Assembly: GCA_937120535.1 (NCBI GenBank)
Contig: CAKZJX010000136.1
Location: 1 to 64,000 of the forward strand
Direction: 5' to 3'
Length of the DNA: 64,000 nucleotides
Source of the DNA: an uncultured Anaerolineae bacterium
GTDB taxonomy: Bacteria; Chloroflexota; Anaerolineae; Anaerolineales; Villigracilaceae
Shown here: piece by piece, positions 1 to 64,000 of the stretch
How positions within the stretch are numbered: position 1 is the stretch's first letter
How the letters are laid out: every line of letters begins with the position of its first letter
Made by a program: the position numbers and the translations under genes
The notes under the pieces: model-generated
The model's input: only the letters and a program-made list of their open reading frames with translations
Told to the model about the DNA's origin: nothing
The model's database searches: none

Positions 1-83
1 TCAAGGGTCAAACAGCCTGCTTGCGGCTCTTCTAGAGACAGTTCATACCGTCCAAAGAGGCTTATTGAACAAGGCCCCAACGC

Positions 84-112
84 TTGACAGACTTTCTAAG
101 CGGGAGTAGACT
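84..112 (+). promoter_or_regulatory. sigma70-type promoter upstream of P-type ATPase
   Basis: TTGACA (84-89), 17-bp spacer, TAGACT (107-112). Confidence 0.6.
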
Positions 113-249
113 GATGAGCAAGATAGCACAGGGCAGCATTCACCGTTGCGCCTTCCTTGCTCTGCCCCATGCCTATTTCTTTCCAGCACGTGGGAGGAGA
201 CCAACCAGGAGTCATTCTCGCTGGAAATGTTCTTCTACCAGGAATCCCT

Positions 250-3165
250 ATGAACGCTGGCCCAGCCGAAACCAGAGCTACTCCCCCTTGGCATGCCTTG
301 CCGGCCGAAGAGGTCCTCCGATCGCTGCAAGTCAACGAGCGAGGACTGACCACCGAAGAAGCGCAACACCGATTGCGCATCTATGGACCGAATCGCCTAC
401 GAGAGGCCCTGCGTCCAGGCCTGTTGGCGAGGTTTTGGGATCAGATCAACAGCTTTGTAGTTTGGCTGCTGATCGTTGCTTCAGTAATCTCTGCCTTATT
501 GGGCGATACCCTCGAAGCGGGGGCTATCCTGGCAATTGTCGTCCTAAACGCAGTCTTGGGAGTCATCCAGGAACGACGCGCCGAAGAAGCCTTGGCCGCT
601 CTCAAGAAACTTTCTGCGCCCGGAGCTCAGGTGCTGCGTGATGGGCATCGGCTGAGCATCCCGGCCGAGAACCTGGTCCCTGGTGACATTGTCTTTCTGG
701 AAACAGGCAACTACGTCCCGGCCGACGTGCGTTTGCTCGAAGCCATCAACCTTCGGGTGGAAGAAGCCTCGCTCACCGGCGAATCAATCCCTGTCCAAAA
801 GAGCGCCTCAGCGGTCTTGGAAAAAAATGTCCCTCTGGGCGATCGCAAAAACACCGCCTTTATGGGTACCCTGGTCGTCTATGGGCGTGGGCGAGGGGTT
901 GTGATCAGCACTGGCATGAATACCCAACTTGGCCTGATCGCCCAGATGCTGCAAACCGTTGAGCAGGAAGTAACTCCGCTCCAGCGACGGCTGGATCACC
1001 TAGGGCGGACACTCTCCATCGGTGCCTTGATCCTGGCGGCGATCATCTTTCTGGTAGCCTTGGTGAACTACACCGATGTTCGCGCTCTGCTGACCGATCC
1101 CCTGACGTATTTCCGCGACTACGCCCGCTCGATTACCGCTGTCTTCATCATTGCCATCAGTTTGGCCATTGCGGCCGTGCCTGAGGGGTTGCCGGCTGTG
1201 GTCACCATCTCTCTGGCCTTGGGTATGCGTGAGATGGTACGTCGCCACGCCCTGATCCGCCGCCTGTCCTCGGTGGAGACTCTAGGCTCGGTCACAGTGA
1301 TCTGCTCCGACAAAACCGGCACCCTCACCCAGAACGAAATGACAGTCACCCGCTTGTGGGTGGATGGCTACCTCATCGGCGTCACTGGCAACGGCTACGT
1401 ATCCCAGGGAGAATTCATCCTGGGCGACAAGGTGATTGACCTGAACGACTATCCCGGCATCTTGACTCTGCTCTGGTTGGGTGTGCTCAACAATGACGCC
1501 CAGCTTGAAACGATTGGCGAAGCGGATCAACGTCCGACCTTTCGCGTGGTCGGCGACCCCACGGAAGGAGCGCTGCTCGTGGCGGCCGCCAAGGCCGGCG
1601 CCTCCTGTCAAGCCATCCTTGAGGCCTATCCGCGCCAGAACGAGATTCCCTTCGACTCCGAACGCAAGCGCATGATCACCGTACACGAGGTACTCTATCC
1701 CCAGCCCAACGACTTCTCTACCTTCCGCGATAAAACCCACAAAGGCTGGGATGTGATCATCGTCAAAGGTGCTCCCGACGGAGTGCTTGACCTGTGTAAG
1801 TATTACCAGACCATCAACGACGAAGTCCGTCCCCTGGATGATCGCGCTCGTCAGCGCATCCTGGATGCCAACAACCGAATGGCCTCCGATGCCTTGCGTG
1901 TGCTCGGGTTGGCCTACCGCCTAGAGCCGGATGTCCCCGATCGCGAACTTTGGCCGGAAGAAGTTGAACACGATCTGATCTTCGTGGGATTGGTGGGCAT
2001 GATCGATCCAGCTCGCGTCGAAGTGGCTCCAGCCCTGGAAAAGGCGCGCCAAGCCGGCATTCGCACCGTGATGATCACCGGCGACTACCCCAACACTGCA
2101 CGTGCTATCGCCGAGTCCGTCGGTCTGATGAAACACTGCAAAGGCATCCTGACCGGCGCCCAACTTGAGGCTATGGACGATGACCAGCTAAAAAACGTTA
2201 TCCTCGATACGGCTGTCTTTGCTCGCGTCTCTCCGGACCACAAGATGCGCATCGTAGATGCCCTGCAGGCCAAAGGCGAAGTAGTCGCCATGACCGGCGA
2301 TGGGGTGAACGATGCGCCAGCCATCAAACGAGCCGATATCGGCATTGCCATGGGCATCACCGGCACCGATGTGGCCAAACAAACGGCCGACATGGTCCTG
2401 ACCGATGACAACTACGCTAGCATCGTGGCTGCTGTGGAACAGGGGCGCATCATCTACTCCAATATTCGCAAGTTCGTTTTCTTCCTGCTCTCCTCAAACC
2501 TGGCCGAGATCATGATCATCTTCCTGGCCACGTTGGGAGGGTTACCGTCTCCCTTAACCGCCATTCAGCTGCTCTGGCTGAACCTGATCACCGACGGAGC
2601 GCCGGCCCTCGCCCTCGCTATGGAAAAGGGCGACCCTGACATTATGAAGCAGAAGCCGCGCGCTAAAAACGAGCCGATCATCAACCAGACCATGCGTCTC
2701 GGTCTGCTGATCCAGACCATCGTCCAGACCGCAGCCGTGCTCACCGCCTTCTCCCTGGGCCTGCTCTGGCATCTTGAAGCAGGCGCTTTCCTGCCGGCCG
2801 ACGAGAACCCGATCCGATACATTCTCCAACACAATTGGCAAGGGGTTGACGTCCAAACTGCTGAGACGATGGCCTTTGTCGCCCTGTCGCTCTGCCAACT
2901 ATTCCGAGCCTACACCGTTCGGTCCGAAAAAGTCTCCATCTTTCAGCTCGGCGTATTCTCAAATCGCTACATGCAATACGCGATAGCATTCTCGATCGGC
3001 TTGATGCTGCTGGTCGTCAATGTGTTTTTCCTGCAACCGATCTTCAACACCCATTTCATGAGCGGTCGCGAATGGCTGACGGTGCTTGGCCTGGCCCTGT
3101 TGCCGGCCATTGCCGAGGAGATCACCAAATTCTTCTTGCGCCGCAGAGCAAGCTTGGGCAGCTAG
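250..3165 (+). CDS. Cation-transporting P-type ATPase (calcium-type, PacL/PMA-like)
   Basis: DKTGTLT phosphorylation motif, [20 protein letters not shown] hinge, multiple TM segments. ORF opens at TTG 157; ATG 250 preferred. Confidence 0.93.
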
Positions 3166-3253
3166 CTGCTCGCTCTCGACAAGCTACGCCCTGATCTCTG
3201 GCTGGGACGATTTGCTTTTTGTGCTCGACATCGCTGTATCGTTCAAGCATTAA

Positions 3254-3287
3254 ACAAAAAAGCCTCCTGCATTCGGAGGCTTTATTT
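3254..3287. terminator. Bidirectional intrinsic terminator between convergent ATPase and groES
   Basis: AAAAAAGCCTCC-TGCATTC-GGAGGCTTTATTT: 8-bp stem flanked by A-run and T-run. Confidence 0.8.
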
Positions 3288-3298
3288 GCCGGAGAAGC

Positions 3299-3577
3299 TT
3301 AGTCCTCCAGGCGAGCGAGCAGGTCATTGGCATCGAGCAACAAGTACTCCACGCCGTCCATCTTGAACTCAGTGCCGCTGTATTTGGCGAACAGCACCTT
3401 GTCGTCGGGCTTGACCTTGATGGTCTCGTCATCGCCGATAGCGATCACTACGCCGGTTTGCGGCTTTTCTTTAGCAGTCTCCGGCAGATACAAGCCGGAA
3501 CTCGTCTTGGCCTCCTGTTCCAGGGGACGGACCAACACGCGAGTTCCCAAAGGTTGGATCTTTACTGGTGAAGCCAT
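3299..3577 (-). CDS. groES: Co-chaperonin GroES
   Basis: 92 aa, IQPLGTRVLVRPLEQEAKTSSGLYLPETAKEKPQTGVVIAIG...; typical GroES length and motifs. Confidence 0.93.
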   Translation of the reverse strand: MASPVKIQPLGTRVLVRPLEQEAKTSSGLYLPETAKEKPQTGVVIAIGDDETIKVKPDDKVLFAKYSGTEFKMDGVEYLLLDANDLLARLED

Positions 3578-3648
3578 AAGAAACTACCTCCAGACAAGAA
3601 TTTTTCCTTGCGTTTCATACAACCTGATGCTTTTGGTTGCGCATTGCT

Positions 3649-3903
3649 TTACTTCAATCCTAACAGCCGATCGATCTTTGGCCGATCAAACCCAACTACA
3701 ATTTTACCACCGATATCGAGCACCGGAACACCCATTTGCCCGCTACGGCGTGCCATATCGCGTGCAGCGGCTGCATCCCGGCTCACATCAACTTCGGTGA
3801 ACTTAATATTGCGTTGACGAAGATACTGCTTGGTCATGTTGCAGAACGAACACGTCGGCGTTGTGAAGATGATCACCTTGGGTTGGGGTTTGCTTTCCGG
3901 CAT
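3649..3903 (-). CDS. Glutaredoxin family protein
   Basis: Thioredoxin fold with TPTCSFCNMTKQYLRQRNI and GVPVLDIGGK; start at MPESK after GGAGGT SD. Confidence 0.85.
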   Translation of the reverse strand: MPESKPQPKVIIFTTPTCSFCNMTKQYLRQRNIKFTEVDVSRDAAAARDMARRSGQMGVPVLDIGGKIVVGFDRPKIDRLLGLK

Positions 3904-4038
3904 AGCTTGCACCTCCATACAAAATCTCTGACCGTCCTATAGACGCAGTAGATCAGGAGCATATTACATTCCTGCATTGTTAACTCTCCATCATACTGGC
4001 GATCTCGGCAGCATCTTCCGAGAAATTGCACCTATCGT

Positions 4039-4060
4039 CCCTACCGAACGGTCGGTAGGG
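4039..4060. promoter_or_regulatory. TetR-type operator palindrome in acd-etfBA promoter
   Basis: CCCTACCGAACGGTCGGTAGGG, 22-bp palindrome with one mismatched pair, just upstream of TATAAT (4072-4077). Confidence 0.6.
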
Positions 4061-4103
4061 CAATTTTGCGATATAATACACACAAAAAGAACTGGAGCTT
4101 TGT

Positions 4104-5312
4104 ATGGACCTTTCCCTCAGCCCTGAACATGAAATGGTGCGCAAGATGGTGCGCGACTTTGTCCAGAAGGAGATAGCGCCCATCGTCAAAGAGTACGATC
4201 GCAAGCATGAACCCATCCCCTTTGCTCTGAAGCGCATGGGCGAATTGGGTATCTTGGGTATTTGTATCCCGGTGAAGTACGGCGGCCAAGGCATGGACTA
4301 TCTTTCGTTGGGCCTGGCCTGTGAAGAATTGGAAGCCGCGGACACGTCGCTGCGGGTGGTGATGTCGGTGCATGTTGGGCTATGTTCTCTGACGTTACTC
4401 CAATGGGGCACCGAGGAGCAAAAACAGAGATTCCTCGTTCCTCTGGCTCGAGGCGAGAAGATCGGATGCGGCGCCTTCACAGAACCTAGCATGGGGTCCG
4501 ATGTGGCTGCAATGACCACCTATGCCCGGCGGGAAGGCGATTACTATATTCTCAACGGGGAGAAGATGTGGATCTCGCTTGCCTCGCGCGCCGATTTGGC
4601 CCTAGTGACGGCCAAGACCGACCTGACGGCTGAAAAGCCCTCTCGAGGGCTCTCCACCTTCATTGTTGACTTACATAGCCCCGGCGTCAAGACCGGCGAT
4701 ATCCATGGCAAACTGGGTGTTCGGGCCGGCTCTACCGGTTGGATCTCGTTCACCGATGTCAAAGTTCCGGTGGAGAATCGCATTGGCGAGGAAGGCGAGG
4801 GCTTCAAGATCACCATGTCGGCTTTCGATCACGGGCGTTATACGGTGGCCGCCGGCGCCACGGGCATCATCCGCGCCTGCCTGGAAGCCAGCGTGGCCTA
4901 TGCCAAAACCCGCACAACGTTTGGCCGGCCGATTGCCGAACACCAGCTGATCCAGCAAAAGATCGCCAACATGTCGCAGGACTACGAGATCGCTCGCCTG
5001 CTTTACTACCAGGTCGGCTGGCTCAAAAACCTCGGTAAACGCTGCACCTACGAGACCTCCATCGCCAAGAAGTTTGCCACCGAGGCCTCGTTCAACGCTG
5101 CCCATGAAGCGGTACAAATCCACGGCGCATATGGCTACAGCGACGAATACGACGTCGAACGCTACTTGCGCAACGCCCGCGGCGCCATCATCTACGAAGG
5201 CTCAAGCGAGATCCAAACCCTGATCCAGGCCGGCTATGCTCTTGGCTTCCGTCAAGACAAGCCGCTGCGCTGCGAACCACCGGCCTATGACGAAAAAGAA
5301 TGGCAGTCGTAG
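4104..5312 (+). CDS. Acyl-CoA dehydrogenase
   Basis: 402 aa; [38 protein letters not shown] and C-terminal [23 protein letters not shown]...YEGSSEIQ. Confidence 0.95.
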
Positions 5313-5354
5313 GCTTCATCTGTTGTTGAAACTCTTCTCTTTGCGGAGGCTCCC

Positions 5355-6125
5355 TTGAAAATCATCGCCTGTATCAAACAAGTGCCCGACTCGGAAGCGA
5401 AAGTGAAGGTTGAGAACGGGCAAATCACCTGGGGCGAGTCCCCACTCGTCATCAACCCCTTCGATGAATATGCCGTAGAAGGCGCTCTGCAGCAAAAGGA
5501 GGCCCACAGCGGTACAGTGACGGCGCTCTGCATCGGTCCTGAATCGGCCAAAGAAGCCCTCAAATATGCCCTTGCCATGGGAGCCGATGACGCCATTCTG
5601 ATCTCCGACCCAGCGCTGGAAGACATTGATAGCATTGGCGCCGCTCGCGTCCTGACGGCGGCGATCCAAAAGATCGGCGGCGTAGACATGGTCATGTTTG
5701 GCCGGCAAACCCTGGATAACGGCACCGGCCTGACGCCGGCCCAGACCGCCCGTTTCCTGGGCTGGCCCATGCTTGGCTGGGTAGGTCGCATCACGGTAGA
5801 AGATGGTCGCGTCACTGTGGAGCGCGTCCTTGAGGAGGGTCGGCAAATCGTCAAGGCCAAATTGCCGGCGGTCCTCAGCATTGTCCAATCCATCGGCGAG
5901 CCGCGTTATCCCTCGTTCATGGGAATTCGCCGGGCATCCAAGGCAACCATCCCAGTCTGGACCCTGGCCGATCTGGGATTGAGTGCCCCAACTGCAGCCG
6001 TCAAGCGGGTGGAGATCATGAACCCGCCGGTTCGGGAGACCGTATGCCAGATCATCACTGGCGATACGCCCGAGGCCATCGCCGAAGCCCTGGTCGAAAA
6101 GATTCTGGCGGAGAAAGTGCTATGA
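5355..6125 (+). CDS. etfB: Electron transfer flavoprotein subunit beta
   Basis: MKIIACIKQVPDSEAKVKV...; adjacent to etfA and acyl-CoA dehydrogenase. Confidence 0.95.
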   Translation: MKIIACIKQVPDSEAKVKVENGQITWGESPLVINPFDEYAVEGALQQKEAHSGTVTALCIGPESAKEALKYALAMGADDAILISDPALEDIDSIGAARVLTAAIQKIGGVDMVMFGRQTLDNGTGLTPAQTARFLGWPMLGWVGRITVEDGRVTVERVLEEGRQIVKAKLPAVLSIVQSIGEPRYPSFMGIRRASKATIPVWTLADLGLSAPTAAVKRVEIMNPPVRETVCQIITGDTPEAIAEALVEKILAEKVL

Positions 6126-7111
6126 AAACCTGGGTGTATATTGACCACTTCAAGGGTGAAGTCCAACCCAGTTCCTGGGAAGCGCTTGGGCTAGGAAAGA
6201 CCTTCGATTCGGTCACTGCGCTAGTGTTTGGTTCTGGGGTAGAGACACTGGTCAAGGCGGCCTTCGAATATGGGGCCGACGAGGTGATCGTGGTCGATCA
6301 CCCTGAGCTAGGCGACTATCGCGCCGAACCCTATGCCTCGACCCTCTCAGCGCTCGCTTCCTCCCACACCCCAGACCTGATCCTACTTCCTACGACGGCG
6401 CGCACCCGCGAACTATCCGCCATGGCAGCCGTGGACCTGAACAGCGGTGTGTTGACCGACGTGACCGCTGTAGAAGTTAACGGCGACCAAATCGTGTTCA
6501 CCCGTCCGATCTATGAAGGCAAAGTCTTGGAAAAGACTATCTGCACTGCTCGGCCGATATTCGTCGCTCTGCGCGCTCGCTCCTTCCCGAAGCCACCTCG
6601 CCAGGAAGGACGCAGCGGGCCGGTGATTCGGGCTGAAGCGAAGGTGGATGCGCAATCTATCATTGCGGGGTATTCGACTACCGAGGCGTCGGTAAATCTG
6701 GGAGATGCTTCGGTGATCGTTTCTGGCGGTCGTGGGGTGAGCAATAATCCGGCGCTCGGTCTGGATGAAAAAGCGACGGCCCAGAAGGGCTTTGAATTGA
6801 TCGGAGAATTGGCTGCTGTGTTGGGCGGGGCAGTGGGCGCCTCGCGAGCGGCTGTGGATGCCGGCTACATCAGCTATGCCCACCAGGTGGGTCAAACCGG
6901 CAAGGTGGTCTCTCCCGATCTGTACATTGCCTGCGGCATCTCTGGCGCCATTCAACACCTGGTCGGCATGCGCAACTCGAAGCTGATCGTGGCGATCAAC
7001 AAGGATCCCGAAGCGCCGATCTTCCAACAGGCCCATTACGGTGTGGTGGGCGACTTGTTCCAGATCGTCCCTGCTCTGATCGCTGCCTTCAAAAAGCGAT
7101 TGGGGAAGTAG
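6122..7111 (+). CDS. etfA: Electron transfer flavoprotein subunit alpha
   Basis: C-terminal FAD domain VVSPDLYIACGISGAIQHLVGMRNSKLIVAINKDPEAPIFQQAHYGVVGDLFQIVPAL; ATGA overlap with etfB stop. Confidence 0.95.
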   Translation: MKTWVYIDHFKGEVQPSSWEALGLGKTFDSVTALVFGSGVETLVKAAFEYGADEVIVVDHPELGDYRAEPYASTLSALASSHTPDLILLPTTARTRELSAMAAVDLNSGVLTDVTAVEVNGDQIVFTRPIYEGKVLEKTICTARPIFVALRARSFPKPPRQEGRSGPVIRAEAKVDAQSIIAGYSTTEASVNLGDASVIVSGGRGVSNNPALGLDEKATAQKGFELIGELAAVLGGAVGASRAAVDAGYISYAHQVGQTGKVVSPDLYIACGISGAIQHLVGMRNSKLIVAINKDPEAPIFQQAHYGVVGDLFQIVPALIAAFKKRLGK

Positions 7112-7138
7112 GTTTCCTCGGTGAAAGACGTGAGAGCA

Positions 7139-7172
7139 TGGGGAAGGGAGGACCTTCCTTCCCCATTGTTTC
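7139..7172 (+). terminator. Putative intrinsic terminator after etfA
   Basis: TGGGGAAGG...CCTTCCCCA perfect 9-bp stem followed by TTGTTTC. Confidence 0.55.
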
Positions 7173-7356
7173 ACTGCGCCAATCTCGATTCGCCAACATG
7201 CGATCCCCCTGTTCCGATACAAGAGGGCGTCTCATCGTTTGGTGAGGCGCCCGCTAGCCGGCCAAGCTTGCTGGATCGACCTGCGGGCTTTGCGGAGGTA
7301 TAGATGGCCGGCCCCTACGGTGATGTTGGTTTGCTATCCCAATAGAATCCTCCAGT

Positions 7357-8136
7357 ATGCTCGATAGTCGTCATCCCTTGCATCGCACAGAAGCTGAATT
7401 CTTTGACGACCTGTATAACGAACAAAGGTATCATCCTCTTGGTTGGCGTTTGCGCCTGCAGCGAGATTTGGCCTCCTTGCTCAGGTATGCCGGCGCCGCT
7501 CGCTTGGGTCGCGTTCTCTCGCTGGGATGTGGCGATGGGCAATTCGAGCTTATGCTGGCACCCTACGCCGAGGAGGTGATCGGTATTGACCTTTCTCCTC
7601 AGGCCATTCAGCGTGCCACACAATCGGCTCGCCAGGCCGGCGTGGACAATGTGCGCTTCTACTGCATGCCGTTGGAAGAATTTGCATGGCAAGAAACCTA
7701 TGATGTTGTCGTCTGTTTGGCTTTTCTTCATCACTTACCGGCAGAGGCGGTTCCGCCCTTGTTGAACCGGATTGCCTGCCATCTGACACCAAACGGAATA
7801 TTCTATAGCCTGGATCCAAATCGGAATGCCATCTTGCGCCATATTGTGCGTGCGCTCTTTCCCGATTTTTATCATCGCTTTCACAGCCCTGATGAACGCG
7901 AGCTCGACCCAAGCGAGCTGCGTTGGCAATTGCTTCAAGCCGGCTTTGCATCGGTGCATATTGGCTATAGCGATCTGGTGTTGATCCCCATGCTGTTTGC
8001 GCTAGCCCATGGGCCGGCTTGGGTGATGCACGTTGCTCAGGCAATCGACCGGCTATGGTGTCATTCTCCGCTGGCGCCTTGGGCCAGTGGCTTCTTTGCT
8101 GTTGCCCGAAAAGGAGGAGCATGTCCCTTGCGATAG
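7357..8136 (+). CDS. Class I SAM-dependent methyltransferase
   Basis: GRVLSLGCGDGQFELMLAPYAEEVIGIDLSPQAI motif I; VVCLAFLHHLP. Confidence 0.85.
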   Translation: MLDSRHPLHRTEAEFFDDLYNEQRYHPLGWRLRLQRDLASLLRYAGAARLGRVLSLGCGDGQFELMLAPYAEEVIGIDLSPQAIQRATQSARQAGVDNVRFYCMPLEEFAWQETYDVVVCLAFLHHLPAEAVPPLLNRIACHLTPNGIFYSLDPNRNAILRHIVRALFPDFYHRFHSPDERELDPSELRWQLLQAGFASVHIGYSDLVLIPMLFALAHGPAWVMHVAQAIDRLWCHSPLAPWASGFFAVARKGGACPLR

Positions 8137-8145
8137 CTTCGCTAG

Positions 8146-8177
8146 AACAAAAACAGGGCTGTCTCGAACAGCCCTGT
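8146..8177 (-). terminator. Intrinsic terminator of csp gene
   Basis: Perfect 10-bp stem ACAGGGCTGT/ACAGCCCTGT, 5-nt loop; on the - strand followed by TTTTGTTC. Confidence 0.75.
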
Positions 8178-8197
8178 TGAGTTCAACGGTATATGGG

Positions 8198-8410
8198 TTA
8201 CGATAGAATTTTCACATTTGCGGCTTGCAACCCTTTCGGGCCTTCCTCAATCGAAAACTCAACCTTCTGATTGGCCTCCAATTTTTTATAGCCCTCCATC
8301 TGGATCGCACTGAAGTGAACAAAGACATCCTCTCCATCATCGCGACCGATGAAGCCATACCCTTTGGTGGCATTGAACCACTTGACGGTGCCAACATAAC
8401 GCTCGGACAT
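8198..8410 (-). CDS. Cold-shock domain protein
   Basis: 70 aa; [34 protein letters not shown]1/RNP2 motifs. Confidence 0.97.
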
Positions 8411-8436
8411 GCTACGTTCTCCTGCTGAAAAATATT

Positions 8437-8477
8437 TGCCCGGCCGTCCGTTTCGCTTGCTACGGCGAAGCCGGGCA
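8437..8477 (-). promoter_or_regulatory. 5'UTR hairpin of csp mRNA
   Basis: 8-bp perfect stem TGCCCGGC/GCCGGGCA with inner TTCGC/GCGAA stem between the promoter and the start codon. Confidence 0.5.
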
Positions 8478-8485
8478 GTGTCGCT

Positions 8486-8514
8486 ATTTAATCACTGCTT
8501 AGAAACTGTGTCAA
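8486..8514 (-). promoter_or_regulatory. sigma70-type promoter of csp
   Basis: On - strand: TTGACA (8514-8509), 17-bp spacer, TTAAAT (8491-8486). Confidence 0.65.
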
Positions 8515-8773
8515 GATCGTGACACTGTAATATTTTTGGTGGGTTTGGGGAGGATCAAACGCTAGGCCGTTCGATAGCGAGCAAAGCCGTCAACGAATTG
8601 GGACAACGAATACACGAAGGCGCATCGCTCTTGGGTGTAGGACCCAGGCCAACCATCCCTCGCCCACAGAGGCGAACACAGAGCGGATGTTGTTAGGGAA
8701 GCGGCGTCGAGCCTCAGGAACAGGGGGGCCGGCGGGTAGCATGCGGTTTGGCTGGAATACGCCCCGGCCCCGA

Positions 8774-10699
8774 TCAATCTAAATTGGTTAGGGCGAAGCC
8801 CAGCGAGAGCACCAAGAGCAATACTTGAAAGCCGAACAGGGCGGCGAACAGGTAGATCACAATCATCCATGGGGAGGCGCCGCTGGAGGGTCGCACGTCT
8901 TGTCCTTCGCTCAGTTGACGGAGGGCGATGGCTGCCGACTCGATGGGATTGGCGCCGCCTGTCCACAGGATGCGCGGGTGTTCTATGGGGACCACGATCA
9001 CCGGGCCATCAAAAGCGAGCAAGAAGGAGCGCACCGACTCCGATTGCGAGAGGGCGAGATCAGATGGGAGCAGCACCGCCCGGACCGGAGGCAAATCGGC
9101 CGGCAGAGAGGGGGGCTCGTGCTTCTGGGCATCCGCAACGGTCAGGCGCAACCCTGGGGCATGTTTCTGGACCTCGGCCGGCAGGGCTGCCTCAATGGGG
9201 CTGCTGGGACGCACAAAGGCCAGGGCATGAAAGGCGGCGTGGCGCTCTAGCAGGGCGCGGGCGGTCTCGGCGCCATCGGCCCGCAGGCAACGCAGGTGGT
9301 AGAGCAGGACGATCAGGAAGAACAGGGCGTCCTTGATGGAGTTGAGCCAGGCAACCAGGTCGAGGGGTTGCCCTCCCAGGGCGGCCTGCAACAGGCGAAA
9401 GACCACGCTCATGGCGGTGAACATGCCGCCTATCACGGACAGGAACAGCACGAGGTATAAGTAGCCTTTGCGGATCCAAGAACGGCGGGCTAGACCACCG
9501 GTCATGCCCGGAGCGCGGGCCTGATCTTGCATCGGCAACCAGGTGCGTAGCCAGAGCGGCAGACCGACTGTTAAGATAGCAAGAGCATTGGCTAGGTTGG
9601 TACGCAGGACATCTCCCCAGATTTGGTCGCCGATCAGCAGTTGGAGCAGGAAGGAGGCGAGTTGCGTCGCGCCGATGAAGGCGACGATCAGGCCGGCTAG
9701 GGAACGGAGGTAGAAATAGAAGCGCAGGATCTCCTCGCGGCGTGCTTCTTCGGGAAAGAGCCGAAGGTCGTGACGCAGCCAATAGCCGTAGTAGCCCCAG
9801 AGCACGGCCATCGGCACGCCTAGGGAGAGGGGGGAGCTGACTTGGGCCAAGAAATCGGACGGAGTCCAGAGTTCGCCGAGCGTCCAGCGCAGGAAGAGCG
9901 CCAGCAGGATGCCGGCGGCCGAGAGGGCCACCGCCATGCCTCCTAAGGTAAGCAGGAAGAGCATGCCCAGTCGTAGGTAGGAATGTCGTTCTTCTGGGTG
10001 GACAGTGGCCTCTTGGCAGGTGTACCAGGTGAAGTACCACAGCGGCAAGCCGACGAGGATTAAGGACAGGCCGTTGAAGAAGGCTTTGTTCGGCAGGTAG
10101 ATCATGGTGACCATCGGCGTATACAGGACAAATTGGAGCTGTTGCTGGATCCCAAACACGGTTAGGATCAGGCTGTAGAGCAGCCATAGGTAGCGATACA
10201 AGCGGCGGACGCCGGCAAACAGCTCCACACGGGCCAGGGTGGACCCGGTTCGGCGCACTACGTGAAAGAAGTACAGGGCCATTATGCCGTTGATGGCGAT
10301 GGCGATCAGGTTGTCCAGCCAGGTTTGTTGTCCGCCTAGGAGGGCTTCGGAGACATCCAGGCCACCCCACAGGTAGAGCAGGCGGTTGATCAGAGCCAGC
10401 AGGTTCTGAACAGCGGGGATCAGGGTCGCCAGCATAGCGCCGTAGAGAAAGATAGCGCGGATCGGCGAGGTGCGCTCGTCGTTGTCAGAAGCGGCGCCGC
10501 GTTGGACCCAGCTCCAGTGAACGACAAAAATCGGGGCGCCGACCAAGACCAGGGCCAGGGCGCGGGCGAGGACATCCCCGCTGATGACGATCTGTGGGGC
10601 GGAAACGAGGCTGCGCAGCAGGCTAATGCTGCCCCAGATCACGACCTCTAGGCTGATAAAAGCAACGGCATAAAAGTAGATGCGACGGACGGTGTGCAT
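8774..10699 (-). CDS. DUF5671-like polytopic membrane protein
   Basis: 641 aa, many TM segments, internally repetitive (RRIYFYAVAFISL / RRLYRYLWLLYSLI / LRFYFYLRSLAGL / RKGYLYLVLFLSV modules). Confidence 0.7.
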   Translation of the reverse strand: MHTVRRIYFYAVAFISLEVVIWGSISLLRSLVSAPQIVISGDVLARALALVLVGAPIFVVHWSWVQRGAASDNDERTSPIRAIFLYGAMLATLIPAVQNLLALINRLLYLWGGLDVSEALLGGQQTWLDNLIAIAINGIMALYFFHVVRRTGSTLARVELFAGVRRLYRYLWLLYSLILTVFGIQQQLQFVLYTPMVTMIYLPNKAFFNGLSLILVGLPLWYFTWYTCQEATVHPEERHSYLRLGMLFLLTLGGMAVALSAAGILLALFLRWTLGELWTPSDFLAQVSSPLSLGVPMAVLWGYYGYWLRHDLRLFPEEARREEILRFYFYLRSLAGLIVAFIGATQLASFLLQLLIGDQIWGDVLRTNLANALAILTVGLPLWLRTWLPMQDQARAPGMTGGLARRSWIRKGYLYLVLFLSVIGGMFTAMSVVFRLLQAALGGQPLDLVAWLNSIKDALFFLIVLLYHLRCLRADGAETARALLERHAAFHALAFVRPSSPIEAALPAEVQKHAPGLRLTVADAQKHEPPSLPADLPPVRAVLLPSDLALSQSESVRSFLLAFDGPVIVVPIEHPRILWTGGANPIESAAIALRQLSEGQDVRPSSGASPWMIVIYLFAALFGFQVLLLVLSLGFALTNLD

Positions 10700-10711
10700 G
10701 AGGGCCTCCGT

Positions 10712-11200
10712 TTACGGGCTTTTGAGCGGCGTTGGTGTGAGTTGATACCATTCCCAATGCCAGACGTATATTGGCATTTGTTCGATCTTCCACTGGTTGC
10801 CCTGGCGCACCAACACGGCACGATCCTCGCTTCGGTAGCCGGAGATAAACAGGTTGGTGGGGTTGTATTGGGTGTATAGTTTGACATAGGCTTGAGCGCC
10901 GACGATTTCGGTCGGGCCAATGTCCACGCCGAGGTTGGACGGGGTCAAAAGGCCCTGCAGGAAGGTTTGTTGGAACTGGGCATACGACGGCTTGGCCGGC
11001 CGGTCGGCCAGATAGCCGTAGGCGCGATCGTAATCTTGGCGCAAGATGGCGATCAGGTAGTTGCGGACGACTCCTTCTGGGGTGTCCTCTGGCCCATAGA
11101 CCAGCGTGCTCTGCCGGCGTATGAAAAACAAGACGAGCGCTAGGATGACCAGCAGGCCAATCCCGATCAGGATTGCTAACAGGAAGCGATCTCGTTTCAT
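10712..11200 (-). CDS. Membrane-anchored hypothetical protein (NTF2/DUF4878-like fold suspected)
   Basis: 162 aa, N-terminal TM, then EGVVRNYLIAILRQDYDRAYGYLA...; adjacent to DUF5671-like gene. Confidence 0.6.
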   Translation of the reverse strand: MKRDRFLLAILIGIGLLVILALVLFFIRRQSTLVYGPEDTPEGVVRNYLIAILRQDYDRAYGYLADRPAKPSYAQFQQTFLQGLLTPSNLGVDIGPTEIVGAQAYVKLYTQYNPTNLFISGYRSEDRAVLVRQGNQWKIEQMPIYVWHWEWYQLTPTPLKSP

Positions 11201-11708
11201 GCGTACCTCCTTGTGATAGTCAAGGTGCCGCCTCGCTTGCGGGAAGAGATGGCAGCAGGAAGCCCGTGCCGGCCGAGAAAGGTTCGGTCGTTGCGGCGGG
11301 GGTGCTCAGCATGCAGGAGTGCGAGAGAGCGGCCTTCCAACGTGGTTGCAGGGAAGGGCGAGATGGAGGGAGCCCTTATCTTTGGAAACGTTGCTCGGTA
11401 CAAAACGGTTCCGAGGCCAAGGGGCGCTTTGTCGCTTCGATTATTTTATCATCCCACTGGGATCCCCGTAGACAGCGACTACGAGGAACGCGCAGAGGAC
11501 GCAGAACACTTCCTAAAGGTAAAGTCTCTGCACGCTCTGAGGGCCCGGCGGTTGTGTGCTTTTTGCTGCAGGTCATCGGTGCCTTTGCACAGGCACCCCG
11601 TAGTATAATTTCTGTCGTGCTCTGGTCGTACGCCTGTTCGATCCGACACGTTCGGTCCAGGACGACAAGCGTCAACAGAGCGTTTTGTTGGATGGATACG
11701 GAGGTTGC

Positions 11709-12122
<414 letters not shown>

Positions 12123-12151
12123 TCTGGCTCCACATCCCTGACGAAAACGCT

Positions 12152-13153
12152 ATGGATTTGGTTCATTCTGCGCTTCAAGGCGATCGCCTAGCCCTGGCTC
12201 GTTTGCTGACCCAGGTGGAGAACGAGACCGATGAGGGGCGGGCGGCGCTGATCAGGCTCTTTCCGCAAACCGGCCGGGCTCATTGGATTGGGGTGACGGG
12301 CGCGCCCGGCACGGGGAAGTCGTCCTTGGTCAATCAATTGACGCTCCACTATCGTCGCGAGGGCAGACAGGTGGCGGTGTTGGCTGTGGATCCGTCCAGC
12401 CCGTTTAGCGGAGGGGCGATCCTGGGCGATCGGGTGCGCATGCGCGATTTGGCCGGCGACCCCGGGGTGTTCATTCGGTCCATGGCTTCGCGCGGCTCGC
12501 TGGGGGGATTGGCCCAGGCGACGGCTGCCATGGCCCAGGTGTTTGATGCCGTCGGCTATGACATCCTTTTAATCGAGACCGTCGGCGCCGGCCAGGGCGA
12601 GGTGGACATCGCTCGCTTGGCCCACACCACGTTGGTGGTGGAAGCCCCTGGCCTAGGAGACGATATTCAAGCGATCAAGGCCGGTATTTTGGAGATAGCC
12701 GATATTCTGGTGTTGAACAAGGCCGATCGCCCGGGCGTGGAGAGCACCGAGAGGGCATTGCACTCCATGCTCAGTCTGGCGCATCCCACACGGCGGGTGG
12801 TGCGCCATCATGGGCGTTGGGAAACGGTGAACGAGGCGGCTTTGCCTACCTCGGAGCAGATGTGGATCCCGCCCATTCAGCGGACAGTTGCGACTGAGGG
12901 GAAGGGGATCGTGGAGTTGATCGGGCACATTGCCGCTCATGCCGAGCATTTGCGTCGGAGTGGGGAATGGGCTGCTCGAGAGCGCGCCCGGCTGAGGTCC
13001 GAGGTGGAAGCGTTGCTTCAAAAGGCGCTGATGGCCCGTTTCCGGGCGGCAGTTCCGCAGGCAAAGTTCGAGGCCGTTTTGCAGAGGGTTCATGAGCGTA
13101 GTCTTTCTCCCTGGGAGGCGGTGCAACTTCTGGTGGATGGGAGGTGGGGATGA
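12152..13153 (+). CDS. meaB: Methylmalonyl-CoA mutase-associated GTPase MeaB
   Basis: GVTGAPGTGKSSLVNQL P-loop, DPSSPFSGGAILGDRVRM, IETVGAGQGEVDI, LNKADRPG. Confidence 0.95.
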   Translation: MDLVHSALQGDRLALARLLTQVENETDEGRAALIRLFPQTGRAHWIGVTGAPGTGKSSLVNQLTLHYRREGRQVAVLAVDPSSPFSGGAILGDRVRMRDLAGDPGVFIRSMASRGSLGGLAQATAAMAQVFDAVGYDILLIETVGAGQGEVDIARLAHTTLVVEAPGLGDDIQAIKAGILEIADILVLNKADRPGVESTERALHSMLSLAHPTRRVVRHHGRWETVNEAALPTSEQMWIPPIQRTVATEGKGIVELIGHIAAHAEHLRRSGEWAARERARLRSEVEALLQKALMARFRAAVPQAKFEAVLQRVHERSLSPWEAVQLLVDGRWG

Positions 13154-13243
13154 TCGGGATGGACAAGCGCTCGGCCCTTGAACTGGAAAGCCAAGGGAGA
13201 GGGCGATCTCGAGCAGACGAAGATCGGTTTTAGGAGAAGAGAA

Positions 13244-14233
13244 ATGTACCACCATTCGCATGAGATGAGGGTATACGGGGATATAAAGTTGTATGCCGGC
13301 ACAGCCTCTTCCGAGTTGGCCCAGAAGATCTCGGAGTACCTGGGTCGGCCCCTGTGCGGTCGAGATGTGATCGAGTTCCCGAACGAGAATCTGTTTGTCC
13401 GCCTGCATAGCAGTGTGCGTGGACAGGATGTGTATGTCATCCAGACCACGTCGTCGCCGGTGCACCGCAACTTGATGGAGTTGTTGATCATGATCCAGAC
13501 TCTGCGGCTGGACTCGGCGGCGCGCATTACGGCAGTGGTGCCCTATCTGTGCTATGGGCGGTCCGATAAGAAGGATCAACCTCGCGTGCCAATCACAGCG
13601 CGCTTGGTGGCCGATATGATCGAAGTGGCCGGCGCCGATCGCTATATGACGCTCGATCCCCATGCCGGCCAGATTCAAGGGTTCTTCTCCATCCCAGGCG
13701 ATGTGTTGAGCGCTGCCTCGTTGGTGACCAAACACATCAAGACCCATTTGCGTCCGCACATGAAAGATCCGGTGGTGGTGGCGGCCGATCTGGGCTTTGC
13801 CAAGAAGGGCCGCAACTACGCCGCCGATCTGGATATGCCGATCGCCTTTGTAGAGAAGCGTCGGGTGGGCAACAACGTGAAAACCGAGGCGCTGACGTTG
13901 ATCGGCGATGTGACCGACCGCGATGTGATCATCGTGGACGACGAGGTGGACACCGGGAGCTCGATGCAGCAGGCGGTGCAGTTGGTGAAACAACACGGGG
14001 CGCGCGATGTGTATCTGGCGTTCATCCATCCGGTGCTGTCGACCGATGGGGCGCAACGCCTGGCTTCGTTGCCGATCAAGCACATCGTCACCACGGATAC
14101 TGTCCCGATCCCGCCGCACAAGATTCAATATCTGAAAGATCGGATCACGATCATCACCGTGTCGGCCCTGTTGGGTGAGGTGATCTTGCGTGCTCACGAG
14201 GGACGCAGCGTCGGCGAGTTGTTCAACGAGTGA
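13244..14233 (+). CDS. prs: Ribose-phosphate pyrophosphokinase
   Basis: IKLYAGTASSELAQKISEYLG, YGRSDKKDQPRVPITARLVADMIEVAGADRYMTLDPHAGQIQGFF, VIIVDDEVDTGSSM. Confidence 0.92.
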   Translation: MYHHSHEMRVYGDIKLYAGTASSELAQKISEYLGRPLCGRDVIEFPNENLFVRLHSSVRGQDVYVIQTTSSPVHRNLMELLIMIQTLRLDSAARITAVVPYLCYGRSDKKDQPRVPITARLVADMIEVAGADRYMTLDPHAGQIQGFFSIPGDVLSAASLVTKHIKTHLRPHMKDPVVVAADLGFAKKGRNYAADLDMPIAFVEKRRVGNNVKTEALTLIGDVTDRDVIIVDDEVDTGSSMQQAVQLVKQHGARDVYLAFIHPVLSTDGAQRLASLPIKHIVTTDTVPIPPHKIQYLKDRITIITVSALLGEVILRAHEGRSVGELFNE

Positions 14234-14264
14234 TCGTTTGATGGCCTGAGTGCTTTTTAGCAGT

Positions 14265-15101
14265 ATGCCCGAGTTGCCCGAAGTCGAGACCATCGCCCGA
14301 ACCTTGCGGCCAGCCTTGTTGGGGGCTGAAATCTCAGAGGCTGAGATTCGCTGGGCGCGGACGATCGCCCATCCCTCGCTGGGGGAATTCCAGGAGCGGA
14401 TTCGCGGGCAGAGCATTCAGGAGGTGGACCGCAGGGGCAAATTTCTGAGCGTTCGCCTGTCCGATGGCTATCTCTTCATCCATTTGCGGATGAGCGGCGA
14501 TCTGGTCCTTCAAGAGGCGTCCTCGCCGCCGGGCAAGCATGAGCGACTGCGCTGGAGGCTGCGCCGAGCGCAGGCTGGGCCAGCTGAAGGACAAGCCCTG
14601 GTATTCAGCGATCCTCGCAAGTTCGGCCGTGTTTGGTTGACCGAGGATCCGGCGCAGGTGGTAGGCGATCTCGGTCCGGAGCCGCTTTCTGAAGCTTTCA
14701 CGGTGGCTTGGCTGTATGAGCAGCTCCGGCGGCATCGCCGTTTGCTCAAACCGCTGTTGCTCGATCAGACCTTTTTAGCCGGCCTGGGCAACATCTACAC
14801 CGACGAAGCCCTGTACTTGGCGCGCCTACACCCCGCCACGCCTTCTCACACCGTCACCCGTGAGCAGGCAGAACGACTGCATGCGGCCATTCAGACCGTC
14901 TTGCAGGAAGGCATTCGGAGCAACGGGGCTTCGATTGATTGGGTCTATCGCGGCGGCGAGTTTCAAAATCACTTTCGCGTCTATGGACGCACCGGGCAAC
15001 CGTGCCCGACCTGCGGCGCATTGGTTGTAAAATTACGGCTGGGTCAACGTGGCACGCACTTCTGCTCGACTTGTCAACCGCTGAGGGAATATGCCGATTG
15101 A
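14265..15101 (+). CDS. mutM: Formamidopyrimidine-DNA glycosylase
   Basis: MPELPEVETIARTLRP; GLGNIYTDEALYLARLHP; zinc finger C-x2-C-x16-C-x2-C. Confidence 0.96.
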   Translation: MPELPEVETIARTLRPALLGAEISEAEIRWARTIAHPSLGEFQERIRGQSIQEVDRRGKFLSVRLSDGYLFIHLRMSGDLVLQEASSPPGKHERLRWRLRRAQAGPAEGQALVFSDPRKFGRVWLTEDPAQVVGDLGPEPLSEAFTVAWLYEQLRRHRRLLKPLLLDQTFLAGLGNIYTDEALYLARLHPATPSHTVTREQAERLHAAIQTVLQEGIRSNGASIDWVYRGGEFQNHFRVYGRTGQPCPTCGALVVKLRLGQRGTHFCSTCQPLREYAD

Positions 15102-15828
15102 GATCACAGAAGGATTGATGCGGATTTTTATCGGTTTAGCGGCTCTGCTGGTCGGTTGGACCATCGGCTTTTTCGACTCAAAGCTGCGCGCCGATCGCAA
15201 GATTCGGCAGGTCGAAGAAAAAGCCGCCCGCGCCATCCGGCAAGCACGCCTCGAGGCCGAGCGCTTGGTTTTGGCCCATCGGGCCGAGACGCCGGCCATG
15301 CCGCCCAAGACGGGGAAAACCCTGCTCCGACTGTGGTTGGATGACCGGCAACAGCTGCGCCTTGATCTAGACGATCAGCCGGTAGAGGTGAATCCCCTGG
15401 ACGAATCCCACCGAAAGCGCCTGTTGGACCTTCTGAACTCGATGCGTCCTTGGCTCGAAAGGCGGCCGGCGCCTCCCAGTCCGCCCCGGCCGGCTCCTGC
15501 TCTCCAGGCCGACCCCGGAGCGAGCGGCCGGGTTTCTCCCCCTCGGCCGGCCCCGACGCCGCCTTCGCCCCCGCTTGCCAAGCCGGCGGAGGACCAACCT
15601 GCTGACCAGCCGGGCATCGTGGAGCAGATCGACCGCATCCTACAAGCGCGGCTGGCCGCCTCGCCGTTAGCCAATCGCAGCGTGCGGCTGCAGCCATCGC
15701 CCGATGGCGGGGTGATCGTGTGGGTAGGTCTACAAAAGTTTGCCAGCGTGGAGGAAGTTTCCGATCCGGAGATCCGAGCCATCCTGCAGGCGGCCATCAA
15801 GGAATGGGAGCAAAGCCAGGGCTACTAA
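15091..15828 (+). CDS. Hypothetical TM protein with coiled coil and Pro/Ala-rich linker
   Basis: 245 aa ORF overlapping the mutM end by 11 bp; N-terminal TM, Pro-rich middle, conserved-looking C-terminal region. Confidence 0.65.
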   Translation: MPIEITEGLMRIFIGLAALLVGWTIGFFDSKLRADRKIRQVEEKAARAIRQARLEAERLVLAHRAETPAMPPKTGKTLLRLWLDDRQQLRLDLDDQPVEVNPLDESHRKRLLDLLNSMRPWLERRPAPPSPPRPAPALQADPGASGRVSPPRPAPTPPSPPLAKPAEDQPADQPGIVEQIDRILQARLAASPLANRSVRLQPSPDGGVIVWVGLQKFASVEEVSDPEIRAILQAAIKEWEQSQGY

Positions 15829-15838
15829 CCGCTCGGCG

Positions 15839-16693
15839 TCATCCTTCAGGTTTGTAGCGCGCTGTAAGGACGGGGGCCAGGTCGCGTTCGGCGATTTCAG
15901 CGGTGATATTCGGGGAGTAGAGCTGTCGCAGAGTTTGAGTGCTGTAGGGGGAGCCCATGCAGATCAATTCGTAGCCCCCTTCTTTGATTTCGTCCACGAT
16001 TTCTCCGATCACGATCCCGTTGCGGACCTTGACCGAGGCCTGTAGGCCGGCCTGGCGGGCGATCTCCAGCCCGCGGCGCAGATTCTTGCCGATCAGGGTA
16101 TCGGTCTCGAGCAGATGGTGCCAGTGTTCGCGCACCTGGCGCGCTTCGGGGTAATCTAAGTCGATCGGGGGGACAACGGTGAGCAACACCATCTCGGCCT
16201 GCACGGCTTTGGCCAGACGGATGGCCAGATTTTCGGCGGTCACCTGGTACCCCAAACCGCCCACGCAGACCAAGATCCGCTTGGGCGGCCACTTGACCTT
16301 GGGAACATAGATCATCGGCTCGCTCACGTGCTCCATGAAATGACGGAATGATCGGCCGGCCAGCAGGCGCTTCAACGGCGGGCGTCCGAGCGGGCCTATC
16401 ACCACCAAGGCCTGCTGCCCAGCTACCCGCTTAGGGATCACCTCCTCGGCTGGTCCACGCATGACCTCCAGCGCGTAGAACACGCCTTGCTGCTCAAAGA
16501 TCTCCACCGCCTGGGCAAATACTTTTTCGAGGGGATGCTGCTCCTCGTCAATCTGAGCCGGCGAAGGTTGCTCCTCGATCCCGATCAAGCGCACCGAGGC
16601 CTCTGCCAGCGTGGCGCCGAGTCGGGCGCCGTATTCCATGGCAGGGAAGGTGGTCGGACGTCCGTTGGTAAAAATATAAATTTCCAGGTCCAT
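15839..16693 (-). CDS. Universal stress protein (UspA-like)
   Basis: Two Usp-like halves; ILVCVGGLGYQ...ENLAIRLAKAVQAEMVLLTVVPP, VRNGIVIGEIVDEIKEGGYELICMGSP. Confidence 0.8.
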   Translation of the reverse strand: MDLEIYIFTNGRPTTFPAMEYGARLGATLAEASVRLIGIEEQPSPAQIDEEQHPLEKVFAQAVEIFEQQGVFYALEVMRGPAEEVIPKRVAGQQALVVIGPLGRPPLKRLLAGRSFRHFMEHVSEPMIYVPKVKWPPKRILVCVGGLGYQVTAENLAIRLAKAVQAEMVLLTVVPPIDLDYPEARQVREHWHHLLETDTLIGKNLRRGLEIARQAGLQASVKVRNGIVIGEIVDEIKEGGYELICMGSPYSTQTLRQLYSPNITAEIAERDLAPVLTARYKPEG

Positions 16694-16701
16694 GATTTCA
16701 C

Positions 16702-17241
16702 CTATCGGTACAGCAAGATACCTAAAATGCCAGCGCCAATCAGGACCAGCGGGGGAGTGATCCCCATCGCCAGGGCCAAAGCGCTCAGGCCGGCAATCAG
16801 CAGAAAGCGAAAGTTGACCCGTTTGCTACGGGTGGTGCGCATCAACTCCCAGGCCACCGTCACCATTAAAGCGGCGACGGCCGGGCTCATGCCGGCTATG
16901 AAGCCCTTGAGCCAATCCTCACGCTGAATCTGTTGCAAGAGAAACGCTACAACCAGCATCATAACCGTGGGCGGCAGGATAGCTCCCAACAGGGCGGTGA
17001 GAACGCCAGGAATGCCGCCGGCGGCATATCCCACAAACATGGCCAGCTTGAGCGCCTCGCTGCCGGGGAGCATGTTCGAGAAGCCCACTGCTTCCACGAA
17101 GCGCTCCTCGCTCATGATCGAGCCAACGGCTTCTTTGTAGAGCAAGCCGATGGAAGCCGGCCCAGAAGGCGAGAGCAAGTTCACCTTCAAAAACATCCAC
17201 AACAACTTCCACCAGACCAAGGGGCGAGAAGAAGAGGTCAT
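16702..17241 (-). CDS. Chromate transporter (short ChrA-type), copy 2
   Basis: WMFLKVNLLSPSGPASIGLLYKEAVGSIMSEERFVEAVGFSNMLPGSEALKLAMFVGYAAGGIPGVLTALLGAILPPTVMM. Start 17241 overlaps stop of upstream paralogue (ATGA). Confidence 0.8.
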   Translation of the reverse strand: MTSSSRPLVWWKLLWMFLKVNLLSPSGPASIGLLYKEAVGSIMSEERFVEAVGFSNMLPGSEALKLAMFVGYAAGGIPGVLTALLGAILPPTVMMLVVAFLLQQIQREDWLKGFIAGMSPAVAALMVTVAWELMRTTRSKRVNFRFLLIAGLSALALAMGITPPLVLIGAGILGILLYR

Positions 17242-17753
17242 GAGAAGAAGATCACTCCGATCACAGCAGCTATCAGGACGACGATGCGAGGTGGCGCTTC
17301 CAGCAGGAGCGCCACCAGACTGACGAAGCCCAATAGCCAGCCCTGCCAGCCGATTTCTCCCCCCTTCTGAAAGACTTTCCAGGCTGCAAACAGGATCACG
17401 ACTGAGATGGCCGGTGTCAAGCCCTCCAGGAAGCTGGAGATCCACGCCTCGCGGCGCAAGCGATGGAGCGCCATCACGATTCCCAGGATCAGCACGGTGG
17501 GTGGCAAGATCGAAGCAAACAGGGCCACCAATCCGCCGGCGATGCCTCCGGCCGCGTAACCGATGTACATGGCCAGTTGCAGGGCGTCTGAGCCGGGCAG
17601 GACCGAGGAGAGTCCCACCGCCTGAACGAATTGAGCCTCATCCACCAGGGTGCCCACGGCCTCGTTGTAGAGCAGGCCCACCGAGGCCGGCCCAGACGTA
17701 CTGAGCAGGTTGATTTTCAAGAAGACCCAGAAGAGATGAAGGTACAGGTTCAC
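17238..17753 (-). CDS. Chromate transporter (short ChrA-type), copy 1
   Basis: FLKINLLSTSGPASVGLLYNEAVGTLVDEAQFVQAVGLSSVLPGSDALQLAMYIGYAAGGIAGGLVALFASILPPTVLI; paralogue of the next gene. Confidence 0.8.
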   Translation of the reverse strand: MNLYLHLFWVFLKINLLSTSGPASVGLLYNEAVGTLVDEAQFVQAVGLSSVLPGSDALQLAMYIGYAAGGIAGGLVALFASILPPTVLILGIVMALHRLRREAWISSFLEGLTPAISVVILFAAWKVFQKGGEIGWQGWLLGFVSLVALLLEAPPRIVVLIAAVIGVIFFS

Positions 17754-17781
17754 AGCGAACGTCGATTGAGGAGAGTGATGC

Positions 17782-19431
17782 TTAAAGCGATTTGACGAGA
17801 TAGAGCTCCCCGCGCTGGAAACCGCGTTCCAAGTAGTATTTGCGCGTTCCTACTGCGGCGATCACGGCCATGCGGCGAAAACCGCGCGCCCGAGCGATGC
17901 GCTCTGCTTCGCCCAACAGGCGTGTTCCCAAGCCAACGTGTTGCGCCGCCCCCTGGCGCTCTGCCCCAACCGGCAGCGAAAGCCCGTAGACGTGCAGTTC
18001 ACGGATCAGAGCTGCTCCCTCAAGTTCGCTTAGTCCGAGGGCCGGCGCGCCGGGCTGCGGCAGCGACAGGCGCACGAAGCCGGCGATCCGATCGTCCGGC
18101 GTCACAAACGAGAGGAAATGTTCTTCGGCGAAGTCGGTGGAATAGGTCAGATCATCCAGGGTAAGCAGGTCGGGGCGCACAATTTGGCCGCGCACCTCGC
18201 GACAGCGAATGCACTGGCATGGTGTGCCGCGTCGTTTCATCTCCGCTTCCACGTCCTGCCGTAGCGAGGTGCGTCGGTTGCCTTCAACGACATGGGTTGA
18301 GGGAATGTCGCGGATCACGCGGTTGACGCGACAGTAGCGCGGGATAGTGGTCTTGATGTCGGCCAAGAGATCGATCAGTTCGGCCGTGGTGTAAGGTCGG
18401 TATTCGCCGCGCTTCCAGTATTCATATAGCTCAGCGTTGGCCAGCAGTTGGGTGGGATAGATTTTGAGCTCATCCGGGCACAGCCCTTGCCACAGACGGA
18501 CAAAATCGGCGCGGTCGGACTCGAGGGTGGCGCCCAACAGGTTGGGCATCCAGTGCAAGACGATCTTGAAGCCGGCAGCGCGCAGCAGGGCCACGGCGCG
18601 GCGGGTGCAGGCAACGTTATGGCCACGTTGGTTTAGTGCGAGGATGCGATCGTCCAAGCTCTGGGCGCCTAGCTGGACTTTGGTGACGCCAAGGGCGCGT
18701 AGGTGGCGGATCTCGTCGGGAGTGATCTCATCGGGTCGGGTCTCAATCACCAGGCCAACGTTGCGGTGGCGGGCGGTCTCGTTGCGCCGATGAATCTTGG
18801 CTAAGTTCACTGCCGGAGCCGGCGCATTCGGTGCGTTGGTCAGGAGGTATTCTGCATCCACTGCAGGTCGTGGGGTTTCGTTTAAGGCTTCGAAGCAACG
18901 AGCGATGAACCACTCTTGGTAGTCGCGACGGTAGGCGCTCCAGGTGCCTCCCAAGATGAGCAGTTCGATCTTGTCGGTGGAATGGCCGAGCGCTTCCAGT
19001 TGGGTAATGCGCGAGCGCACCTGTTCGTAGGGATCAAATTGATGTTCTAGGCCGCGCATTGCCCCTGGCTCATCGGGGAGGTAGCTCTTGGGCATGCGAA
19101 CGTCGGTTGGGCAGAAGATGCACTTCCCCGGGCAAGGATAAGGCTTGACGAGCACCGTGACCGTGGTCACGCCGGAGAGGGTGCGGATCGGCTTCATGCG
19201 CAACCGATCCAGCAAGGCCGTGTCGGGCTCAAGGAGGCCCTCGGCGATCATCTGATAATAGGCCGCCACCAAGAAGGACTTGCCCAACACGCCGCCTCCT
19301 GGCAAGGCATGGGCGCGTAGGCTCTCGCCCAGATTGCGCCCGCGGCGGACGTCTTCGACCACGCGCCGGGCCAGCGCCAGGCGCTCTGGGGTGAGAGCTT
19401 TGGCTGCCAGCCAGGCGTCCTTACTCTTCAT
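17782..19431 (-). CDS. elp3: Elp3-type tRNA U34 carboxymethyltransferase (radical SAM + GNAT)
   Basis: KPYPCPGKCIFCPTD, PKSYLPDEPGAMRGLEHQFDPYEQVRSRITQLEALGHSTDKIELLILGGT, CQCIRCREVRG, C-terminal GNAT VGLGTRLLGEAERIARARGF. Confidence 0.92.
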   Translation of the reverse strand: MKSKDAWLAAKALTPERLALARRVVEDVRRGRNLGESLRAHALPGGGVLGKSFLVAAYYQMIAEGLLEPDTALLDRLRMKPIRTLSGVTTVTVLVKPYPCPGKCIFCPTDVRMPKSYLPDEPGAMRGLEHQFDPYEQVRSRITQLEALGHSTDKIELLILGGTWSAYRRDYQEWFIARCFEALNETPRPAVDAEYLLTNAPNAPAPAVNLAKIHRRNETARHRNVGLVIETRPDEITPDEIRHLRALGVTKVQLGAQSLDDRILALNQRGHNVACTRRAVALLRAAGFKIVLHWMPNLLGATLESDRADFVRLWQGLCPDELKIYPTQLLANAELYEYWKRGEYRPYTTAELIDLLADIKTTIPRYCRVNRVIRDIPSTHVVEGNRRTSLRQDVEAEMKRRGTPCQCIRCREVRGQIVRPDLLTLDDLTYSTDFAEEHFLSFVTPDDRIAGFVRLSLPQPGAPALGLSELEGAALIRELHVYGLSLPVGAERQGAAQHVGLGTRLLGEAERIARARGFRRMAVIAAVGTRKYYLERGFQRGELYLVKSL

Positions 19432-20146
19432 GGATCGGCCACTCCTTTTGTTTGAACATCTCGGTGTGTAGGCCACATTCGGTCTTGCCGCGGCCGGCCC
19501 AGCGTCCAGCGCGCTCCGGAGCGTCGGCGCTCACAGCGATGGTACAGGGTGCACAACCGATGGAGCGGTAGCCGCGTGTTGTAAGGGGATGAGCGGGGAG
19601 GCGGTGCTCCTGGAGGTAGTGCATGACCTGAGCGTGCGTCCAATTCAAGAGGGGATTGATCTTCAGCAGGTCCCCTTCTTGGGGTTCTAGGATGCGGGCT
19701 TGGGAGCGTTGTGGGGTTTGGTCGCGCCGGATGCCGGTGATCCAGGCTCGCAATCCGGTCACGGCCTTTTGCATTGGCTGGACTTTGTGGATGTAGCAAC
19801 ACAGGTCGGGGTCCTCGATGGGCAGGGTGCGAAGGTGCTGCCGCACGAAGACATCCCAGCGCGAGTCTCGGTAGAGGTCTGTCACGTTCAGGTTCCATTC
19901 CCGTTGGATGCGTTCGCGAAATTCGAGCGTTTCCCAGAAGTGGTAGCCGGTATCTAGAAAGAGAATTCGCAGGTTGGGTCGGAGGCGAGTGGCCATGTGG
20001 AGCAACGCCATGGATTGCGTTTGGAAGGAACAGCTCATGGCGATCTCATCATCGCGAAAGGTGTCAAATGCCCATTGGAGGATCTCCGGCGGTTGTTTTT
20101 TCTCGAATTCGCAGTTCAATCGATCGATTTCTTCACGGCTAAGCAT
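19421..20146 (-). CDS. cysH: Phosphoadenylyl/adenylyl-sulfate reductase (APS-reductase type, Fe-S Cys pairs)
   Basis: PDLCCYIHKVQPMQKA, GYRSIGCAPCT, KTECGLH catalytic motif. Confidence 0.92.
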   Translation of the reverse strand: MLSREEIDRLNCEFEKKQPPEILQWAFDTFRDDEIAMSCSFQTQSMALLHMATRLRPNLRILFLDTGYHFWETLEFRERIQREWNLNVTDLYRDSRWDVFVRQHLRTLPIEDPDLCCYIHKVQPMQKAVTGLRAWITGIRRDQTPQRSQARILEPQEGDLLKINPLLNWTHAQVMHYLQEHRLPAHPLTTRGYRSIGCAPCTIAVSADAPERAGRWAGRGKTECGLHTEMFKQKEWPIHEE

Positions 20147-20218
20147 TTTAAGATATACCCGTGTTGAAGGATGGGTTCATGGGAGGCTAATTTTAGCTAA
20201 GGAAGGACATTGGGGGGA

Positions 20219-20977
20219 TTAGGAACGCTTGGCGAGAAAGGCTTCTACAGCGCTGCGATGTTCGTTGGAGCGGCCGGCTTGTTCTTGCAGTTCGGCTTCT
20301 AGGGTGAGGATGTGCTCTAGGTGAGGGGTCATGGCGCGATGGAAGGCACGCTTGGCCTTGCCGAACGCGTCTAAAGGGCCGGCGGCCAGTTGTGTGGCCA
20401 GGGCGTGTGTGGCCGGCAGAAGGTCAGTGGTGACCAGGCGGTTGATGAGTCCCCACCGATGGGCGGTTTCGGCATCGATGGGATCGTTGCTCAGGTAGAA
20501 TTCGAGGGCGCGGCCCAATCCGATCAGGGCCGGCAGGAGGAGCGAGACCCCGCTATCGGGAACCAGCCCCAGGCGGCGGAAACCGACCACAAAGCGGGCT
20601 TGGGGCGAAGCAATGCGCAGATCGCAAGCCAGAGCGATTCCCAGGCCGGCCCCAGCACAGATGCCGGGAATGGCTGCCAGGATGGGCTTCTCGAACGTTC
20701 GCAGGTGCAGGATCAGCGGGTTGTAGGTGGTTTGGAGGTGCTCGCCGTAGGATACGGTGCTGGCGGCGGCCTGCATTTCATGCACGTCATGGCCGGCGCT
20801 GAACGCTTGGCCAGCGCCGGTGATCATCACGACGCGTACCCGAGAGTCCTGCTCAGCCTGTTGGAGGGCGGCGCGCAGGGCGGCGATCAGCTCTAGGGTG
20901 AGGGCGTTGGCACGTTCGGGTCGGTTTAGGGTCAGGGTGAGGACGCCAGCGTGGAGGTCGGAGAGAAGCGAGTTCAT
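20219..20977 (-). CDS. Enoyl-CoA hydratase/isomerase family protein
   Basis: LTLNRPERANALTLELIAAL, ITGAGQAFSAGHDVHEM, AAIPGICAGAGLGIALACDLRIAS. Confidence 0.92.
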   Translation of the reverse strand: MNSLLSDLHAGVLTLTLNRPERANALTLELIAALRAALQQAEQDSRVRVVMITGAGQAFSAGHDVHEMQAAASTVSYGEHLQTTYNPLILHLRTFEKPILAAIPGICAGAGLGIALACDLRIASPQARFVVGFRRLGLVPDSGVSLLLPALIGLGRALEFYLSNDPIDAETAHRWGLINRLVTTDLLPATHALATQLAAGPLDAFGKAKRAFHRAMTPHLEHILTLEAELQEQAGRSNEHRSAVEAFLAKRS

Positions 20978-21033
20978 GTTGAAGTGAGGAGAGAGGTCAA
21001 GAAAGAAACGAAGCGAGCAAAAAAGGGAAGCGC

Positions 21034-21396
21034 TTAGTCGCGCTCATCTTCTGCTGCGTCGTCCTCGCCGGTGTCGATTTCGAACGTTACCTCGTCACTG
21101 TCCAAGTAGATCCACAGTAGCAGGACATCCCCTTCAGGAGTGGAAACGCTGCGCGCCGCTGCGATCGGCACGCGTTGTTCGATGCCTATTTCATTCCGGT
21201 AGTAAAGATGGATGTCGGTTTTGTTGCGCCAAGCGCGATGGCAACGCTCCACCAGGGCCGGCCCGTTGAACGTGCGCAAGCGAGTGAGAAATAGCTGAGA
21301 AAAGTGAGGCCCTTCGTTCAAGCCCATGGCCCACCCGTCATGGACCGATTCAAGCAGCGGAGGAGGCCCTTCGATTATGGTAATCCGATCGTCCAT
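21034..21396 (-). CDS. Hypothetical acidic-tailed protein
   Basis: ~120 aa, plausible coding composition; no family recognised. Start uncertain (21396 or 21423). Confidence 0.5.
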   Translation of the reverse strand: MDDRITIIEGPPPLLESVHDGWAMGLNEGPHFSQLFLTRLRTFNGPALVERCHRAWRNKTDIHLYYRNEIGIEQRVPIAAARSVSTPEGDVLLLWIYLDSDEVTFEIDTGEDDAAEDERD

Positions 21397-21853
21397 TATG
21401 AAACCTATGTCATAGAAAATCATACCATAAAATAAAGCGAAAAAACGATCTCTGTAAGTGATTGTTCTAAAGTTGGTAAAAATGTGGTTAAAGGTTATGA
21501 GGCAGTCCGAAAACTACCTGACAACCCATGAAGAAGGAGCGCACTGAGATACGCCCGAATCTGATTTTACCAAAAGTTGAGCCGACCGAATATGAATTCC
21601 CAGCCCTGTTCGTTTACCCATCTTTTTTGGAGCAGTCGCCCGATCTCTATATAGATTGGCTCACGCAGAAACACAAAGATCTAGATCATCTGCTTGTCTC
21701 AAAAACTTTTTTGGCCGCTTCTCCCATTGCCAGGATACGCCGATCCACGTAGAATGGGCCTTAGGCGTTGCGGGAGCTGTCCTCTGAGCGCAGCCGTAAG
21801 GGCAGATTTGTTGCCGGTGTGGAACTTCCAGCCTACCTGAAAGGAGAAGAGGG

Positions 21854-22801
21854 ATGATGAACTGGTTAGGTGACAGCCGTCTGTTTGTGTTGGCGCGCCA
21901 AAGCAAGCGTCTGCCGCATTGGGCGGTCTCTCTGGCGGTTGCAATCGCTATTCTGCTGTTGGCTAATTTTGCCGCGCTGCCCCTGTTGGTCTTGTTATTC
22001 ATCTTTTACGGGCCATCGGCTATGGATATGGTGTTGGGGGGGTTCCAGGATCAGCCGCCCCTGCTGGGCGCGTTCTGGCAAAGTGTGTTTCTTGTTTTCT
22101 CCTTTGGATCGATCATGGTTCTGCTGGCCCTCTGGGTTACGCTGGTGGAAAAGCGATCGCCGGCGACGCTAGGGTTTGAACGCTCTGGTTGGCTCCAGAA
22201 GTATGTGCGCGGCTTTGGGGTGGGAATCCTCATGATGGCCGGCGTGGTTGGGGTCTTGGCGTTGTTTGGAAGCGCTACTTTAGAGGAGACCGCTGTTCGT
22301 CCAATACATCCGGCTGCGTTGGGTGGGGTATTGATCATCGGGGTTGGGTGGCTGGTTCAGGGCGCTGCCGAAGAGGCGTTGACTCGGGGATGGATGTTAC
22401 CGACCTTGGGGGTGCGCTATCGGCCTTGGGTGGGTATTCTGATCTCTTCGTTGGTGTTTGCTGTCTTCCACGGTCTCAATCCGAATTTGAATGCCCTGGC
22501 GCTGATCAATTTGGCGTTGTTTGGCTTGTTCGCAGCGCTGTATGCCCTGCGCGAGGGATCGCTGTGGGGCATTTCAGCCCTGCATTCGGCTTGGAATTGG
22601 GCCCAAGGCAATCTGTTCGGCCTGGAGGTAAGCGGCGTCTCGCCGATCGGGGGCAGTATGCTCAACCTGATGGAGACTGGGCCGGATTGGTTCACGGGGG
22701 GTGCGTTCGGCCCGGAGGCCGGCTTGGCGGTTACGCTGGTGTTGTGTTTGGGAATTGGGATGTTGTTGGTTGGGTTGAAGGAACGGCGCATAGTGCTATA
22801 A
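21854..22801 (+). CDS. CPBP family intramembrane metalloprotease
   Basis: Polytopic; EEALTRGWMLPTLG and FAVFHGLNPN motifs; SD AAGGAGAAGAGGG. Confidence 0.88.
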   Translation: MMNWLGDSRLFVLARQSKRLPHWAVSLAVAIAILLLANFAALPLLVLLFIFYGPSAMDMVLGGFQDQPPLLGAFWQSVFLVFSFGSIMVLLALWVTLVEKRSPATLGFERSGWLQKYVRGFGVGILMMAGVVGVLALFGSATLEETAVRPIHPAALGGVLIIGVGWLVQGAAEEALTRGWMLPTLGVRYRPWVGILISSLVFAVFHGLNPNLNALALINLALFGLFAALYALREGSLWGISALHSAWNWAQGNLFGLEVSGVSPIGGSMLNLMETGPDWFTGGAFGPEAGLAVTLVLCLGIGMLLVGLKERRIVL

Positions 22802-22809
22802 TCCATCCC

Positions 22810-23634
22810 ATGGATCTGCGATCGGGCTTCCTCACCATAACCGTTCTCTTGGTCCTATTTGCCGTTCTCCTGGTGCGCAACGGCTTGCGCCAATTGCAGG
22901 CAGCCCATAAGCTGACGTTCTACCGACTGCGTCGGGCGCGCATTTCGGCGGCATTGTGGGCGTTTGGGGGAGCCTTGGCCTTGATCGCCTTGGCGGTCCT
23001 GCTCCCGACCGTGGGCCTGCAAGCGGTGTTTGAAATCTATCCGCCTACGCCCACCCTTGCCCCTACGCTCACCCCTTCCTTGACGCCGACCATTACCCTC
23101 TCGCCCACCATCACTCTGACCCCCACCATCACCGACACGCCCTTGTATACGGATACACCCACGATTACCCCCACTCCGTTTCTGCCCCTGGTGGTCGAAG
23201 TGCAGTTCTCCAGCATTGTCACGCCTAATCCGAAGGCGGTCATCAGCCCGCTGGTGTTCTCTACCCAAGTGGAGCGAGGCTTGCCTAAGAATCCTTCCAC
23301 CGTATTCCGCAACCCGATCGCCCGCATTTACGCTACTTTTTCCTACGACAACATGACTCCCGGCGCCCAATGGAGCGCCATTTGGTATCGTAATGGCGAA
23401 TATGTGTATCATGAGACATATCCGTGGAACGGCAGCACCGGCGGATACTATTACAGCGAGTGCGCCTCGCCGGCCGGCGGTTGGCTGCCCGGCGTGTATA
23501 CCGTGCACATCTTCGTCGGATTGACCTTCAAACAAGGCGGTTCCTTCACCGTAGAAGGCGTGCCTCCGCTCACTCCGACTCCAACCATCACCCACACGCC
23601 AACTTTGACACCGAGCGCTACCCCCACCCCATAA
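22810..23634 (+). CDS. TM-anchored surface protein with Thr/Pro-rich stalk and C-terminal TP tail
   Basis: MDLRSGFLTITVLLVLFAVLLV..., PTPTLAPTLTPSLTPTITL stalk, beta-rich module, TPTPTITHTPTLTPSATPTP tail. The longer ORF start at 22189 is out of frame with the CPBP gene and rejected. Confidence 0.7.
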   Translation: MDLRSGFLTITVLLVLFAVLLVRNGLRQLQAAHKLTFYRLRRARISAALWAFGGALALIALAVLLPTVGLQAVFEIYPPTPTLAPTLTPSLTPTITLSPTITLTPTITDTPLYTDTPTITPTPFLPLVVEVQFSSIVTPNPKAVISPLVFSTQVERGLPKNPSTVFRNPIARIYATFSYDNMTPGAQWSAIWYRNGEYVYHETYPWNGSTGGYYYSECASPAGGWLPGVYTVHIFVGLTFKQGGSFTVEGVPPLTPTPTITHTPTLTPSATPTP

Positions 23635-23667
23635 GAGATTCCCCTTTCCAGGAGGTCCTGCACCGTC

Positions 23668-24147
23668 ATGTCTACCAAAGCGTTTCAGGATTACTATCCG
23701 GATTACTTTGCCGTATGCTATGGCTGTGGACGCCTCAACGAGCACGGCCTGCAGCTTAAGAGTTATTGGGACGGCGAGGAGACGGTCAGCTATTTTAAGC
23801 CCCAGCCCTATCATACCGCCGTGTCTGGCTATGTGTATGGCGGGTTGCTAGCCTCCTTGATAGATTGTCATGGTACAGGCACGGCCGCTGCGGCCGGCTA
23901 TCGTGCCGAAGGCCGCGAGATGGATACCGACCCCCCCTTGCGTTATCTGACGGCCTCGTTGCACGTGGAGTATCTTAAACCCACCCCTCTTGGACCAGTG
24001 TTGGAAGTGCGGGGACGGATCAAAGAGGTGAAAGGGAGAAAAGTGATCGTGGAAGAGTGGATCCTCGCCAACGGTGAGGTCACAGTGCGCGGCGAGGTGG
24101 TGGCGGTTCAGGTGCCGGAGCAGATGGTGAAGGAGTTGTTGCGCTAG
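23668..24147 (+). CDS. PaaI-family hotdog thioesterase
   Basis: CYGCGRLNEHGLQLKSYWDGEE, GYVYGGLLASLIDCHGTGTAAA. Confidence 0.85.
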   Translation: MSTKAFQDYYPDYFAVCYGCGRLNEHGLQLKSYWDGEETVSYFKPQPYHTAVSGYVYGGLLASLIDCHGTGTAAAAGYRAEGREMDTDPPLRYLTASLHVEYLKPTPLGPVLEVRGRIKEVKGRKVIVEEWILANGEVTVRGEVVAVQVPEQMVKELLR

Positions 24148-24189
24148 GAGAGCTCGTCCGATTCCTGTTCCCCTTAGTTGCTTACAAAG

Positions 24190-24361
24190 ATACCCCGCTG
24201 TTGCCGTGTGCAACCGAGTTTTGGACCTGCTTTCGCAGGTGGGCCCCGATCGGGAAACGCCGCCTTGGCTCAGGCCTATCGCGTTGTTTCCACGAAAAGG
24301 GGGGCCCTTGTTGTGGGTGTTGGCCCAAAACGTGATTGTTGCATCACGCGCACAGCAGGGC
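24190..24361 (-). ncRNA. Structured RNA with 6S-RNA-like architecture
   Basis: Long imperfect hairpin: closing stem 24193-24227/24322-24360, central bubble with ACCTGC-GAAA-GCAGGT hairpin (GNRA loop on - strand), terminal stem starting GGGCCCC/GGGGCCC (24241-24247/24301-24307). TGnTATAAG extended -10 (24373-24368) predicts a start at about 24361. Confidence 0.55.
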
Positions 24362-24456
24362 GTTATTCTTATACCATAAATTGGGCGGGGGCAATAGAGA
24401 ATTATGAGAGTTTTGAGGATAGGGTTTGGCCGGCGAGAGGCGCTCTTGAGGCCGGC

Positions 24457-26274
24457 TCAATCGACGCGCAGCAGATCACGCGCTTTTTCCACATACGCCA
24501 AGCTCTGATGGCGAAAGTACGTGTTGTACAGATCGGCATAATGGCCGCCTCGAGCCAACAATTGATCGTGCCTGCCCTCTTCGATGATGGCCCCTTTTTG
24601 CATCACCACGATCCGATCGGCTGCCTTGACGGTAGAAAGACGGTGAGCAATCAGGATGCTCGTCGCTCGTTGGAGGATCAAATTCAAGGCCTGTTGAATC
24701 TGCCACTCGGTGAACGGGTCAATGCTAGCCGTGGCTTCATCTAAGATGAAAATCGAAGGACGTTGGACGAGCACCCGCATCAACGCCACCAATTGGCGCT
24801 GTCCCATCGAAAGGCGGTTCCCGCGCTCGCCCACCTGGGTATCTAACCCATCGGGCAGGGTTTCCAGCCATTCTCCATCGCCGATCTGGCGCGCCAGGTG
24901 AAGGATGTAGGTGTCGGAGATGCCCGGGGCGGCGTAACGGATGTTTTCAGCCACCGTCCCGGAAAATAAGAAGGGGATCTGGGAGACGATTCCCAGCTGG
25001 CGACGGTAGGAGACCAAATCGAAGGTGCGAACGTCGCAGCCGTCCACGATCAGCGAGCCGGCCTGGAATTCGTAAAAGCGCGCGATCAGCTTGGCTACCG
25101 AGGATTTTCCAGCGCCAGTATGCCCCACCAAGGCGACCGTCTCGCCGGCGTGAATGGTTAGGTTGAAATCTTCTAGGACGGGTTCCCCCTCTCTGTATCG
25201 GAAGTAGACATGCTCGAAGCGGATCTCGCCTTTGAGGCGTTCGATAACCCGCGAGTCGATTTGAACCACGTTGGGATCGGCGTCGATCAAGGCAAAGACG
25301 CGCTCAGCGGCGGCTAGCCCAGATTGGATCTGGGCCCAGAACGAGGACAGGTTCATGATGGGGAACATGAAATTATCCAAGCTCAGCAGGAACAGATACC
25401 AGGCTCCGGCGGTGATCAGCCCCTCGCCGATCGCCTGGCCGCCTGCATAGACCAGGATAGCAATAAAGACGCCGCTCATGCCGTTCAGAATCGGGAACAC
25501 CAGTGAGAGCACCAGCCCGCGCCGCACGTTGACCTGATAAGACATGCGGTTTGCCTGATCGAAGGTAGCGTAGATGTTGTGTTCCTGGCGGAAGTTCTTG
25601 GCGATGGCAATGCCGCTGACGGTTTCTTTGATAGCAGCGTTGACATCAGCCATGGCCTGCATGCCGCGGCGGGTGACGCGCCGTGCCAGCCCGCGAAACC
25701 CAATGGCAAAGCCAAAAACCACTGGCAAGAAGGCGACCATCAACCAGGCCATGCGCAGCTCGATGCGGAACAGGATGATCCCCAGCAGGGTTGCCTGAAA
25801 GACCTGAGCGATCACGTCGGTCAGGATGACGACCAGTTGGCCGAAGTCGTTGGTGTCGGAGGTGATGCGCGAGAGGATGCGTCCGGAGGAGAACTGGTCG
25901 TAGAACGAAAGGTCGTGTTCGGCGGCGGCACGAACGGCATGTTCGCGCAATTGGAGTACGACATCGCCGACGGCACGCAACGTCAGACTGCGTCGCGCCC
26001 AGTTGAATCCCCAGTGGGCAACGCCGAGGATCAACATGCCGATGCCGATCAGGACGATCGCCCCGAGGGTGGGTTGTTCGCCCAGCGCGTCTACCACTCG
26101 ACCTACGAGGACCGGCAGAGCGGCGTTGAGTACGGAGAGCAGGATCACCAGCAGGGCGACTAGACTCAGCCGTCTGGCTTGGGGACGGAAATAGGCGGCA
26201 ATGCGCCGAGCTAGCTCTCGATCGGAGTATTGACGATCGTATGTTTCGAGGTTGAGGCCGGCAAAGAATCCCAT
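24457..26274 (-). CDS. ABC transporter, fused permease/ATP-binding (exporter type)
   Basis: Walker A GHTGAGKSSVAK, signature LSMGQRQLVALMR, Walker B IFILDEATASID, six TM helices. Confidence 0.94.
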   Translation of the reverse strand: MGFFAGLNLETYDRQYSDRELARRIAAYFRPQARRLSLVALLVILLSVLNAALPVLVGRVVDALGEQPTLGAIVLIGIGMLILGVAHWGFNWARRSLTLRAVGDVVLQLREHAVRAAAEHDLSFYDQFSSGRILSRITSDTNDFGQLVVILTDVIAQVFQATLLGIILFRIELRMAWLMVAFLPVVFGFAIGFRGLARRVTRRGMQAMADVNAAIKETVSGIAIAKNFRQEHNIYATFDQANRMSYQVNVRRGLVLSLVFPILNGMSGVFIAILVYAGGQAIGEGLITAGAWYLFLLSLDNFMFPIMNLSSFWAQIQSGLAAAERVFALIDADPNVVQIDSRVIERLKGEIRFEHVYFRYREGEPVLEDFNLTIHAGETVALVGHTGAGKSSVAKLIARFYEFQAGSLIVDGCDVRTFDLVSYRRQLGIVSQIPFLFSGTVAENIRYAAPGISDTYILHLARQIGDGEWLETLPDGLDTQVGERGNRLSMGQRQLVALMRVLVQRPSIFILDEATASIDPFTEWQIQQALNLILQRATSILIAHRLSTVKAADRIVVMQKGAIIEEGRHDQLLARGGHYADLYNTYFRHQSLAYVEKARDLLRVD

Positions 26275-26301
26275 CGGCAGAAGCGCAAGGTGCGAGCAGG
26301 A

Positions 26302-27576
26302 TCAGGCGGTTCGGGAGTAGCCTACGTTTACTGAGTATACCCGTCCTTTTTTGATCACCTGATGGACCAGGTTGGTGCCATAGCGGTAGCCAAGGTGACG
26401 GTAATCGTTGACCGATAGGATGAGCAGGTCAGCTTGCTTGCCCACTTCGATCGAGCCAATGCGATCGGCGCAACGGATCGCATGGGCGGCGTTGATGGTG
26501 GCAGCTGCGATGGCCTGGGCGGGGGTCAATTTCATCGTGCGGCAAGCTAGGGCGATGACAAATTGCATGGATTCGTTCCAGGTGGTGCCGGGGTTGCAAT
26601 CGCTGGCCAGGGCCAGGATGGCGCCGGCCTCCAGCAGGTCATGGGCTGGAGTGTATTGGCACTCGGCTAGGCCGAAGGGCGTGCAGGGCAGGGAAACCGC
26701 TACCGTGTCGGAGCTGCCTAGGGCGGCAAAGTCGGCCGGAGAGCTTTTGACCAGGTGATCGGCGGAGGCTGCGCCCAGTTCTACAGCCAGGCGTACACCG
26801 CCCAGGTTCTCAAACTCGTCGGCGTGGATCTTGAGCGGGAAGCCGAGTTCCCGAGCGCGGGTCAGGATCTGACGCGATTGTTCGAGCGTGAACACTCCTT
26901 TCTCGCAGAAGACGTCCACAAAGGGCAGAGGGCGGCCAGGGGCATGGGTTTCCCACCAGTCTCGGGCCATGGGCAGCATGAGGTTGACGATCTCGTCTAC
27001 GTATTCTTGGGGATGATCGCGATATTCGGGCGGGATGGCATGGGCTGGCATGAAGGTGATGGCCAGTTCGAGGGGGCCTTCTTCATCCAGGGCAAGCAGG
27101 GCTTTGAGCAGGCGCAGTTCGCTGGCGGCATTCAAGCCGTAACCGGTTTTGGCTTCGGCGGTGGTGGTGCCATAGGCAAACATCCGCACCAGGCGCGAGC
27201 GAGTCTGAGCGGCGAGCGATTCTAGGCTAGCGACACGGGTGGCTTTAACGGTTGAGATGATGCCGCCGCCGGCGGCCAGGATGTCGAGGTAGGGCATGCC
27301 GGCCATCTTCATCTCAAATTCACCGGCCCGGTCGCCGGCCCAGATCAGATGGGTGTGAGGATCGACAAAGCCGGGCATCACCACGCAGTGGTTGGCGTCG
27401 AGGGTGGGTTCGTCGGGGTAGGCGGCGCGCAGGTCGTCGGTCCTGCCGACGGCAACAATGGTCTCTTCGCGGATCAATACGGCGCCATCTTCGATGATGC
27501 CTAGCCGACCCAGCTCGCGCCCACGCTGGGGGCCACCGGCCAGGGTGAGGAGTTGGGAGGCAGAATGGATGAGCAT
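26302..27576 (-). CDS. hutI: Imidazolonepropionase
   Basis: MPGFVDPHTHLIWAGDRAGEFEMKMAG, GYGLNAASELRLLKAL, HADEFENLGGVRLAVELGAASADHL, LASDCNPGTTWNESM. Confidence 0.94.
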   Translation of the reverse strand: MLIHSASQLLTLAGGPQRGRELGRLGIIEDGAVLIREETIVAVGRTDDLRAAYPDEPTLDANHCVVMPGFVDPHTHLIWAGDRAGEFEMKMAGMPYLDILAAGGGIISTVKATRVASLESLAAQTRSRLVRMFAYGTTTAEAKTGYGLNAASELRLLKALLALDEEGPLELAITFMPAHAIPPEYRDHPQEYVDEIVNLMLPMARDWWETHAPGRPLPFVDVFCEKGVFTLEQSRQILTRARELGFPLKIHADEFENLGGVRLAVELGAASADHLVKSSPADFAALGSSDTVAVSLPCTPFGLAECQYTPAHDLLEAGAILALASDCNPGTTWNESMQFVIALACRTMKLTPAQAIAAATINAAHAIRCADRIGSIEVGKQADLLILSVNDYRHLGYRYGTNLVHQVIKKGRVYSVNVGYSRTA

Positions 27577-27723
27577 AGTGGTCGTGGAGGGGTCAATCTA
27601 ACGGTTCGTGCGAGGGCATGCAGTTCCCGAAGGGGGTTCAAAGCGGACAAGAAGAGGGATCGAAGCAGCCCGCCCCCGATCAGAAGTAGGCATCGGCCGT
27701 TTGCCGGCTCGTTTGGGCCGGCA

Positions 27724-28101
27724 TCAATTGTAGGGAGCCAGGAATTGGAAGTAGGCAAAGGCCAGGGCCGACAGGGCATAGAAGAGAATCATCACCCAAC
27801 CGAACCAACCGAAGACGCCGGTCAGGGTGGCGTTGAGGCAGATCACAAAGCCCAACACGCCGGCGACCAAGTTGGCGGAGTTGATGGCCGAACGGGCCGA
27901 TCGGTCTTGCACCTCGCGGGAGGCTAGCGTGGTCAAGCCGATGGCCATCAGGGCCGCGGCCAGCAATTGGGTGAGAGTGGTGGTGTCGCGGGTGTTTTCG
28001 AGACCAAGCAGGTTCAACATCACCGGGGTCATCAACAACAGGGCGAGGGCGAGGATCAGGGTGATGACAGCATGGGCTAGGTAAAGGATGCGCAGGTTCA
28101 T
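27724..28101 (-). CDS. Small membrane protein of unknown function
   Basis: 125 aa, four predicted TM helices, SD AGGAGG 6-7 nt upstream of ATG. Confidence 0.7.
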   Translation of the reverse strand: MNLRILYLAHAVITLILALALLLMTPVMLNLLGLENTRDTTTLTQLLAAALMAIGLTTLASREVQDRSARSAINSANLVAGVLGFVICLNATLTGVFGWFGWVMILFYALSALAFAYFQFLAPYN

Positions 28102-28103
28102 TC

Positions 28104-28666
28104 TTACCTCCTGAGGGGGAGAGAGATGACTCGGGTGAGGCGGGGGCCGGCTGGCGATAGAGGAAGAGCAGATGCTCGCGGTCGACGCGCTCCGCTACCC
28201 AGCCGGGCATCTCGGAGCATACGGTGACCAAGCGGGCGTGAGGGGCCTGCTCCAAGCGGGCGAGTAGACGGGGCTGCAGGCGCTGCAACACGTCTGGCGT
28301 GGCGTAGAGGAAGATCACATCGGCTGGGGGCAGGTCAGCTCGGTAGAAGTCGCCCCAGCGGATGCGGACGCGCTTGGCCACCCCTGCCCGGTAGACGTTC
28401 CAGAGCGCCGCCAGGCATTGGATCGGCCCGATCTCAATGCCGGTGGCGAGGGCTCCGAATTCGCGGGCGGCGATTACCAGCACCCGCCCATCGCCAGACC
28501 CCAGGTCGAGGGCCGCCTCACCAGGTCGGAGGTCCGCCAGGCAAAGCGCTGCTCGAATGCGTTCGGGCGAGGTGAGAACGGTGGGGAGGCTGTAGAGCGC
28601 CGGGACCAGGATCCACAGTATTCCTAGAACGCCGATCCCTCCCAGCAGAACAACCAGCCAGAACAT
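28104..28666 (-). CDS. Class I SAM methyltransferase-like membrane-anchored protein; apparent frameshift near 3' end
   Basis: GEAALDLGSGDGRVLVIAAREFGALATGIEIGPIQCLAALWN. ORF track runs out of frame over 27724-28101; a 1-nt frame change would stop at TAA 28106-28104. Confidence 0.7.
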
Positions 28667-28717
28667 GGAAGAATGGTATCATACTTTCTCAAAACTGTGC
28701 TTGTCTCGGAGGAAGTC

Positions 28718-30799
28718 ATGACCTCTCTCTTCTCATTGTTGTTCGAGCCGGTGCAGATTGGGCCGGTGGTGGCGCCCAATCGATTTTATCAGGTGCCGCA
28801 TTGTAACGGCTTTGGGTATCGGATGCCGCGCAGCCATGCAGCCATGCGGGCGATCAAAGCCGAAGGGGGATGGGGGGTGGTATGTACTGAGGAGGTGGAG
28901 ATCCACTATACCACCGATCTTTCGCCGTATGTAGAAGGGCGGTTGTGGGATGAGGAGGATATTGCGCCATATGCGTTGATTGCCGAGGCGATCCATCAAC
29001 ATGGGGCGCTGGCCGGCATTGAGTTGACGTATAACAGTCATGCGGCCTCGAATTTGTATTCGCGAGCAGCAGCGTTTGGCCCGCGCTCGATGAGTTTGAC
29101 GGGTGGGTCAGGCTATGAGCCAGGGCAGTGCCGCGCCGCCACCAAGGAGAATTTGCGGCAGGTGCGGCGCTGGCATCGGGCGGCGGCGCTGCGCGCTAAG
29201 CGGGCCGGCTTCGACATTATCTATTGCTACGCCGCCCACGGCTTGACGCTGGCTTTTCATCTCCTCTCCAAGCACAACGACCGTCACGATGAGTATGGCG
29301 GTTCGCTGACTAACCGAGTGCGTTTTTTGCGCGAGTTGATCGAGGACACGAAAGAGGCGGTGGGCGATCGCTGCGCAGTCGCCTTGCGGTTTGCAGTGGA
29401 CGAGTTGCTTGGCCAAGATGGCCTAACCCACGACGGCGAGGCGGCTGAGATCGTGGCCATGTTGGCCGAACTGCCCGATCTGTGGGATGTGAATCTTGCC
29501 GGCTGGAGCAACGACTCGGCGACCTCGCGCTTTGAGAAGGAGAGCTATCAGGAGAAGTACATCGCATTTGTGAAACGGTTGACCACCAAGCCAGTGGTCG
29601 GCGTAGGACGTTACACCACGCCAGACGCGATGGTCTCGGCCATCCGGCGCGGGGTGATGGACTTGATCGGAGCGGCGCGACCTTCGATTGCTGATCCGTT
29701 CCTGCCGCAGAAGATCCGCGAGAACCGCATCGAGGACATTCGCGAATGTATCGGGTGCAATATTTGCGTCACGGGCGACACGCGCTTTGTGCCCATCCGT
29801 TGCACGCAGAACCCTACCATGGGCGAGGAGTGGCGGCGCGGCTGGCACCCAGAACGGATTGCGCCCCGCAAGAGCGATAAAGAGGTGTTGGTGATCGGCG
29901 GTGGGCCGGCCGGCCTGGAAGCAGCGCGCGCCTTGGGCCAGCGCGGGTATCGCGTGGTGCTGGTAGAGGTCGGCCACGAATGGGGAGGACGGGTGAGCCG
30001 CGAAAGCCGTCTGCCCGGCCTTGGCGAATGGCGGCGCGTAGTGGATTGGCGGTTGACGCAGATCCAGAAGCTGCCCAACGTAGCTACCTACCTAGACAGT
30101 CCCATGACCGCCGCCGACGTCCTGGAATCAGGGATACGCGATGTCTTGGTGGCCACTGGCGCCGTCTGGCGGCGCGACGGCATTGGGCGTCATCGCCGTG
30201 CACCCTTGCCCGACGCTGAAGCTCTCTTCACCCCCGACGATGTGATGGCCGGCCGCCTGCCCTATGGTCAAGTGGTGATTTACGACGATGATCACTACTA
30301 CCTGGGTGGGGTGCTGGCCGAACACCTGGTGGAGCACGGCTGTCACGTCACCCTGGTCACCCCGGCGCCGACCATCTCGTATTGGACCCAATTCACCCTC
30401 GAACAGGAACGCATTTACGAGCGTCTGCTCCGCCTGGGCGTGATCTTAATCCCGCACCAGCGGATCGATTCCTTCTCCGCCGGGGCGGTCACGCTGCACC
30501 ACGTCATTACCGCCGTCCCAACCGTGCTCCCCGCCGATGCGCTGCTCTTGGTGACCGAGCGCCTCCCTAACGACGCGCTGTATCACGAACTATTGCCGGC
30601 CCTGCATCAAGGCCAGCTCGATTCTCTGCGCTGCATCGGCGATGCCGAGGCGCCGAGCATCATTGCTCAAGCGGTATTCAGTGGCCATCTGGCGGCGCGC
30701 GAATTTGGTGAGCCGTTCAACCCCGATCGGACTCCGTTTCGCAGAGAGCAGGTATACCTCGGTGAGGGCAGGGAAAGTTTTAAGCGAATTGAAGGATAG
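28718..30799 (+). CDS. TMADH/histamine-dehydrogenase-like FMN/Fe-S/ADP-binding oxidoreductase
   Basis: NRFYQVPHCNGFG, KAEGGWGVVCTEEVEIH, ARPSIADPFLPQKIRENRIEDIRECIGCNICV..., TQNPTMGEEWRRGWHPE, GGGPAGLEAARALGQRGYRVVLVE. Confidence 0.88.
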   Translation: MTSLFSLLFEPVQIGPVVAPNRFYQVPHCNGFGYRMPRSHAAMRAIKAEGGWGVVCTEEVEIHYTTDLSPYVEGRLWDEEDIAPYALIAEAIHQHGALAGIELTYNSHAASNLYSRAAAFGPRSMSLTGGSGYEPGQCRAATKENLRQVRRWHRAAALRAKRAGFDIIYCYAAHGLTLAFHLLSKHNDRHDEYGGSLTNRVRFLRELIEDTKEAVGDRCAVALRFAVDELLGQDGLTHDGEAAEIVAMLAELPDLWDVNLAGWSNDSATSRFEKESYQEKYIAFVKRLTTKPVVGVGRYTTPDAMVSAIRRGVMDLIGAARPSIADPFLPQKIRENRIEDIRECIGCNICVTGDTRFVPIRCTQNPTMGEEWRRGWHPERIAPRKSDKEVLVIGGGPAGLEAARALGQRGYRVVLVEVGHEWGGRVSRESRLPGLGEWRRVVDWRLTQIQKLPNVATYLDSPMTAADVLESGIRDVLVATGAVWRRDGIGRHRRAPLPDAEALFTPDDVMAGRLPYGQVVIYDDDHYYLGGVLAEHLVEHGCHVTLVTPAPTISYWTQFTLEQERIYERLLRLGVILIPHQRIDSFSAGAVTLHHVITAVPTVLPADALLLVTERLPNDALYHELLPALHQGQLDSLRCIGDAEAPSIIAQAVFSGHLAAREFGEPFNPDRTPFRREQVYLGEGRESFKRIEG

Positions 30800-30958
30800 A
30801 AATAGAAAACAGGAGTGCTATAATCATTGTTCGCTGACACGGCGATCAAAACTGGGGCGTTCCCTTCGACAACCCAGCCGTCGAGGCCCACTCCGTTCGC
30901 CGCTCCCTGCTTGCCCGATTTTCCACTCCCCCATCGTTTCTGATCTGTCTCACCGAGC

Positions 30959-33900
30959 ATGTCCTTCGTCCACCTTCATCTTCATACCGAATACTCTCTC
31001 CTAGATGGATTTGCCAACATCAAGAAACTGATGCAGCGCGTCAAGGAGATGGAGATGCCGGCGGCGGCCATCACCGATCACGGCGCTATGTATGGCGTGG
31101 TGGAGTTCTACAACGCTGCCCTGGCGGCCGGCGTGAAACCGATCATCGGCATGGAGGCCTATTTGGCGGCGCGGCGGATGACCGATCGCGATCCCAAGTT
31201 GGATCGCAACTCTACCCATCTCTTGTTGCTGGCCGAAAGCGATGTTGGGTATCGCAACCTGCTCAAGATCGCCACTGCCGCCCAGCTCGAAGGGATGTAT
31301 TACTACCCGCGCATCGATCGCGAGTTCTTGGCGGCGCACTCCGAGGGGCTGATTTGTACCTCAGGCTGTATGTCAGCAGAGATCCCGAAAGCCCTGGTGG
31401 AGGGGCGCACAGAGGAAGCCCTGCGCAGCTTGGATTGGTACTACGAGGTCTTTGGCTCAGAGCGCTTCTTCCTGGAACTTCAGCATCACGATGTCCCTCA
31501 ACTTCACGACCTCAACCGCACCCTGTTGGATCTGGGTCGTCGCTATCGCGCACGTTATGTGGCCACCAACGATGTGCACTACATTGACCCTGAAGATGCC
31601 CGCTATCAGGACGTGTTGTTGGCCATCCAAACCAACGCCCGTTTGGACGACCCGGATCGGATGCGCATGACCGATGCCTCCTACTACCTGCGCTCACCGC
31701 AGGAGATGAGCCGCCTGTTCGCAGAAGTGCCCGAGGCGCTGCACAACACGCTGTGGATTGCCGAGCGGTGCAATGTGGACCTGTCTTTCAAGGGGTATCA
31801 TCTGCCGATCTTCCCGGTCCCTTCGGGGCATACCGCTCAGAGTTATCTGCATACCCTGTGTGAGGAGGGATTGCGTCGGCGTTATGGGGAGCGTGCCGAT
31901 CATCCCCAGGTGCGGCAGCGGCTGGAATATGAGCTGGACGTGATCCACCAGATGGGGTTCGATACGTATTTCTTGATCGTGTGGGACCTATGCCGGCACG
32001 CTCGAGAAAGTGGCATCTGGTACAACGCCCGCGGTTCGGCCGCCGGCTCGATTGTGGCCTATGCCCTGGACATCACTCTGGTGGACCCAATCGAACACGG
32101 TTTGCTGTTCGAGCGCTTTCTCAACCCCGGCCGCCGCGAGATGCCCGATATTGACTTGGATTTTCGCGACGATCGCCGCGCCGAAATGTTGGAATACTGC
32201 GCTCGCAAGTACGGCGAGGACAAGGTGGCTCAGATCATCACCTTTGGCACCATGGGCGCTAAGGCGGCGCTGCGCGATGTGGCGCGGGTGAAGGGGATTG
32301 AGCTGAGTCGCATTGATCGCCTGGCCAAACTGGTGCCGGCCGTCCCTGGTCGCCTGATCACCATGGCCGATGCCTTGGCTGTGCCCGAGTTCAAGCAGAT
32401 CTACGAGAGCGATCCCGAGCTGCGTGAGGTGGTGGATGTTGCCAGTAAGATGGAAGGGACGGTGCGCAACGTGGGCACCCATGCCGCCGGCGTGGTGATT
32501 GCCGATAAGCCGCTGGTGGAATATATCCCGCTGCATCGCCCGACCTCCAACGCCGAGGAGACGCCCATCAAGACGGTCACCCAGTTTGAGATGGGCATTC
32601 TCTCCGCCTTGGGGCTGCTCAAGGTGGACTTCTTGGGCCTGATCACGTTGACAGTGATGGCTCAGGCGTGCGAATTGATCCGGCAGCGGCACGGCAAAGA
32701 GTATACTCTGCACAATATCCCGCTGGACGACCCCAAGGCCTTTGAGCTGCTCGGCTCGGGCAACACGGCCGGCCTGTTCCAGGTGGAAGGGGCCGGCATA
32801 ACGCGTTATCTGGTGCAGATGAAGCCTAAAACGGTGGAGCATGTGATCGCCATGGTGGCGCTCTACCGTCCTGGCCCGATGGCGTTCATCCCTGATTACA
32901 TTGCCCGCATGCACGGCGAGGCCGAGGTGGAATATCGCCATCCGGCACTCAAGCCGATCTTCGATTCGACTTACGGCATCCCCGTGTACCAGGAACAGTT
33001 GATGCGGGCGGCCATGGAGCTGGCCGGCTATACCCCCTCTGAAGCCGATGAACTGCGCTCAGCCATTGCCAAGAAAAAGGCCAAGGAGATCGAAAAGCAC
33101 CGCGAGAAATTCATCGCCGGCGCAGTCGCTCGCGGTATGGATCGCGAGATTGCCGCCGCCATCTACAGCGATTGGGAGGAGTTTGCTCGCTACGGCTTCA
33201 ACCGTAGCCACGCCGCCGATTACGGCGTGATCGCGGTCAAGACTGCCTTCCTCAAAGCCCACTATCCGGCGGAGTATTTCACAGCTCTGATCTCGGCCCA
33301 CAAGAACCAAACCGAAAAAGTAGCCTACTATGTAGCCGATGCGCGGGCCATGGGCATTCCCGTCCTACCGCCGGATGTCAACGCTTCGGAGTGGGACTTC
33401 AAGATCGAAGACCTCCCTTCTGGGCCGGCCATCCGCTTTGGGCTGGGCGCGGTGAAGAACGTCGGCGAGTCGGCGGTGCGTGAGATCGTCGAGGCGCGGC
33501 GCAAAGGCGGCCCCTTCCGCGACCTGGACGATTTTGCGGCGCGGGTGGACCTGCGTGCGGTGGGCAAACGGGCGCTTGAGTGCCTGATCAAGGTTGGTGC
33601 GCTAGACAGCTTTGCCTCGCGGACCCGCTTGTTGGCCGGCCTGGAGCGGATCATGGCGATCAGCGCCGCCCATTTTCGCGCCGCCAGCCTGGGGCAGCTC
33701 TCTCTGTTCGGCGGCCAGGCCGGCTTGGTGGATCGCATCGTCCTATCCGAAGTGCCCGAGGCAGATCGTCGTCAGAAGTTAAATTGGGAGCGCGAGCTGA
33801 TCGGGTTGTACGTTTCGGATCACCCGCTCACCCCCTACCAGAAAGACCTGGCCCACTGGGTCACCCATTTCTCCGGTCAACTGGGCGAGGCCCATCACGA

Positions 33901-34885
33901 GGAGAAGGTACGCGTGGCCGGCTGCATCGAGGCGGTTCGCCCCTACGTCACCCGCAGCGGCAAACCGATGGGCTTCGTCACCCTGGAGGATATTCAGGGG
34001 ATGTTCGAATTGGTCTTGTTCCCCAAGACCTGGGAAAAATTCCAAGCTTCCCTCGAGCAGGGGCGCATCATCCTGGTGGAGGGCAAAGTGGACACCACCA
34101 GCACGCCGCCCAAGGTTTTGGTGGAGACCATCCGAACCGAGGTCAAGTCGGTTGTCTCGCTCGAGGGGCAGGTGTCCTCTTCCCTTTCAGCGCAGGCCGA
34201 GGCTTCCTTGCCGGCCCAAGAACCACCAACGCCCTTGGCGTTGCAGGGCTTGCCGGCCATTGCCGAATCGCAGGCCTGCTATTCTCCTGGCCCAGAGCCG
34301 CCGGTCGTTGCGGTGGAAGACCAAGCAGACGAAGAGGGGGAAAGCCCCCCGCCTCCCGAGAACTTCCCGCCTGGCTGGGAGACGATCTGGCAACCTTCGT
34401 TTGAAGAAGCAGTGCTGGTAGAGCGATCCGAGCCGCCTCGTCGAGCGGGGCCGGCCGACCCGTCGCCCGCCTCGCCCTCGATCGCTTCTGGGCCGGCCCC
34501 TGGCCCGGCTGTGACTCCTCCCATCGGCGAGAGAGCAGCCTTTGTTGGGGAGGCAGTCGACCTAGAAGGTCGATTCCGTCCCTTGCCCTCGCTTTACGTT
34601 TTGCTGGCGAGGGAGGCAGGGGAACATCCGCCTCAGCAGATCACCATCGTGGTGCGCTCCACCGGCGATAAGGACAAAGACCGACGCCTGATCAAAACCC
34701 TGTACGGCACGCTGATCTCCTTCCCAGGCCGCGATCGCTTCTCGTTTCAGATCTTTGAAAACGGCAAGGGACACCTGATCGATTTCCCGAACGACACCAC
34801 CTGCATTTGTCCGAAGTTGTTGGACAGGTTGAAAAAGATCCTCGGTCGCGAAAGTTGGCGCATCGAGCCGATTGTGCTGGTCTGA
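30959..34885 (+). CDS. dnaE: DNA polymerase III alpha subunit
   Basis: PHP domain FVHLHLHTEYSLLDG/ITDHGAM, MPDIDLDFRDDRRAEML, OB fold, 1308 aa with C-terminal Pro-rich linker plus extra domain. Confidence 0.96.
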   Translation: MSFVHLHLHTEYSLLDGFANIKKLMQRVKEMEMPAAAITDHGAMYGVVEFYNAALAAGVKPIIGMEAYLAARRMTDRDPKLDRNSTHLLLLAESDVGYRNLLKIATAAQLEGMYYYPRIDREFLAAHSEGLICTSGCMSAEIPKALVEGRTEEALRSLDWYYEVFGSERFFLELQHHDVPQLHDLNRTLLDLGRRYRARYVATNDVHYIDPEDARYQDVLLAIQTNARLDDPDRMRMTDASYYLRSPQEMSRLFAEVPEALHNTLWIAERCNVDLSFKGYHLPIFPVPSGHTAQSYLHTLCEEGLRRRYGERADHPQVRQRLEYELDVIHQMGFDTYFLIVWDLCRHARESGIWYNARGSAAGSIVAYALDITLVDPIEHGLLFERFLNPGRREMPDIDLDFRDDRRAEMLEYCARKYGEDKVAQIITFGTMGAKAALRDVARVKGIELSRIDRLAKLVPAVPGRLITMADALAVPEFKQIYESDPELREVVDVASKMEGTVRNVGTHAAGVVIADKPLVEYIPLHRPTSNAEETPIKTVTQFEMGILSALGLLKVDFLGLITLTVMAQACELIRQRHGKEYTLHNIPLDDPKAFELLGSGNTAGLFQVEGAGITRYLVQMKPKTVEHVIAMVALYRPGPMAFIPDYIARMHGEAEVEYRHPALKPIFDSTYGIPVYQEQLMRAAMELAGYTPSEADELRSAIAKKKAKEIEKHREKFIAGAVARGMDREIAAAIYSDWEEFARYGFNRSHAADYGVIAVKTAFLKAHYPAEYFTALISAHKNQTEKVAYYVADARAMGIPVLPPDVNASEWDFKIEDLPSGPAIRFGLGAVKNVGESAVREIVEARRKGGPFRDLDDFAARVDLRAVGKRALECLIKVGALDSFASRTRLLAGLERIMAISAAHFRAASLGQLSLFGGQAGLVDRIVLSEVPEADRRQKLNWERELIGLYVSDHPLTPYQKDLAHWVTHFSGQLGEAHHEEKVRVAGCIEAVRPYVTRSGKPMGFVTLEDIQGMFELVLFPKTWEKFQASLEQGRIILVEGKVDTTSTPPKVLVETIRTEVKSVVSLEGQVSSSLSAQAEASLPAQEPPTPLALQGLPAIAESQACYSPGPEPPVVAVEDQADEEGESPPPPENFPPGWETIWQPSFEEAVLVERSEPPRRAGPADPSPASPSIASGPAPGPAVTPPIGERAAFVGEAVDLEGRFRPLPSLYVLLAREAGEHPPQQITIVVRSTGDKDKDRRLIKTLYGTLISFPGRDRFSFQIFENGKGHLIDFPNDTTCICPKLLDRLKKILGRESWRIEPIVLV

Positions 34886-34897
34886 GCGATCGGGCGA

Positions 34898-36277
34898 TTA
34901 GGGGCGGACGCCTAGATCGCGCAATGCTCGGAGGGCAGGACCCCAATTAGGGTGGTAGCGCAGGGCTGCTCGATAGTCGTTGATCGCAGCTTGAGTATTG
35001 CCAATCATGTAGTACGCCTGGCCGCGCCAATACAGGCTCTCCTCGATCACTGGCTTGCTGATGGTGTCCTCTAGGGTAGTGGTCGCCAGGCGAATCACAT
35101 CGTTGTAGCGACCGGTCCAGAAGTAGGCTTTGTAGGGGCCGGTCTGATACCACATCATTCGATAGGGGCGGATGCGATCATCTTGGCTCAGCGTGGCGTA
35201 TAGGTTGAAGGCATAATCGTAGGCGATGGCTGCATCGACATACTCGAATAGGGCCACATGGCTAGTGCCGCGGTTGAACCAGGCGAAGAATTGGTCGTTG
35301 CCGCTTAGGGTCATGCTCTCGTCTTGGGCGATCTCCAGGGCGTGGCGCGCTGCCCATTCTTCACCGGCCCAGGGGCCGAGCAAGGAGAACACTTGGGCTT
35401 CGTAGGTGTAAGGGTAGACCACGAGGAACACGTAGTTGAATGCTCGCCAGCCTTCCAGGAATTGTTCGTAGGAGATGCGTCGATTTTCTCCAGCAGGAGC
35501 GCCATTGGGCTGGTAGGTGTCTTGATAGATGATCTGGCGGTTGGGGTGATCGTAGCCGGTGACAAAGGCATAATGGCCCATCCAAGAACGTTTGCCGTTG
35601 CGATCGATTTCGTAGATGCCTTTCTCCACCAGCACTGGAAAGCCGGCCGCCACCAGACGCCGCAGCAGGTCGATCTCGCCGCCATAGCGCAGGACCGACG
35701 AGAGATACGGAACGTTCTCCCGAATGTAGTCTTGTAACTCGTAGGGCATCACGTTGACGTCATTATCGCGCGGGTTGCCTTGCTCATCAGGGTTGTTGCC
35801 GGGCATCAGGGCGCGACCGATCACGTCGCGGTTGCCTTCCCAGCCCCAGAAGGTGAGGGCCATGGAAAAGTTGGCCGGCCCACAGTAGTTGAACCGCCCG
35901 TGCTGATGTTCGTATTTCACCCCCTCAAGTTGGATCACGTCGGGCAAGGGGATCGGGGTGAGGGTTGGGGTGGATGTGGGTCCTGGGAGTGGCGTAGACG
36001 TAGCGGTGGGCGTGGACCCGACCTGAGTTTGGTAGGCCTGCAGGGTCTGGGCGACCACTGTGGCCAGCTGGGCTTTCTCAGTGGGTTGGAAGATCGCTTG
36101 TTCGGGCGGGTTGAAGAGGTAGACGATTGAGGTGTGCAGGGCTTCTAGGCGCCAGGCAAGGCGGCTGCGCAGGGGTGGGAGCAAGATCGCGCTCAGAGCT
36201 AGGATCAAGGCCAGGAGGCCGGCCAGCCGGCCGTGGGATCGTCGAGAGGCGAGTCGTTTCGAGCGCCGAAGGGACAT
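34898..36277 (-). CDS. C39-like cysteine peptidase with Thr/Pro stalk and TPR-like C-terminus
   Basis: N-terminal TM; TPTATSTPLPGPTSTPTLTP stalk; FNYCGPANFSMALTFWGW catalytic Cys; GHYAFVTGYD catalytic His; TPR-like repeats. Confidence 0.82.
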   Translation of the reverse strand: MSLRRSKRLASRRSHGRLAGLLALILALSAILLPPLRSRLAWRLEALHTSIVYLFNPPEQAIFQPTEKAQLATVVAQTLQAYQTQVGSTPTATSTPLPGPTSTPTLTPIPLPDVIQLEGVKYEHQHGRFNYCGPANFSMALTFWGWEGNRDVIGRALMPGNNPDEQGNPRDNDVNVMPYELQDYIRENVPYLSSVLRYGGEIDLLRRLVAAGFPVLVEKGIYEIDRNGKRSWMGHYAFVTGYDHPNRQIIYQDTYQPNGAPAGENRRISYEQFLEGWRAFNYVFLVVYPYTYEAQVFSLLGPWAGEEWAARHALEIAQDESMTLSGNDQFFAWFNRGTSHVALFEYVDAAIAYDYAFNLYATLSQDDRIRPYRMMWYQTGPYKAYFWTGRYNDVIRLATTTLEDTISKPVIEESLYWRGQAYYMIGNTQAAINDYRAALRYHPNWGPALRALRDLGVRP

Positions 36278-36284
36278 TGAAAAA

Positions 36285-36290
36285 ATTATA
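36285..36290 (-). promoter_or_regulatory. -10 box for leaderless C39 peptidase transcript
   Basis: TATAAT on - strand, 7 nt before ATG (36277). Confidence 0.45.
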
Positions 36291-36342
36291 ACGCAAGGGA
36301 ATTTGTTCGGGTAAAATGTGTTTTAGGTTCAAGGAGGCTGTT

Positions 36343-37443
36343 ATGAAGAGAAGTGCTCGTTTTTCAGTTGTTGTGTTTTTGGTCTTTGTGATTTCGTTGG
36401 CCTGCAATTTGCCACGACCGACGCCTACGCCTGATCCAGGTCTGGCTTTTACAGCGGCCGCACAGACGGTGATGGCGCAGCTAACTCAGGTGGCTTTGAC
36501 GGTATCTGCTTCTACTCCCACTCTCCCCCCAACACCTTCGCCCACCTTCACTCCGCTTCCCACGCTACCCCCAACGCTGCCTCCGACCCCGACCCAGATC
36601 TGCGACCAGGCGAAGTTTATCGCCGATATCGGCCTGCAAGACGGGGCGGTCGTAGCCCCCGGTCAGGCGTTCACCTGGACCTGGCGCATTCAGAACGTGG
36701 GTACGTGCTCGTGGACGCCAGCCTATACGGTGGTGTTCGACAGCGGAGCGCAAATGGGCGGCCCTACGGCCCAGGCTCTGACCACCAACGTCAATCCGGG
36801 GCAAACGGTGGATATTAGCGTCAACTTGGTTGCGCCCACCACCCCCAACACCTATCGCGGCTACTGGAAGTTGCGCAACCCGGCAGGGATGACCTTGATT
36901 CGCTTCTACGCCGACATCCGGGTCCAGCCGGCCTCGGTCAGCGTGACCCTAACCTATCTGCCTGCAGAGAGCGGTTTGGTTGCTAGCGATGGCGTCGTCA
37001 ATACGCTGACGGTGGCCGCCGGGGATAGCATGGGCAATCTCGGTGTGGAGGCCTTTTTGTCGTTTGACATGTCGGTCATCCCGGCCGGCGCCGTGATTCA
37101 AAGCGCTTCGCTCAAGCTGTTCGGCGGCGGGAATGTACGTGGCGATCCGTTCGCTGGGTTGGGCTGCTTGCGGGCCTATTTGCACGATTATGGCACGGTG
37201 GACCCGACCGATTTCGTTCCGCCTGGCGCAACCGGCGCCTTTGCCAATTGGTGCTCGGCCAGCGATCTCTCTGATCCTTTCTCTGACAATCGGCTGGTGA
37301 CGGCGCTGCAAACCCGGGTGGGCACCTCACGCTTTCGGTTCCGCTTGCAGTTTCGCGATGCCCTGACCGATGGTGATGGAGCGATTGACGATGTGTTGAT
37401 CTTAGCGCCAGTGATCTTGAACGCGACCTACACGCTGCCTTAA
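36343..37443 (+). CDS. NBR1-Ig-like domain lipoprotein 1 with C-terminal DNRLRE-like beta module
   Basis: Lipobox VISLAC; TP linker; FTWTWRIQNVGTCSWTPAYTVVF...NPGQTVDISVNL...YRGYWKLRNPAG; SD AAGGAGG. Confidence 0.85.
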   Translation: MKRSARFSVVVFLVFVISLACNLPRPTPTPDPGLAFTAAAQTVMAQLTQVALTVSASTPTLPPTPSPTFTPLPTLPPTLPPTPTQICDQAKFIADIGLQDGAVVAPGQAFTWTWRIQNVGTCSWTPAYTVVFDSGAQMGGPTAQALTTNVNPGQTVDISVNLVAPTTPNTYRGYWKLRNPAGMTLIRFYADIRVQPASVSVTLTYLPAESGLVASDGVVNTLTVAAGDSMGNLGVEAFLSFDMSVIPAGAVIQSASLKLFGGGNVRGDPFAGLGCLRAYLHDYGTVDPTDFVPPGATGAFANWCSASDLSDPFSDNRLVTALQTRVGTSRFRFRLQFRDALTDGDGAIDDVLILAPVILNATYTLP

Positions 37444-37496
37444 ATCTCCTCTCATGCGCTAGGGCTATAATGTCCCCTCTTGCAGAAAGGAGGTCC

Positions 37497-38411
37497 ATGA
37501 AACGAGCGGTATGGTTTTTGCATGTTGGGATGGTTCTCGCTCTTAGCGCATGCCGGCCGGCTGACGATTCGGCGCGCATCGCAACCGCCGTGGCGCTGAC
37601 GGTTCAGGCCCAAGCGGTGCCCACTTACGATCTGATTTGGCCTTCAGCCGCCCCGACCGCTCCACCCCTCCCCTCGCTCACCCCTGCCCCCGTGCCCACG
37701 GCCACCCTGCCGGCCGGCACCTTCGCCCATTGCGCTTCTGCCGGCCTGATCTCTGAAAGCCCTCCCGATCGGACGATCTTCCACCCCGGACAGAACTTTT
37801 GGAAAACCTGGCGGTTGCGCAACAATAGCTCATGTACCTGGACCCCCAACTACAAATTGATCTTCTGGGGCGGCGAACGGATGGGTGGCCTGACCCAATA
37901 CAACCTGCCCCAAACTGTCTCCCCCAGCCAGACCGTGGACCTGAGCATCCTGCTGGCCGCACCCGCCGCTGCTGGCACCTATAAGGGAGAGTGGAAGTTG
38001 CAAACACCCGATGGGGTGTATTTCGGCGTTGGACCCTATAACGTGCCGTTCTGGGTGGAGATCGAAGTGGTGGCGGCCAACGTCACCCCCACCTACGGCA
38101 TCGCCTCGGTGCGCTACACCTTGGAACGGAATCCTCCCACCGGTTGTGCCACCAACACGTGGTACACCGCAACTGCCTATGTCTCGTTTAACGGGCCTTT
38201 GGGAAAGGTAGTTTTTCAGTTCTACCACAGCGACGGCGGGCGATCCGAACGCATCAAACGCCAGATCACTCAGGCTACCACGTTGACCTTTGTGGACCAA
38301 TGGAAGTTCCACATCGCCGATAGCCAAGGGCCAAAGTGGATCCGCTTGGTGCAGTTGCACCCGACGTATGTTGAGTTCGAGAAGGTAAATTTCACCTTCG
38401 AATGCAATTGA
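37497..38411 (+). CDS. NBR1-Ig-like domain lipoprotein 2
   Basis: Lipobox ALSAC; FWKTWRLRNNSSCTWTPNYKLIFWGGERMGG...SPSQTVDLSILL...YKGEWKLQTPDGVYFG; extra ~100-aa C-terminal module; SD AAAGGAGG. Confidence 0.85.
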   Translation: MKRAVWFLHVGMVLALSACRPADDSARIATAVALTVQAQAVPTYDLIWPSAAPTAPPLPSLTPAPVPTATLPAGTFAHCASAGLISESPPDRTIFHPGQNFWKTWRLRNNSSCTWTPNYKLIFWGGERMGGLTQYNLPQTVSPSQTVDLSILLAAPAAAGTYKGEWKLQTPDGVYFGVGPYNVPFWVEIEVVAANVTPTYGIASVRYTLERNPPTGCATNTWYTATAYVSFNGPLGKVVFQFYHSDGGRSERIKRQITQATTLTFVDQWKFHIADSQGPKWIRLVQLHPTYVEFEKVNFTFECN

Positions 38412-38473
38412 GCGTGGAACTTCGGCCTCGGCAGCTTCGTCTTTACCCAGGAAGTTCGCTCTTGGAGGTGCCG

Positions 38474-39751
38474 ATGAATCGTCGCTCTCAAGTGATCTCG
38501 ATCACCTTTCTTGTGGTTGTACTGGTGCAGGCCGCCTGCAACTTTCCCCGAGCAGGGACAGCGACCAATCCAGCAGCCACGTTGAACGCCCTCTATACGC
38601 AGGCCGCCTATACCCTTCAAGCCATGGCCACCCAAGCTGCCCTGACCCCCACGCCTACGGTGTTCTTGGCCTCGCCAACCCCCCTGGCAACCAACACGCC
38701 ATCGCCAGTGTTCCCTACCTTCACCCCCCCTCCGCTTTGGACCAACACACCTGTCACACGCTGTGACTGGGCGCAGTTTGTAGGCGACGTGTCCTATCCC
38801 GACGGTTCAGTGTTGGGGCGTAACCAACAGTTTATAAAAATCTGGCGTTTGAAGAACATTGGCACCTGCACGTGGACCACTGCATATGCTCTGGTGTTCG
38901 TCAGCGGAGATCGTATGGACGCGCCGGCCACGTTGCCCCTCCCAACGGTAGTCTATCCCGGTCAGACGGTGGATATTGCAGTGGACCTGGTCACGCCCGA
39001 GCGGGATGGCCGTTATCGCGGCTACTTCAAACTGCGCAATCCATCGGGCGTGCTCTTCGGCGTGGGGAACCAAGCTACCTCTGCCTTTTGGGTAGATGTG
39101 CAAGTGGTAGGAGAGAACTTTGTGGCCTATGACTTCGTGGATAATTTTTGCGAGGCCGCCTGGGATAACGGCCAGACCCATTTGCCCTGCCCGGGGGTGG
39201 AGGGCGACGATGCCGGTTTTGTCCTATTATTGGGCGCGCCGCGCTTTGAAAACGGCAACCCGACGGATCGACCGTCGCTGCTCACCTTCCCGCGCGACGC
39301 CAGCAACGGCTTCATTCGAGGCGTCTATCCTCCCATCGCCATCCGCGATGGCGATCGCTTCCGCGCCTGGTTGCAGTGTCGCTACAACGCTCCGGCGTGC
39401 AATGTGATCTTCCGCCTGGATTATCAGATTGGCAGTGGACCGGTGCGTCATCTCGGCCAATGGAACGAAGCCTATGAGGGCAGGTGGTATACCGTAGATA
39501 TCGATCTCAGTGCCCTGCGAGGACGGGAGGTGCAATTCATCTTCACCGTCCATGCTAACGGTTCCCCGCGTCAGGACTTTGCGGTCTGGATCGGCCCCCA
39601 TCTGCTGCGGGCCGGCACTCCCACACCGACCCCCACCCCAACTCCGACCCGTACGAGCACCGCCACTACAACCAACACGCCGTCACCGACCCCCACCCCC
39701 ACCGCGACATTTGCCCCTACTGAAACGCCAACTGCCACCCCCACACCTTGA
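38474..39751 (+). CDS. NBR1-Ig-like domain lipoprotein 3 with beta-sandwich module and TP tail
   Basis: Lipobox [34 protein letters not shown]...[19 protein letters not shown]-terminal [26 protein letters not shown]. Confidence 0.85.
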
Positions 39752-39842
39752 AGAAGGTTGCAGCTGCCTATCAAAAATGACTCATGAAGCAGGCCGCTCC
39801 CGATGATTTGTCGGGGTATAATCAAAAGCACAGAGAGTTCCT

Positions 39843-40529
39843 ATGCGCAACCTGTTCGTCCTGTTGACCTGGTTGGTCCTAGGCATGACCGCCTGTGGGC
39901 CGGCCTCTCCTCCCGCTCCCACGCTGGATGTAGCGCTGATCTCTACCCAGGCGGCGCAAACCGTTGCCGTTTCGTTGACCCAAACCGCTGTCTTCCTGAC
40001 CGCTTCAGCCCCTACCGCTACGCCGGAACCATCGCCCACGCCGCTGCCCACCTGGACCCCAATCGCCACCCTCTCTCCGTTCATCCTGCCGTCAGATGTC
40101 CTGACGCCGGGGGGTGTCTCCCCGCTTATGCCCACCGCCACCCTTGCGCTTCTACCGCCAGTGGCTACGCCCAGCGGGCCGCTGTGCAACGATCTAGCCT
40201 GGGTAACCGACATTGGCCTCCCCGACGGGTCGGTGCTCAAGCCAGGGCAGGCGTTCGAAAAAGGTTGGTTGGTCAAAAACACCGGCGTCTGCTCCTGGGA
40301 GATCGGTTACCGCCTGGTGCGCGTGGGTGGGAACACCAACTTTGGTGGAGATACCTTTGTCATCCGCACATCGAGTGAGGTCGTGAAGCCCGGCGCCGTG
40401 GTCGAGATTTCCCTCGATCTCGTCGCACCCAAGCAACCCGGTCTCTACGAGGCCATATACCAGATGTATACTAACCTAGACGTCCCCTTCGGATCCGGGC
40501 TGAGCATATCCATCGAAGTTCGCAAATAA
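39843..40529 (+). CDS. NBR1-Ig-like domain lipoprotein 4
   Basis: Lipobox GMTAC; FEKGWLVKNTGVCSWEIGYRLVRVGG...KPGAVVEISLDLVAPKQPGLYEAIYQM; TATAAT at 39817-39822. Confidence 0.85.
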   Translation: MRNLFVLLTWLVLGMTACGPASPPAPTLDVALISTQAAQTVAVSLTQTAVFLTASAPTATPEPSPTPLPTWTPIATLSPFILPSDVLTPGGVSPLMPTATLALLPPVATPSGPLCNDLAWVTDIGLPDGSVLKPGQAFEKGWLVKNTGVCSWEIGYRLVRVGGNTNFGGDTFVIRTSSEVVKPGAVVEISLDLVAPKQPGLYEAIYQMYTNLDVPFGSGLSISIEVRK

Positions 40530-40562
40530 CCGTTTTGGCCATTTCCTGCCCTCAGAGAATCT

Positions 40563-41198
40563 ATGTTCCGACACATTCTCCCTGCTCTTCTGCTGTTGAC
40601 CTTGCTGATCGCCTGCGGGCCTCAACCAACCCCTCTTCCAACCCCAGATGTCGGTGCCATTCAGACCGCCGCCGCTCAGACGGTGATCGCCGAGATCCGA
40701 GTGATGCAGAACGCGGCCGCCTCTCTGACCCCTCAACCGACGCCTACCACAGAACCCACCGCTACCCCGACCGAAGAGACGACCCCGGTTCCTACCTTCA
40801 CCGTTGTGGTAGGAATCGTCCAGACACCCGCTTTGACAAACACCCCTTTGGGAGCATTGTGCGATGATTCTTCGTATGATCCGGCCACAGTGGACGTGAA
40901 CTACCCTGATGGATCAGTGATGGCTCCAGGTCAAGAGTTTCTCAAGAAATGGCTGATCCGCAACACTGGCACATGTACCTGGGGCGCTGGTTACCGCGTG
41001 ATATTTGCCTACGGCGAACGCATGAACGGCACGCCGGCCCCCTTGAACGTGCCCGTGATCCCCAACCAAGAGACAGAAGTGGCAGTGCAATTTCGGGTGC
41101 CCACCCGAGCCGGCCAATATACCAGCACTTGGCGTCTGGCCAATGCGTTCGGCACTCCTTTTGGAGTGTTCTTCTACGTCAAGATCATCGTGCAATAG
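40563..41198 (+). CDS. NBR1-Ig-like domain lipoprotein 5
   Basis: Lipobox LLIAC; FLKKWLIRNTGTCTWGAGYRVIFAYGERMNG...TEVAVQFRVPTRAGQYTSTWRLANAFGTPFG. Confidence 0.85.
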   Translation: MFRHILPALLLLTLLIACGPQPTPLPTPDVGAIQTAAAQTVIAEIRVMQNAAASLTPQPTPTTEPTATPTEETTPVPTFTVVVGIVQTPALTNTPLGALCDDSSYDPATVDVNYPDGSVMAPGQEFLKKWLIRNTGTCTWGAGYRVIFAYGERMNGTPAPLNVPVIPNQETEVAVQFRVPTRAGQYTSTWRLANAFGTPFGVFFYVKIIVQ

Positions 41199-42337
41199 TG
41201 AGCGACGATCTCAAACAAGCTCTGTTTGAAGAAGCACGCCGGCTGGGCTTTGTCCTGGCCGGCGTCACCACCCCAGACCCGTCGCCACACATGGCCTTCT
41301 TTGAGCGCTGGCTAGATCAAGGCTACCATGGGGAGATGGCCTACCTGGCCTCCGAGCGCTCGCGTCGGTGTCGCGCTGATCCGCAAGTCATCCTGCCGGA
41401 ATGCCAGTCAATCCTCGTCTTAGCGATCCCCTACTCTCCCCCTCCTACCCCGTCCGACGGACTGAGCGGGCGGGTAGCTGCCTATGCCCTCGGCGAAGAC
41501 TACCATGAAGAACTTCTGCCGCGCCTGGCGCGCCTGGTGGCCTTTCTCGAACAGCGCCTCGGTCATCCCGTTCCTCATCGCTACTACACCGACACCGGCC
41601 CGATCCTGGAGCGCGATTTAGCCCAGCGGGCCGGCCTCGGATGGATCGGCAAAAACACCTGCCTGATCCACCCGCGCCACGGCTCCTACTTACTCTTGGC
41701 CGAAATCCTGCTCGGCCTTGCGCTTGAGCCCGATCCACCCTTCCCTACCGATCACTGTGGAACCTGCACGCGATGCATAGAGGCTTGCCCCACCGATGCC
41801 ATCCTGCCTGGCCGGGTTCTTGATGCGCGACGTTGTATCTCCTACCTGACCATCGAGAACAAAGGAGAGATCCCCGAAGCCCTGCGGCCGCAGATGGGCA
41901 ACTGGATCTTCGGCTGTGACATCTGCCAGATCGTCTGCCCCTGGAACCGTTTTGCTGCTCCCCAAGGAGATGCAGCCTTCCGCCCGTTCGACGCTTCCGG
42001 ACTCCCCCGCGCCGGATCGGCCGTCTCCGACCTGATCGCCGCCCTAGCGCTTTCCCCCGACGATTTCCGCCAGCGCTTCCGACGCAGTCCTGTGCGCCGT
42101 GCCAAACGCAGCGGTCTGCTGCGCAACGTCTCGGTCGCCTTGGGCAACCTGGGCGATCCGCGCGCCCTTCCCGCCCTAGAGCGGGCCGCCTCCGATCCCG
42201 ATCCCCTTGTCCGACAACATGCCGAATGGGCGCGGCAACGCCTGCTCGATCTATCCCCTCAGTCGTTCCCTCCATCCTCTTCCCCCTCCCCCGCCGACGA
42301 TGATCACCCTGCTTCTAGCCTCCAACAACCCGGGTAA
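41198..42337 (+). CDS. queG: tRNA epoxyqueuosine(34) reductase QueG
   Basis: Two 4Fe-4S motifs (CGTCTRCIEACPTDAI; CDICQIVCPWN), FGFVLAG-type N-terminus, HEAT-like C-terminus. GTG start at 41198 overlaps the TAG of the preceding gene. Confidence 0.93.
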   Translation: MSDDLKQALFEEARRLGFVLAGVTTPDPSPHMAFFERWLDQGYHGEMAYLASERSRRCRADPQVILPECQSILVLAIPYSPPPTPSDGLSGRVAAYALGEDYHEELLPRLARLVAFLEQRLGHPVPHRYYTDTGPILERDLAQRAGLGWIGKNTCLIHPRHGSYLLLAEILLGLALEPDPPFPTDHCGTCTRCIEACPTDAILPGRVLDARRCISYLTIENKGEIPEALRPQMGNWIFGCDICQIVCPWNRFAAPQGDAAFRPFDASGLPRAGSAVSDLIAALALSPDDFRQRFRRSPVRRAKRSGLLRNVSVALGNLGDPRALPALERAASDPDPLVRQHAEWARQRLLDLSPQSFPPSSSPSPADDDHPASSLQQPG

Positions 42338-42917
42338 ACTTCGAGAACTGCATGCCATTCTGTCAGATCTGTCGGTCCGTCTGACGATGCCGGCCGATCT
42401 CGGCTTGACGCTCATCGTAGAAGAAGATGGTGCCACCTATGCTGAGAATGCCGTCAAAAAAGCCCTGGCCTTTGCCCGCGCCAGCGGTGTGCTGGCCCTG
42501 GCCGACGACTCCGGCCTCGAAGTAGACGCCCTAGACGGCGCGCCCGGCCTCCACTCGGCTCGCTATGCTCCTCAGCCTGGCGCCACCGATCGCGACCGGC
42601 GCCGGCTCCTGATCCAGAATCTGCTCCAACGCAATGCCCCTCGTCCCTGGACAGCGCGCTTCCGGGCCACGGTGGCCTTGGCTGGCCCCGAAGGGGACTT
42701 CGACCTAGCCGAAGGCTTGTGTGAAGGCGAGATCATCCCCGAAGAGCGCGGCAGCGGCGGCTTTGGCTATGACCCCATTTTCTTGCTCCCCGATCTTGGC
42801 CTGACCATGGCCGAACTCCCCGAAGCGATGAAAAATCGCCTTAGCCATCGTGCCCGCGCCGTGCAAGCCATCCGTCCAGCCTTGCTTCGGCGTCTGAACC
42901 TCGCCCCTCGAGGATAG
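42300..42917 (+). CDS. rdgB: XTP/dITP diphosphatase (RdgB/HAM1)
   Basis: LLLASNNPGKLRELHAIL, ADDSGLEVDALDGAPGLHSARY, SGGFGYDPIF. Confidence 0.94.
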   Translation: MITLLLASNNPGKLRELHAILSDLSVRLTMPADLGLTLIVEEDGATYAENAVKKALAFARASGVLALADDSGLEVDALDGAPGLHSARYAPQPGATDRDRRRLLIQNLLQRNAPRPWTARFRATVALAGPEGDFDLAEGLCEGEIIPEERGSGGFGYDPIFLLPDLGLTMAELPEAMKNRLSHRARAVQAIRPALLRRLNLAPRG

Positions 42918-42995
42918 CGACGCTGCTCTTTACGTCCCTTTCCCTGCGCGTGATACAATATCTACAACGTCATTCTGAACAGGCTTCCTTCGCCT

Positions 42996-43865
42996 ATGCA
43001 TGCTCGACGCGCTCTCTTATATGTCCCCGGCGATGACTGGAAGAAGATCACCAAAGCCATGACCTTGGGCGTAGATAGCATTTGCCTGGACATGGAAGAC
43101 GGCGTAGCCCTCAGTCACAAAGAAATAGCCCGTCAAACCATTCCCAAGGCCTTGCAGGAGCTGGATTTTGGCGCCAGTGAAAAATTGGTGCGCATTAATG
43201 CCGTAGGCTCTGGGCTAGAGCGAGAAGACATTGCGGCCATCTTGCCCTATCGCCCAGATGGCATTGTAATCCCCAAAGTGGAGTCGTTGGAACAGATCCG
43301 TTGGGCCGACGATGTGATTGCTGGCGCTGAGTTAAAATATGGCTGGCCGCTCCATTCCATTCGCCTGCTGATCGGCATTGAGACCCCGCGCGGCGTTCTC
43401 CACCTGGCGGAGATCGCCTCGCATCCGCGCCTGGACGCCATTATTTTTGGCGGGGAAGATTTTGCCGCTGCCATCGGGGCCACGCGCACCCCAGGAGCCA
43501 TCGAATTGCTCTATGCCCGCCAGGCGGTGGTGGTGGCCTGCGCTGCTTATGGCTTACAAGCAATTGACATCGTCAACCCGGATTTCAAAAATCTGGACGC
43601 GCTGCGTGCAGAGGCGGAATTTGGCGCTCGCTTGGGCTATAGCGGCAAACAAGTGATCCACCCGGCCCAGGTGGAGCCGGTCCAAACGGCCTTTACCCCC
43701 AGCGACGAGGCGATCGCCCACGCTCGCCGCCTGATCGAAGCTTTTGAAGCGGCCCAGAAAGAAGGAAAGGGCGCCTTTGCCTTGGACGGCAAGATGGTGG
43801 ATATGCCGATGCTCAAAAACGCCCAGAAAGTGCTCGAACGCGCTCGCGCCGCCGGCAAAGCGTAA
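42996..43865 (+). CDS. HpcH/HpaI aldolase / CitE-like lyase
   Basis: RRALLYVPGDDWKKITKAMTLGVDSICLDMEDGVA, IIFGGEDFAAAIGATRTPGAIELLYARQ. Confidence 0.9.
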   Translation: MHARRALLYVPGDDWKKITKAMTLGVDSICLDMEDGVALSHKEIARQTIPKALQELDFGASEKLVRINAVGSGLEREDIAAILPYRPDGIVIPKVESLEQIRWADDVIAGAELKYGWPLHSIRLLIGIETPRGVLHLAEIASHPRLDAIIFGGEDFAAAIGATRTPGAIELLYARQAVVVACAAYGLQAIDIVNPDFKNLDALRAEAEFGARLGYSGKQVIHPAQVEPVQTAFTPSDEAIAHARRLIEAFEAAQKEGKGAFALDGKMVDMPMLKNAQKVLERARAAGKA

Positions 43866-43983
43866 CCCTGTTCTCGGCTGGCCCCGGTGCTCGATGTATC
43901 CTATCTCCGACGGTGTCTCTCCTCACCGACGTTGAGTTGGTGATCACTTGCAAACCGATTGTTTTGATTTGGAGGAAGAGAGT

Positions 43984-44763
43984 ATGCCAGGCAAACTCAG
44001 TGGGAAAACAGCGATTATCACCGGAGCTACCTCCGGCATCGGGAAGGCAACTGCCCTGTTGTTCGCCGAGGAAGGCGCCAACCTGGTGATCACCGGCCGG
44101 CGCGTCGCCTTGGGTCAAGCGGTCGAGGCTGAGTGTCGAAACCGCGGGGCGCGCTGCTCGTTCGTGCAGGCCGATCACACCCGGGCGGAGGACTGCGAAC
44201 GGGTGGTGGATACCACGCTACGGGAGTTCGGACGGATAGACATTCTGTTCAACAACGCCGGGATCGTCACCCGCGGCACCGCCGAGACCACCGAAGAGGA
44301 AATTTGGCGTGAAACCATGGAAATTAATGTTACCGCCGTGTGGCGGATGAGCAAGCTGGTCATCCCTCATATGAAGCGCCAGGGAGGCGGGGTGATCGTC
44401 CATAACGGGTCGGATTGGTCGGTGGTGGCCGGGCGGAATGTCCTCCCCTATGTGGTCAGCAAGGGCGCCATTGCCATGATGACCAAATCGATGGCCTTGG
44501 ATTTTGCCCGCGACGGCATTCGGGTGAACGCCGTGTGCCCAGGCGATACCTTTGTGGAACGTTGGCTCGAGCAAGGATATTTCAAATACTCCGAGCCAGT
44601 GACCCTCGAACAGGCCATTCGCGAGGCGAGCGAATACATCCCGATGGGGCGCTTCGGCCGTCCCGAGGAGATCGCTCGAGCCGTCTTGTTCTTGGCCAGC
44701 GATGACTCGTCGTTTGTGACCGGCCACCTGCTGTTGGTGGACGGGGGCAATACGGCTCAGTAA
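43984..44763 (+). CDS. SDR family oxidoreductase
   Basis: GKTAIITGATSGIGKATALLFAEEGA, NNAGIVTRG, YVVSKGAIAMMTKSMALDFARDGIRVNAVCPG. Confidence 0.92.
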   Translation: MPGKLSGKTAIITGATSGIGKATALLFAEEGANLVITGRRVALGQAVEAECRNRGARCSFVQADHTRAEDCERVVDTTLREFGRIDILFNNAGIVTRGTAETTEEEIWRETMEINVTAVWRMSKLVIPHMKRQGGGVIVHNGSDWSVVAGRNVLPYVVSKGAIAMMTKSMALDFARDGIRVNAVCPGDTFVERWLEQGYFKYSEPVTLEQAIREASEYIPMGRFGRPEEIARAVLFLASDDSSFVTGHLLLVDGGNTAQ

Positions 44764-44767
44764 GGCC

Positions 44768-46069
44768 ATGCGTATCCTCCACTTTGCTGACGCCCATATT
44801 GATATGGCCAACTATGGCCGTCACGATCCGGCTAGCGGCCTACCGCTGCGCGTCTTGGATTTCTTGAAGTCGCTGGATACGATCGTCAACACGGCCATTG
44901 AGGAGCGGGTGGACCTGGTGTTGTTCGCAGGCGATGCGTATAAAGATCGCACGCCGGCCCCAACCTTTCAGCGAGAATGGGGCAAACGGATCATGCGCCT
45001 TTCCCAGGCGCGTGTCTTCACCCTACTGTTGATCGGCAATCACGATGTCTCGCCGGCCTATGGGCGCGCTCACGCCATTCAGGAGTTCGATACCCTACAG
45101 GTGCCGTTCGTGCGGGTGATCGACCGGCCGTCGTTCCTCGGGCCGGATGACCTCTGGGGAATGCCGCTTCAGGTGATTGCCATCCCATGGATCGCCCGTT
45201 CTGGATTGATGGCCTATTTCGAATTGAGCGCCGAGAAACCCGAAGAGATCTACCAGAGCCTGGAAGAACGTATTGCGGCGCTGGTGGAAGAATGGTTGGA
45301 GCGCGCCGACCCGACGTTGCCGATCGTGTTCACCGCGCACGCTTCGGTGGAAGGCGCAGCGTATGGCGCCGAACGCCTGGTGATGTTGGGCAACGATTTC
45401 ACGCTTTCGGGCGGGCTAGTAAAGAACCCGCGTTTCAACTACGTGGCCTTGGGACATATTCACAAGCCGCAAGATGTAAATCAAGGTCAACAACCGCCGG
45501 TCGTCTATCCCGGTTCGATTGAGCGAATAGACTTCGGCGAAGCTCAAGAGGAGCGCTGCTTTGTGATCGCCCACATCGCGGCCGGCCAACCGACGCGCCT
45601 CGAGTGGCGTCCCCTGCAGACTCGCCCGTTTGTAGATCGCCGAGTCCGCCTGCAACCTGGAGATGCCGTCACCGAAACCCTGTTGGCCTCCCTTCCGTCC
45701 TCAGAAGCCCTTGAAGGAGCGATCGTGCGCCTGGTGATCGAATATCCGCGCACAATGGATGCCCTGATCGATGATGCCGCGTTGCGTCGTCATGCGGAAC
45801 GGGCGTTTGAGTTCCACTTGGTTAAGCGCCCTCAAATAGAAGCGCGGGTTCGCCTGCCGCACGATCAAACAACAATGAACACCCTGACCCCGCTAGAATT
45901 GCTGGAACTCTACTGGCGAGCGACGAACGTTGAGGATGCCGAGGCCTTGCAAGCCCTGGCGCGTCAATTGCTTTCGGATGAAGAGACGCCGCCGATTACC
46001 CGATCGAACAGGAGCTCAGGGCAGCTTCCTCTTCTAGGCAAGATGAGCGAGCGTTGGCGTTCATGGTGA
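44768..46069 (+). CDS. Metallophosphoesterase, SbcD/Mre11-like
   Basis: MRILHFADAHID, VLFAGDAYKDR, LLIGNHDVSPAYGRAHAIQEF, VALGHIHKPQ, VYPGSIERIDFGE. Confidence 0.88.
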   Translation: MRILHFADAHIDMANYGRHDPASGLPLRVLDFLKSLDTIVNTAIEERVDLVLFAGDAYKDRTPAPTFQREWGKRIMRLSQARVFTLLLIGNHDVSPAYGRAHAIQEFDTLQVPFVRVIDRPSFLGPDDLWGMPLQVIAIPWIARSGLMAYFELSAEKPEEIYQSLEERIAALVEEWLERADPTLPIVFTAHASVEGAAYGAERLVMLGNDFTLSGGLVKNPRFNYVALGHIHKPQDVNQGQQPPVVYPGSIERIDFGEAQEERCFVIAHIAAGQPTRLEWRPLQTRPFVDRRVRLQPGDAVTETLLASLPSSEALEGAIVRLVIEYPRTMDALIDDAALRRHAERAFEFHLVKRPQIEARVRLPHDQTTMNTLTPLELLELYWRATNVEDAEALQALARQLLSDEETPPITRSNRSSGQLPLLGKMSERWRSW

Positions 46070-46390
46070 CAGGAAGAAGGCGCCGATTGGCTGAAGGAGA
46101 GCTGCTTGTTTGGGAGACGCCCTGTATGGGATGGACGTAAGCGGGTAGGGAAAGCCGCAGTGTGGGTGCAAGAGAGCCTCTATCGGGAGGTGCGTCACCC
46201 AGTGCACCGGCGGGCCCAGGCGGATTACCAAGCTCATCCGGCGATCCAAAAACACCCTTTCCTAATCCGTTGATTTTCCATAAAAAAACAGTTAATATAA
46301 CACATCGCAGACATCCCTCAGTCTGCCGCAGGTGGACTTCCGCCTGTCCTTGTCATCTTCCAACCCATCCCTTCATGGAAAGGAGATTCG

Positions 46391-47542
46391 ATGAACGAAC
46401 GCGTAGCGATTGTGGGGGTTGGCTGGGCAGGATTTCGGCCAAAGACTCCCGATCTGTCGTACAAAGAAATGATCTATCAAGCTGCTGTGCGCGCCTATCA
46501 CGATGCCAAGGTGGACCCGCGCACAGACGTGGACTCGTTCGTCACGGTGGCCGAGGACTTTCACGAAGGCACCAGCATTGCCGATGAGTATACGCCTGAC
46601 CAGTTGGGTGCAGTGATGAAGCCAATGCAGACCATCACTGGCGATGGTTTACATGGCTTGGCAACGGCGGTAATGCTTGTCCGGACCGGCCTGTGTCGGA
46701 TTGTAGTGGTGGAGGGGCATAGCAAAGCATCCAATATTCTTACCCTCGACTCGATCACGGCCTACGCTCAGGACCCGGTGCTCAACCGCCCGTTGCGCTT
46801 GAACACGCACATGGTGGCCGGCCTAGAGATGAATCGCTATCTCCACGAGAGCGGAACCGATGAAGAAGCCTGTGCTGCTGTGGTGGTCAAGAACCGCCGC
46901 AATGCACTGCGCAACCCGTTAACCTCCTTCGGCGCCGATCTCACCCTCGACGAGGTGTTGGCCGGCCCGCCCCTAGCGTGGCCCTTGGGAGTGCACCAAA
47001 CCGCTCGACCCGTTGACGGCGCCGTGGTCATGGTGTTGGCAAATGAACAGGTGGCGCGTTCCCTCACTGATCGCCCGATCTGGATCGCCGGCATCGGCTG
47101 GTGTAACGACACCCCCTCGCTCGAGTCGCGCTCGTGGGCCACGTTGCCCTACCTCGAACAGGCAGCGCATATGGCCTACCGCCAAGCCGGAATCCGCACA
47201 CCCTTCGAAGAAATTGACTTTGCCGAAATCGACGATACGTATGCCTACAAGGAACTTCAATCCATAGAAGCGCTCGGCCTGTGTGGGTTTGGTGAGGCCG
47301 GCGCTTTGCTTAAGGAAGGTGTGTTCGACCTCGATGGTGCCTTTCCAGTCAACGCTTCGGGAGGCAGCTTGGGGGCCGGCCATCTTTTGGACGCCACTGG
47401 TCTGCATCGGGCGTTGGAAGCCGTCCTACAGTTGCGCGGCGAGGCAGGAGCGCATCAATTGGAAGACGTACAAGTCGCTCTGGTGCAGTCCTGGCGTGGT
47501 GTGCCTACCACCAGTGGTGCTGTAGCTGTGTTGACCAACTAG
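46391..47542 (+). CDS. Thiolase-fold (SCP-x type) protein, putative non-canonical
   Basis: SCP-x-like C-terminus DDTYAYKELQSIEALGLCGFGEAGALLKEG...VNASGGSLGAGHLLDATG; nucleophile region reads TITGDGLHGLATA (no Cys). Confidence 0.82.
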   Translation: MNERVAIVGVGWAGFRPKTPDLSYKEMIYQAAVRAYHDAKVDPRTDVDSFVTVAEDFHEGTSIADEYTPDQLGAVMKPMQTITGDGLHGLATAVMLVRTGLCRIVVVEGHSKASNILTLDSITAYAQDPVLNRPLRLNTHMVAGLEMNRYLHESGTDEEACAAVVVKNRRNALRNPLTSFGADLTLDEVLAGPPLAWPLGVHQTARPVDGAVVMVLANEQVARSLTDRPIWIAGIGWCNDTPSLESRSWATLPYLEQAAHMAYRQAGIRTPFEEIDFAEIDDTYAYKELQSIEALGLCGFGEAGALLKEGVFDLDGAFPVNASGGSLGAGHLLDATGLHRALEAVLQLRGEAGAHQLEDVQVALVQSWRGVPTTSGAVAVLTN

Positions 47543-47562
47543 GAGCCCAGAAGGAGAAGCCT

Positions 47563-48723
47563 ATGCGCAAAGTTGCTGTCATCGGCGCGGGGATGACCAA
47601 ATTCGTCCGTCGTGCCTTGGAAACCCCCAAAGAACTGGCCTGGGAAGCGGCCAAAATGGCGTTGGAGTCCTGTGAACTGACCATGAAGGACATAGATGCC
47701 GTCTGTTTCGGTACAGCGCCAGATGCATTTGACGGCGTCCATATGAATGGGGAATACGTCAGCGATGGCGCTGGCGCCTGGCGCAAACCGTTCATGCGAG
47801 CCTTCGTTGGCGGCGGCACAGGCGTGTTTAGCTCCATTCAAGGATGGTACCACGTAGCCTCGGGAATGTTCGATGTGGTGTTGGTCGTGGCCGAAGAAAA
47901 GATGTCCTCGTTCTATCCCCATGCCCAGGCAGCCTTCCTGACGATCTTCGATAACTTCACCGAGCGCCCTCTCAAGCCCAATCTGCTGTGGATCTTTGCT
48001 CTTGAAATGAATCGTTACATGACAACGTATGGGCTGAAGAAAGAAGACATCGCTCGGGTAGCGGTCCAACACAAGCGCAATGCCGCCGATCATCCGTGTG
48101 CTATGCTGGGTGAACCGAACATCACCGTGGAAGACGTATTGAATTCCGAGGTGTTGGCTTGGCCGGTACAGCGCCTGGATGTCTCGCCGATTTCAGACGG
48201 AGCGGTGGCGATCGTCATGGCGGCTGAACATGTGGCCAAGCGTTTGACTGACAAGCCGGTCTGGATCGAGGGCGTGGGTTGGAACTTGGATACGGCCTAT
48301 TGGACCAACCGCGACCTGGTCTACCCACGTTACGTGGAATATGCTGCCCGTATGGCCTACGAGATGGCCGGCATCAAAGAGCCGCGCAAAGAGATCCACA
48401 TCGCTGAACCCTATGACCCCTTTGATTACAAAGTGCTCCATCATCTAGAAGGCCTCCAACTGGCCGATCGCGGCAAGGCTATCGAGCTCTATTTGGATGG
48501 GACGGCCGCCCGCGATGGAAACTTGCCGGTATGTCCCTCGGGAGGACTGCTGGGCGTGGGCAACCCGATTGCCGCTGCAGGATTGATGAAGATTGCCGAG
48601 TTGTTCTGGCAATTGCGCGGGGAGGCCGGCGCCCGCCAAGTGCCTGGCAATCCTCGCCGTGGGGTGGCGCAAGCCTGGGGCGACCTGATGCAGATCGGCA
48701 CCGTAGTTGTCATGGGACGTTAA
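47563..48723 (+). CDS. Thiolase-fold (SCP-x type) protein, putative non-canonical
   Basis: MRKVAVIGAGMTKFVRR, VCPSGGLLGVGNPIAAAG; nucleophile region reads FVGGGTGVFSSIQG (no Cys). Confidence 0.82.
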   Translation: MRKVAVIGAGMTKFVRRALETPKELAWEAAKMALESCELTMKDIDAVCFGTAPDAFDGVHMNGEYVSDGAGAWRKPFMRAFVGGGTGVFSSIQGWYHVASGMFDVVLVVAEEKMSSFYPHAQAAFLTIFDNFTERPLKPNLLWIFALEMNRYMTTYGLKKEDIARVAVQHKRNAADHPCAMLGEPNITVEDVLNSEVLAWPVQRLDVSPISDGAVAIVMAAEHVAKRLTDKPVWIEGVGWNLDTAYWTNRDLVYPRYVEYAARMAYEMAGIKEPRKEIHIAEPYDPFDYKVLHHLEGLQLADRGKAIELYLDGTAARDGNLPVCPSGGLLGVGNPIAAAGLMKIAELFWQLRGEAGARQVPGNPRRGVAQAWGDLMQIGTVVVMGR

Positions 48724-48744
48724 ACTCACGCACGGAGGACCACG

Positions 48745-49278
48745 ATGACCAGCCGTTTCAAATCTTTTCCCGGTACTTCCCTGAGCGAAGAGGATTTTGC
48801 CCAGGGCGAGGTGTTGTTTGTGCACGATGCGCTGAAAGCCGAATATGCACGGGATACCGGCGTCGGAATCGGCGCCTACCTGGCCGGCCTGCGGCGCGGC
48901 GTTATCCTCGGTTCGTATTGCTCCCACTGTCGCAAGACGGTCGTGCCGCCGCGGGTGGTGTGTGAATGGTGTTTCCGCCCGATGAGCGAATACGTCCCGC
49001 TCCGAGATACTGGTGTAGTCAACACCTTCTCGTTGTGTTATGTCACCTGGGATGTTCAACGCATCTCCCAGCCCGAGATCCCGGCCGTGATCGTGCTCGA
49101 TGGCGCTTCCACGCTGAGCGAAACGTCGGTGGTGATGGGCGGCATTCTCCACAAACTCAGCGAAGTGGACCCCAAGGCCGTGCGCATCGGCATGCGCGTC
49201 CGCGCCGTTTGGAAACCCCCTGAAGAGCGCCAAGGCGCCATCACCGACATCCTGTATTTCAAGCCCATCGAAGAATGA
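48745..49278 (+). CDS. Zn-ribbon/OB-fold (DUF35) protein
   Basis: GSYCSHCRKTVVPPRVVCEWCFRPM zinc ribbon followed by OB-like domain. Confidence 0.88.
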   Translation: MTSRFKSFPGTSLSEEDFAQGEVLFVHDALKAEYARDTGVGIGAYLAGLRRGVILGSYCSHCRKTVVPPRVVCEWCFRPMSEYVPLRDTGVVNTFSLCYVTWDVQRISQPEIPAVIVLDGASTLSETSVVMGGILHKLSEVDPKAVRIGMRVRAVWKPPEERQGAITDILYFKPIEE

Positions 49279-49308
49279 CATGGCGTTGCACCCTTTTCCC
49301 ATTCACCT

Positions 49309-49791
49309 GTGACCGATAAGGAGCGATTTATGTCTCTACTCCAACCTGATCCCCAAGCTCCCTCTGTCTGGCGTGATAATCTACCGGTCACCAGCCGCTA
49401 CACCTACGGGCTGGCCGGCGAACGCTTCTTCCGTATCCTGAAAGACGAAGGCAAGATCATAGGTTCCATCTGCGCCGCCTGTGGCGCCACCTATGTTCCA
49501 GCGCGGGCCTTCTGCGAACGCTGCATGGCCGAATTGACCGAGTGGACGGATGTGGGCCTCGTGGGCGAACTGCATACCTTCACCGTCTTATTCGTAGATA
49601 TGGAAGGCCGCCCGCTGGACGAGCCGGAGCTGGTGGGCTTTGTCCGCTTTGGCGATGGAGGCATCTTACACAAGCTGGACGCTGATCCGGACGATCTCCA
49701 GATCGGCATGAAGATGGAAGCGGTGCTCAAGCCTAAAGCCGAGCGTATCGGCGCCATCACCGACATCCTTGGCTTCCGTCCGGTGACCTAG
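49309..49791 (+). CDS. Zn-ribbon/OB-fold (DUF35) protein
   Basis: GSICAACGATYVPARAFCERCMAEL zinc ribbon followed by OB-like domain. Confidence 0.88.
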   Translation: MTDKERFMSLLQPDPQAPSVWRDNLPVTSRYTYGLAGERFFRILKDEGKIIGSICAACGATYVPARAFCERCMAELTEWTDVGLVGELHTFTVLFVDMEGRPLDEPELVGFVRFGDGGILHKLDADPDDLQIGMKMEAVLKPKAERIGAITDILGFRPVT

Positions 49792-49809
49792 ACCGATGAT
49801 CAGTTGCCC

Positions 49810-49852
49810 TGGGCGCAGGTTGGTGGTAGGACCGATCTGCGCCCATTATCTT
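49810..49852 (+). terminator. Putative terminator of thiolase/DUF35 operon
   Basis: Perfect 9-bp stem TGGGCGCAG/CTGCGCCCA followed by TTATCTT. Confidence 0.5.
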
Positions 49853-50000
49853 GGATGAGGCCCGAGCAAGGCCCAAAGCGCCGAGGACAGTCGAGCGGAA
49901 ATTGCGCCGGCCCTCCTTGGACCGGCCAAGCATCTCAACCTCCTCTGCGCTCTGTGCAGAAGCACCACCGTTTGACAAAGAAGTCTGATAGAATCCCATC

Positions 50001-51008
50001 ATGTCCCTGAGCCGTCGCGACGTTCTCAAGCTGATCGGCGCCGGCCTCTTGAGTCTGGTCTTGACAGAACTCTGCCGTCAGGATGCCTGGGCCGAAGCGC
50101 CGGTCTCCTTTCAAGGACGTACTACCCTCAGCGGTGTGCCGCTATATGAGGCGCCCTCCTTTCGTTCACGGCAAGTACGCCTGATCGGCAAGGATCAAGT
50201 GCTCGAATTGCAGTCCCAGCTCACCGGCGAGGGGGATCACAATCGTCTCTGGTATCGCACAGTTGATGGCTACGTTCACTCGGCCAATGTCCAGCTAGTG
50301 CGCACCGAAGTGCAAGCGCCCGTGCTAACCTTGCTGCGCCAACGAGTCCTCGGCGAAGTCACCGTCCCCTTTTCCGACACGCGTCGCGACTACAGCCCCC
50401 ATGCCCGACGTGCCTATCGGGTGTACTATGGCAGCACGCACTGGGTGACCGGCGTAGCAGTGAACCCAAATGATGGAAGCACCTGGTACCGCATCTACGA
50501 CTTTTATCTCAAGCAGTCCTTCTACCTCGATGCAACGCACCTACGCCTCCTCCCAGACGAAGAGCTGGCTCCACTCTCCCCTGACGTTCCCCCCGTCCTG
50601 AAGGTGATTTACGTCGACCTGGCTGCCCAATACGTGCTGGCGTTTGAGGACGATCGCTTGGTGTTGCAAGCGCGCTGCGCCACCGGGGCCGGCCGCACTC
50701 GAACCCCCAGCGGCCGCTTTGAAACCTATCACAAAGGGCCCTCTATTCACATGACCAACCAGGGCGATGCCCAGACCAACATTTACGATCTGCCCGGCGT
50801 CCCCTGGGTGAGCTTCTTTACCGGTTCAGGAGTTGCCTTGCATGGCACCTACTGGCATAATGACTTTGGAAAACCCCGTAGTCACGGTTGTGTGAACTTG
50901 CCCAATTCGGCGGCTCGTTTCCTCTATCGGTGGACCACGCCTGTCGTCCCGCTGGAGACGCACTACCTCCATCGCCCGAGGGAGGGAACGCGGGTGCATG
51001 TAGCTTGA
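50001..51008 (+). CDS. L,D-transpeptidase (YkuD) with Tat-like signal
   Basis: SRRDVLKLIGAGLLSLVL twin-arginine signal; HGTYWHNDFGKPRSHGCVNLPNSAARFLYRW catalytic motif. Confidence 0.9.
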   Translation: MSLSRRDVLKLIGAGLLSLVLTELCRQDAWAEAPVSFQGRTTLSGVPLYEAPSFRSRQVRLIGKDQVLELQSQLTGEGDHNRLWYRTVDGYVHSANVQLVRTEVQAPVLTLLRQRVLGEVTVPFSDTRRDYSPHARRAYRVYYGSTHWVTGVAVNPNDGSTWYRIYDFYLKQSFYLDATHLRLLPDEELAPLSPDVPPVLKVIYVDLAAQYVLAFEDDRLVLQARCATGAGRTRTPSGRFETYHKGPSIHMTNQGDAQTNIYDLPGVPWVSFFTGSGVALHGTYWHNDFGKPRSHGCVNLPNSAARFLYRWTTPVVPLETHYLHRPREGTRVHVA

Positions 51009-51053
51009 CCCGGCGGAGAAGAACCTGTTCCTTTCTGCCTTCAAGGATCCGTT

Positions 51054-51817
51054 ATGCATTCTGCCTTTTTGTATGACCCTTACCTATTGCGTCGTCAGGG
51101 GTTGGCCTGGACCGGAAAAACGCCTATGGACGATCCTTGCGAACCTCGTGGTTCAGTATGTGGAACAGGAGATGTTCGCCTGCGGGAGGACGTTCAGGCC
51201 TATTCCGATACGAGCAAATCTCAAGAAATTCCGCTCAGCGTCCGCCCGATCCAGCTGCATCAACGCTTTAACCCATTCCGCTATCAACCCGATCTGGATT
51301 TCGGTCTGGGGGGCCCAGCGCAGCAGTTGGACCGCCGTTCGAGCATCTGCACCGGTTTGTTGGCAATTATCGAAGGGAAGCAGAAAGACAGATGGTTCGG
51401 AGACCCGTATTTGCTGGCTTAGTGTTTGACGAAAACGACCGCCTGGCCGAGGTAGCCTATGTAGGCCATGAACCGTGCTATGTGGTGGACGATGCTGGTT
51501 TTCGACGCCACATCCCCTCCGAACAGGTCGATAGAGCTATCTTTTCCCATCTACACCAGGCGATTCGCGGGAACGAGGAGCTGCTCAGCGCTCAGGCCGC
51601 CCGCATGCTCGGTCAGGAGGATCTGTTCAGCGTAGCAGCTATTGCTGCGCAACTTAAGAATATGGACCAACATTTTGAGCAGCTCTTGCAGATCGGTCTA
51701 CCCGAAGAGGTGCGCGCCTATCTGGGAATGATGGGTTTCAGGGTGGTGATTAATGTCCATGGTGAGGTGCTGCGCATCGAGCAACCGGGGATGATTGCTG
51801 ATGTAGACGATGAGTAG
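51054..51817 (+). CDS. Hypothetical protein, apparently split by a frameshift at GGGGGG 51308-51313
   Basis: Frame-0 ORF (51054) and frame-2 ORF (51392...51817) are both coding-like; frame 2 stays open upstream to the G-run (GGPSAAVGPPFEHLHRFVGNYRREAERQMVRRPVFAG). Confidence 0.4.
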
Positions 51818-51871
51818 CACCGATGTCCTGGGGCACATTGATGCTTCACTACACACAGCTATCAATACGCT

Positions 51872-53086
51872 ATGATGAACGCATTACGCGATCTTAAAGC
51901 CTTGCCCCGCAATGTCTGGGTGGCAACCATCACGTCTTTCCTCACCGACATCTCATCGGAGATGATCGTCTATCTTATTCCCCTGTTCTTGTCGAATGTG
52001 CTGGGGGTTCGCACGGTCATCATTGGTTTGATCGACGGCGTGGCCGAAACAACGGCAAGTGTGCTCAAGCTGTATTCGGGTGCGCTTTCCGATAAGCTGG
52101 GCAAGCGGAAATGGGTTGCTGTCGTCGGATACGGCCTCTCGACCCTGGCCAAGCCGTTCCTGCTGATAGCCAATTCGTGGTTTTGGGTGTTGGGGGTGCG
52201 TTTTGCTGATCGGGTTGGCAAGGGCATTCGTAATCCGCCGCGCGATGCGCTGGTGGCGGACTCGATCGACGAAGCCCACCGTGGCTTGGCTTTCGGCGTT
52301 CATCGCGCCGGCGATACGTTTGGCGCATTCGTCGGTTTGGGATTGGCCGCAGCGATTGTGTTCCTGGTGCAATCTGGCCAGACGCAGTTGCTTTCCCGTT
52401 CCACGTTTCAGGTTACAGTGCTGATCAGCGTTTTGCCGGCAGCGCTAGCAGTTCTGATCTTGGCCTTGGGCGCACGGGACGTGACCACCCTAACCTCCAG
52501 CTCGCGCCCGATACTGTCGTTACGAGGGGTGGATCGCCGCTTCAAGTGGTTTTTGGGGATTGTGGTGTTGTTCACCTTGGGCAATTCGTCAGATTCCTTC
52601 ATTGTCCTACGTGGACAGGAGCGCGGCTTGAGCGTGGTCCAGGTGATGTTGATGGTGATGACGTTTAACCTGGTCTACGCCGTGTTGGCCGGCCCCCTGG
52701 GCTCTCTCTCCGATCGCCTGGGTCGCCGGCGCATTCTGGTCTTCGGATGGCTGGCGTATGGGCTGGTGTATCTCGGCTTGGCGTTGGCTCGATCGGGTTG
52801 GCAGGTGTGGGCGCTGTTTGGCCTATATGGTGTGTACTACGCCGCTACCGAGGGCGTGATCAAGGCCCTGATCGCCGACTTGGTTCCCGAAGCGTTGCGC
52901 GGTACAGCGTATGGCTTGCATGCCGCAGCAGTTGGGCTGACCGCCTTGCCGGCCTCGCTGATCGCCGGCCTGCTGTGGCAGGGTATTGGCCCCTGGAGCG
53001 GGTTTGGCCCCTCGGCGCCGTTCTTCTTCGGCGCCGCCCTGGCCTCACTTGCCGCTGTGCTCTTCTGGCGATTGGTAGAATCATAG
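51872..53086 (+). CDS. MFS transporter
   Basis: SDKLGKRKWVAVVGYGLSTLAKP, RFADRVGKGIRNPPRDALVADS, ~12 TM helices. Confidence 0.92.
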   Translation: MMNALRDLKALPRNVWVATITSFLTDISSEMIVYLIPLFLSNVLGVRTVIIGLIDGVAETTASVLKLYSGALSDKLGKRKWVAVVGYGLSTLAKPFLLIANSWFWVLGVRFADRVGKGIRNPPRDALVADSIDEAHRGLAFGVHRAGDTFGAFVGLGLAAAIVFLVQSGQTQLLSRSTFQVTVLISVLPAALAVLILALGARDVTTLTSSSRPILSLRGVDRRFKWFLGIVVLFTLGNSSDSFIVLRGQERGLSVVQVMLMVMTFNLVYAVLAGPLGSLSDRLGRRRILVFGWLAYGLVYLGLALARSGWQVWALFGLYGVYYAATEGVIKALIADLVPEALRGTAYGLHAAAVGLTALPASLIAGLLWQGIGPWSGFGPSAPFFFGAALASLAAVLFWRLVES

Positions 53087-53125
53087 CCTGTCTGGATTCA
53101 CGCATTTCATTTCTGGAGCAAACCT

Positions 53126-53890
53126 ATGACCAGCCGAAAACCGACTGTTCTGATCACCGGCGCTGCTGGTGGCATCGGCCGTGCTACAGTGCATCTTTTC
53201 GCCCAGAAGGGATGGCGCGTGATTGGGGTGGACCGCGCTCCATTTGGGGAGAACTTTCCCGAAGACGGCTTGTTTATCCAGGCCGACATCTCACGCCCCG
53301 AAGAGATGGCGGTCATCTTTGAGCAAGCCCATGCCTTCACCGACTCGCTGGATGCGCTGATCAACAACGCTGCCATCCAGATCGCCAAGCCGTTGCTGGA
53401 GACTACCGTCGAGGAGTGGGATGCCGTCATGGCGTCTAATTTGCGTTCGGTGTTCTTGGGGGTCAAGCTGGCCTATCCGCTGCTCAAGGCGCATGGCGGT
53501 GGGGCGATCGTGAATGTTTCCTCAGTCCATGCCATTCAAACCTCGGCCAACATCGCCGCCTATGCCGCCTCGAAAGGAGGCTTGCTGGCCCTGACGCGTG
53601 CTATGGCGATCGAATTTGCGCCGGATAACATCCGCGTCAACGCCATCCTGCCCGGCGCAGTGGATACTCCGATGTTGCGCGCCGGCTTGAACCGCGGTCA
53701 CGTGAGCGGCGCCCGCATCGAGGAACGGCTGGAAAACCTGGCTCGTAAGACGGTGAGCGGCAAGATCGGCCGGCCCGAGGAGATCGCCTGCGCCATCTAC
53801 TTCTTAGCCGATAACGAGCAGTCCTCCTTTATGACCGGTCAAGCGCTGGTCGTGGATGGTGGCGCTACGGCTCGGTTGAGCACCGAATAG
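53126..53890 (+). CDS. SDR family oxidoreductase
   Basis: TVLITGAAGGIGRATVHLFAQKGW, NNAAIQIAKP, YAASKGGLLALTRAMAIEFAPDNIRVNAILPG. Confidence 0.92.
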   Translation: MTSRKPTVLITGAAGGIGRATVHLFAQKGWRVIGVDRAPFGENFPEDGLFIQADISRPEEMAVIFEQAHAFTDSLDALINNAAIQIAKPLLETTVEEWDAVMASNLRSVFLGVKLAYPLLKAHGGGAIVNVSSVHAIQTSANIAAYAASKGGLLALTRAMAIEFAPDNIRVNAILPGAVDTPMLRAGLNRGHVSGARIEERLENLARKTVSGKIGRPEEIACAIYFLADNEQSSFMTGQALVVDGGATARLSTE

Positions 53891-53902
53891 ACAACACCTG
53901 CC

Positions 53903-54601
53903 TCAAGGGATTTGCAAGGAAGTGCCAGCCGGCACAATAGGCGAGGTCAAACCGTTGTATTCCATGATGGCGGTCGGATCCACATCGCCAAACAGACAGG
54001 CGATGCGGTAGACCGTGGTGGCCGCTTCTTCCACCACATACACCGTGGGTGCGGTCGCAAGGCGCGTTCCCCTGGAAAAGGTCGAGCGTTTTGGGGAAGG
54101 ACCAAGGTCATCCCCGGTGGGTAAATCTGACCGCTGAGCAAGTTGTTGGCTGCCAGTAACTCCAGCGGGTGCACGTCAAAACGACGGGCAATGCACCACG
54201 GCCATTCTCCTTGCTGCAACATAGGTCTCCGGCCGGTTCAGGGCTGGGTCTTCTTGGCCTGCAGGACTAGCGGGGATGATCGGCTCGGCCGGCAAGAGCG
54301 GCATAGGCCTTGCGGTAGGCATCGGGAGGAGAGGGGGCTCGACGGGTATGGGGGTATCGGTGGGAAAGATAGGCTCCGTCAGTTCGGACGGATCGGTGAG
54401 TCCCTCTTCCGGCAAAGGAGTTGCTTCAGGTAACGGTTCTTCGAGGGACGCCGTTACTTCGTTGGCGCTTAACTGTTCGATAATGGCTGTAGCGGTTCGC
54501 GCATCGGCGCTGGTGTTCGATGAGGCGAACAGGTTGCATGCTCCGATCAACACCCCGCCCAAAAGGAGCAATATACCGGAGAGGGGAACGGACATTTTCA
54601 T
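53903..54601 (-). pseudogene. Double-LysM lipoprotein interrupted by two frameshifts
   Basis: N-term lipobox LIGAC + Pro-rich linker (frame 0), LysM1 QQGEWPWCIARRFDVHPLELLAANNLLSGQIYPPGMTLVLPQ (shifted frame), LysM2 TVYVVEEAATTVYRIACLFGDVDPTAIMEYNGLTSPIVPAGTSLQIP* (frame 0). Confidence 0.7.
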
Positions 54602-54710
54602 GGACGGCCTCGCAAGCGAGAGGTTAAGACCTGGTTAGCGCCGATTATAGCATTGCTGTAGACAAATTCATAATGTCTGCCAGCTGGTATAATTCGATCA
54701 AGGAGGCTTT

Positions 54711-56102
54711 ATGGTGTTGCGTCTCATCTCTCTCCTTCTTTTGCTGAGCTTATCGTTCCTCCCCCGGACGGCGGCGGCCATTGCTCCCTCGACTGTCACC
54801 GTCTTAGAAAATCAGGCCGTCCTGCGCTTCCCAGAACGTATTACCTTCCGAGCGCGCTTTGAATCGACTTCTCCGATCGCCACCGTCACCCTGGAATACG
54901 GCAGCGAGCAGTTGACCTGCGGCGAAGTGGTGGCCAAAGCTTTTCCCCAATTCCGCCCTGGCCCTCAGGTCGCAGTGGAATGGACGTGGGACATGCGCCA
55001 GTCGGGCTCGCTGCCGCCGGGCGAGACCATCTGGTGGCGCTGGCGCCTGGTGGACTCCACTGGCCAGGAAACCCTGATCGAGCAGCAAACCGTCACCTGG
55101 CTGGATTCCCAATACGCCTGGCGCACCCTCACTCGCAGCGACATCGCCCTGCATTGGTATTCCGGCGATCAAGCCTTTGCCGAAACCCTGCTCAATGCTG
55201 CTGAGCAAGGACTAAAGCGCTTGGAGGCGGATGCCGGCATCCGCTTAGAGAGCCGCGTGGATATCTACATCTATGCCAACACCTTCGACTTGCGCCAGGC
55301 CATCCTCTATGAGCCCTCTTGGACCGGCGGCGTGGCCTTCCCGGAAAACGGCATCGTGATCATTGGCATTGCGCCCAACCAGCTAGAGTGGGGCCTCGAT
55401 ACCATCGTCCACGAGTTGAGCCACGTGGTGATCGGCGCTGTTACCTTCTCCTGCTTGGGTGATCTACCCACGTGGCTAAGCGAGGGGTTGGCCGTCTACA
55501 GCGAGGGCGATCTCGATCCCGCTTCGCAAGCTCAGCTCGATCGGGCCATTCGCAACGACACCCTGCTTAGCGTGCGTTCCTTGAGCGGTCCCTTCTCCGA
55601 AGTCCCCGATCGCGCCTATCTCTCCTACAGCCAATCCTACAGCATTGTTCGCTTCTTGATCGAGACCTATGGTCAGGAAAAGATGAACGCTCTGTTGGCC
55701 ACCCTGCGCGACGGTCAATCTCTCGACGCCGCCCTACTGCAGACCTACGGCTTCGATGTAGACGGCCTGGAGCGCGAATGGCGCGCCGCTATTGGCGCCA
55801 AACCGCCTGTCGCCCTGGCTCGACCCACCGCTCAACCCACTCCAACCGTCGTCCCGACCATTGTTCCCATCTCTGGCTTCATCCCGCCGATCACTCCCAC
55901 GCCGTTCCTGATCCCTAGCCCGGCGCCGGTCCTTCCTTCCCCCGAAGCCACCCAGGAGGCCCCTTTGGCCCCGGCTGGCGCATCGATCGTGCGGATGGCT
56001 GTCTTGCTCTTCGCCGTCTGTTTCTCGGCGGTCTTCCTGATCGGCATCGTGGTTTTGGGGGTCATTCTACACATGCAAAAGCAAAAAGGAGGCTCGCCAT
56101 GA
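54711..56102 (+). CDS. Peptidase MA family metalloprotease, membrane-anchored at C-terminus
   Basis: Signal peptide; TIVHELSHVVIGAVTFSCLGDLPTWLSEGLAVYSEGD (HExxH + downstream E); TP linker; C-terminal TM. Confidence 0.85.
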   Translation: MVLRLISLLLLLSLSFLPRTAAAIAPSTVTVLENQAVLRFPERITFRARFESTSPIATVTLEYGSEQLTCGEVVAKAFPQFRPGPQVAVEWTWDMRQSGSLPPGETIWWRWRLVDSTGQETLIEQQTVTWLDSQYAWRTLTRSDIALHWYSGDQAFAETLLNAAEQGLKRLEADAGIRLESRVDIYIYANTFDLRQAILYEPSWTGGVAFPENGIVIIGIAPNQLEWGLDTIVHELSHVVIGAVTFSCLGDLPTWLSEGLAVYSEGDLDPASQAQLDRAIRNDTLLSVRSLSGPFSEVPDRAYLSYSQSYSIVRFLIETYGQEKMNALLATLRDGQSLDAALLQTYGFDVDGLEREWRAAIGAKPPVALARPTAQPTPTVVPTIVPISGFIPPITPTPFLIPSPAPVLPSPEATQEAPLAPAGASIVRMAVLLFAVCFSAVFLIGIVVLGVILHMQKQKGGSP

Positions 56103-57691
56103 AGCGCTTCGCCCTGCCTGTGCTCTCGCTGCTTGTGCTGTGGATCGCTCTGGCAGCCCGGCCGGCTGAGGTCCACTTTCCTCAAGTACGGCTTCCTCTC
56201 AAGCAGGCGCTGGTGCTGTCCGGCGGCGAGATGACCAACCCGCGCTACTACGATCCGGCTACCACCTACGGCGCCGGCGATAAGCGCGTCTTTAGCGGCC
56301 TGGTCTCCTTCGATCCGCGTCTCAACCTGGTCCCTGATCTGGCGGAGCGCTGGGAAGTGAGCCCAGATGGCACTGTCTACACCTTCTACCTGCGGCGTAA
56401 TGCCCGCTTCCACGACGGCCGGCCGGTCACGACGCAAGACGTGATCTACTCCTGGGAGCGCGCTGCTCGACCGAAGACCGGCTCCGACACGGTATTGACC
56501 TACCTGGGCGACATCGTCGGTGTGGCCGAGATGCATGCCGGCCAAGCCACCACTATTCGCGGCCTGAAAGCCCTGGACGATCACACCTTACAGGTAACCC
56601 TAGACGCTCCCAAGCCCTACTTTCTCCTGAAGCTCACGTATGCTACGGCCTTTGTAGTGGACAAGAAGAACGTTGAATCCGGCCCAGATTGGTACCGCCG
56701 GCCCAACGGCACTGGCCCCTACAAACTTGTGGAATGGAAACCCTTCGAGCGCATCGTCTACGAACGCAATCCCGATTTCTACCTTGGCCCGCCTGCCATC
56801 CCCTACGTAGTCGTCAACCTATACAGCGGCGTTGACTTTCGCCTCTACGAGAGCGGCGAGGTGGATATTGCCGATGTGCCCTTCTATGCCGTCGATCGCT
56901 TTGCCGATCCCATCGAGCCGCTTCACCGTGAGCTGGTCACCGGCGTGGACCTATGTACCAGTTACGTAGTCTTCGACGTCTCTCGGCCTCCGTTCGACGA
57001 TCCCAAAGTGCGCCAGGCCTTCACCATGGCCTTCGATCGCAGCAAATACCTCGAAATTGTGCTCAAAGGTCGTGCCCTGCCGGCCATCGGCCCCTACCCA
57101 CCCGGCCTGCCTGGCTTCAACGTCGCCCTGCGCGGCTTGCCTTACGATCCCGATCAAGCCCGCCGCCGTCTGGCCGAGTCGAACTACGGGGGTCCCCAAG
57201 GTCTTCCGCCCATTATCTTTACCAATACCGGCTACGGCAGTTACATCAGCCCAGATGTCGCAGCGATGGCTCAGATGTGGCAACAGACCCTGGGCGTGAC
57301 CCTCACCATCGAAAACCTCGAACCCAACTACTACTACGACCAGATCTACAGTAGAAATCATGGCCATCTCTTCAGCACCGGTTGGTGCGCCGACTATCCC
57401 GATCCTCAAAACTTTGCCGACGTCCTCTTCCACAGCGGATCGGCGCAGAACATGGGCTACTACTCGAATCCGGCCCTCGATGTCCTGCTTGAGCAAGCCC
57501 GCGTCGAACCCGATGTCGCCAAACGCATCGCCCTCTACCAGCAGGCTGAACAGATGATCGTGGACGACGCGCCAGTGCTCTTCACCACCCATTCCCTGTC
57601 CTACCAACTGGTCAAGCCCTACGTGAAGGGCTACGTGCTCACCCCGATTCACATTCCCATCGAACGCTACATGTGGCTCGAAGGGAAGTAA
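56099..57691 (+). CDS. ABC transporter substrate-binding protein, family 5 (peptide-type)
   Basis: DLAERWEVSPDGTVYTFYLRRNARFHDGRPVTTQDVIYSWERA; FYLGPPAIPYVVV; ATGA overlap with previous gene. Confidence 0.92.
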   Translation: MKRFALPVLSLLVLWIALAARPAEVHFPQVRLPLKQALVLSGGEMTNPRYYDPATTYGAGDKRVFSGLVSFDPRLNLVPDLAERWEVSPDGTVYTFYLRRNARFHDGRPVTTQDVIYSWERAARPKTGSDTVLTYLGDIVGVAEMHAGQATTIRGLKALDDHTLQVTLDAPKPYFLLKLTYATAFVVDKKNVESGPDWYRRPNGTGPYKLVEWKPFERIVYERNPDFYLGPPAIPYVVVNLYSGVDFRLYESGEVDIADVPFYAVDRFADPIEPLHRELVTGVDLCTSYVVFDVSRPPFDDPKVRQAFTMAFDRSKYLEIVLKGRALPAIGPYPPGLPGFNVALRGLPYDPDQARRRLAESNYGGPQGLPPIIFTNTGYGSYISPDVAAMAQMWQQTLGVTLTIENLEPNYYYDQIYSRNHGHLFSTGWCADYPDPQNFADVLFHSGSAQNMGYYSNPALDVLLEQARVEPDVAKRIALYQQAEQMIVDDAPVLFTTHSLSYQLVKPYVKGYVLTPIHIPIERYMWLEGK

Positions 57692-57815
57692 CCCTCCCCC
57701 CGCTCGCATCCTACCTGACGACCATCAGCGATTCCTCAGGGACCTCGGGCCGGCTCCTCCCAGAACCGAGCACTGAGGTCCCCTCTCCCCCTCCCCCCTC
57801 TCCCGCTTCATCCTT

Positions 57816-57821
57816 TATAAT
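57816..57821 (+). promoter_or_regulatory. -10 box for leaderless recG transcript
   Basis: TATAAT, 6 nt before ATG 57828. Confidence 0.5.
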
Positions 57822-57827
57822 ACCCTC

Positions 57828-60362
57828 ATGCTTTCTTCGATCGAAAAACTGCGTCGCTTCTTCAGTCTTGAACGTCAAAAAGGGTTCGACAACACAGCCG
57901 TTATCGGCGGATTGGTGAGAATGCTGGACTTTTGGGAGAGCGAAGCGCGTGCCGAAGGCGTGGACGAGGCGATCATCCAAGCCGTTATCCAGCGCTTGCG
58001 CAACTACGAGAGCCTTACTCCCCAGGGCCGTGCCGATGCCCTCAAAGGACTATGGAAGCGCATTAGTGAAACCTATCCCGAAGCCAGCAAAAAACCCACA
58101 GAGAAAGCCCGTCCTGCCTCTCGCTCCCAGCCGACTGCGCCTCCGGAACCGACGCCATCGCCTGCGCTGATCGGCGAAGCCTCCGAACCGCTCCCAACCT
58201 GGCTACAGCCCGAATCGCCGCCTGCCGAAACTTCGTCGCCGGCCCCGGCGGTTATTGAGTCAGCTCCAGCTCCGCTGGCCCAGCCTGCTGAACCGGCCCC
58301 GGCCCGGCCGGCGGCCCTGGATGCGCCGCTCACCGTCATCCAAGGGGTTGGCCCCAAACAGGCGCGCATGTTGGCTCAACTCGGCCTGCACAGCCTAGGC
58401 GATCTGCTCTACTACTTCCCGCGCCGCTACGAAGATTACACCCAAATGAAGCCGATCAAAAACCTATGGGTCAACGAACAAGTCACTGTGATCGGCACCG
58501 TGCAATCCGTAGAGGGCCGTTTGATTCGAGATGGTAAGCTCCACCTGGTTGAAGCCATTCTCAACGATGGCACCGGTGCCTTGCGGTTGGTGTGGTTCAA
58601 CCAGCCTTGGATGATCAACCGCGTCAAGGTCGGCGATCATGTCTCGGCCTCGGGCAAGCTAGACCAATATCTGGGCCGGCTGGTGATGAACAACCCTGAG
58701 CTCGAACCGCTGGAGATCGAGCATCTGCATACCAACCGTATCGTGCCCATCTACCCGTTGACCGCCAACCTACGGCAGAAGTGGTTACGCCGCATCATGA
58801 ACCAAGTAGTCCCCTACTGGGCCCCGCGGGTTCCCGATCCGCTGCCGGCCTGGGTTCGCCATTCGGCTGGCTTGATAGCGCTCGGCGAGGCGCTCAAGCA
58901 GATTCACTTCCCCGACTCCCAAATCCACCTCAAGCGGGCGCGAGAGCGCTTGGCCTTCGACGAAATCTTCCTGCTCCAGCTAGGCGTGCTCCGACAGAAG
59001 CAAGACTGGCAATCGGCCACAGCCTGCGTCTTCCACGTCCCCGACGCCTGGCTGGAGGCGCGCCGCCAGACCCTGCCCTTTTCGCTGACCAGCGCCCAAC
59101 AGCGCGCCCTGGTTCAGATCCGGCGCGACCTGGCCTCAGGACGGCCGATGAACCGTCTGTTGCAAGGAGATGTCGGCTCCGGGAAGACGGTGATCGCTGC
59201 CCTGGCGGCGGCCATCGTCGTCCAGGGAGGCAAGCAGGTTGCCATCATGGCGCCCACTTCCATCTTGGCCGAACAGCACTTTCGCACCTTTTCCAACCTG
59301 TTGCCCGACCTCTCCATCCGCCTGCTGATCGGTGATACCCCTGAAGCTGAGAAGGCTGAAATCCGCGCCGGCCTGGCTGCCGGGACCATCTCCATCGTGG
59401 TCGGCACCCATGCCTTGATCGAAGAAACCGTGACCTTTGCCGACTTGCAACTAGCGATCATTGACGAACAACATCGCTTTGGAGTGGAACAGCGCGCAGC
59501 GCTGCGCCGCAAGGGGACCACTCCCCACCTGCTGGTGGTGACCGCCACACCCATCCCGCGCTCGCTGGCGCTTACCCTATACGGCGACCTCGACCTGACG
59601 GTGATGGACGAACTGCCGGCCGGCCGCCGTCCTGTTCAGACTTACGTGTTGCGCCCCCAAGAGCGCGAGCGGGCCTACCTTCTGATCCGATCCCAAATCG
59701 AACAAGGCTACCAGGCGTTCATCATCTACCCGCTCATTGAAGAGAGCGAAAAATTGGACAACCTGAAAGCCGCCGTGGATGATTATGAGCGTCTATCCAC
59801 CGAAATTTTCCCTGATCTACGCCTGGGTCTGCTGCATGGTCGCATGCGTCCTGATGAGAAAGAGCGTGTGATGGCCGACTTTCGTGATGGTCGCTATCCC
59901 ATCCTGGTTTCGACCACCGTGGTGGAGGTCGGCGTAGATGTGCCAAACGCCACCGTGATGCTGATCGAAGGGGCCAACCGTTTTGGCTTGGCCCAGCTTC
60001 ACCAGTTGCGCGGGCGCGTTGGACGCGGCGGAGCGCAATCCTACTGTCTGCTGATCCCCGAGCGATCCGATGAGGTCGAGAACGAGCGCCTACAAGCCAT
60101 GGCCGAAACCAATGACGGCTTCGTGCTGGCCGAACGCGATCTGCAACAGCGCGGCCCCGGCGAATTCCTCGGCACCCGACAGGCCGGCTTCACTACCCAG
60201 CTCAAGATGGCCAATCTCACCGATCTGACTTTAATCGAGCAGGCGCGCGCTCACGCTCAACGGGTCTTTGAGCAAGACCCATACCTTGAACATCCTGACC
60301 ATAGCTTCTTAACCGAAGCCCTCGATCGTTTCTGGGGAGCCGGCCGAGGCGATATCAGTTAG
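57828..60362 (+). CDS. recG: ATP-dependent DNA helicase RecG
   Basis: RLLQGDVGSGKTVIAALAAA, IIDEQHRFGVEQR, VVEVGVDVPNATVMLIEGANRFGLAQLHQLRGRVGRG; N-terminal extension. Confidence 0.96.
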   Translation: MLSSIEKLRRFFSLERQKGFDNTAVIGGLVRMLDFWESEARAEGVDEAIIQAVIQRLRNYESLTPQGRADALKGLWKRISETYPEASKKPTEKARPASRSQPTAPPEPTPSPALIGEASEPLPTWLQPESPPAETSSPAPAVIESAPAPLAQPAEPAPARPAALDAPLTVIQGVGPKQARMLAQLGLHSLGDLLYYFPRRYEDYTQMKPIKNLWVNEQVTVIGTVQSVEGRLIRDGKLHLVEAILNDGTGALRLVWFNQPWMINRVKVGDHVSASGKLDQYLGRLVMNNPELEPLEIEHLHTNRIVPIYPLTANLRQKWLRRIMNQVVPYWAPRVPDPLPAWVRHSAGLIALGEALKQIHFPDSQIHLKRARERLAFDEIFLLQLGVLRQKQDWQSATACVFHVPDAWLEARRQTLPFSLTSAQQRALVQIRRDLASGRPMNRLLQGDVGSGKTVIAALAAAIVVQGGKQVAIMAPTSILAEQHFRTFSNLLPDLSIRLLIGDTPEAEKAEIRAGLAAGTISIVVGTHALIEETVTFADLQLAIIDEQHRFGVEQRAALRRKGTTPHLLVVTATPIPRSLALTLYGDLDLTVMDELPAGRRPVQTYVLRPQERERAYLLIRSQIEQGYQAFIIYPLIEESEKLDNLKAAVDDYERLSTEIFPDLRLGLLHGRMRPDEKERVMADFRDGRYPILVSTTVVEVGVDVPNATVMLIEGANRFGLAQLHQLRGRVGRGGAQSYCLLIPERSDEVENERLQAMAETNDGFVLAERDLQQRGPGEFLGTRQAGFTTQLKMANLTDLTLIEQARAHAQRVFEQDPYLEHPDHSFLTEALDRFWGAGRGDIS

Positions 60363-60378
60363 GAGAACACCCTGTCCT

Positions 60379-60894
60379 ATGGTAAAAGCCCTTTTCCCTG
60401 GCACCTTCGACCCGATCCATTATGGCCATATTGACATTGCCCATCGTGCAGCGCGTCTCTTCGATGAAGTGATCATGGCTGTATACGACAAGCCGCTCAA
60501 GTCGCTGCTCTTTTCGCCTGAGGAGCGTTTGGCGCTGGTCTCGCAGGTGTTTGCCGATCACCCAAAGATTACTGTGGTCGGCTATTCGGGCCTGACGGTG
60601 GAATTCTGTCGCGCCATCGGCGCCCAGGTGATCGTGCGTGGTTTGCGCGTCTTCTCAGACTTTGAGTTTGAGTTTCGTATGGCTTTGGCCAACCAACGCT
60701 TGGCGCCAGATATTGAGACGGTGGCCTTGATCACCGCCGAAGAGCATACCTTCCTTTCCTCTAGCACGGTGAAAGAGATCGCCATGCTGAACGGCGATGT
60801 TTCGTCTATGGTGCCACCATTTGTTGCCGAGACGTTGAAACGGAAGATCAGCCAGACCCGCCAACAACCGATGCCCAACGCATTGCGCGATTGA
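60379..60894 (+). CDS. coaD: Phosphopantetheine adenylyltransferase
   Basis: ALFPGTFDPIHYGHIDIAHRAARLFDEVIMAVYDKP, TAEEHTFLSSSTVKEIAMLNGDVSSMVPPFV. Confidence 0.95.
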   Translation: MVKALFPGTFDPIHYGHIDIAHRAARLFDEVIMAVYDKPLKSLLFSPEERLALVSQVFADHPKITVVGYSGLTVEFCRAIGAQVIVRGLRVFSDFEFEFRMALANQRLAPDIETVALITAEEHTFLSSSTVKEIAMLNGDVSSMVPPFVAETLKRKISQTRQQPMPNALRD

Positions 60895-60952
60895 CGCACG
60901 ATGGTCTGAAAAACGCGATAGAATACAACCAATCGGCTGGACGGAGGCGACG

Positions 60953-61423
60953 ATGGACATTCTACACTTGATCGATCGGCTAGAAGAGCTGTTTAACGAG
61001 AGCCGTGCGGTTCCGCTGACGCGTAACGTCCTGGTGGACGAGGATAAGATGCTGGATATTATTGACCAAATGCGTATCACTATTCCTGAGGAGGTCAAGA
61101 AAGCTCAGCAGCTCCTGGCGCAGCGCGACCGCATTTTGGCTCAAGCGCAAGAAGAAGCCAACCGTACGGTGGAGATCGCCCGCCAAAGGGCCAACGATCT
61201 GATCGAGCGTGATGCCATCGTGTTGGAAGCGAAGCACCGTGCCGAGCAGATCATCCAACAGGCTCATGCCGATGCGGAGGCAATTCGGCACGAGGCCGAT
61301 GAGTATGTCTTGGGAGTGTTGCAACGCTTGCGGGAAGAATTGGAGCGATTGTTGGTCCAGGTGCGCAACGGTATCCGCACGCTGGAGGACGAGCGCTCAC
61401 GCCGTGCTTCTCCCCCCTTGTGA
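60953..61423 (+). CDS. Coiled-coil protein (ATP synthase subunit b/DivIVA-like)
   Basis: 156 aa, heptad-rich EEVKKAQQLLAQRDRILAQAQEEANRTVEIARQRANDLIERDAIVLEAKHRAEQIIQQAHADAEAIRHEADEYV; SD ACGGAGG. Confidence 0.7.
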   Translation: MDILHLIDRLEELFNESRAVPLTRNVLVDEDKMLDIIDQMRITIPEEVKKAQQLLAQRDRILAQAQEEANRTVEIARQRANDLIERDAIVLEAKHRAEQIIQQAHADAEAIRHEADEYVLGVLQRLREELERLLVQVRNGIRTLEDERSRRASPPL

Positions 61424-61541
61424 TCCGTTTGACCTGACGGTGGGCCGCTGCGCTCTGGGGCTTATAGACTGGGTATAGGGCAGCGTCGTCGAGATGGGTT
61501 CGGCCACAACCCAGAAGGGGGCGAGGGGGGCCGGAGAGCGT

Positions 61542-63290
61542 CTATTTTTTTCTCCCGAATTGCTTTTCGAGCATATCCACCGAGAGATGGATCATGGTGG
61601 GCCGGCCATGAGGGCATGTGCGCGGCGATTCGCAGGCTTCGAGATCGTTGAGCAGGGCGCGTTGCTCCTCTGCCGAGAGCGTTTGCCCTGCCTTGACGGC
61701 CAGGCGTTTGCACACGCGGGCGGCTATGCGAGCTTCGATCTCGTTTTGGAGGGGTGTCTCGTCTTCTTCAAAATCTTCGACCAGGGCGCGCAGGGCCAGC
61801 TCAGGGCTAGATTGGGCAAACAGGGTGGGGATGGCACGCACTTGGAAGGTGTTGGGGCCAAACTCTTCGACCTCAAACCCAAAGCGTTTGAGGATCGGCA
61901 AGTGTTCGAGTAGGGTGCGCGCCTCGGCTGGCGCAAGATGCACCACTGCCGGCGAGAGCAGCGCTTGGGCCGGGATTTGCCGTCGGGTATATTGCTCCAT
62001 CCACTTCTCGAACAGAATCCGCTCGTGGGCGGCATGCTGGTCGATCAGGTACAACCCATCAGGGCCCTCGGCAACTAGGTAGGTTTGGCCGACTTGGCCG
62101 ATCAGGCGCAGGAGCGGCAACGACGGGGTCAGGGAGCGGGCCGGCCCGGACGGCGCTTCGCTTGGCGATGGCGTCGTGTCGCTAGGCTGGGGGCGTTTGG
62201 GCCGGCTTGCTTCGCCGGCAAGTTGCCATTCCAGCCCGATCGTTCGGGGCGAGGTGTCGCTTGGGGAGGGCCTCCACAGGCTCGGGGTCACAGAAGGAAT
62301 CGGCGAGTAGGCCAGTAGCGTGCGTCGCACAGCGCGTTGGACGAAGCGGAATACCTGGTCGGGATTGCGGAAGCGCACCTCAGCTTTCGCCGGATGGACG
62401 TTGACATCCACCTCCTCGGGGCGAATCTCGAGGAACAGCACCGCCAGCGGATAGCGTCCGACCATCAGCAGGGTGTGGTAAGCCTGGATCAGAGCGGCGG
62501 CCAAGGGTGCGTCTTGTATCCAGCGACCGTTGACGAAGAAGGTGATGTCGCGCCGATGGGAGCGGGTGACGGTGCTCGGGCTGATGTAGCCGGTCAGTCG
62601 GAGGCCGTCCTCTTCCGCCATCACTTCCATCAGCTGTTTGGCTACGTCTATGCCATATAGGGCTGCCAGGATCGCCCGACGGTCGCCGTCGCCGGCGGTT
62701 TGTAGGACGGTGGTGCGCTCATCGGTGAATTTGAAGCGCACTTGGGGGTAGGCTAGGGCATAGCGGGTGAGGAGCTGATCGATGGCCCGGCGTTCGGTGA
62801 GGTCGCTCTTCAGGAATTTCAAGCGGGCCGGCACGTTGTAGAACAGGTCATCCACTCGCACGACCGTCCCCACCGGCGCACCGATGGGTTCGAGGGAGCT
62901 TTTGATACCGCCCTCCACTCGCAGGCGGGCGCCCATCTCTTGGTCGGCGGTGCGCGAGGTGATGGTGAAGCGTGAGACAGCGGCGATGGAGGCCAGGGCT
63001 TCGCCGCGGAATCCGAGGGTGGTGATCGAGAACAAGTCCTCGGCGCAGGTCAGTTTGGAGGTGGCGTGGCGCGACACGGCCAGGTCTAGTTCCGAGGGGG
63101 GGATGCCCGTTCCGTCGTCGGCCACGTCGATCCGTTTTCGTCCGGCCGCCGCGATGTGCACGGTGATCGTGCGGGCGGAGGCGTCGAGGGCGTTCTCGAT
63201 CAGTTCTTTGACTACCGAGGCCGGCCGTTCGATCACTTCGCCAGCAGCGATTTGGGCGATCACCTCGGGGGATAGCGGTCGAATCGGCAT
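61542..63290 (-). CDS. mutL: DNA mismatch repair protein MutL
   Basis: IAAGEVIERPASVVKELIENALDA, GFRGEALASIAAVS; endonuclease motif DQHAAHERILFEKW and CPHGRP. Confidence 0.96.
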   Translation of the reverse strand: MPIRPLSPEVIAQIAAGEVIERPASVVKELIENALDASARTITVHIAAAGRKRIDVADDGTGIPPSELDLAVSRHATSKLTCAEDLFSITTLGFRGEALASIAAVSRFTITSRTADQEMGARLRVEGGIKSSLEPIGAPVGTVVRVDDLFYNVPARLKFLKSDLTERRAIDQLLTRYALAYPQVRFKFTDERTTVLQTAGDGDRRAILAALYGIDVAKQLMEVMAEEDGLRLTGYISPSTVTRSHRRDITFFVNGRWIQDAPLAAALIQAYHTLLMVGRYPLAVLFLEIRPEEVDVNVHPAKAEVRFRNPDQVFRFVQRAVRRTLLAYSPIPSVTPSLWRPSPSDTSPRTIGLEWQLAGEASRPKRPQPSDTTPSPSEAPSGPARSLTPSLPLLRLIGQVGQTYLVAEGPDGLYLIDQHAAHERILFEKWMEQYTRRQIPAQALLSPAVVHLAPAEARTLLEHLPILKRFGFEVEEFGPNTFQVRAIPTLFAQSSPELALRALVEDFEEDETPLQNEIEARIAARVCKRLAVKAGQTLSAEEQRALLNDLEACESPRTCPHGRPTMIHLSVDMLEKQFGRKK

Positions 63291-63294
63291 AGGT

Positions 63295-63306
63295 CGATTA
63301 TAATCG
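63295..63306. promoter_or_regulatory. Palindromic divergent -10 element CGATTATAATCG
   Basis: Perfect 12-bp palindrome centred in the 20-bp mutL/HAD intergenic gap; TATAAT on each strand 6 nt from the respective ATG. Confidence 0.6.
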
Positions 63307-63310
63307 TCTT

Positions 63311-63955
63311 ATGCGTTTCACAACGATTTTCTTCGATCTGGACGATACGCTTTATCCTTCGAGCACTGGCCTGTGGCAAGCGATCCAGGAGCGCATGAAT
63401 CGGTATATTCACGAGCGCCTGGGCCTCCCGCAACAGGAGGCGCCGCGCTTGCGGGAGGAGTTCTTCCGCCGATATGGCACCACGCTGCGCGGCCTGCAGG
63501 CCCAGTATCAGGTGGACGCAAACGATTTTTTGGCCTTCGTGCACGATCTTCCTCTTCAGGAGTATCTCAAGCCCGATCCGGTTCAACGCGCTGTTCTTGC
63601 TTCGCTTCCTGTCCGCAAGGTGGTCTTTACCAATGCTGATGTGCTTCACGTCCGACGGGTGTTGGCTGTTCTGAACCTAAGCGATCTGTTTGAGACCATC
63701 GTGGACATCCATGCGATTGCCCCCTACTGCAAGCCGATGCCGCAGGCGTTTCAGATCGCGATGGAGATCGCTCAGGAGGTGGACCCCGCTCGGTGCGCTA
63801 TGATTGACGATCTGCCTCACACGGTGCGCGCCGCCCGCCACGTTGGCATGTTCGGCATCCTCTATGGTCACCCCGGCCCTCATTCCGATGCTGATGCGAC
63901 GTTGCAACATTGGTTCCATCTGCTGGCCATCTTGGATGGGGTTTGCCCAGGTTGA
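63311..63955 (+). CDS. HAD-family hydrolase (pyrimidine 5'-nucleotidase-like)
   Basis: TIFFDLDDTLYPSSTGLWQAIQERMNRYI, VFTNADVLHVRRVL, CAMIDDLPHTVRAARHVGMFGIL. Confidence 0.92.
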   Translation: MRFTTIFFDLDDTLYPSSTGLWQAIQERMNRYIHERLGLPQQEAPRLREEFFRRYGTTLRGLQAQYQVDANDFLAFVHDLPLQEYLKPDPVQRAVLASLPVRKVVFTNADVLHVRRVLAVLNLSDLFETIVDIHAIAPYCKPMPQAFQIAMEIAQEVDPARCAMIDDLPHTVRAARHVGMFGILYGHPGPHSDADATLQHWFHLLAILDGVCPG

Positions 63956-64000
63956 CGATCGTTGACGAAAATTTATGTCTTTCCTACGTTTTCTGCACGG

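Follow-up and report, generated by a model that had tools for sequence, protein, structure and literature searches.

The intergenic region at positions 24148-24456 (309 bases) of the window, the whole 64-kb stretch of DNA that was analysed, lies between a thioesterase gene on the + strand and an ABC exporter gene on the - strand (Table 1). When the window was searched with Infernal against all of Rfam, the sole match was RF00013, the 6S RNA family, at 24364 to 24188 on the - strand. This match spans the full model (positions 1-187) and scores 66.5 bits (E = 6e-11), above the family's gathering score of 46.4 bits; no other Rfam family was matched up to E = 1. A reading of the region from its letters had proposed a 6S RNA here and a search of both strands with RF00013 as a check, and the full-length match upholds that assignment. 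The whole genome (3.1 Mb) holds a single copy. From the records in which the nearest relatives of the adjacent ABC exporter occur, the host is judged to belong to the Anaerolineales (Chloroflexota). 6S RNA is a well-known RNA that imitates an opened promoter and thereby restrains RNA polymerase.

Table 1. Features of the 6S RNA locus and its neighbouring genes (positions in the window)
Feature	Position	Strand	Remarks
Thioesterase gene	23668-24147	+	PF03061
ABC exporter gene	24457-26274	-	PF00664/PF00005
6S RNA gene, full RF00013 match	24188-24364	-	Likely RNA from about 24361 to about 24188
Extended -10 promoter TATGGTATAAG	24368-24378	-	Sequence; TGGTATA invariant in 47 of 49 homologues
Upstream element CTCTATTG	24392-24399	-	Weak form in the window; CCCTACCC in most relatives
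Closing stem, 5' strand	24322-24360	-	Inner part GUUUUGGGCC (24331-24322) adjoins bubble and pRNA template
Closing stem, 3' strand	24193-24227	-	Fold, forced-form energies, covariation
Central bubble, 5' side, AACACCCACAACAA	24308-24321	-	Predicted pRNA start is the C at 24319, by register with known 6S RNAs
Small 3'-bubble hairpin ACCUGC-GAAA-GCAGGU	24225-24240	-	GG in common with helix adjoining bubble
Terminal arm	24241-24307	-	Opens GGGCCCC/GGGGCCC; ends in conserved tip GCGATAGGC..GCCAAGGC (24282-24262)

Both the fold and the homologues give the predicted RNA a rod layout with a closing stem, an open central bubble and a terminal arm. The - strand from 24373 to 24186 folds to -89.9 kcal/mol compared with -59.6 +/- 4.2 kcal/mol for shuffled sequences (z = -7.2; 0 of 200 shuffles as stable), in agreement with the long imperfect hairpin that the sequence-only reading had described in the gap. 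All of its landmarks were recovered at, or one or two bases from, the places it had assigned them: the closing stem (24360-24322 with 24227-24193), the hairpin with a GAAA loop on the 3' side of the bubble (CCTGCGAAAGCAGG, 24239-24226) and the seven G-C pairs that open the terminal arm (GGGCCCC at 24307-24301 with GGGGCCC at 24247-24241). The near-palindromic nature of the element explains why the + strand, too, has a good fold (z = -5.3) and why a covariance model built for the clade gives a weak, mirrored + strand match of 27.6 bits. A 6S RNA on the + strand was rejected since RF00013 matches the - strand only.

One refinement of that earlier picture concerns the helix that adjoins the bubble, GUUUUGRGCC paired with GGUYCAAAAC. 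The GG at 24227-24226 serves the small hairpin but also the G-C pairs at the inner end of the closing stem, so that these two pairings are partly alternative. The two forms of the bubble differ by less than about 1 kcal/mol in the window's RNA, and forcing either form costs less than about 1 kcal/mol in most homologues; the RNA thus looks poised between both forms.

Covariation in related genomes, proposed as a further check, is strong. Across 49 homologues 95.6% of the cells are paired, and both-sided changes occur in 24 of 45 pairs (211 doubly changed cells), whereas sliding the 3' partner by 1-3 columns leaves 27.5-45.8% of the cells paired with both-sided changes in 10-14 pairs and 29-45 doubly changed cells; since the homologues were gathered with a 6S model that favours pairing, these figures support the structure but are not fully independent of the model. 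In the MAFFT alignment part of the outermost stem is shifted by one column in some rows, and the outer helix is consequently under-counted.

The gene is predicted to have its own promoter. The extended -10 that had been picked out from the letters, TATGGTATAAG at 24378-24368, is conserved at the predicted place in 47 of the 49 homologues. It ends at 24368, which puts the start of the RNA about seven bases farther on, near 24361, the position predicted before. The -10 hexamer begins 13-14 bases before CCCTGC in 43 of 47 homologues. Where TTGACA would be expected, the 6S promoters of the clade carry TTAATnTTTCCCTACCC, one T of which, 23 bases before the hexamer, is kept in 46 of 47. The conserved region at 24392-24408 on the - strand has counterparts upstream of 6S in most of the loci L003-L030 and L111-L129. 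Ordinary promoters of the form TTGACA-N16-18-TATAAT are present in the window's genome, with 21 perfect matches compared with none for the reversed control. The pattern CTACCC-N14-18-TGGTATAA occurs four times in eight genomes, once in each of four, and always just upstream of 6S. What is conserved there could be the preference of a sigma factor, a binding site for an activator or an upstream element rich in A/T. A bolder and rather unlikely proposal is that the 6S RNA of the Anaerolineales has a dedicated promoter type, combining the invariant extended -10 with TTAATnTTTCCCTACCC and perhaps served by a special sigma factor or activator.

The distribution of the gene was followed in 61 genomes drawn from the genus, family and order of the window's genome, which is itself one of the 61. 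RF00013 matches once in each of 53, and the clade model, built from 49 of these homologues, recovers four of the eight that were missed (G018, G044, G045 and G055); in G018 and G055 the 6S RNA is cut by contig ends. Even with the clade model and a search for the tip motif, G002, G021 and G042 gave no 6S match and G057 gave insignificant ones only, which could be due to real loss, strong divergence or an assembly gap. The assemblies of G002, a member of the same genus in 4 contigs, and of G057, in 2 contigs, reach about 96% completeness, yet neither has a significant match. In a sample drawn from across the phylum, all 30 of the same-order members listed (the window's genome among them) have an RF00013 match. 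The sample as a whole has matches in 76 of 299 genomes and is patchy outside the order, where the patchiness may represent true absence or an effect of the stricter filtering applied to large samples. G133, which belongs to the same class, has two matches (C4:337188-337363 and C5:648395-648571, with 51.8 and 33.5 bits), possibly indicating a second 6S RNA.

The genes adjoining 6S vary among relatives, and there is no fixed neighbourhood. Of the genes near 6S in the window, neither the thioesterase nor the ABC exporter, HutI or the CAAX protease was found within the stored 6S flanks of any relative, including those of the same genus, and the 6S tip motif was not found within the flanks of the best 80 ABC-exporter loci. 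A cluster of related open reading frames is common to 21 of about 52 6S loci, mostly just upstream and on the 6S strand. Two of its members that were run through Pfam are class II (D, K and N) aminoacyl-tRNA synthetases, which by their sequences are probably asparaginyl-tRNA synthetases. In many relatives (L003, L006, L024 and others) a gene of this asparaginyl type immediately precedes 6S on its strand, and the 6S neighbourhood in the window's genome is different from theirs. At other loci a GH25/LysM lysozyme or an Ada-like regulator with a methyltransferase domain is close by.

The bubble predicts a product RNA (pRNA), 5'-GUUGGCCCAAAAC, that is very similar to the pRNA of Bacillus subtilis 6S-1 RNA (bsrA), GUUCGGUCAAAACUA (PMC12005410). 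By the register of the family its start is the C of CCAAC, and in the window's genome it would read GUUGGCCCAAAACGUGAU. Most of the first 13 positions are conserved; positions 1-5, 8, 9, 12 and 13 are identical in at least 48 of 49 homologues. Release schemes that involve extended or short hairpins on the 3' side of the bubble have been described for Escherichia coli and B. subtilis (PMC8876501), and from these schemes and the B. subtilis pRNA we infer how the predicted RNA may be released. The rod with its open central bubble would imitate an opened promoter, bind the RNA polymerase holoenzyme that contains the primary sigma factor, and restrain the polymerase as growth slows. Upon the return of nucleotides, the polymerase would copy the short pRNA 5'-GUUGGCCCAAAACGUGAU from the 5' side of the bubble, and its synthesis would open the adjoining helix GUUUUGGGCC/GGUCCAAAAC. 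The GG released in this way could then complete the ACCUGC-GAAA-GCAGGU hairpin, and the RNA would release the polymerase. B. subtilis 6S-1 RNA likewise has a small hairpin in the 3' part of the bubble, which is present already in the free RNA (PMC8876501). The window's RNA differs in that its hairpin would be lengthened with the GG taken from the helix beside it, a behaviour nearer to the scheme given for E. coli (PMC8876501).

Almost certainly, the only 6S RNA of the organism is encoded here on the - strand, where it is transcribed from its own extended -10 promoter and works as a promoter mimic. Computation shows its identity, structure and promoter; that it binds polymerase, templates a pRNA and lets go of the enzyme is expected from its membership of the family. 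The RNA shares with 6S/SsrS RNA (RF00013) the full-length covariance-model match, the closing stem, central bubble and terminal arm, and the size; nothing differs beyond family variation, and the tip GCGATAGGC..GCCAAGGC is strongly conserved in the Anaerolineales clade. A relative of 6S that has changed its partner is conceivable, as the polymerase-binding RNA Ms1 of Actinobacteria, structurally related to 6S (PMC9130861), illustrates that 6S-like rods are able to do so (PMC9130861, PMC4191392). Polymerase binding is known for Ms1 and expected from the family for the window's RNA. Ms1 binds core polymerase, whereas the window's RNA passes the 6S model itself, with no hit to another family up to E = 1, and retains both the region that would template pRNA and the alternation of pairing in the bubble. 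That it now binds the polymerase core or some other form, rather than the primary sigma holoenzyme, is accordingly very improbable.

Convergent genes on both sides and the good fold of both strands would also suit a two-way terminator or another palindrome that has no RNA function of its own. This explanation is contradicted by the restriction of the full-length 6S match to one strand, by the conserved promoter and by the retention of homologues in quite different gene neighbourhoods, leaving it a negligible chance. Conservation through a protein is just as implausible. An open reading frame does exist on the + strand (24178-24744), but it overlaps the ABC exporter on the opposite strand, and the changes among homologues are compensatory for pairing while their lengths differ by one or two bases, which would break the frame. 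A protein-coding origin of the conservation, which had been named as grounds for abandoning the 6S assignment, was rejected for these reasons.

With the window's 6S RNA gene, a common and widely distributed gene gains a further well-founded example. According to PMC7726162, Wehner et al. (2014) had already recorded 6S RNA in the Chloroflexi, and the gene described here is thus an ordinary member of a known family. A search of the open-access literature found no paper on 6S RNA in the Anaerolineae, and the non-TTGACA upstream element shared by the 6S promoters of the order may be new. The find itself leaves unchanged what 6S RNA is. It adds to a largely uncultured class a well-supported 6S gene with a structure backed by covariation and a testable pRNA sequence, and the conserved upstream element offers a concrete lead on 6S control in the group. 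If a dedicated promoter type does exist, it would put polymerase sequestration under a clade-specific switch.

Follow-up and report, generated by a model that had tools for sequence, protein, structure and literature searches.

What do two adjacent thiolase-fold proteins do when neither has the cysteine on which thiolases depend? The question is raised by an operon in a 64,000-nucleotide stretch of contig CAKZJX010000136.1 from an uncultured Anaerolineae bacterium, a stretch referred to here as the window. The first-pass annotation of this DNA had suggested that the operon encodes two C-C lyases or a hetero-complex rather than beta-ketothiolases, and had drawn parallels to the DUF35-associated systems Ltp2/ChsH2 and BbsA/BbsB.

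Operon organization

Four tightly spaced, co-directional open reading frames occupy positions 46391-49791 of the forward strand. The order noted in the first-pass annotation (thiolase-fold, thiolase-fold, DUF35, DUF35) agrees with the open reading frame calls and with Pfam, which places Thiolase_C_1 in genes 1 and 2 and finds zf-ChsH2 and OB_ChsH2_C (DUF35) above cut-off in genes 3 and 4. The intergenic gaps are 20-51 nt, and each frame is preceded by a purine-rich stretch resembling a ribosome-binding site. The genes of the operon and two others upstream are as follows.

42996..43865, forward strand: CLYBL-like (HpcH/HpaI) CoA-ester C-C lyase (P0005), with two genes between it and the operon
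43948..44763, forward strand: SDR oxidoreductase (P0006), a possible pathway member with a weak link
46391-47542, forward strand: gene 1, protein 1 (P0001, 383 aa), thiolase-fold, PRK06066-like 'A-type' subunit; Thr83 at the nucleophile site (variable in the family), D281-D-T-Y for HDxF, His331 at the GHP site (variable)
47563-48723, forward strand: gene 2, protein 2 (P0002, 386 aa), thiolase-fold, PRK06065 'B-type' subunit, the proposed catalytic subunit; invariant G83-G84 at the nucleophile elbow, Y284-D285-P286-F287 and N334
48745-49278, forward strand: gene 3, protein 3 (P0003, 177 aa), DUF35, zinc ribbon CSHC...CEWC and OB fold
49309-49791, revised to 49330-49791, forward strand: gene 4, protein 4 (P0004), DUF35, CAAC...CERC, orthologue of SSO2064 (3IRB)

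Gene 4 probably starts at the ATG at 49330 rather than at the GTG at 49309, since AAGGAG lies just 5' of the former and many orthologues are about 154-159 residues long. Protein 2 belongs to the NCBIfam family NF004721 (PRK06065; 642 bits, cut-off 455), and protein 1 comes close to membership of NF004722 (PRK06066), scoring 491 bits, slightly below the cut-off of 516. Both models, titled 'thiolase domain-containing protein', also match Sulfolobus acidocaldarius and are without an assigned function; our literature search on the function of PRK06065 and PRK06066 found nothing. A paper on the Sulfolobus fadR cluster mentions thiolases and does not refer to PRK06065/PRK06066-type genes by name.

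Distribution and phylogeny

Scanning genomes with protein 1 gave 355 candidate loci, 80 of which were retained for analysis. Most of these are from Chloroflexota, and there are also records with the titles Armatimonadetes, Acidobacteria, Deltaproteobacteria, Planctomycetota, WOR-3, Hydrothermus and Bathyarchaeota. At 57 of the 78 loci with protein 1, the genes for protein 2 and two DUF35 proteins lie downstream on the same strand, and many of the remainder are cut by contig ends. The zinc-ribbon CxxC...CxxC pairs are kept at 56 of 57 loci in gene 3 and likewise in gene 4. Among the bacteria and archaea examined, the four-gene set recurs at roughly 100 loci. As both the gene set and its motifs recur in orthologues of many phyla, chance or gene decay can be dismissed. 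Within single phyla the operon is found in 9 of 400 genomes (that of the window), 5 of 199 (that of L105), 7 of 241 (that of L109) and 39 of 250 (that of the Bathyarchaeota locus L100, which we take to include the Sulfolobales on GTDB's scheme).

The fourth protein of the archaeal operon L145 is 81% identical to SSO2064, a DUF35 protein whose structure (3IRB) has been available since 2010 (PMC2954200), so that one subunit has been structurally solved since then. SSO2061, annotated as an acetyl-CoA acetyltransferase, was detected in a study of Sulfolobus infection (PMC3518317); judging by the gene numbers, it would be the orthologue of protein 1 or protein 2.

For tree building, the motif columns were removed and classical thiolases served as outgroup. 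Protein-1-type and protein-2-type sequences each form one clade (100/100 in both cases), and together with two further, more distant types of doubled operon in the same bacterial family (L168-L172) they make up a single clade of doubled proteins (100/98). Ltp2 and Sal, the side-chain aldolases of steroids and bile acids, form a separate clade (99/99). Forcing the protein-2-type together with Ltp2/Sal was rejected by the AU test (p=0.002), which together with the tree rules out protein 2 as a member of the Ltp2/Sal group. Uniting all doubled proteins with Ltp2/Sal in a single clade was not rejected (p=0.50).

Active sites of the two thiolase-fold proteins

Residues were assigned by alignment to solved thiolases and by joint alignment with Ltp2, Sal and BbsB, and their geometry was judged from alignment and secondary structure. 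That the nucleophilic Cys is missing from both proteins, as the first-pass annotation had read by eye, was borne out: the position is taken by Thr83 in protein 1 and Gly84 in protein 2, within the motifs TITGDGLHG and VGGGTGVFSS that it had quoted exactly. Its further motifs GHLLDATG and GNPIAAAG were equally exact, GHP being replaced by GHL (H331) in protein 1 and GNP (N334) in protein 2. In place of HDxF are DDTY (D281) and YDPF (Y284), respectively. Judged by these alignments, both proteins appear to fall outside the canonical and SCP2-type beta-ketothiolases, which are recognized by the Cys, the HDxF His and the GHP His, despite having the thiolase fold. AlphaFold single-chain models (pLDDT 88 for protein 1 and 92 for protein 2) have thiolase folds with a strand-helix elbow at G83-G85. 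Foldseek matched them to 7YVY, 6ESQ and 6ET9 at TM ~0.85-0.91, with 7YVY on top for both, and 6OK1 and 9MYR were also among the matches.

The two proteins differ in what has become of the site. Gly84, Tyr284-Asp-Pro-Phe and Asn334 of protein 2 are invariant in all 72 bacterial orthologues, and these residues together with Gly83 are so in all 52 sequences of the combined bacterial and archaeal alignment. The distant doubled paralogues also keep this pattern of Tyr, Gly-Gly elbow and Asn. Protein 1 retains no thiolase residue consistently. Its nucleophile column varies among T, P, S, G and A, with Cys in 6 of 78 bacterial orthologues as the exception at family level, and H331 is kept in 24 of 56 sequences of the bacterial and archaeal alignment; there is no variation at E108, H110, K112 and K167 and hardly any at D281. 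A conserved Cys column was sought in both families across bacteria and archaea, and none was found (maxima 39/56 and 27/52), which at the family level excludes a Cys nucleophile that has moved elsewhere. Cys324 of protein 2, a candidate for such a residue, was rejected for being conserved in only 27 of 52.

Gene neighbourhood

At most of the 20 archaeal loci, the operon is accompanied, immediately or within three genes, by an acyl-CoA dehydrogenase, an acyl-CoA ligase of the acetate/propionate-ligase kind, or both. Bacterial neighbours are an acyl-CoA dehydrogenase, a two-subunit CoA-transferase or, as in the window, a CLYBL-like lyase, whose gene directly adjoins the operon in several Anaerolineales. 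The neighbours vary by lineage, and no single catalytic partner gene is constant; a hydratase gene was not found to be regularly adjacent at the operon loci. Genes upstream in Anaerolineales, named fabD/fabG by eye, had raised a role in fatty-acid synthesis, which was rejected because generic genes intervene and the link is absent elsewhere.

Methylmalonyl-CoA mutase adjoins the operon in Armatimonadota (L061), in Bathyarchaeota together with MeaB (L111) and at two loci in the phylum of L109 (L186 and L187), and in two further genomes from the latter phylum it is no more than ~3 kb away. At L061 there are also genes for 2-oxoacid dehydrogenase E1beta and E2 and, upstream, for a 3-hydroxyacyl-CoA dehydrogenase. 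Most bacterial loci are without mutase neighbours. Among the 250 genomes of the archaeal phylum (L100/Sulfolobales), the mutase is present in 28 of 39 with the operon versus 55 of 211 others (Fisher p=8e-8, uncorrected for phylogeny), a value that overstates independence since the genomes are related. At a further locus, L095, a fragment at the contig end resembles methylmalonyl-CoA mutase by eye. Together, the neighbours suggest catabolism of short or branched acyl-CoAs, propionyl-CoA being the product with most support.

Discussion

Here, we have described an operon whose two thiolase-fold proteins lack the thiolase nucleophile and travel with two DUF35 proteins. We tentatively favour the reading that the four genes encode one heteromeric thiolase-fold/DUF35 enzyme, in which protein 2 would be a Cys-free aldolase resembling Ltp2 and Sal, protein 1 a degenerate partner and the DUF35 proteins scaffolds; we regard this as quite possible, if somewhat short of probable. 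A hetero-complex, as the first-pass annotation had proposed as one option, is favoured because the two thiolase-fold genes are inherited together with the two DUF35 genes all the way from Sulfolobales to Chloroflexota. Two independent homomeric enzymes are less likely, given the co-inheritance of the pair and the absence of a conserved catalytic set from protein 1. The 'two C-C lyases' of the first-pass annotation are unlikely because protein 1 has Asp at the position of the Ltp2/Sal Tyr and variable residues elsewhere; only protein 2, with the Ltp2/Sal Tyr and a Gly-Gly elbow, is a plausible C-C lyase.

How protein 2 could work is suggested by Ltp2 and Sal, in which the Tyr of YDHF/YDCY takes the proton of the beta-hydroxyl, a second residue protonates the enolate, and Gly occupies the nucleophile position (PMC12329534). 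Protein 2 would be the catalytic subunit, operating without an acyl-enzyme Cys. Tyr284, at the place of the HDxF His, could act as base on a beta-hydroxyacyl-CoA, and Asn334, at the place of the GHP His, could hold the thioester oxygen together with the backbone amides at Gly84 and Gly373. Cleavage of the Calpha-Cbeta bond would then yield an acyl-CoA (propionyl-CoA being the best guess) and an aldehyde or ketone, and the enzyme might also run in the aldol direction. The second acid/base of the known aldolases is not kept, Asn334 standing at Tyr344 of Ltp2 and Pro286 at Cys304 of Sal; the conserved His60 and His120 of protein 2 are candidates for the proton donor. This difference counts against the aldolase reading, as do the greater similarity of protein 2 to thiolases than to Sal or Ltp2, the rejected grouping with the latter two, the lack of a regularly adjacent hydratase gene, the 3-hydroxyacyl-CoA dehydrogenase at L061 and the many bacterial loci without a mutase neighbour. 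Protein 1 may take the place of the second subunit of a thiolase dimer, and the two DUF35 proteins, matching the two non-equivalent thiolase subunits, may act as scaffold for this pair and give the CoA pocket its shape.

Comparison with characterized systems sets limits to these parallels. The steroid side-chain aldolase Ltp2-ChsH2 (6OK1) shares with the operon the thiolase fold and DUF35 partner, the absence of a nucleophilic Cys, the Gly-Gly elbow, the Tyr of YDxF and an acyl-CoA dehydrogenase in the pathway. However, it has one thiolase-fold type rather than two, belongs to a separate clade and has its DUF35 partner fused to MaoC, unlike the DUF35 proteins of the operon. The Tyr and the elbow are shared by protein 2 alone, and neither protein is an orthologue of Ltp2 or Sal. 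The bile-acid aldolase Sal-Shy(DUF35) (9MYR) shares the same points, with Gly at the nucleophile position and Tyr302 corresponding to Tyr284, and differs in its separate clade and in having Cys304 and Gln352 where protein 2 has Pro286 and Asn334. The benzoylsuccinyl-CoA thiolase BbsAB (7PXP) is a parallel for the pairing of thiolase and DUF35, but not for the loss of Cys, as BbsB keeps Cys, HDAF and GHP, and the joint alignment finds no such Cys in the operon proteins. In PhlABC and 6ESQ, two thiolase-superfamily subunits are likewise joined by DUF35, but there a KASIII/HMGCS-like partner is combined with a thiolase-like subunit that has retained its Cys, whereas both subunits here are thiolase-like and Cys-less and there are two DUF35 genes. 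The ibuprofen-CoA retro-aldolase IpfDE, a thiolase-type CoA lyase likened here by its described reaction, releases propionyl-CoA that feeds the methylmalonyl-CoA pathway (PMC9195938); it differs in using an oxygenase-made dihydrodiol. SSO2064 (3IRB), for its part, was solved alone and without an assigned activity.

Among the alternatives, the remodelled site could catalyse another acyl-CoA reaction, such as hydration/dehydration, decarboxylation or acyl transfer not via Cys. The combination of Asn334 and Pro286 is unmatched in the characterized relatives examined, and the differing neighbours would suit such a reaction, but among functional analogues, the closest to combine a Gly-Gly elbow with Tyr-Asp-x-Phe are aldolases, and we consider this alternative unlikely. 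That neither thiolase-fold protein is catalytic, and that both serve neighbouring enzymes as scaffolds or CoA-channel subunits, seems rather less probable. Such roles have precedents in PhlA, a Cys-less thiolase-superfamily partner needed for its complex (PMC6392133), and in the mevalonate-type cluster of the window's own genome, whose thiolase subunit carries Glu in place of the Cys and Phe in place of the GHP His. The strict invariance of the substitute residues of protein 2 over bacteria and archaea nevertheless suggests catalysis, and a scaffold would lack a constant catalytic partner to serve.

Slightly weaker again is the case for a Cys-independent thiolase or Claisen enzyme, which would rely on a direct attack of the CoA thiolate on the beta-keto group, Tyr284 serving as base; 2-methylacetoacetyl-CoA from isoleucine breakdown would be one such substrate. 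The nearest sequences and folds are those of thiolases (for protein 2, 198 bits to 7yvy, above 122 to Sal and 99 to Ltp2), and the 3-hydroxyacyl-CoA dehydrogenase upstream at L061 and the SDR gene near the operon in the window would suit a beta-keto substrate. Yet every thiolase residue of protein 2 has been replaced by a different invariant one, the characterized thiolases in the literature compared use a catalytic Cys, and the window's genome encodes a separate thiolase with Cys, HDAF and GHP (can_L001). As a special case of an aldolase, the complex might substitute for HMG-CoA lyase in the leucine route, cleaving 3-hydroxy-3-methylglutaryl-CoA to acetoacetate and acetyl-CoA. An acetoacetate-CoA ligase gene is adjacent at L106 and near at L187, SCOT-like CoA-transferase genes lie upstream at L095, and canonical HMG-CoA lyase is found in just 2 of 32 operon genomes and is absent from that of the window. 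Against this, the supporting loci are few and without recognized carboxylase genes nearby, the L095 genome also carries a canonical HMG-CoA lyase, and the mutase links indicate propionyl-CoA instead, which makes the idea improbable.

Returning to the heteromeric aldolase, one specific form of it is that the complex cleaves a short 2-methyl-3-hydroxyacyl-CoA, for example one derived from isoleucine, to propionyl-CoA and an aldehyde. We consider this particular substrate unlikely. If true, it would add to the breakdown of branched-chain amino acids a retro-aldol branch, so far undescribed, that bypasses dehydrogenation and thiolysis.

The operon is a widespread, unstudied Cys-less variant of the thiolase/DUF35 arrangement, neither a steroid aldolase nor a categorically new system. 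For the PRK06065/PRK06066 families, the present analysis describes a conserved association with two DUF35 genes and the replacement of the active site. The invariant residues allow a direct mutational test, for which the solved structure of one subunit is of help. As annotated thiolases or acetyl-CoA acetyltransferases of Sulfolobales, Bathyarchaeota, Chloroflexota and others would lack normal thiolase chemistry, counting them as thiolases probably leads to mistaken pathway predictions. Should the complex prove to be an aldolase, the range of Cys-less thiolase/DUF35 aldolases would reach beyond steroid and aromatic catabolism into the metabolism of small acyl-CoAs.

Protein 1 of the Cys-less operon has Thr83 at the position of the thiolase nucleophile. 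A Cys is found in this column in 6 of the 78 bacterial orthologues, and the remaining bacterial orthologues have T, P, S, G or A there.

A block read by eye as fabD-fabG-asp23-nusB-tatA-tatC is conserved before the operon in many Anaerolineales (loci L039, L046, L048, L050, L054, L056-L059, L088, L089, L098 and L101), and in several Anaerolineales the operon is immediately adjoined by a CLYBL-like gene. The window contains such a lyase, whose best PDB match is human CLYBL (5VXC, 237 bits):

window 42996-43865, HpcH/HpaI lyase

In two loci of Bathyarchaeota, a Cys-bearing thiolase/DUF35 pair is oriented divergently from the Cys-less operon:

L111:1012-2587 and L113:8254-9844, thiolase of the canonical type (Cys, HDCF, GHP) and a separate DUF35 gene that belongs to it

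Further, more distant doubled thiolase/DUF35 operons are found in other genomes of the window's family (L168, L169-L170 and L171-L172). Their neighbours, assigned by eye, include BKACE (DUF849), CoA-transferase, acyl-CoA ligase, aldehyde:ferredoxin oxidoreductase and beta-oxidation enzymes. A protein encoded at L172 retains HDAY and GHP despite its altered nucleophile elbow, a half-degenerate active site:

L172:7367-8725, thiolase-like protein, GGGATGG at the nucleophile elbow

The window's own genome encodes a second thiolase without the Cys, also paired with DUF35, in a cluster recognised by eye:

L195:3090-7935 (contig C130), HMG-CoA reductase, HMG-CoA synthase, thiolase-fold and DUF35 genes

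In this thiolase-fold subunit, the nucleophilic Cys is replaced by Glu (EAAEASGG), and Phe occupies the position of the GHP His.
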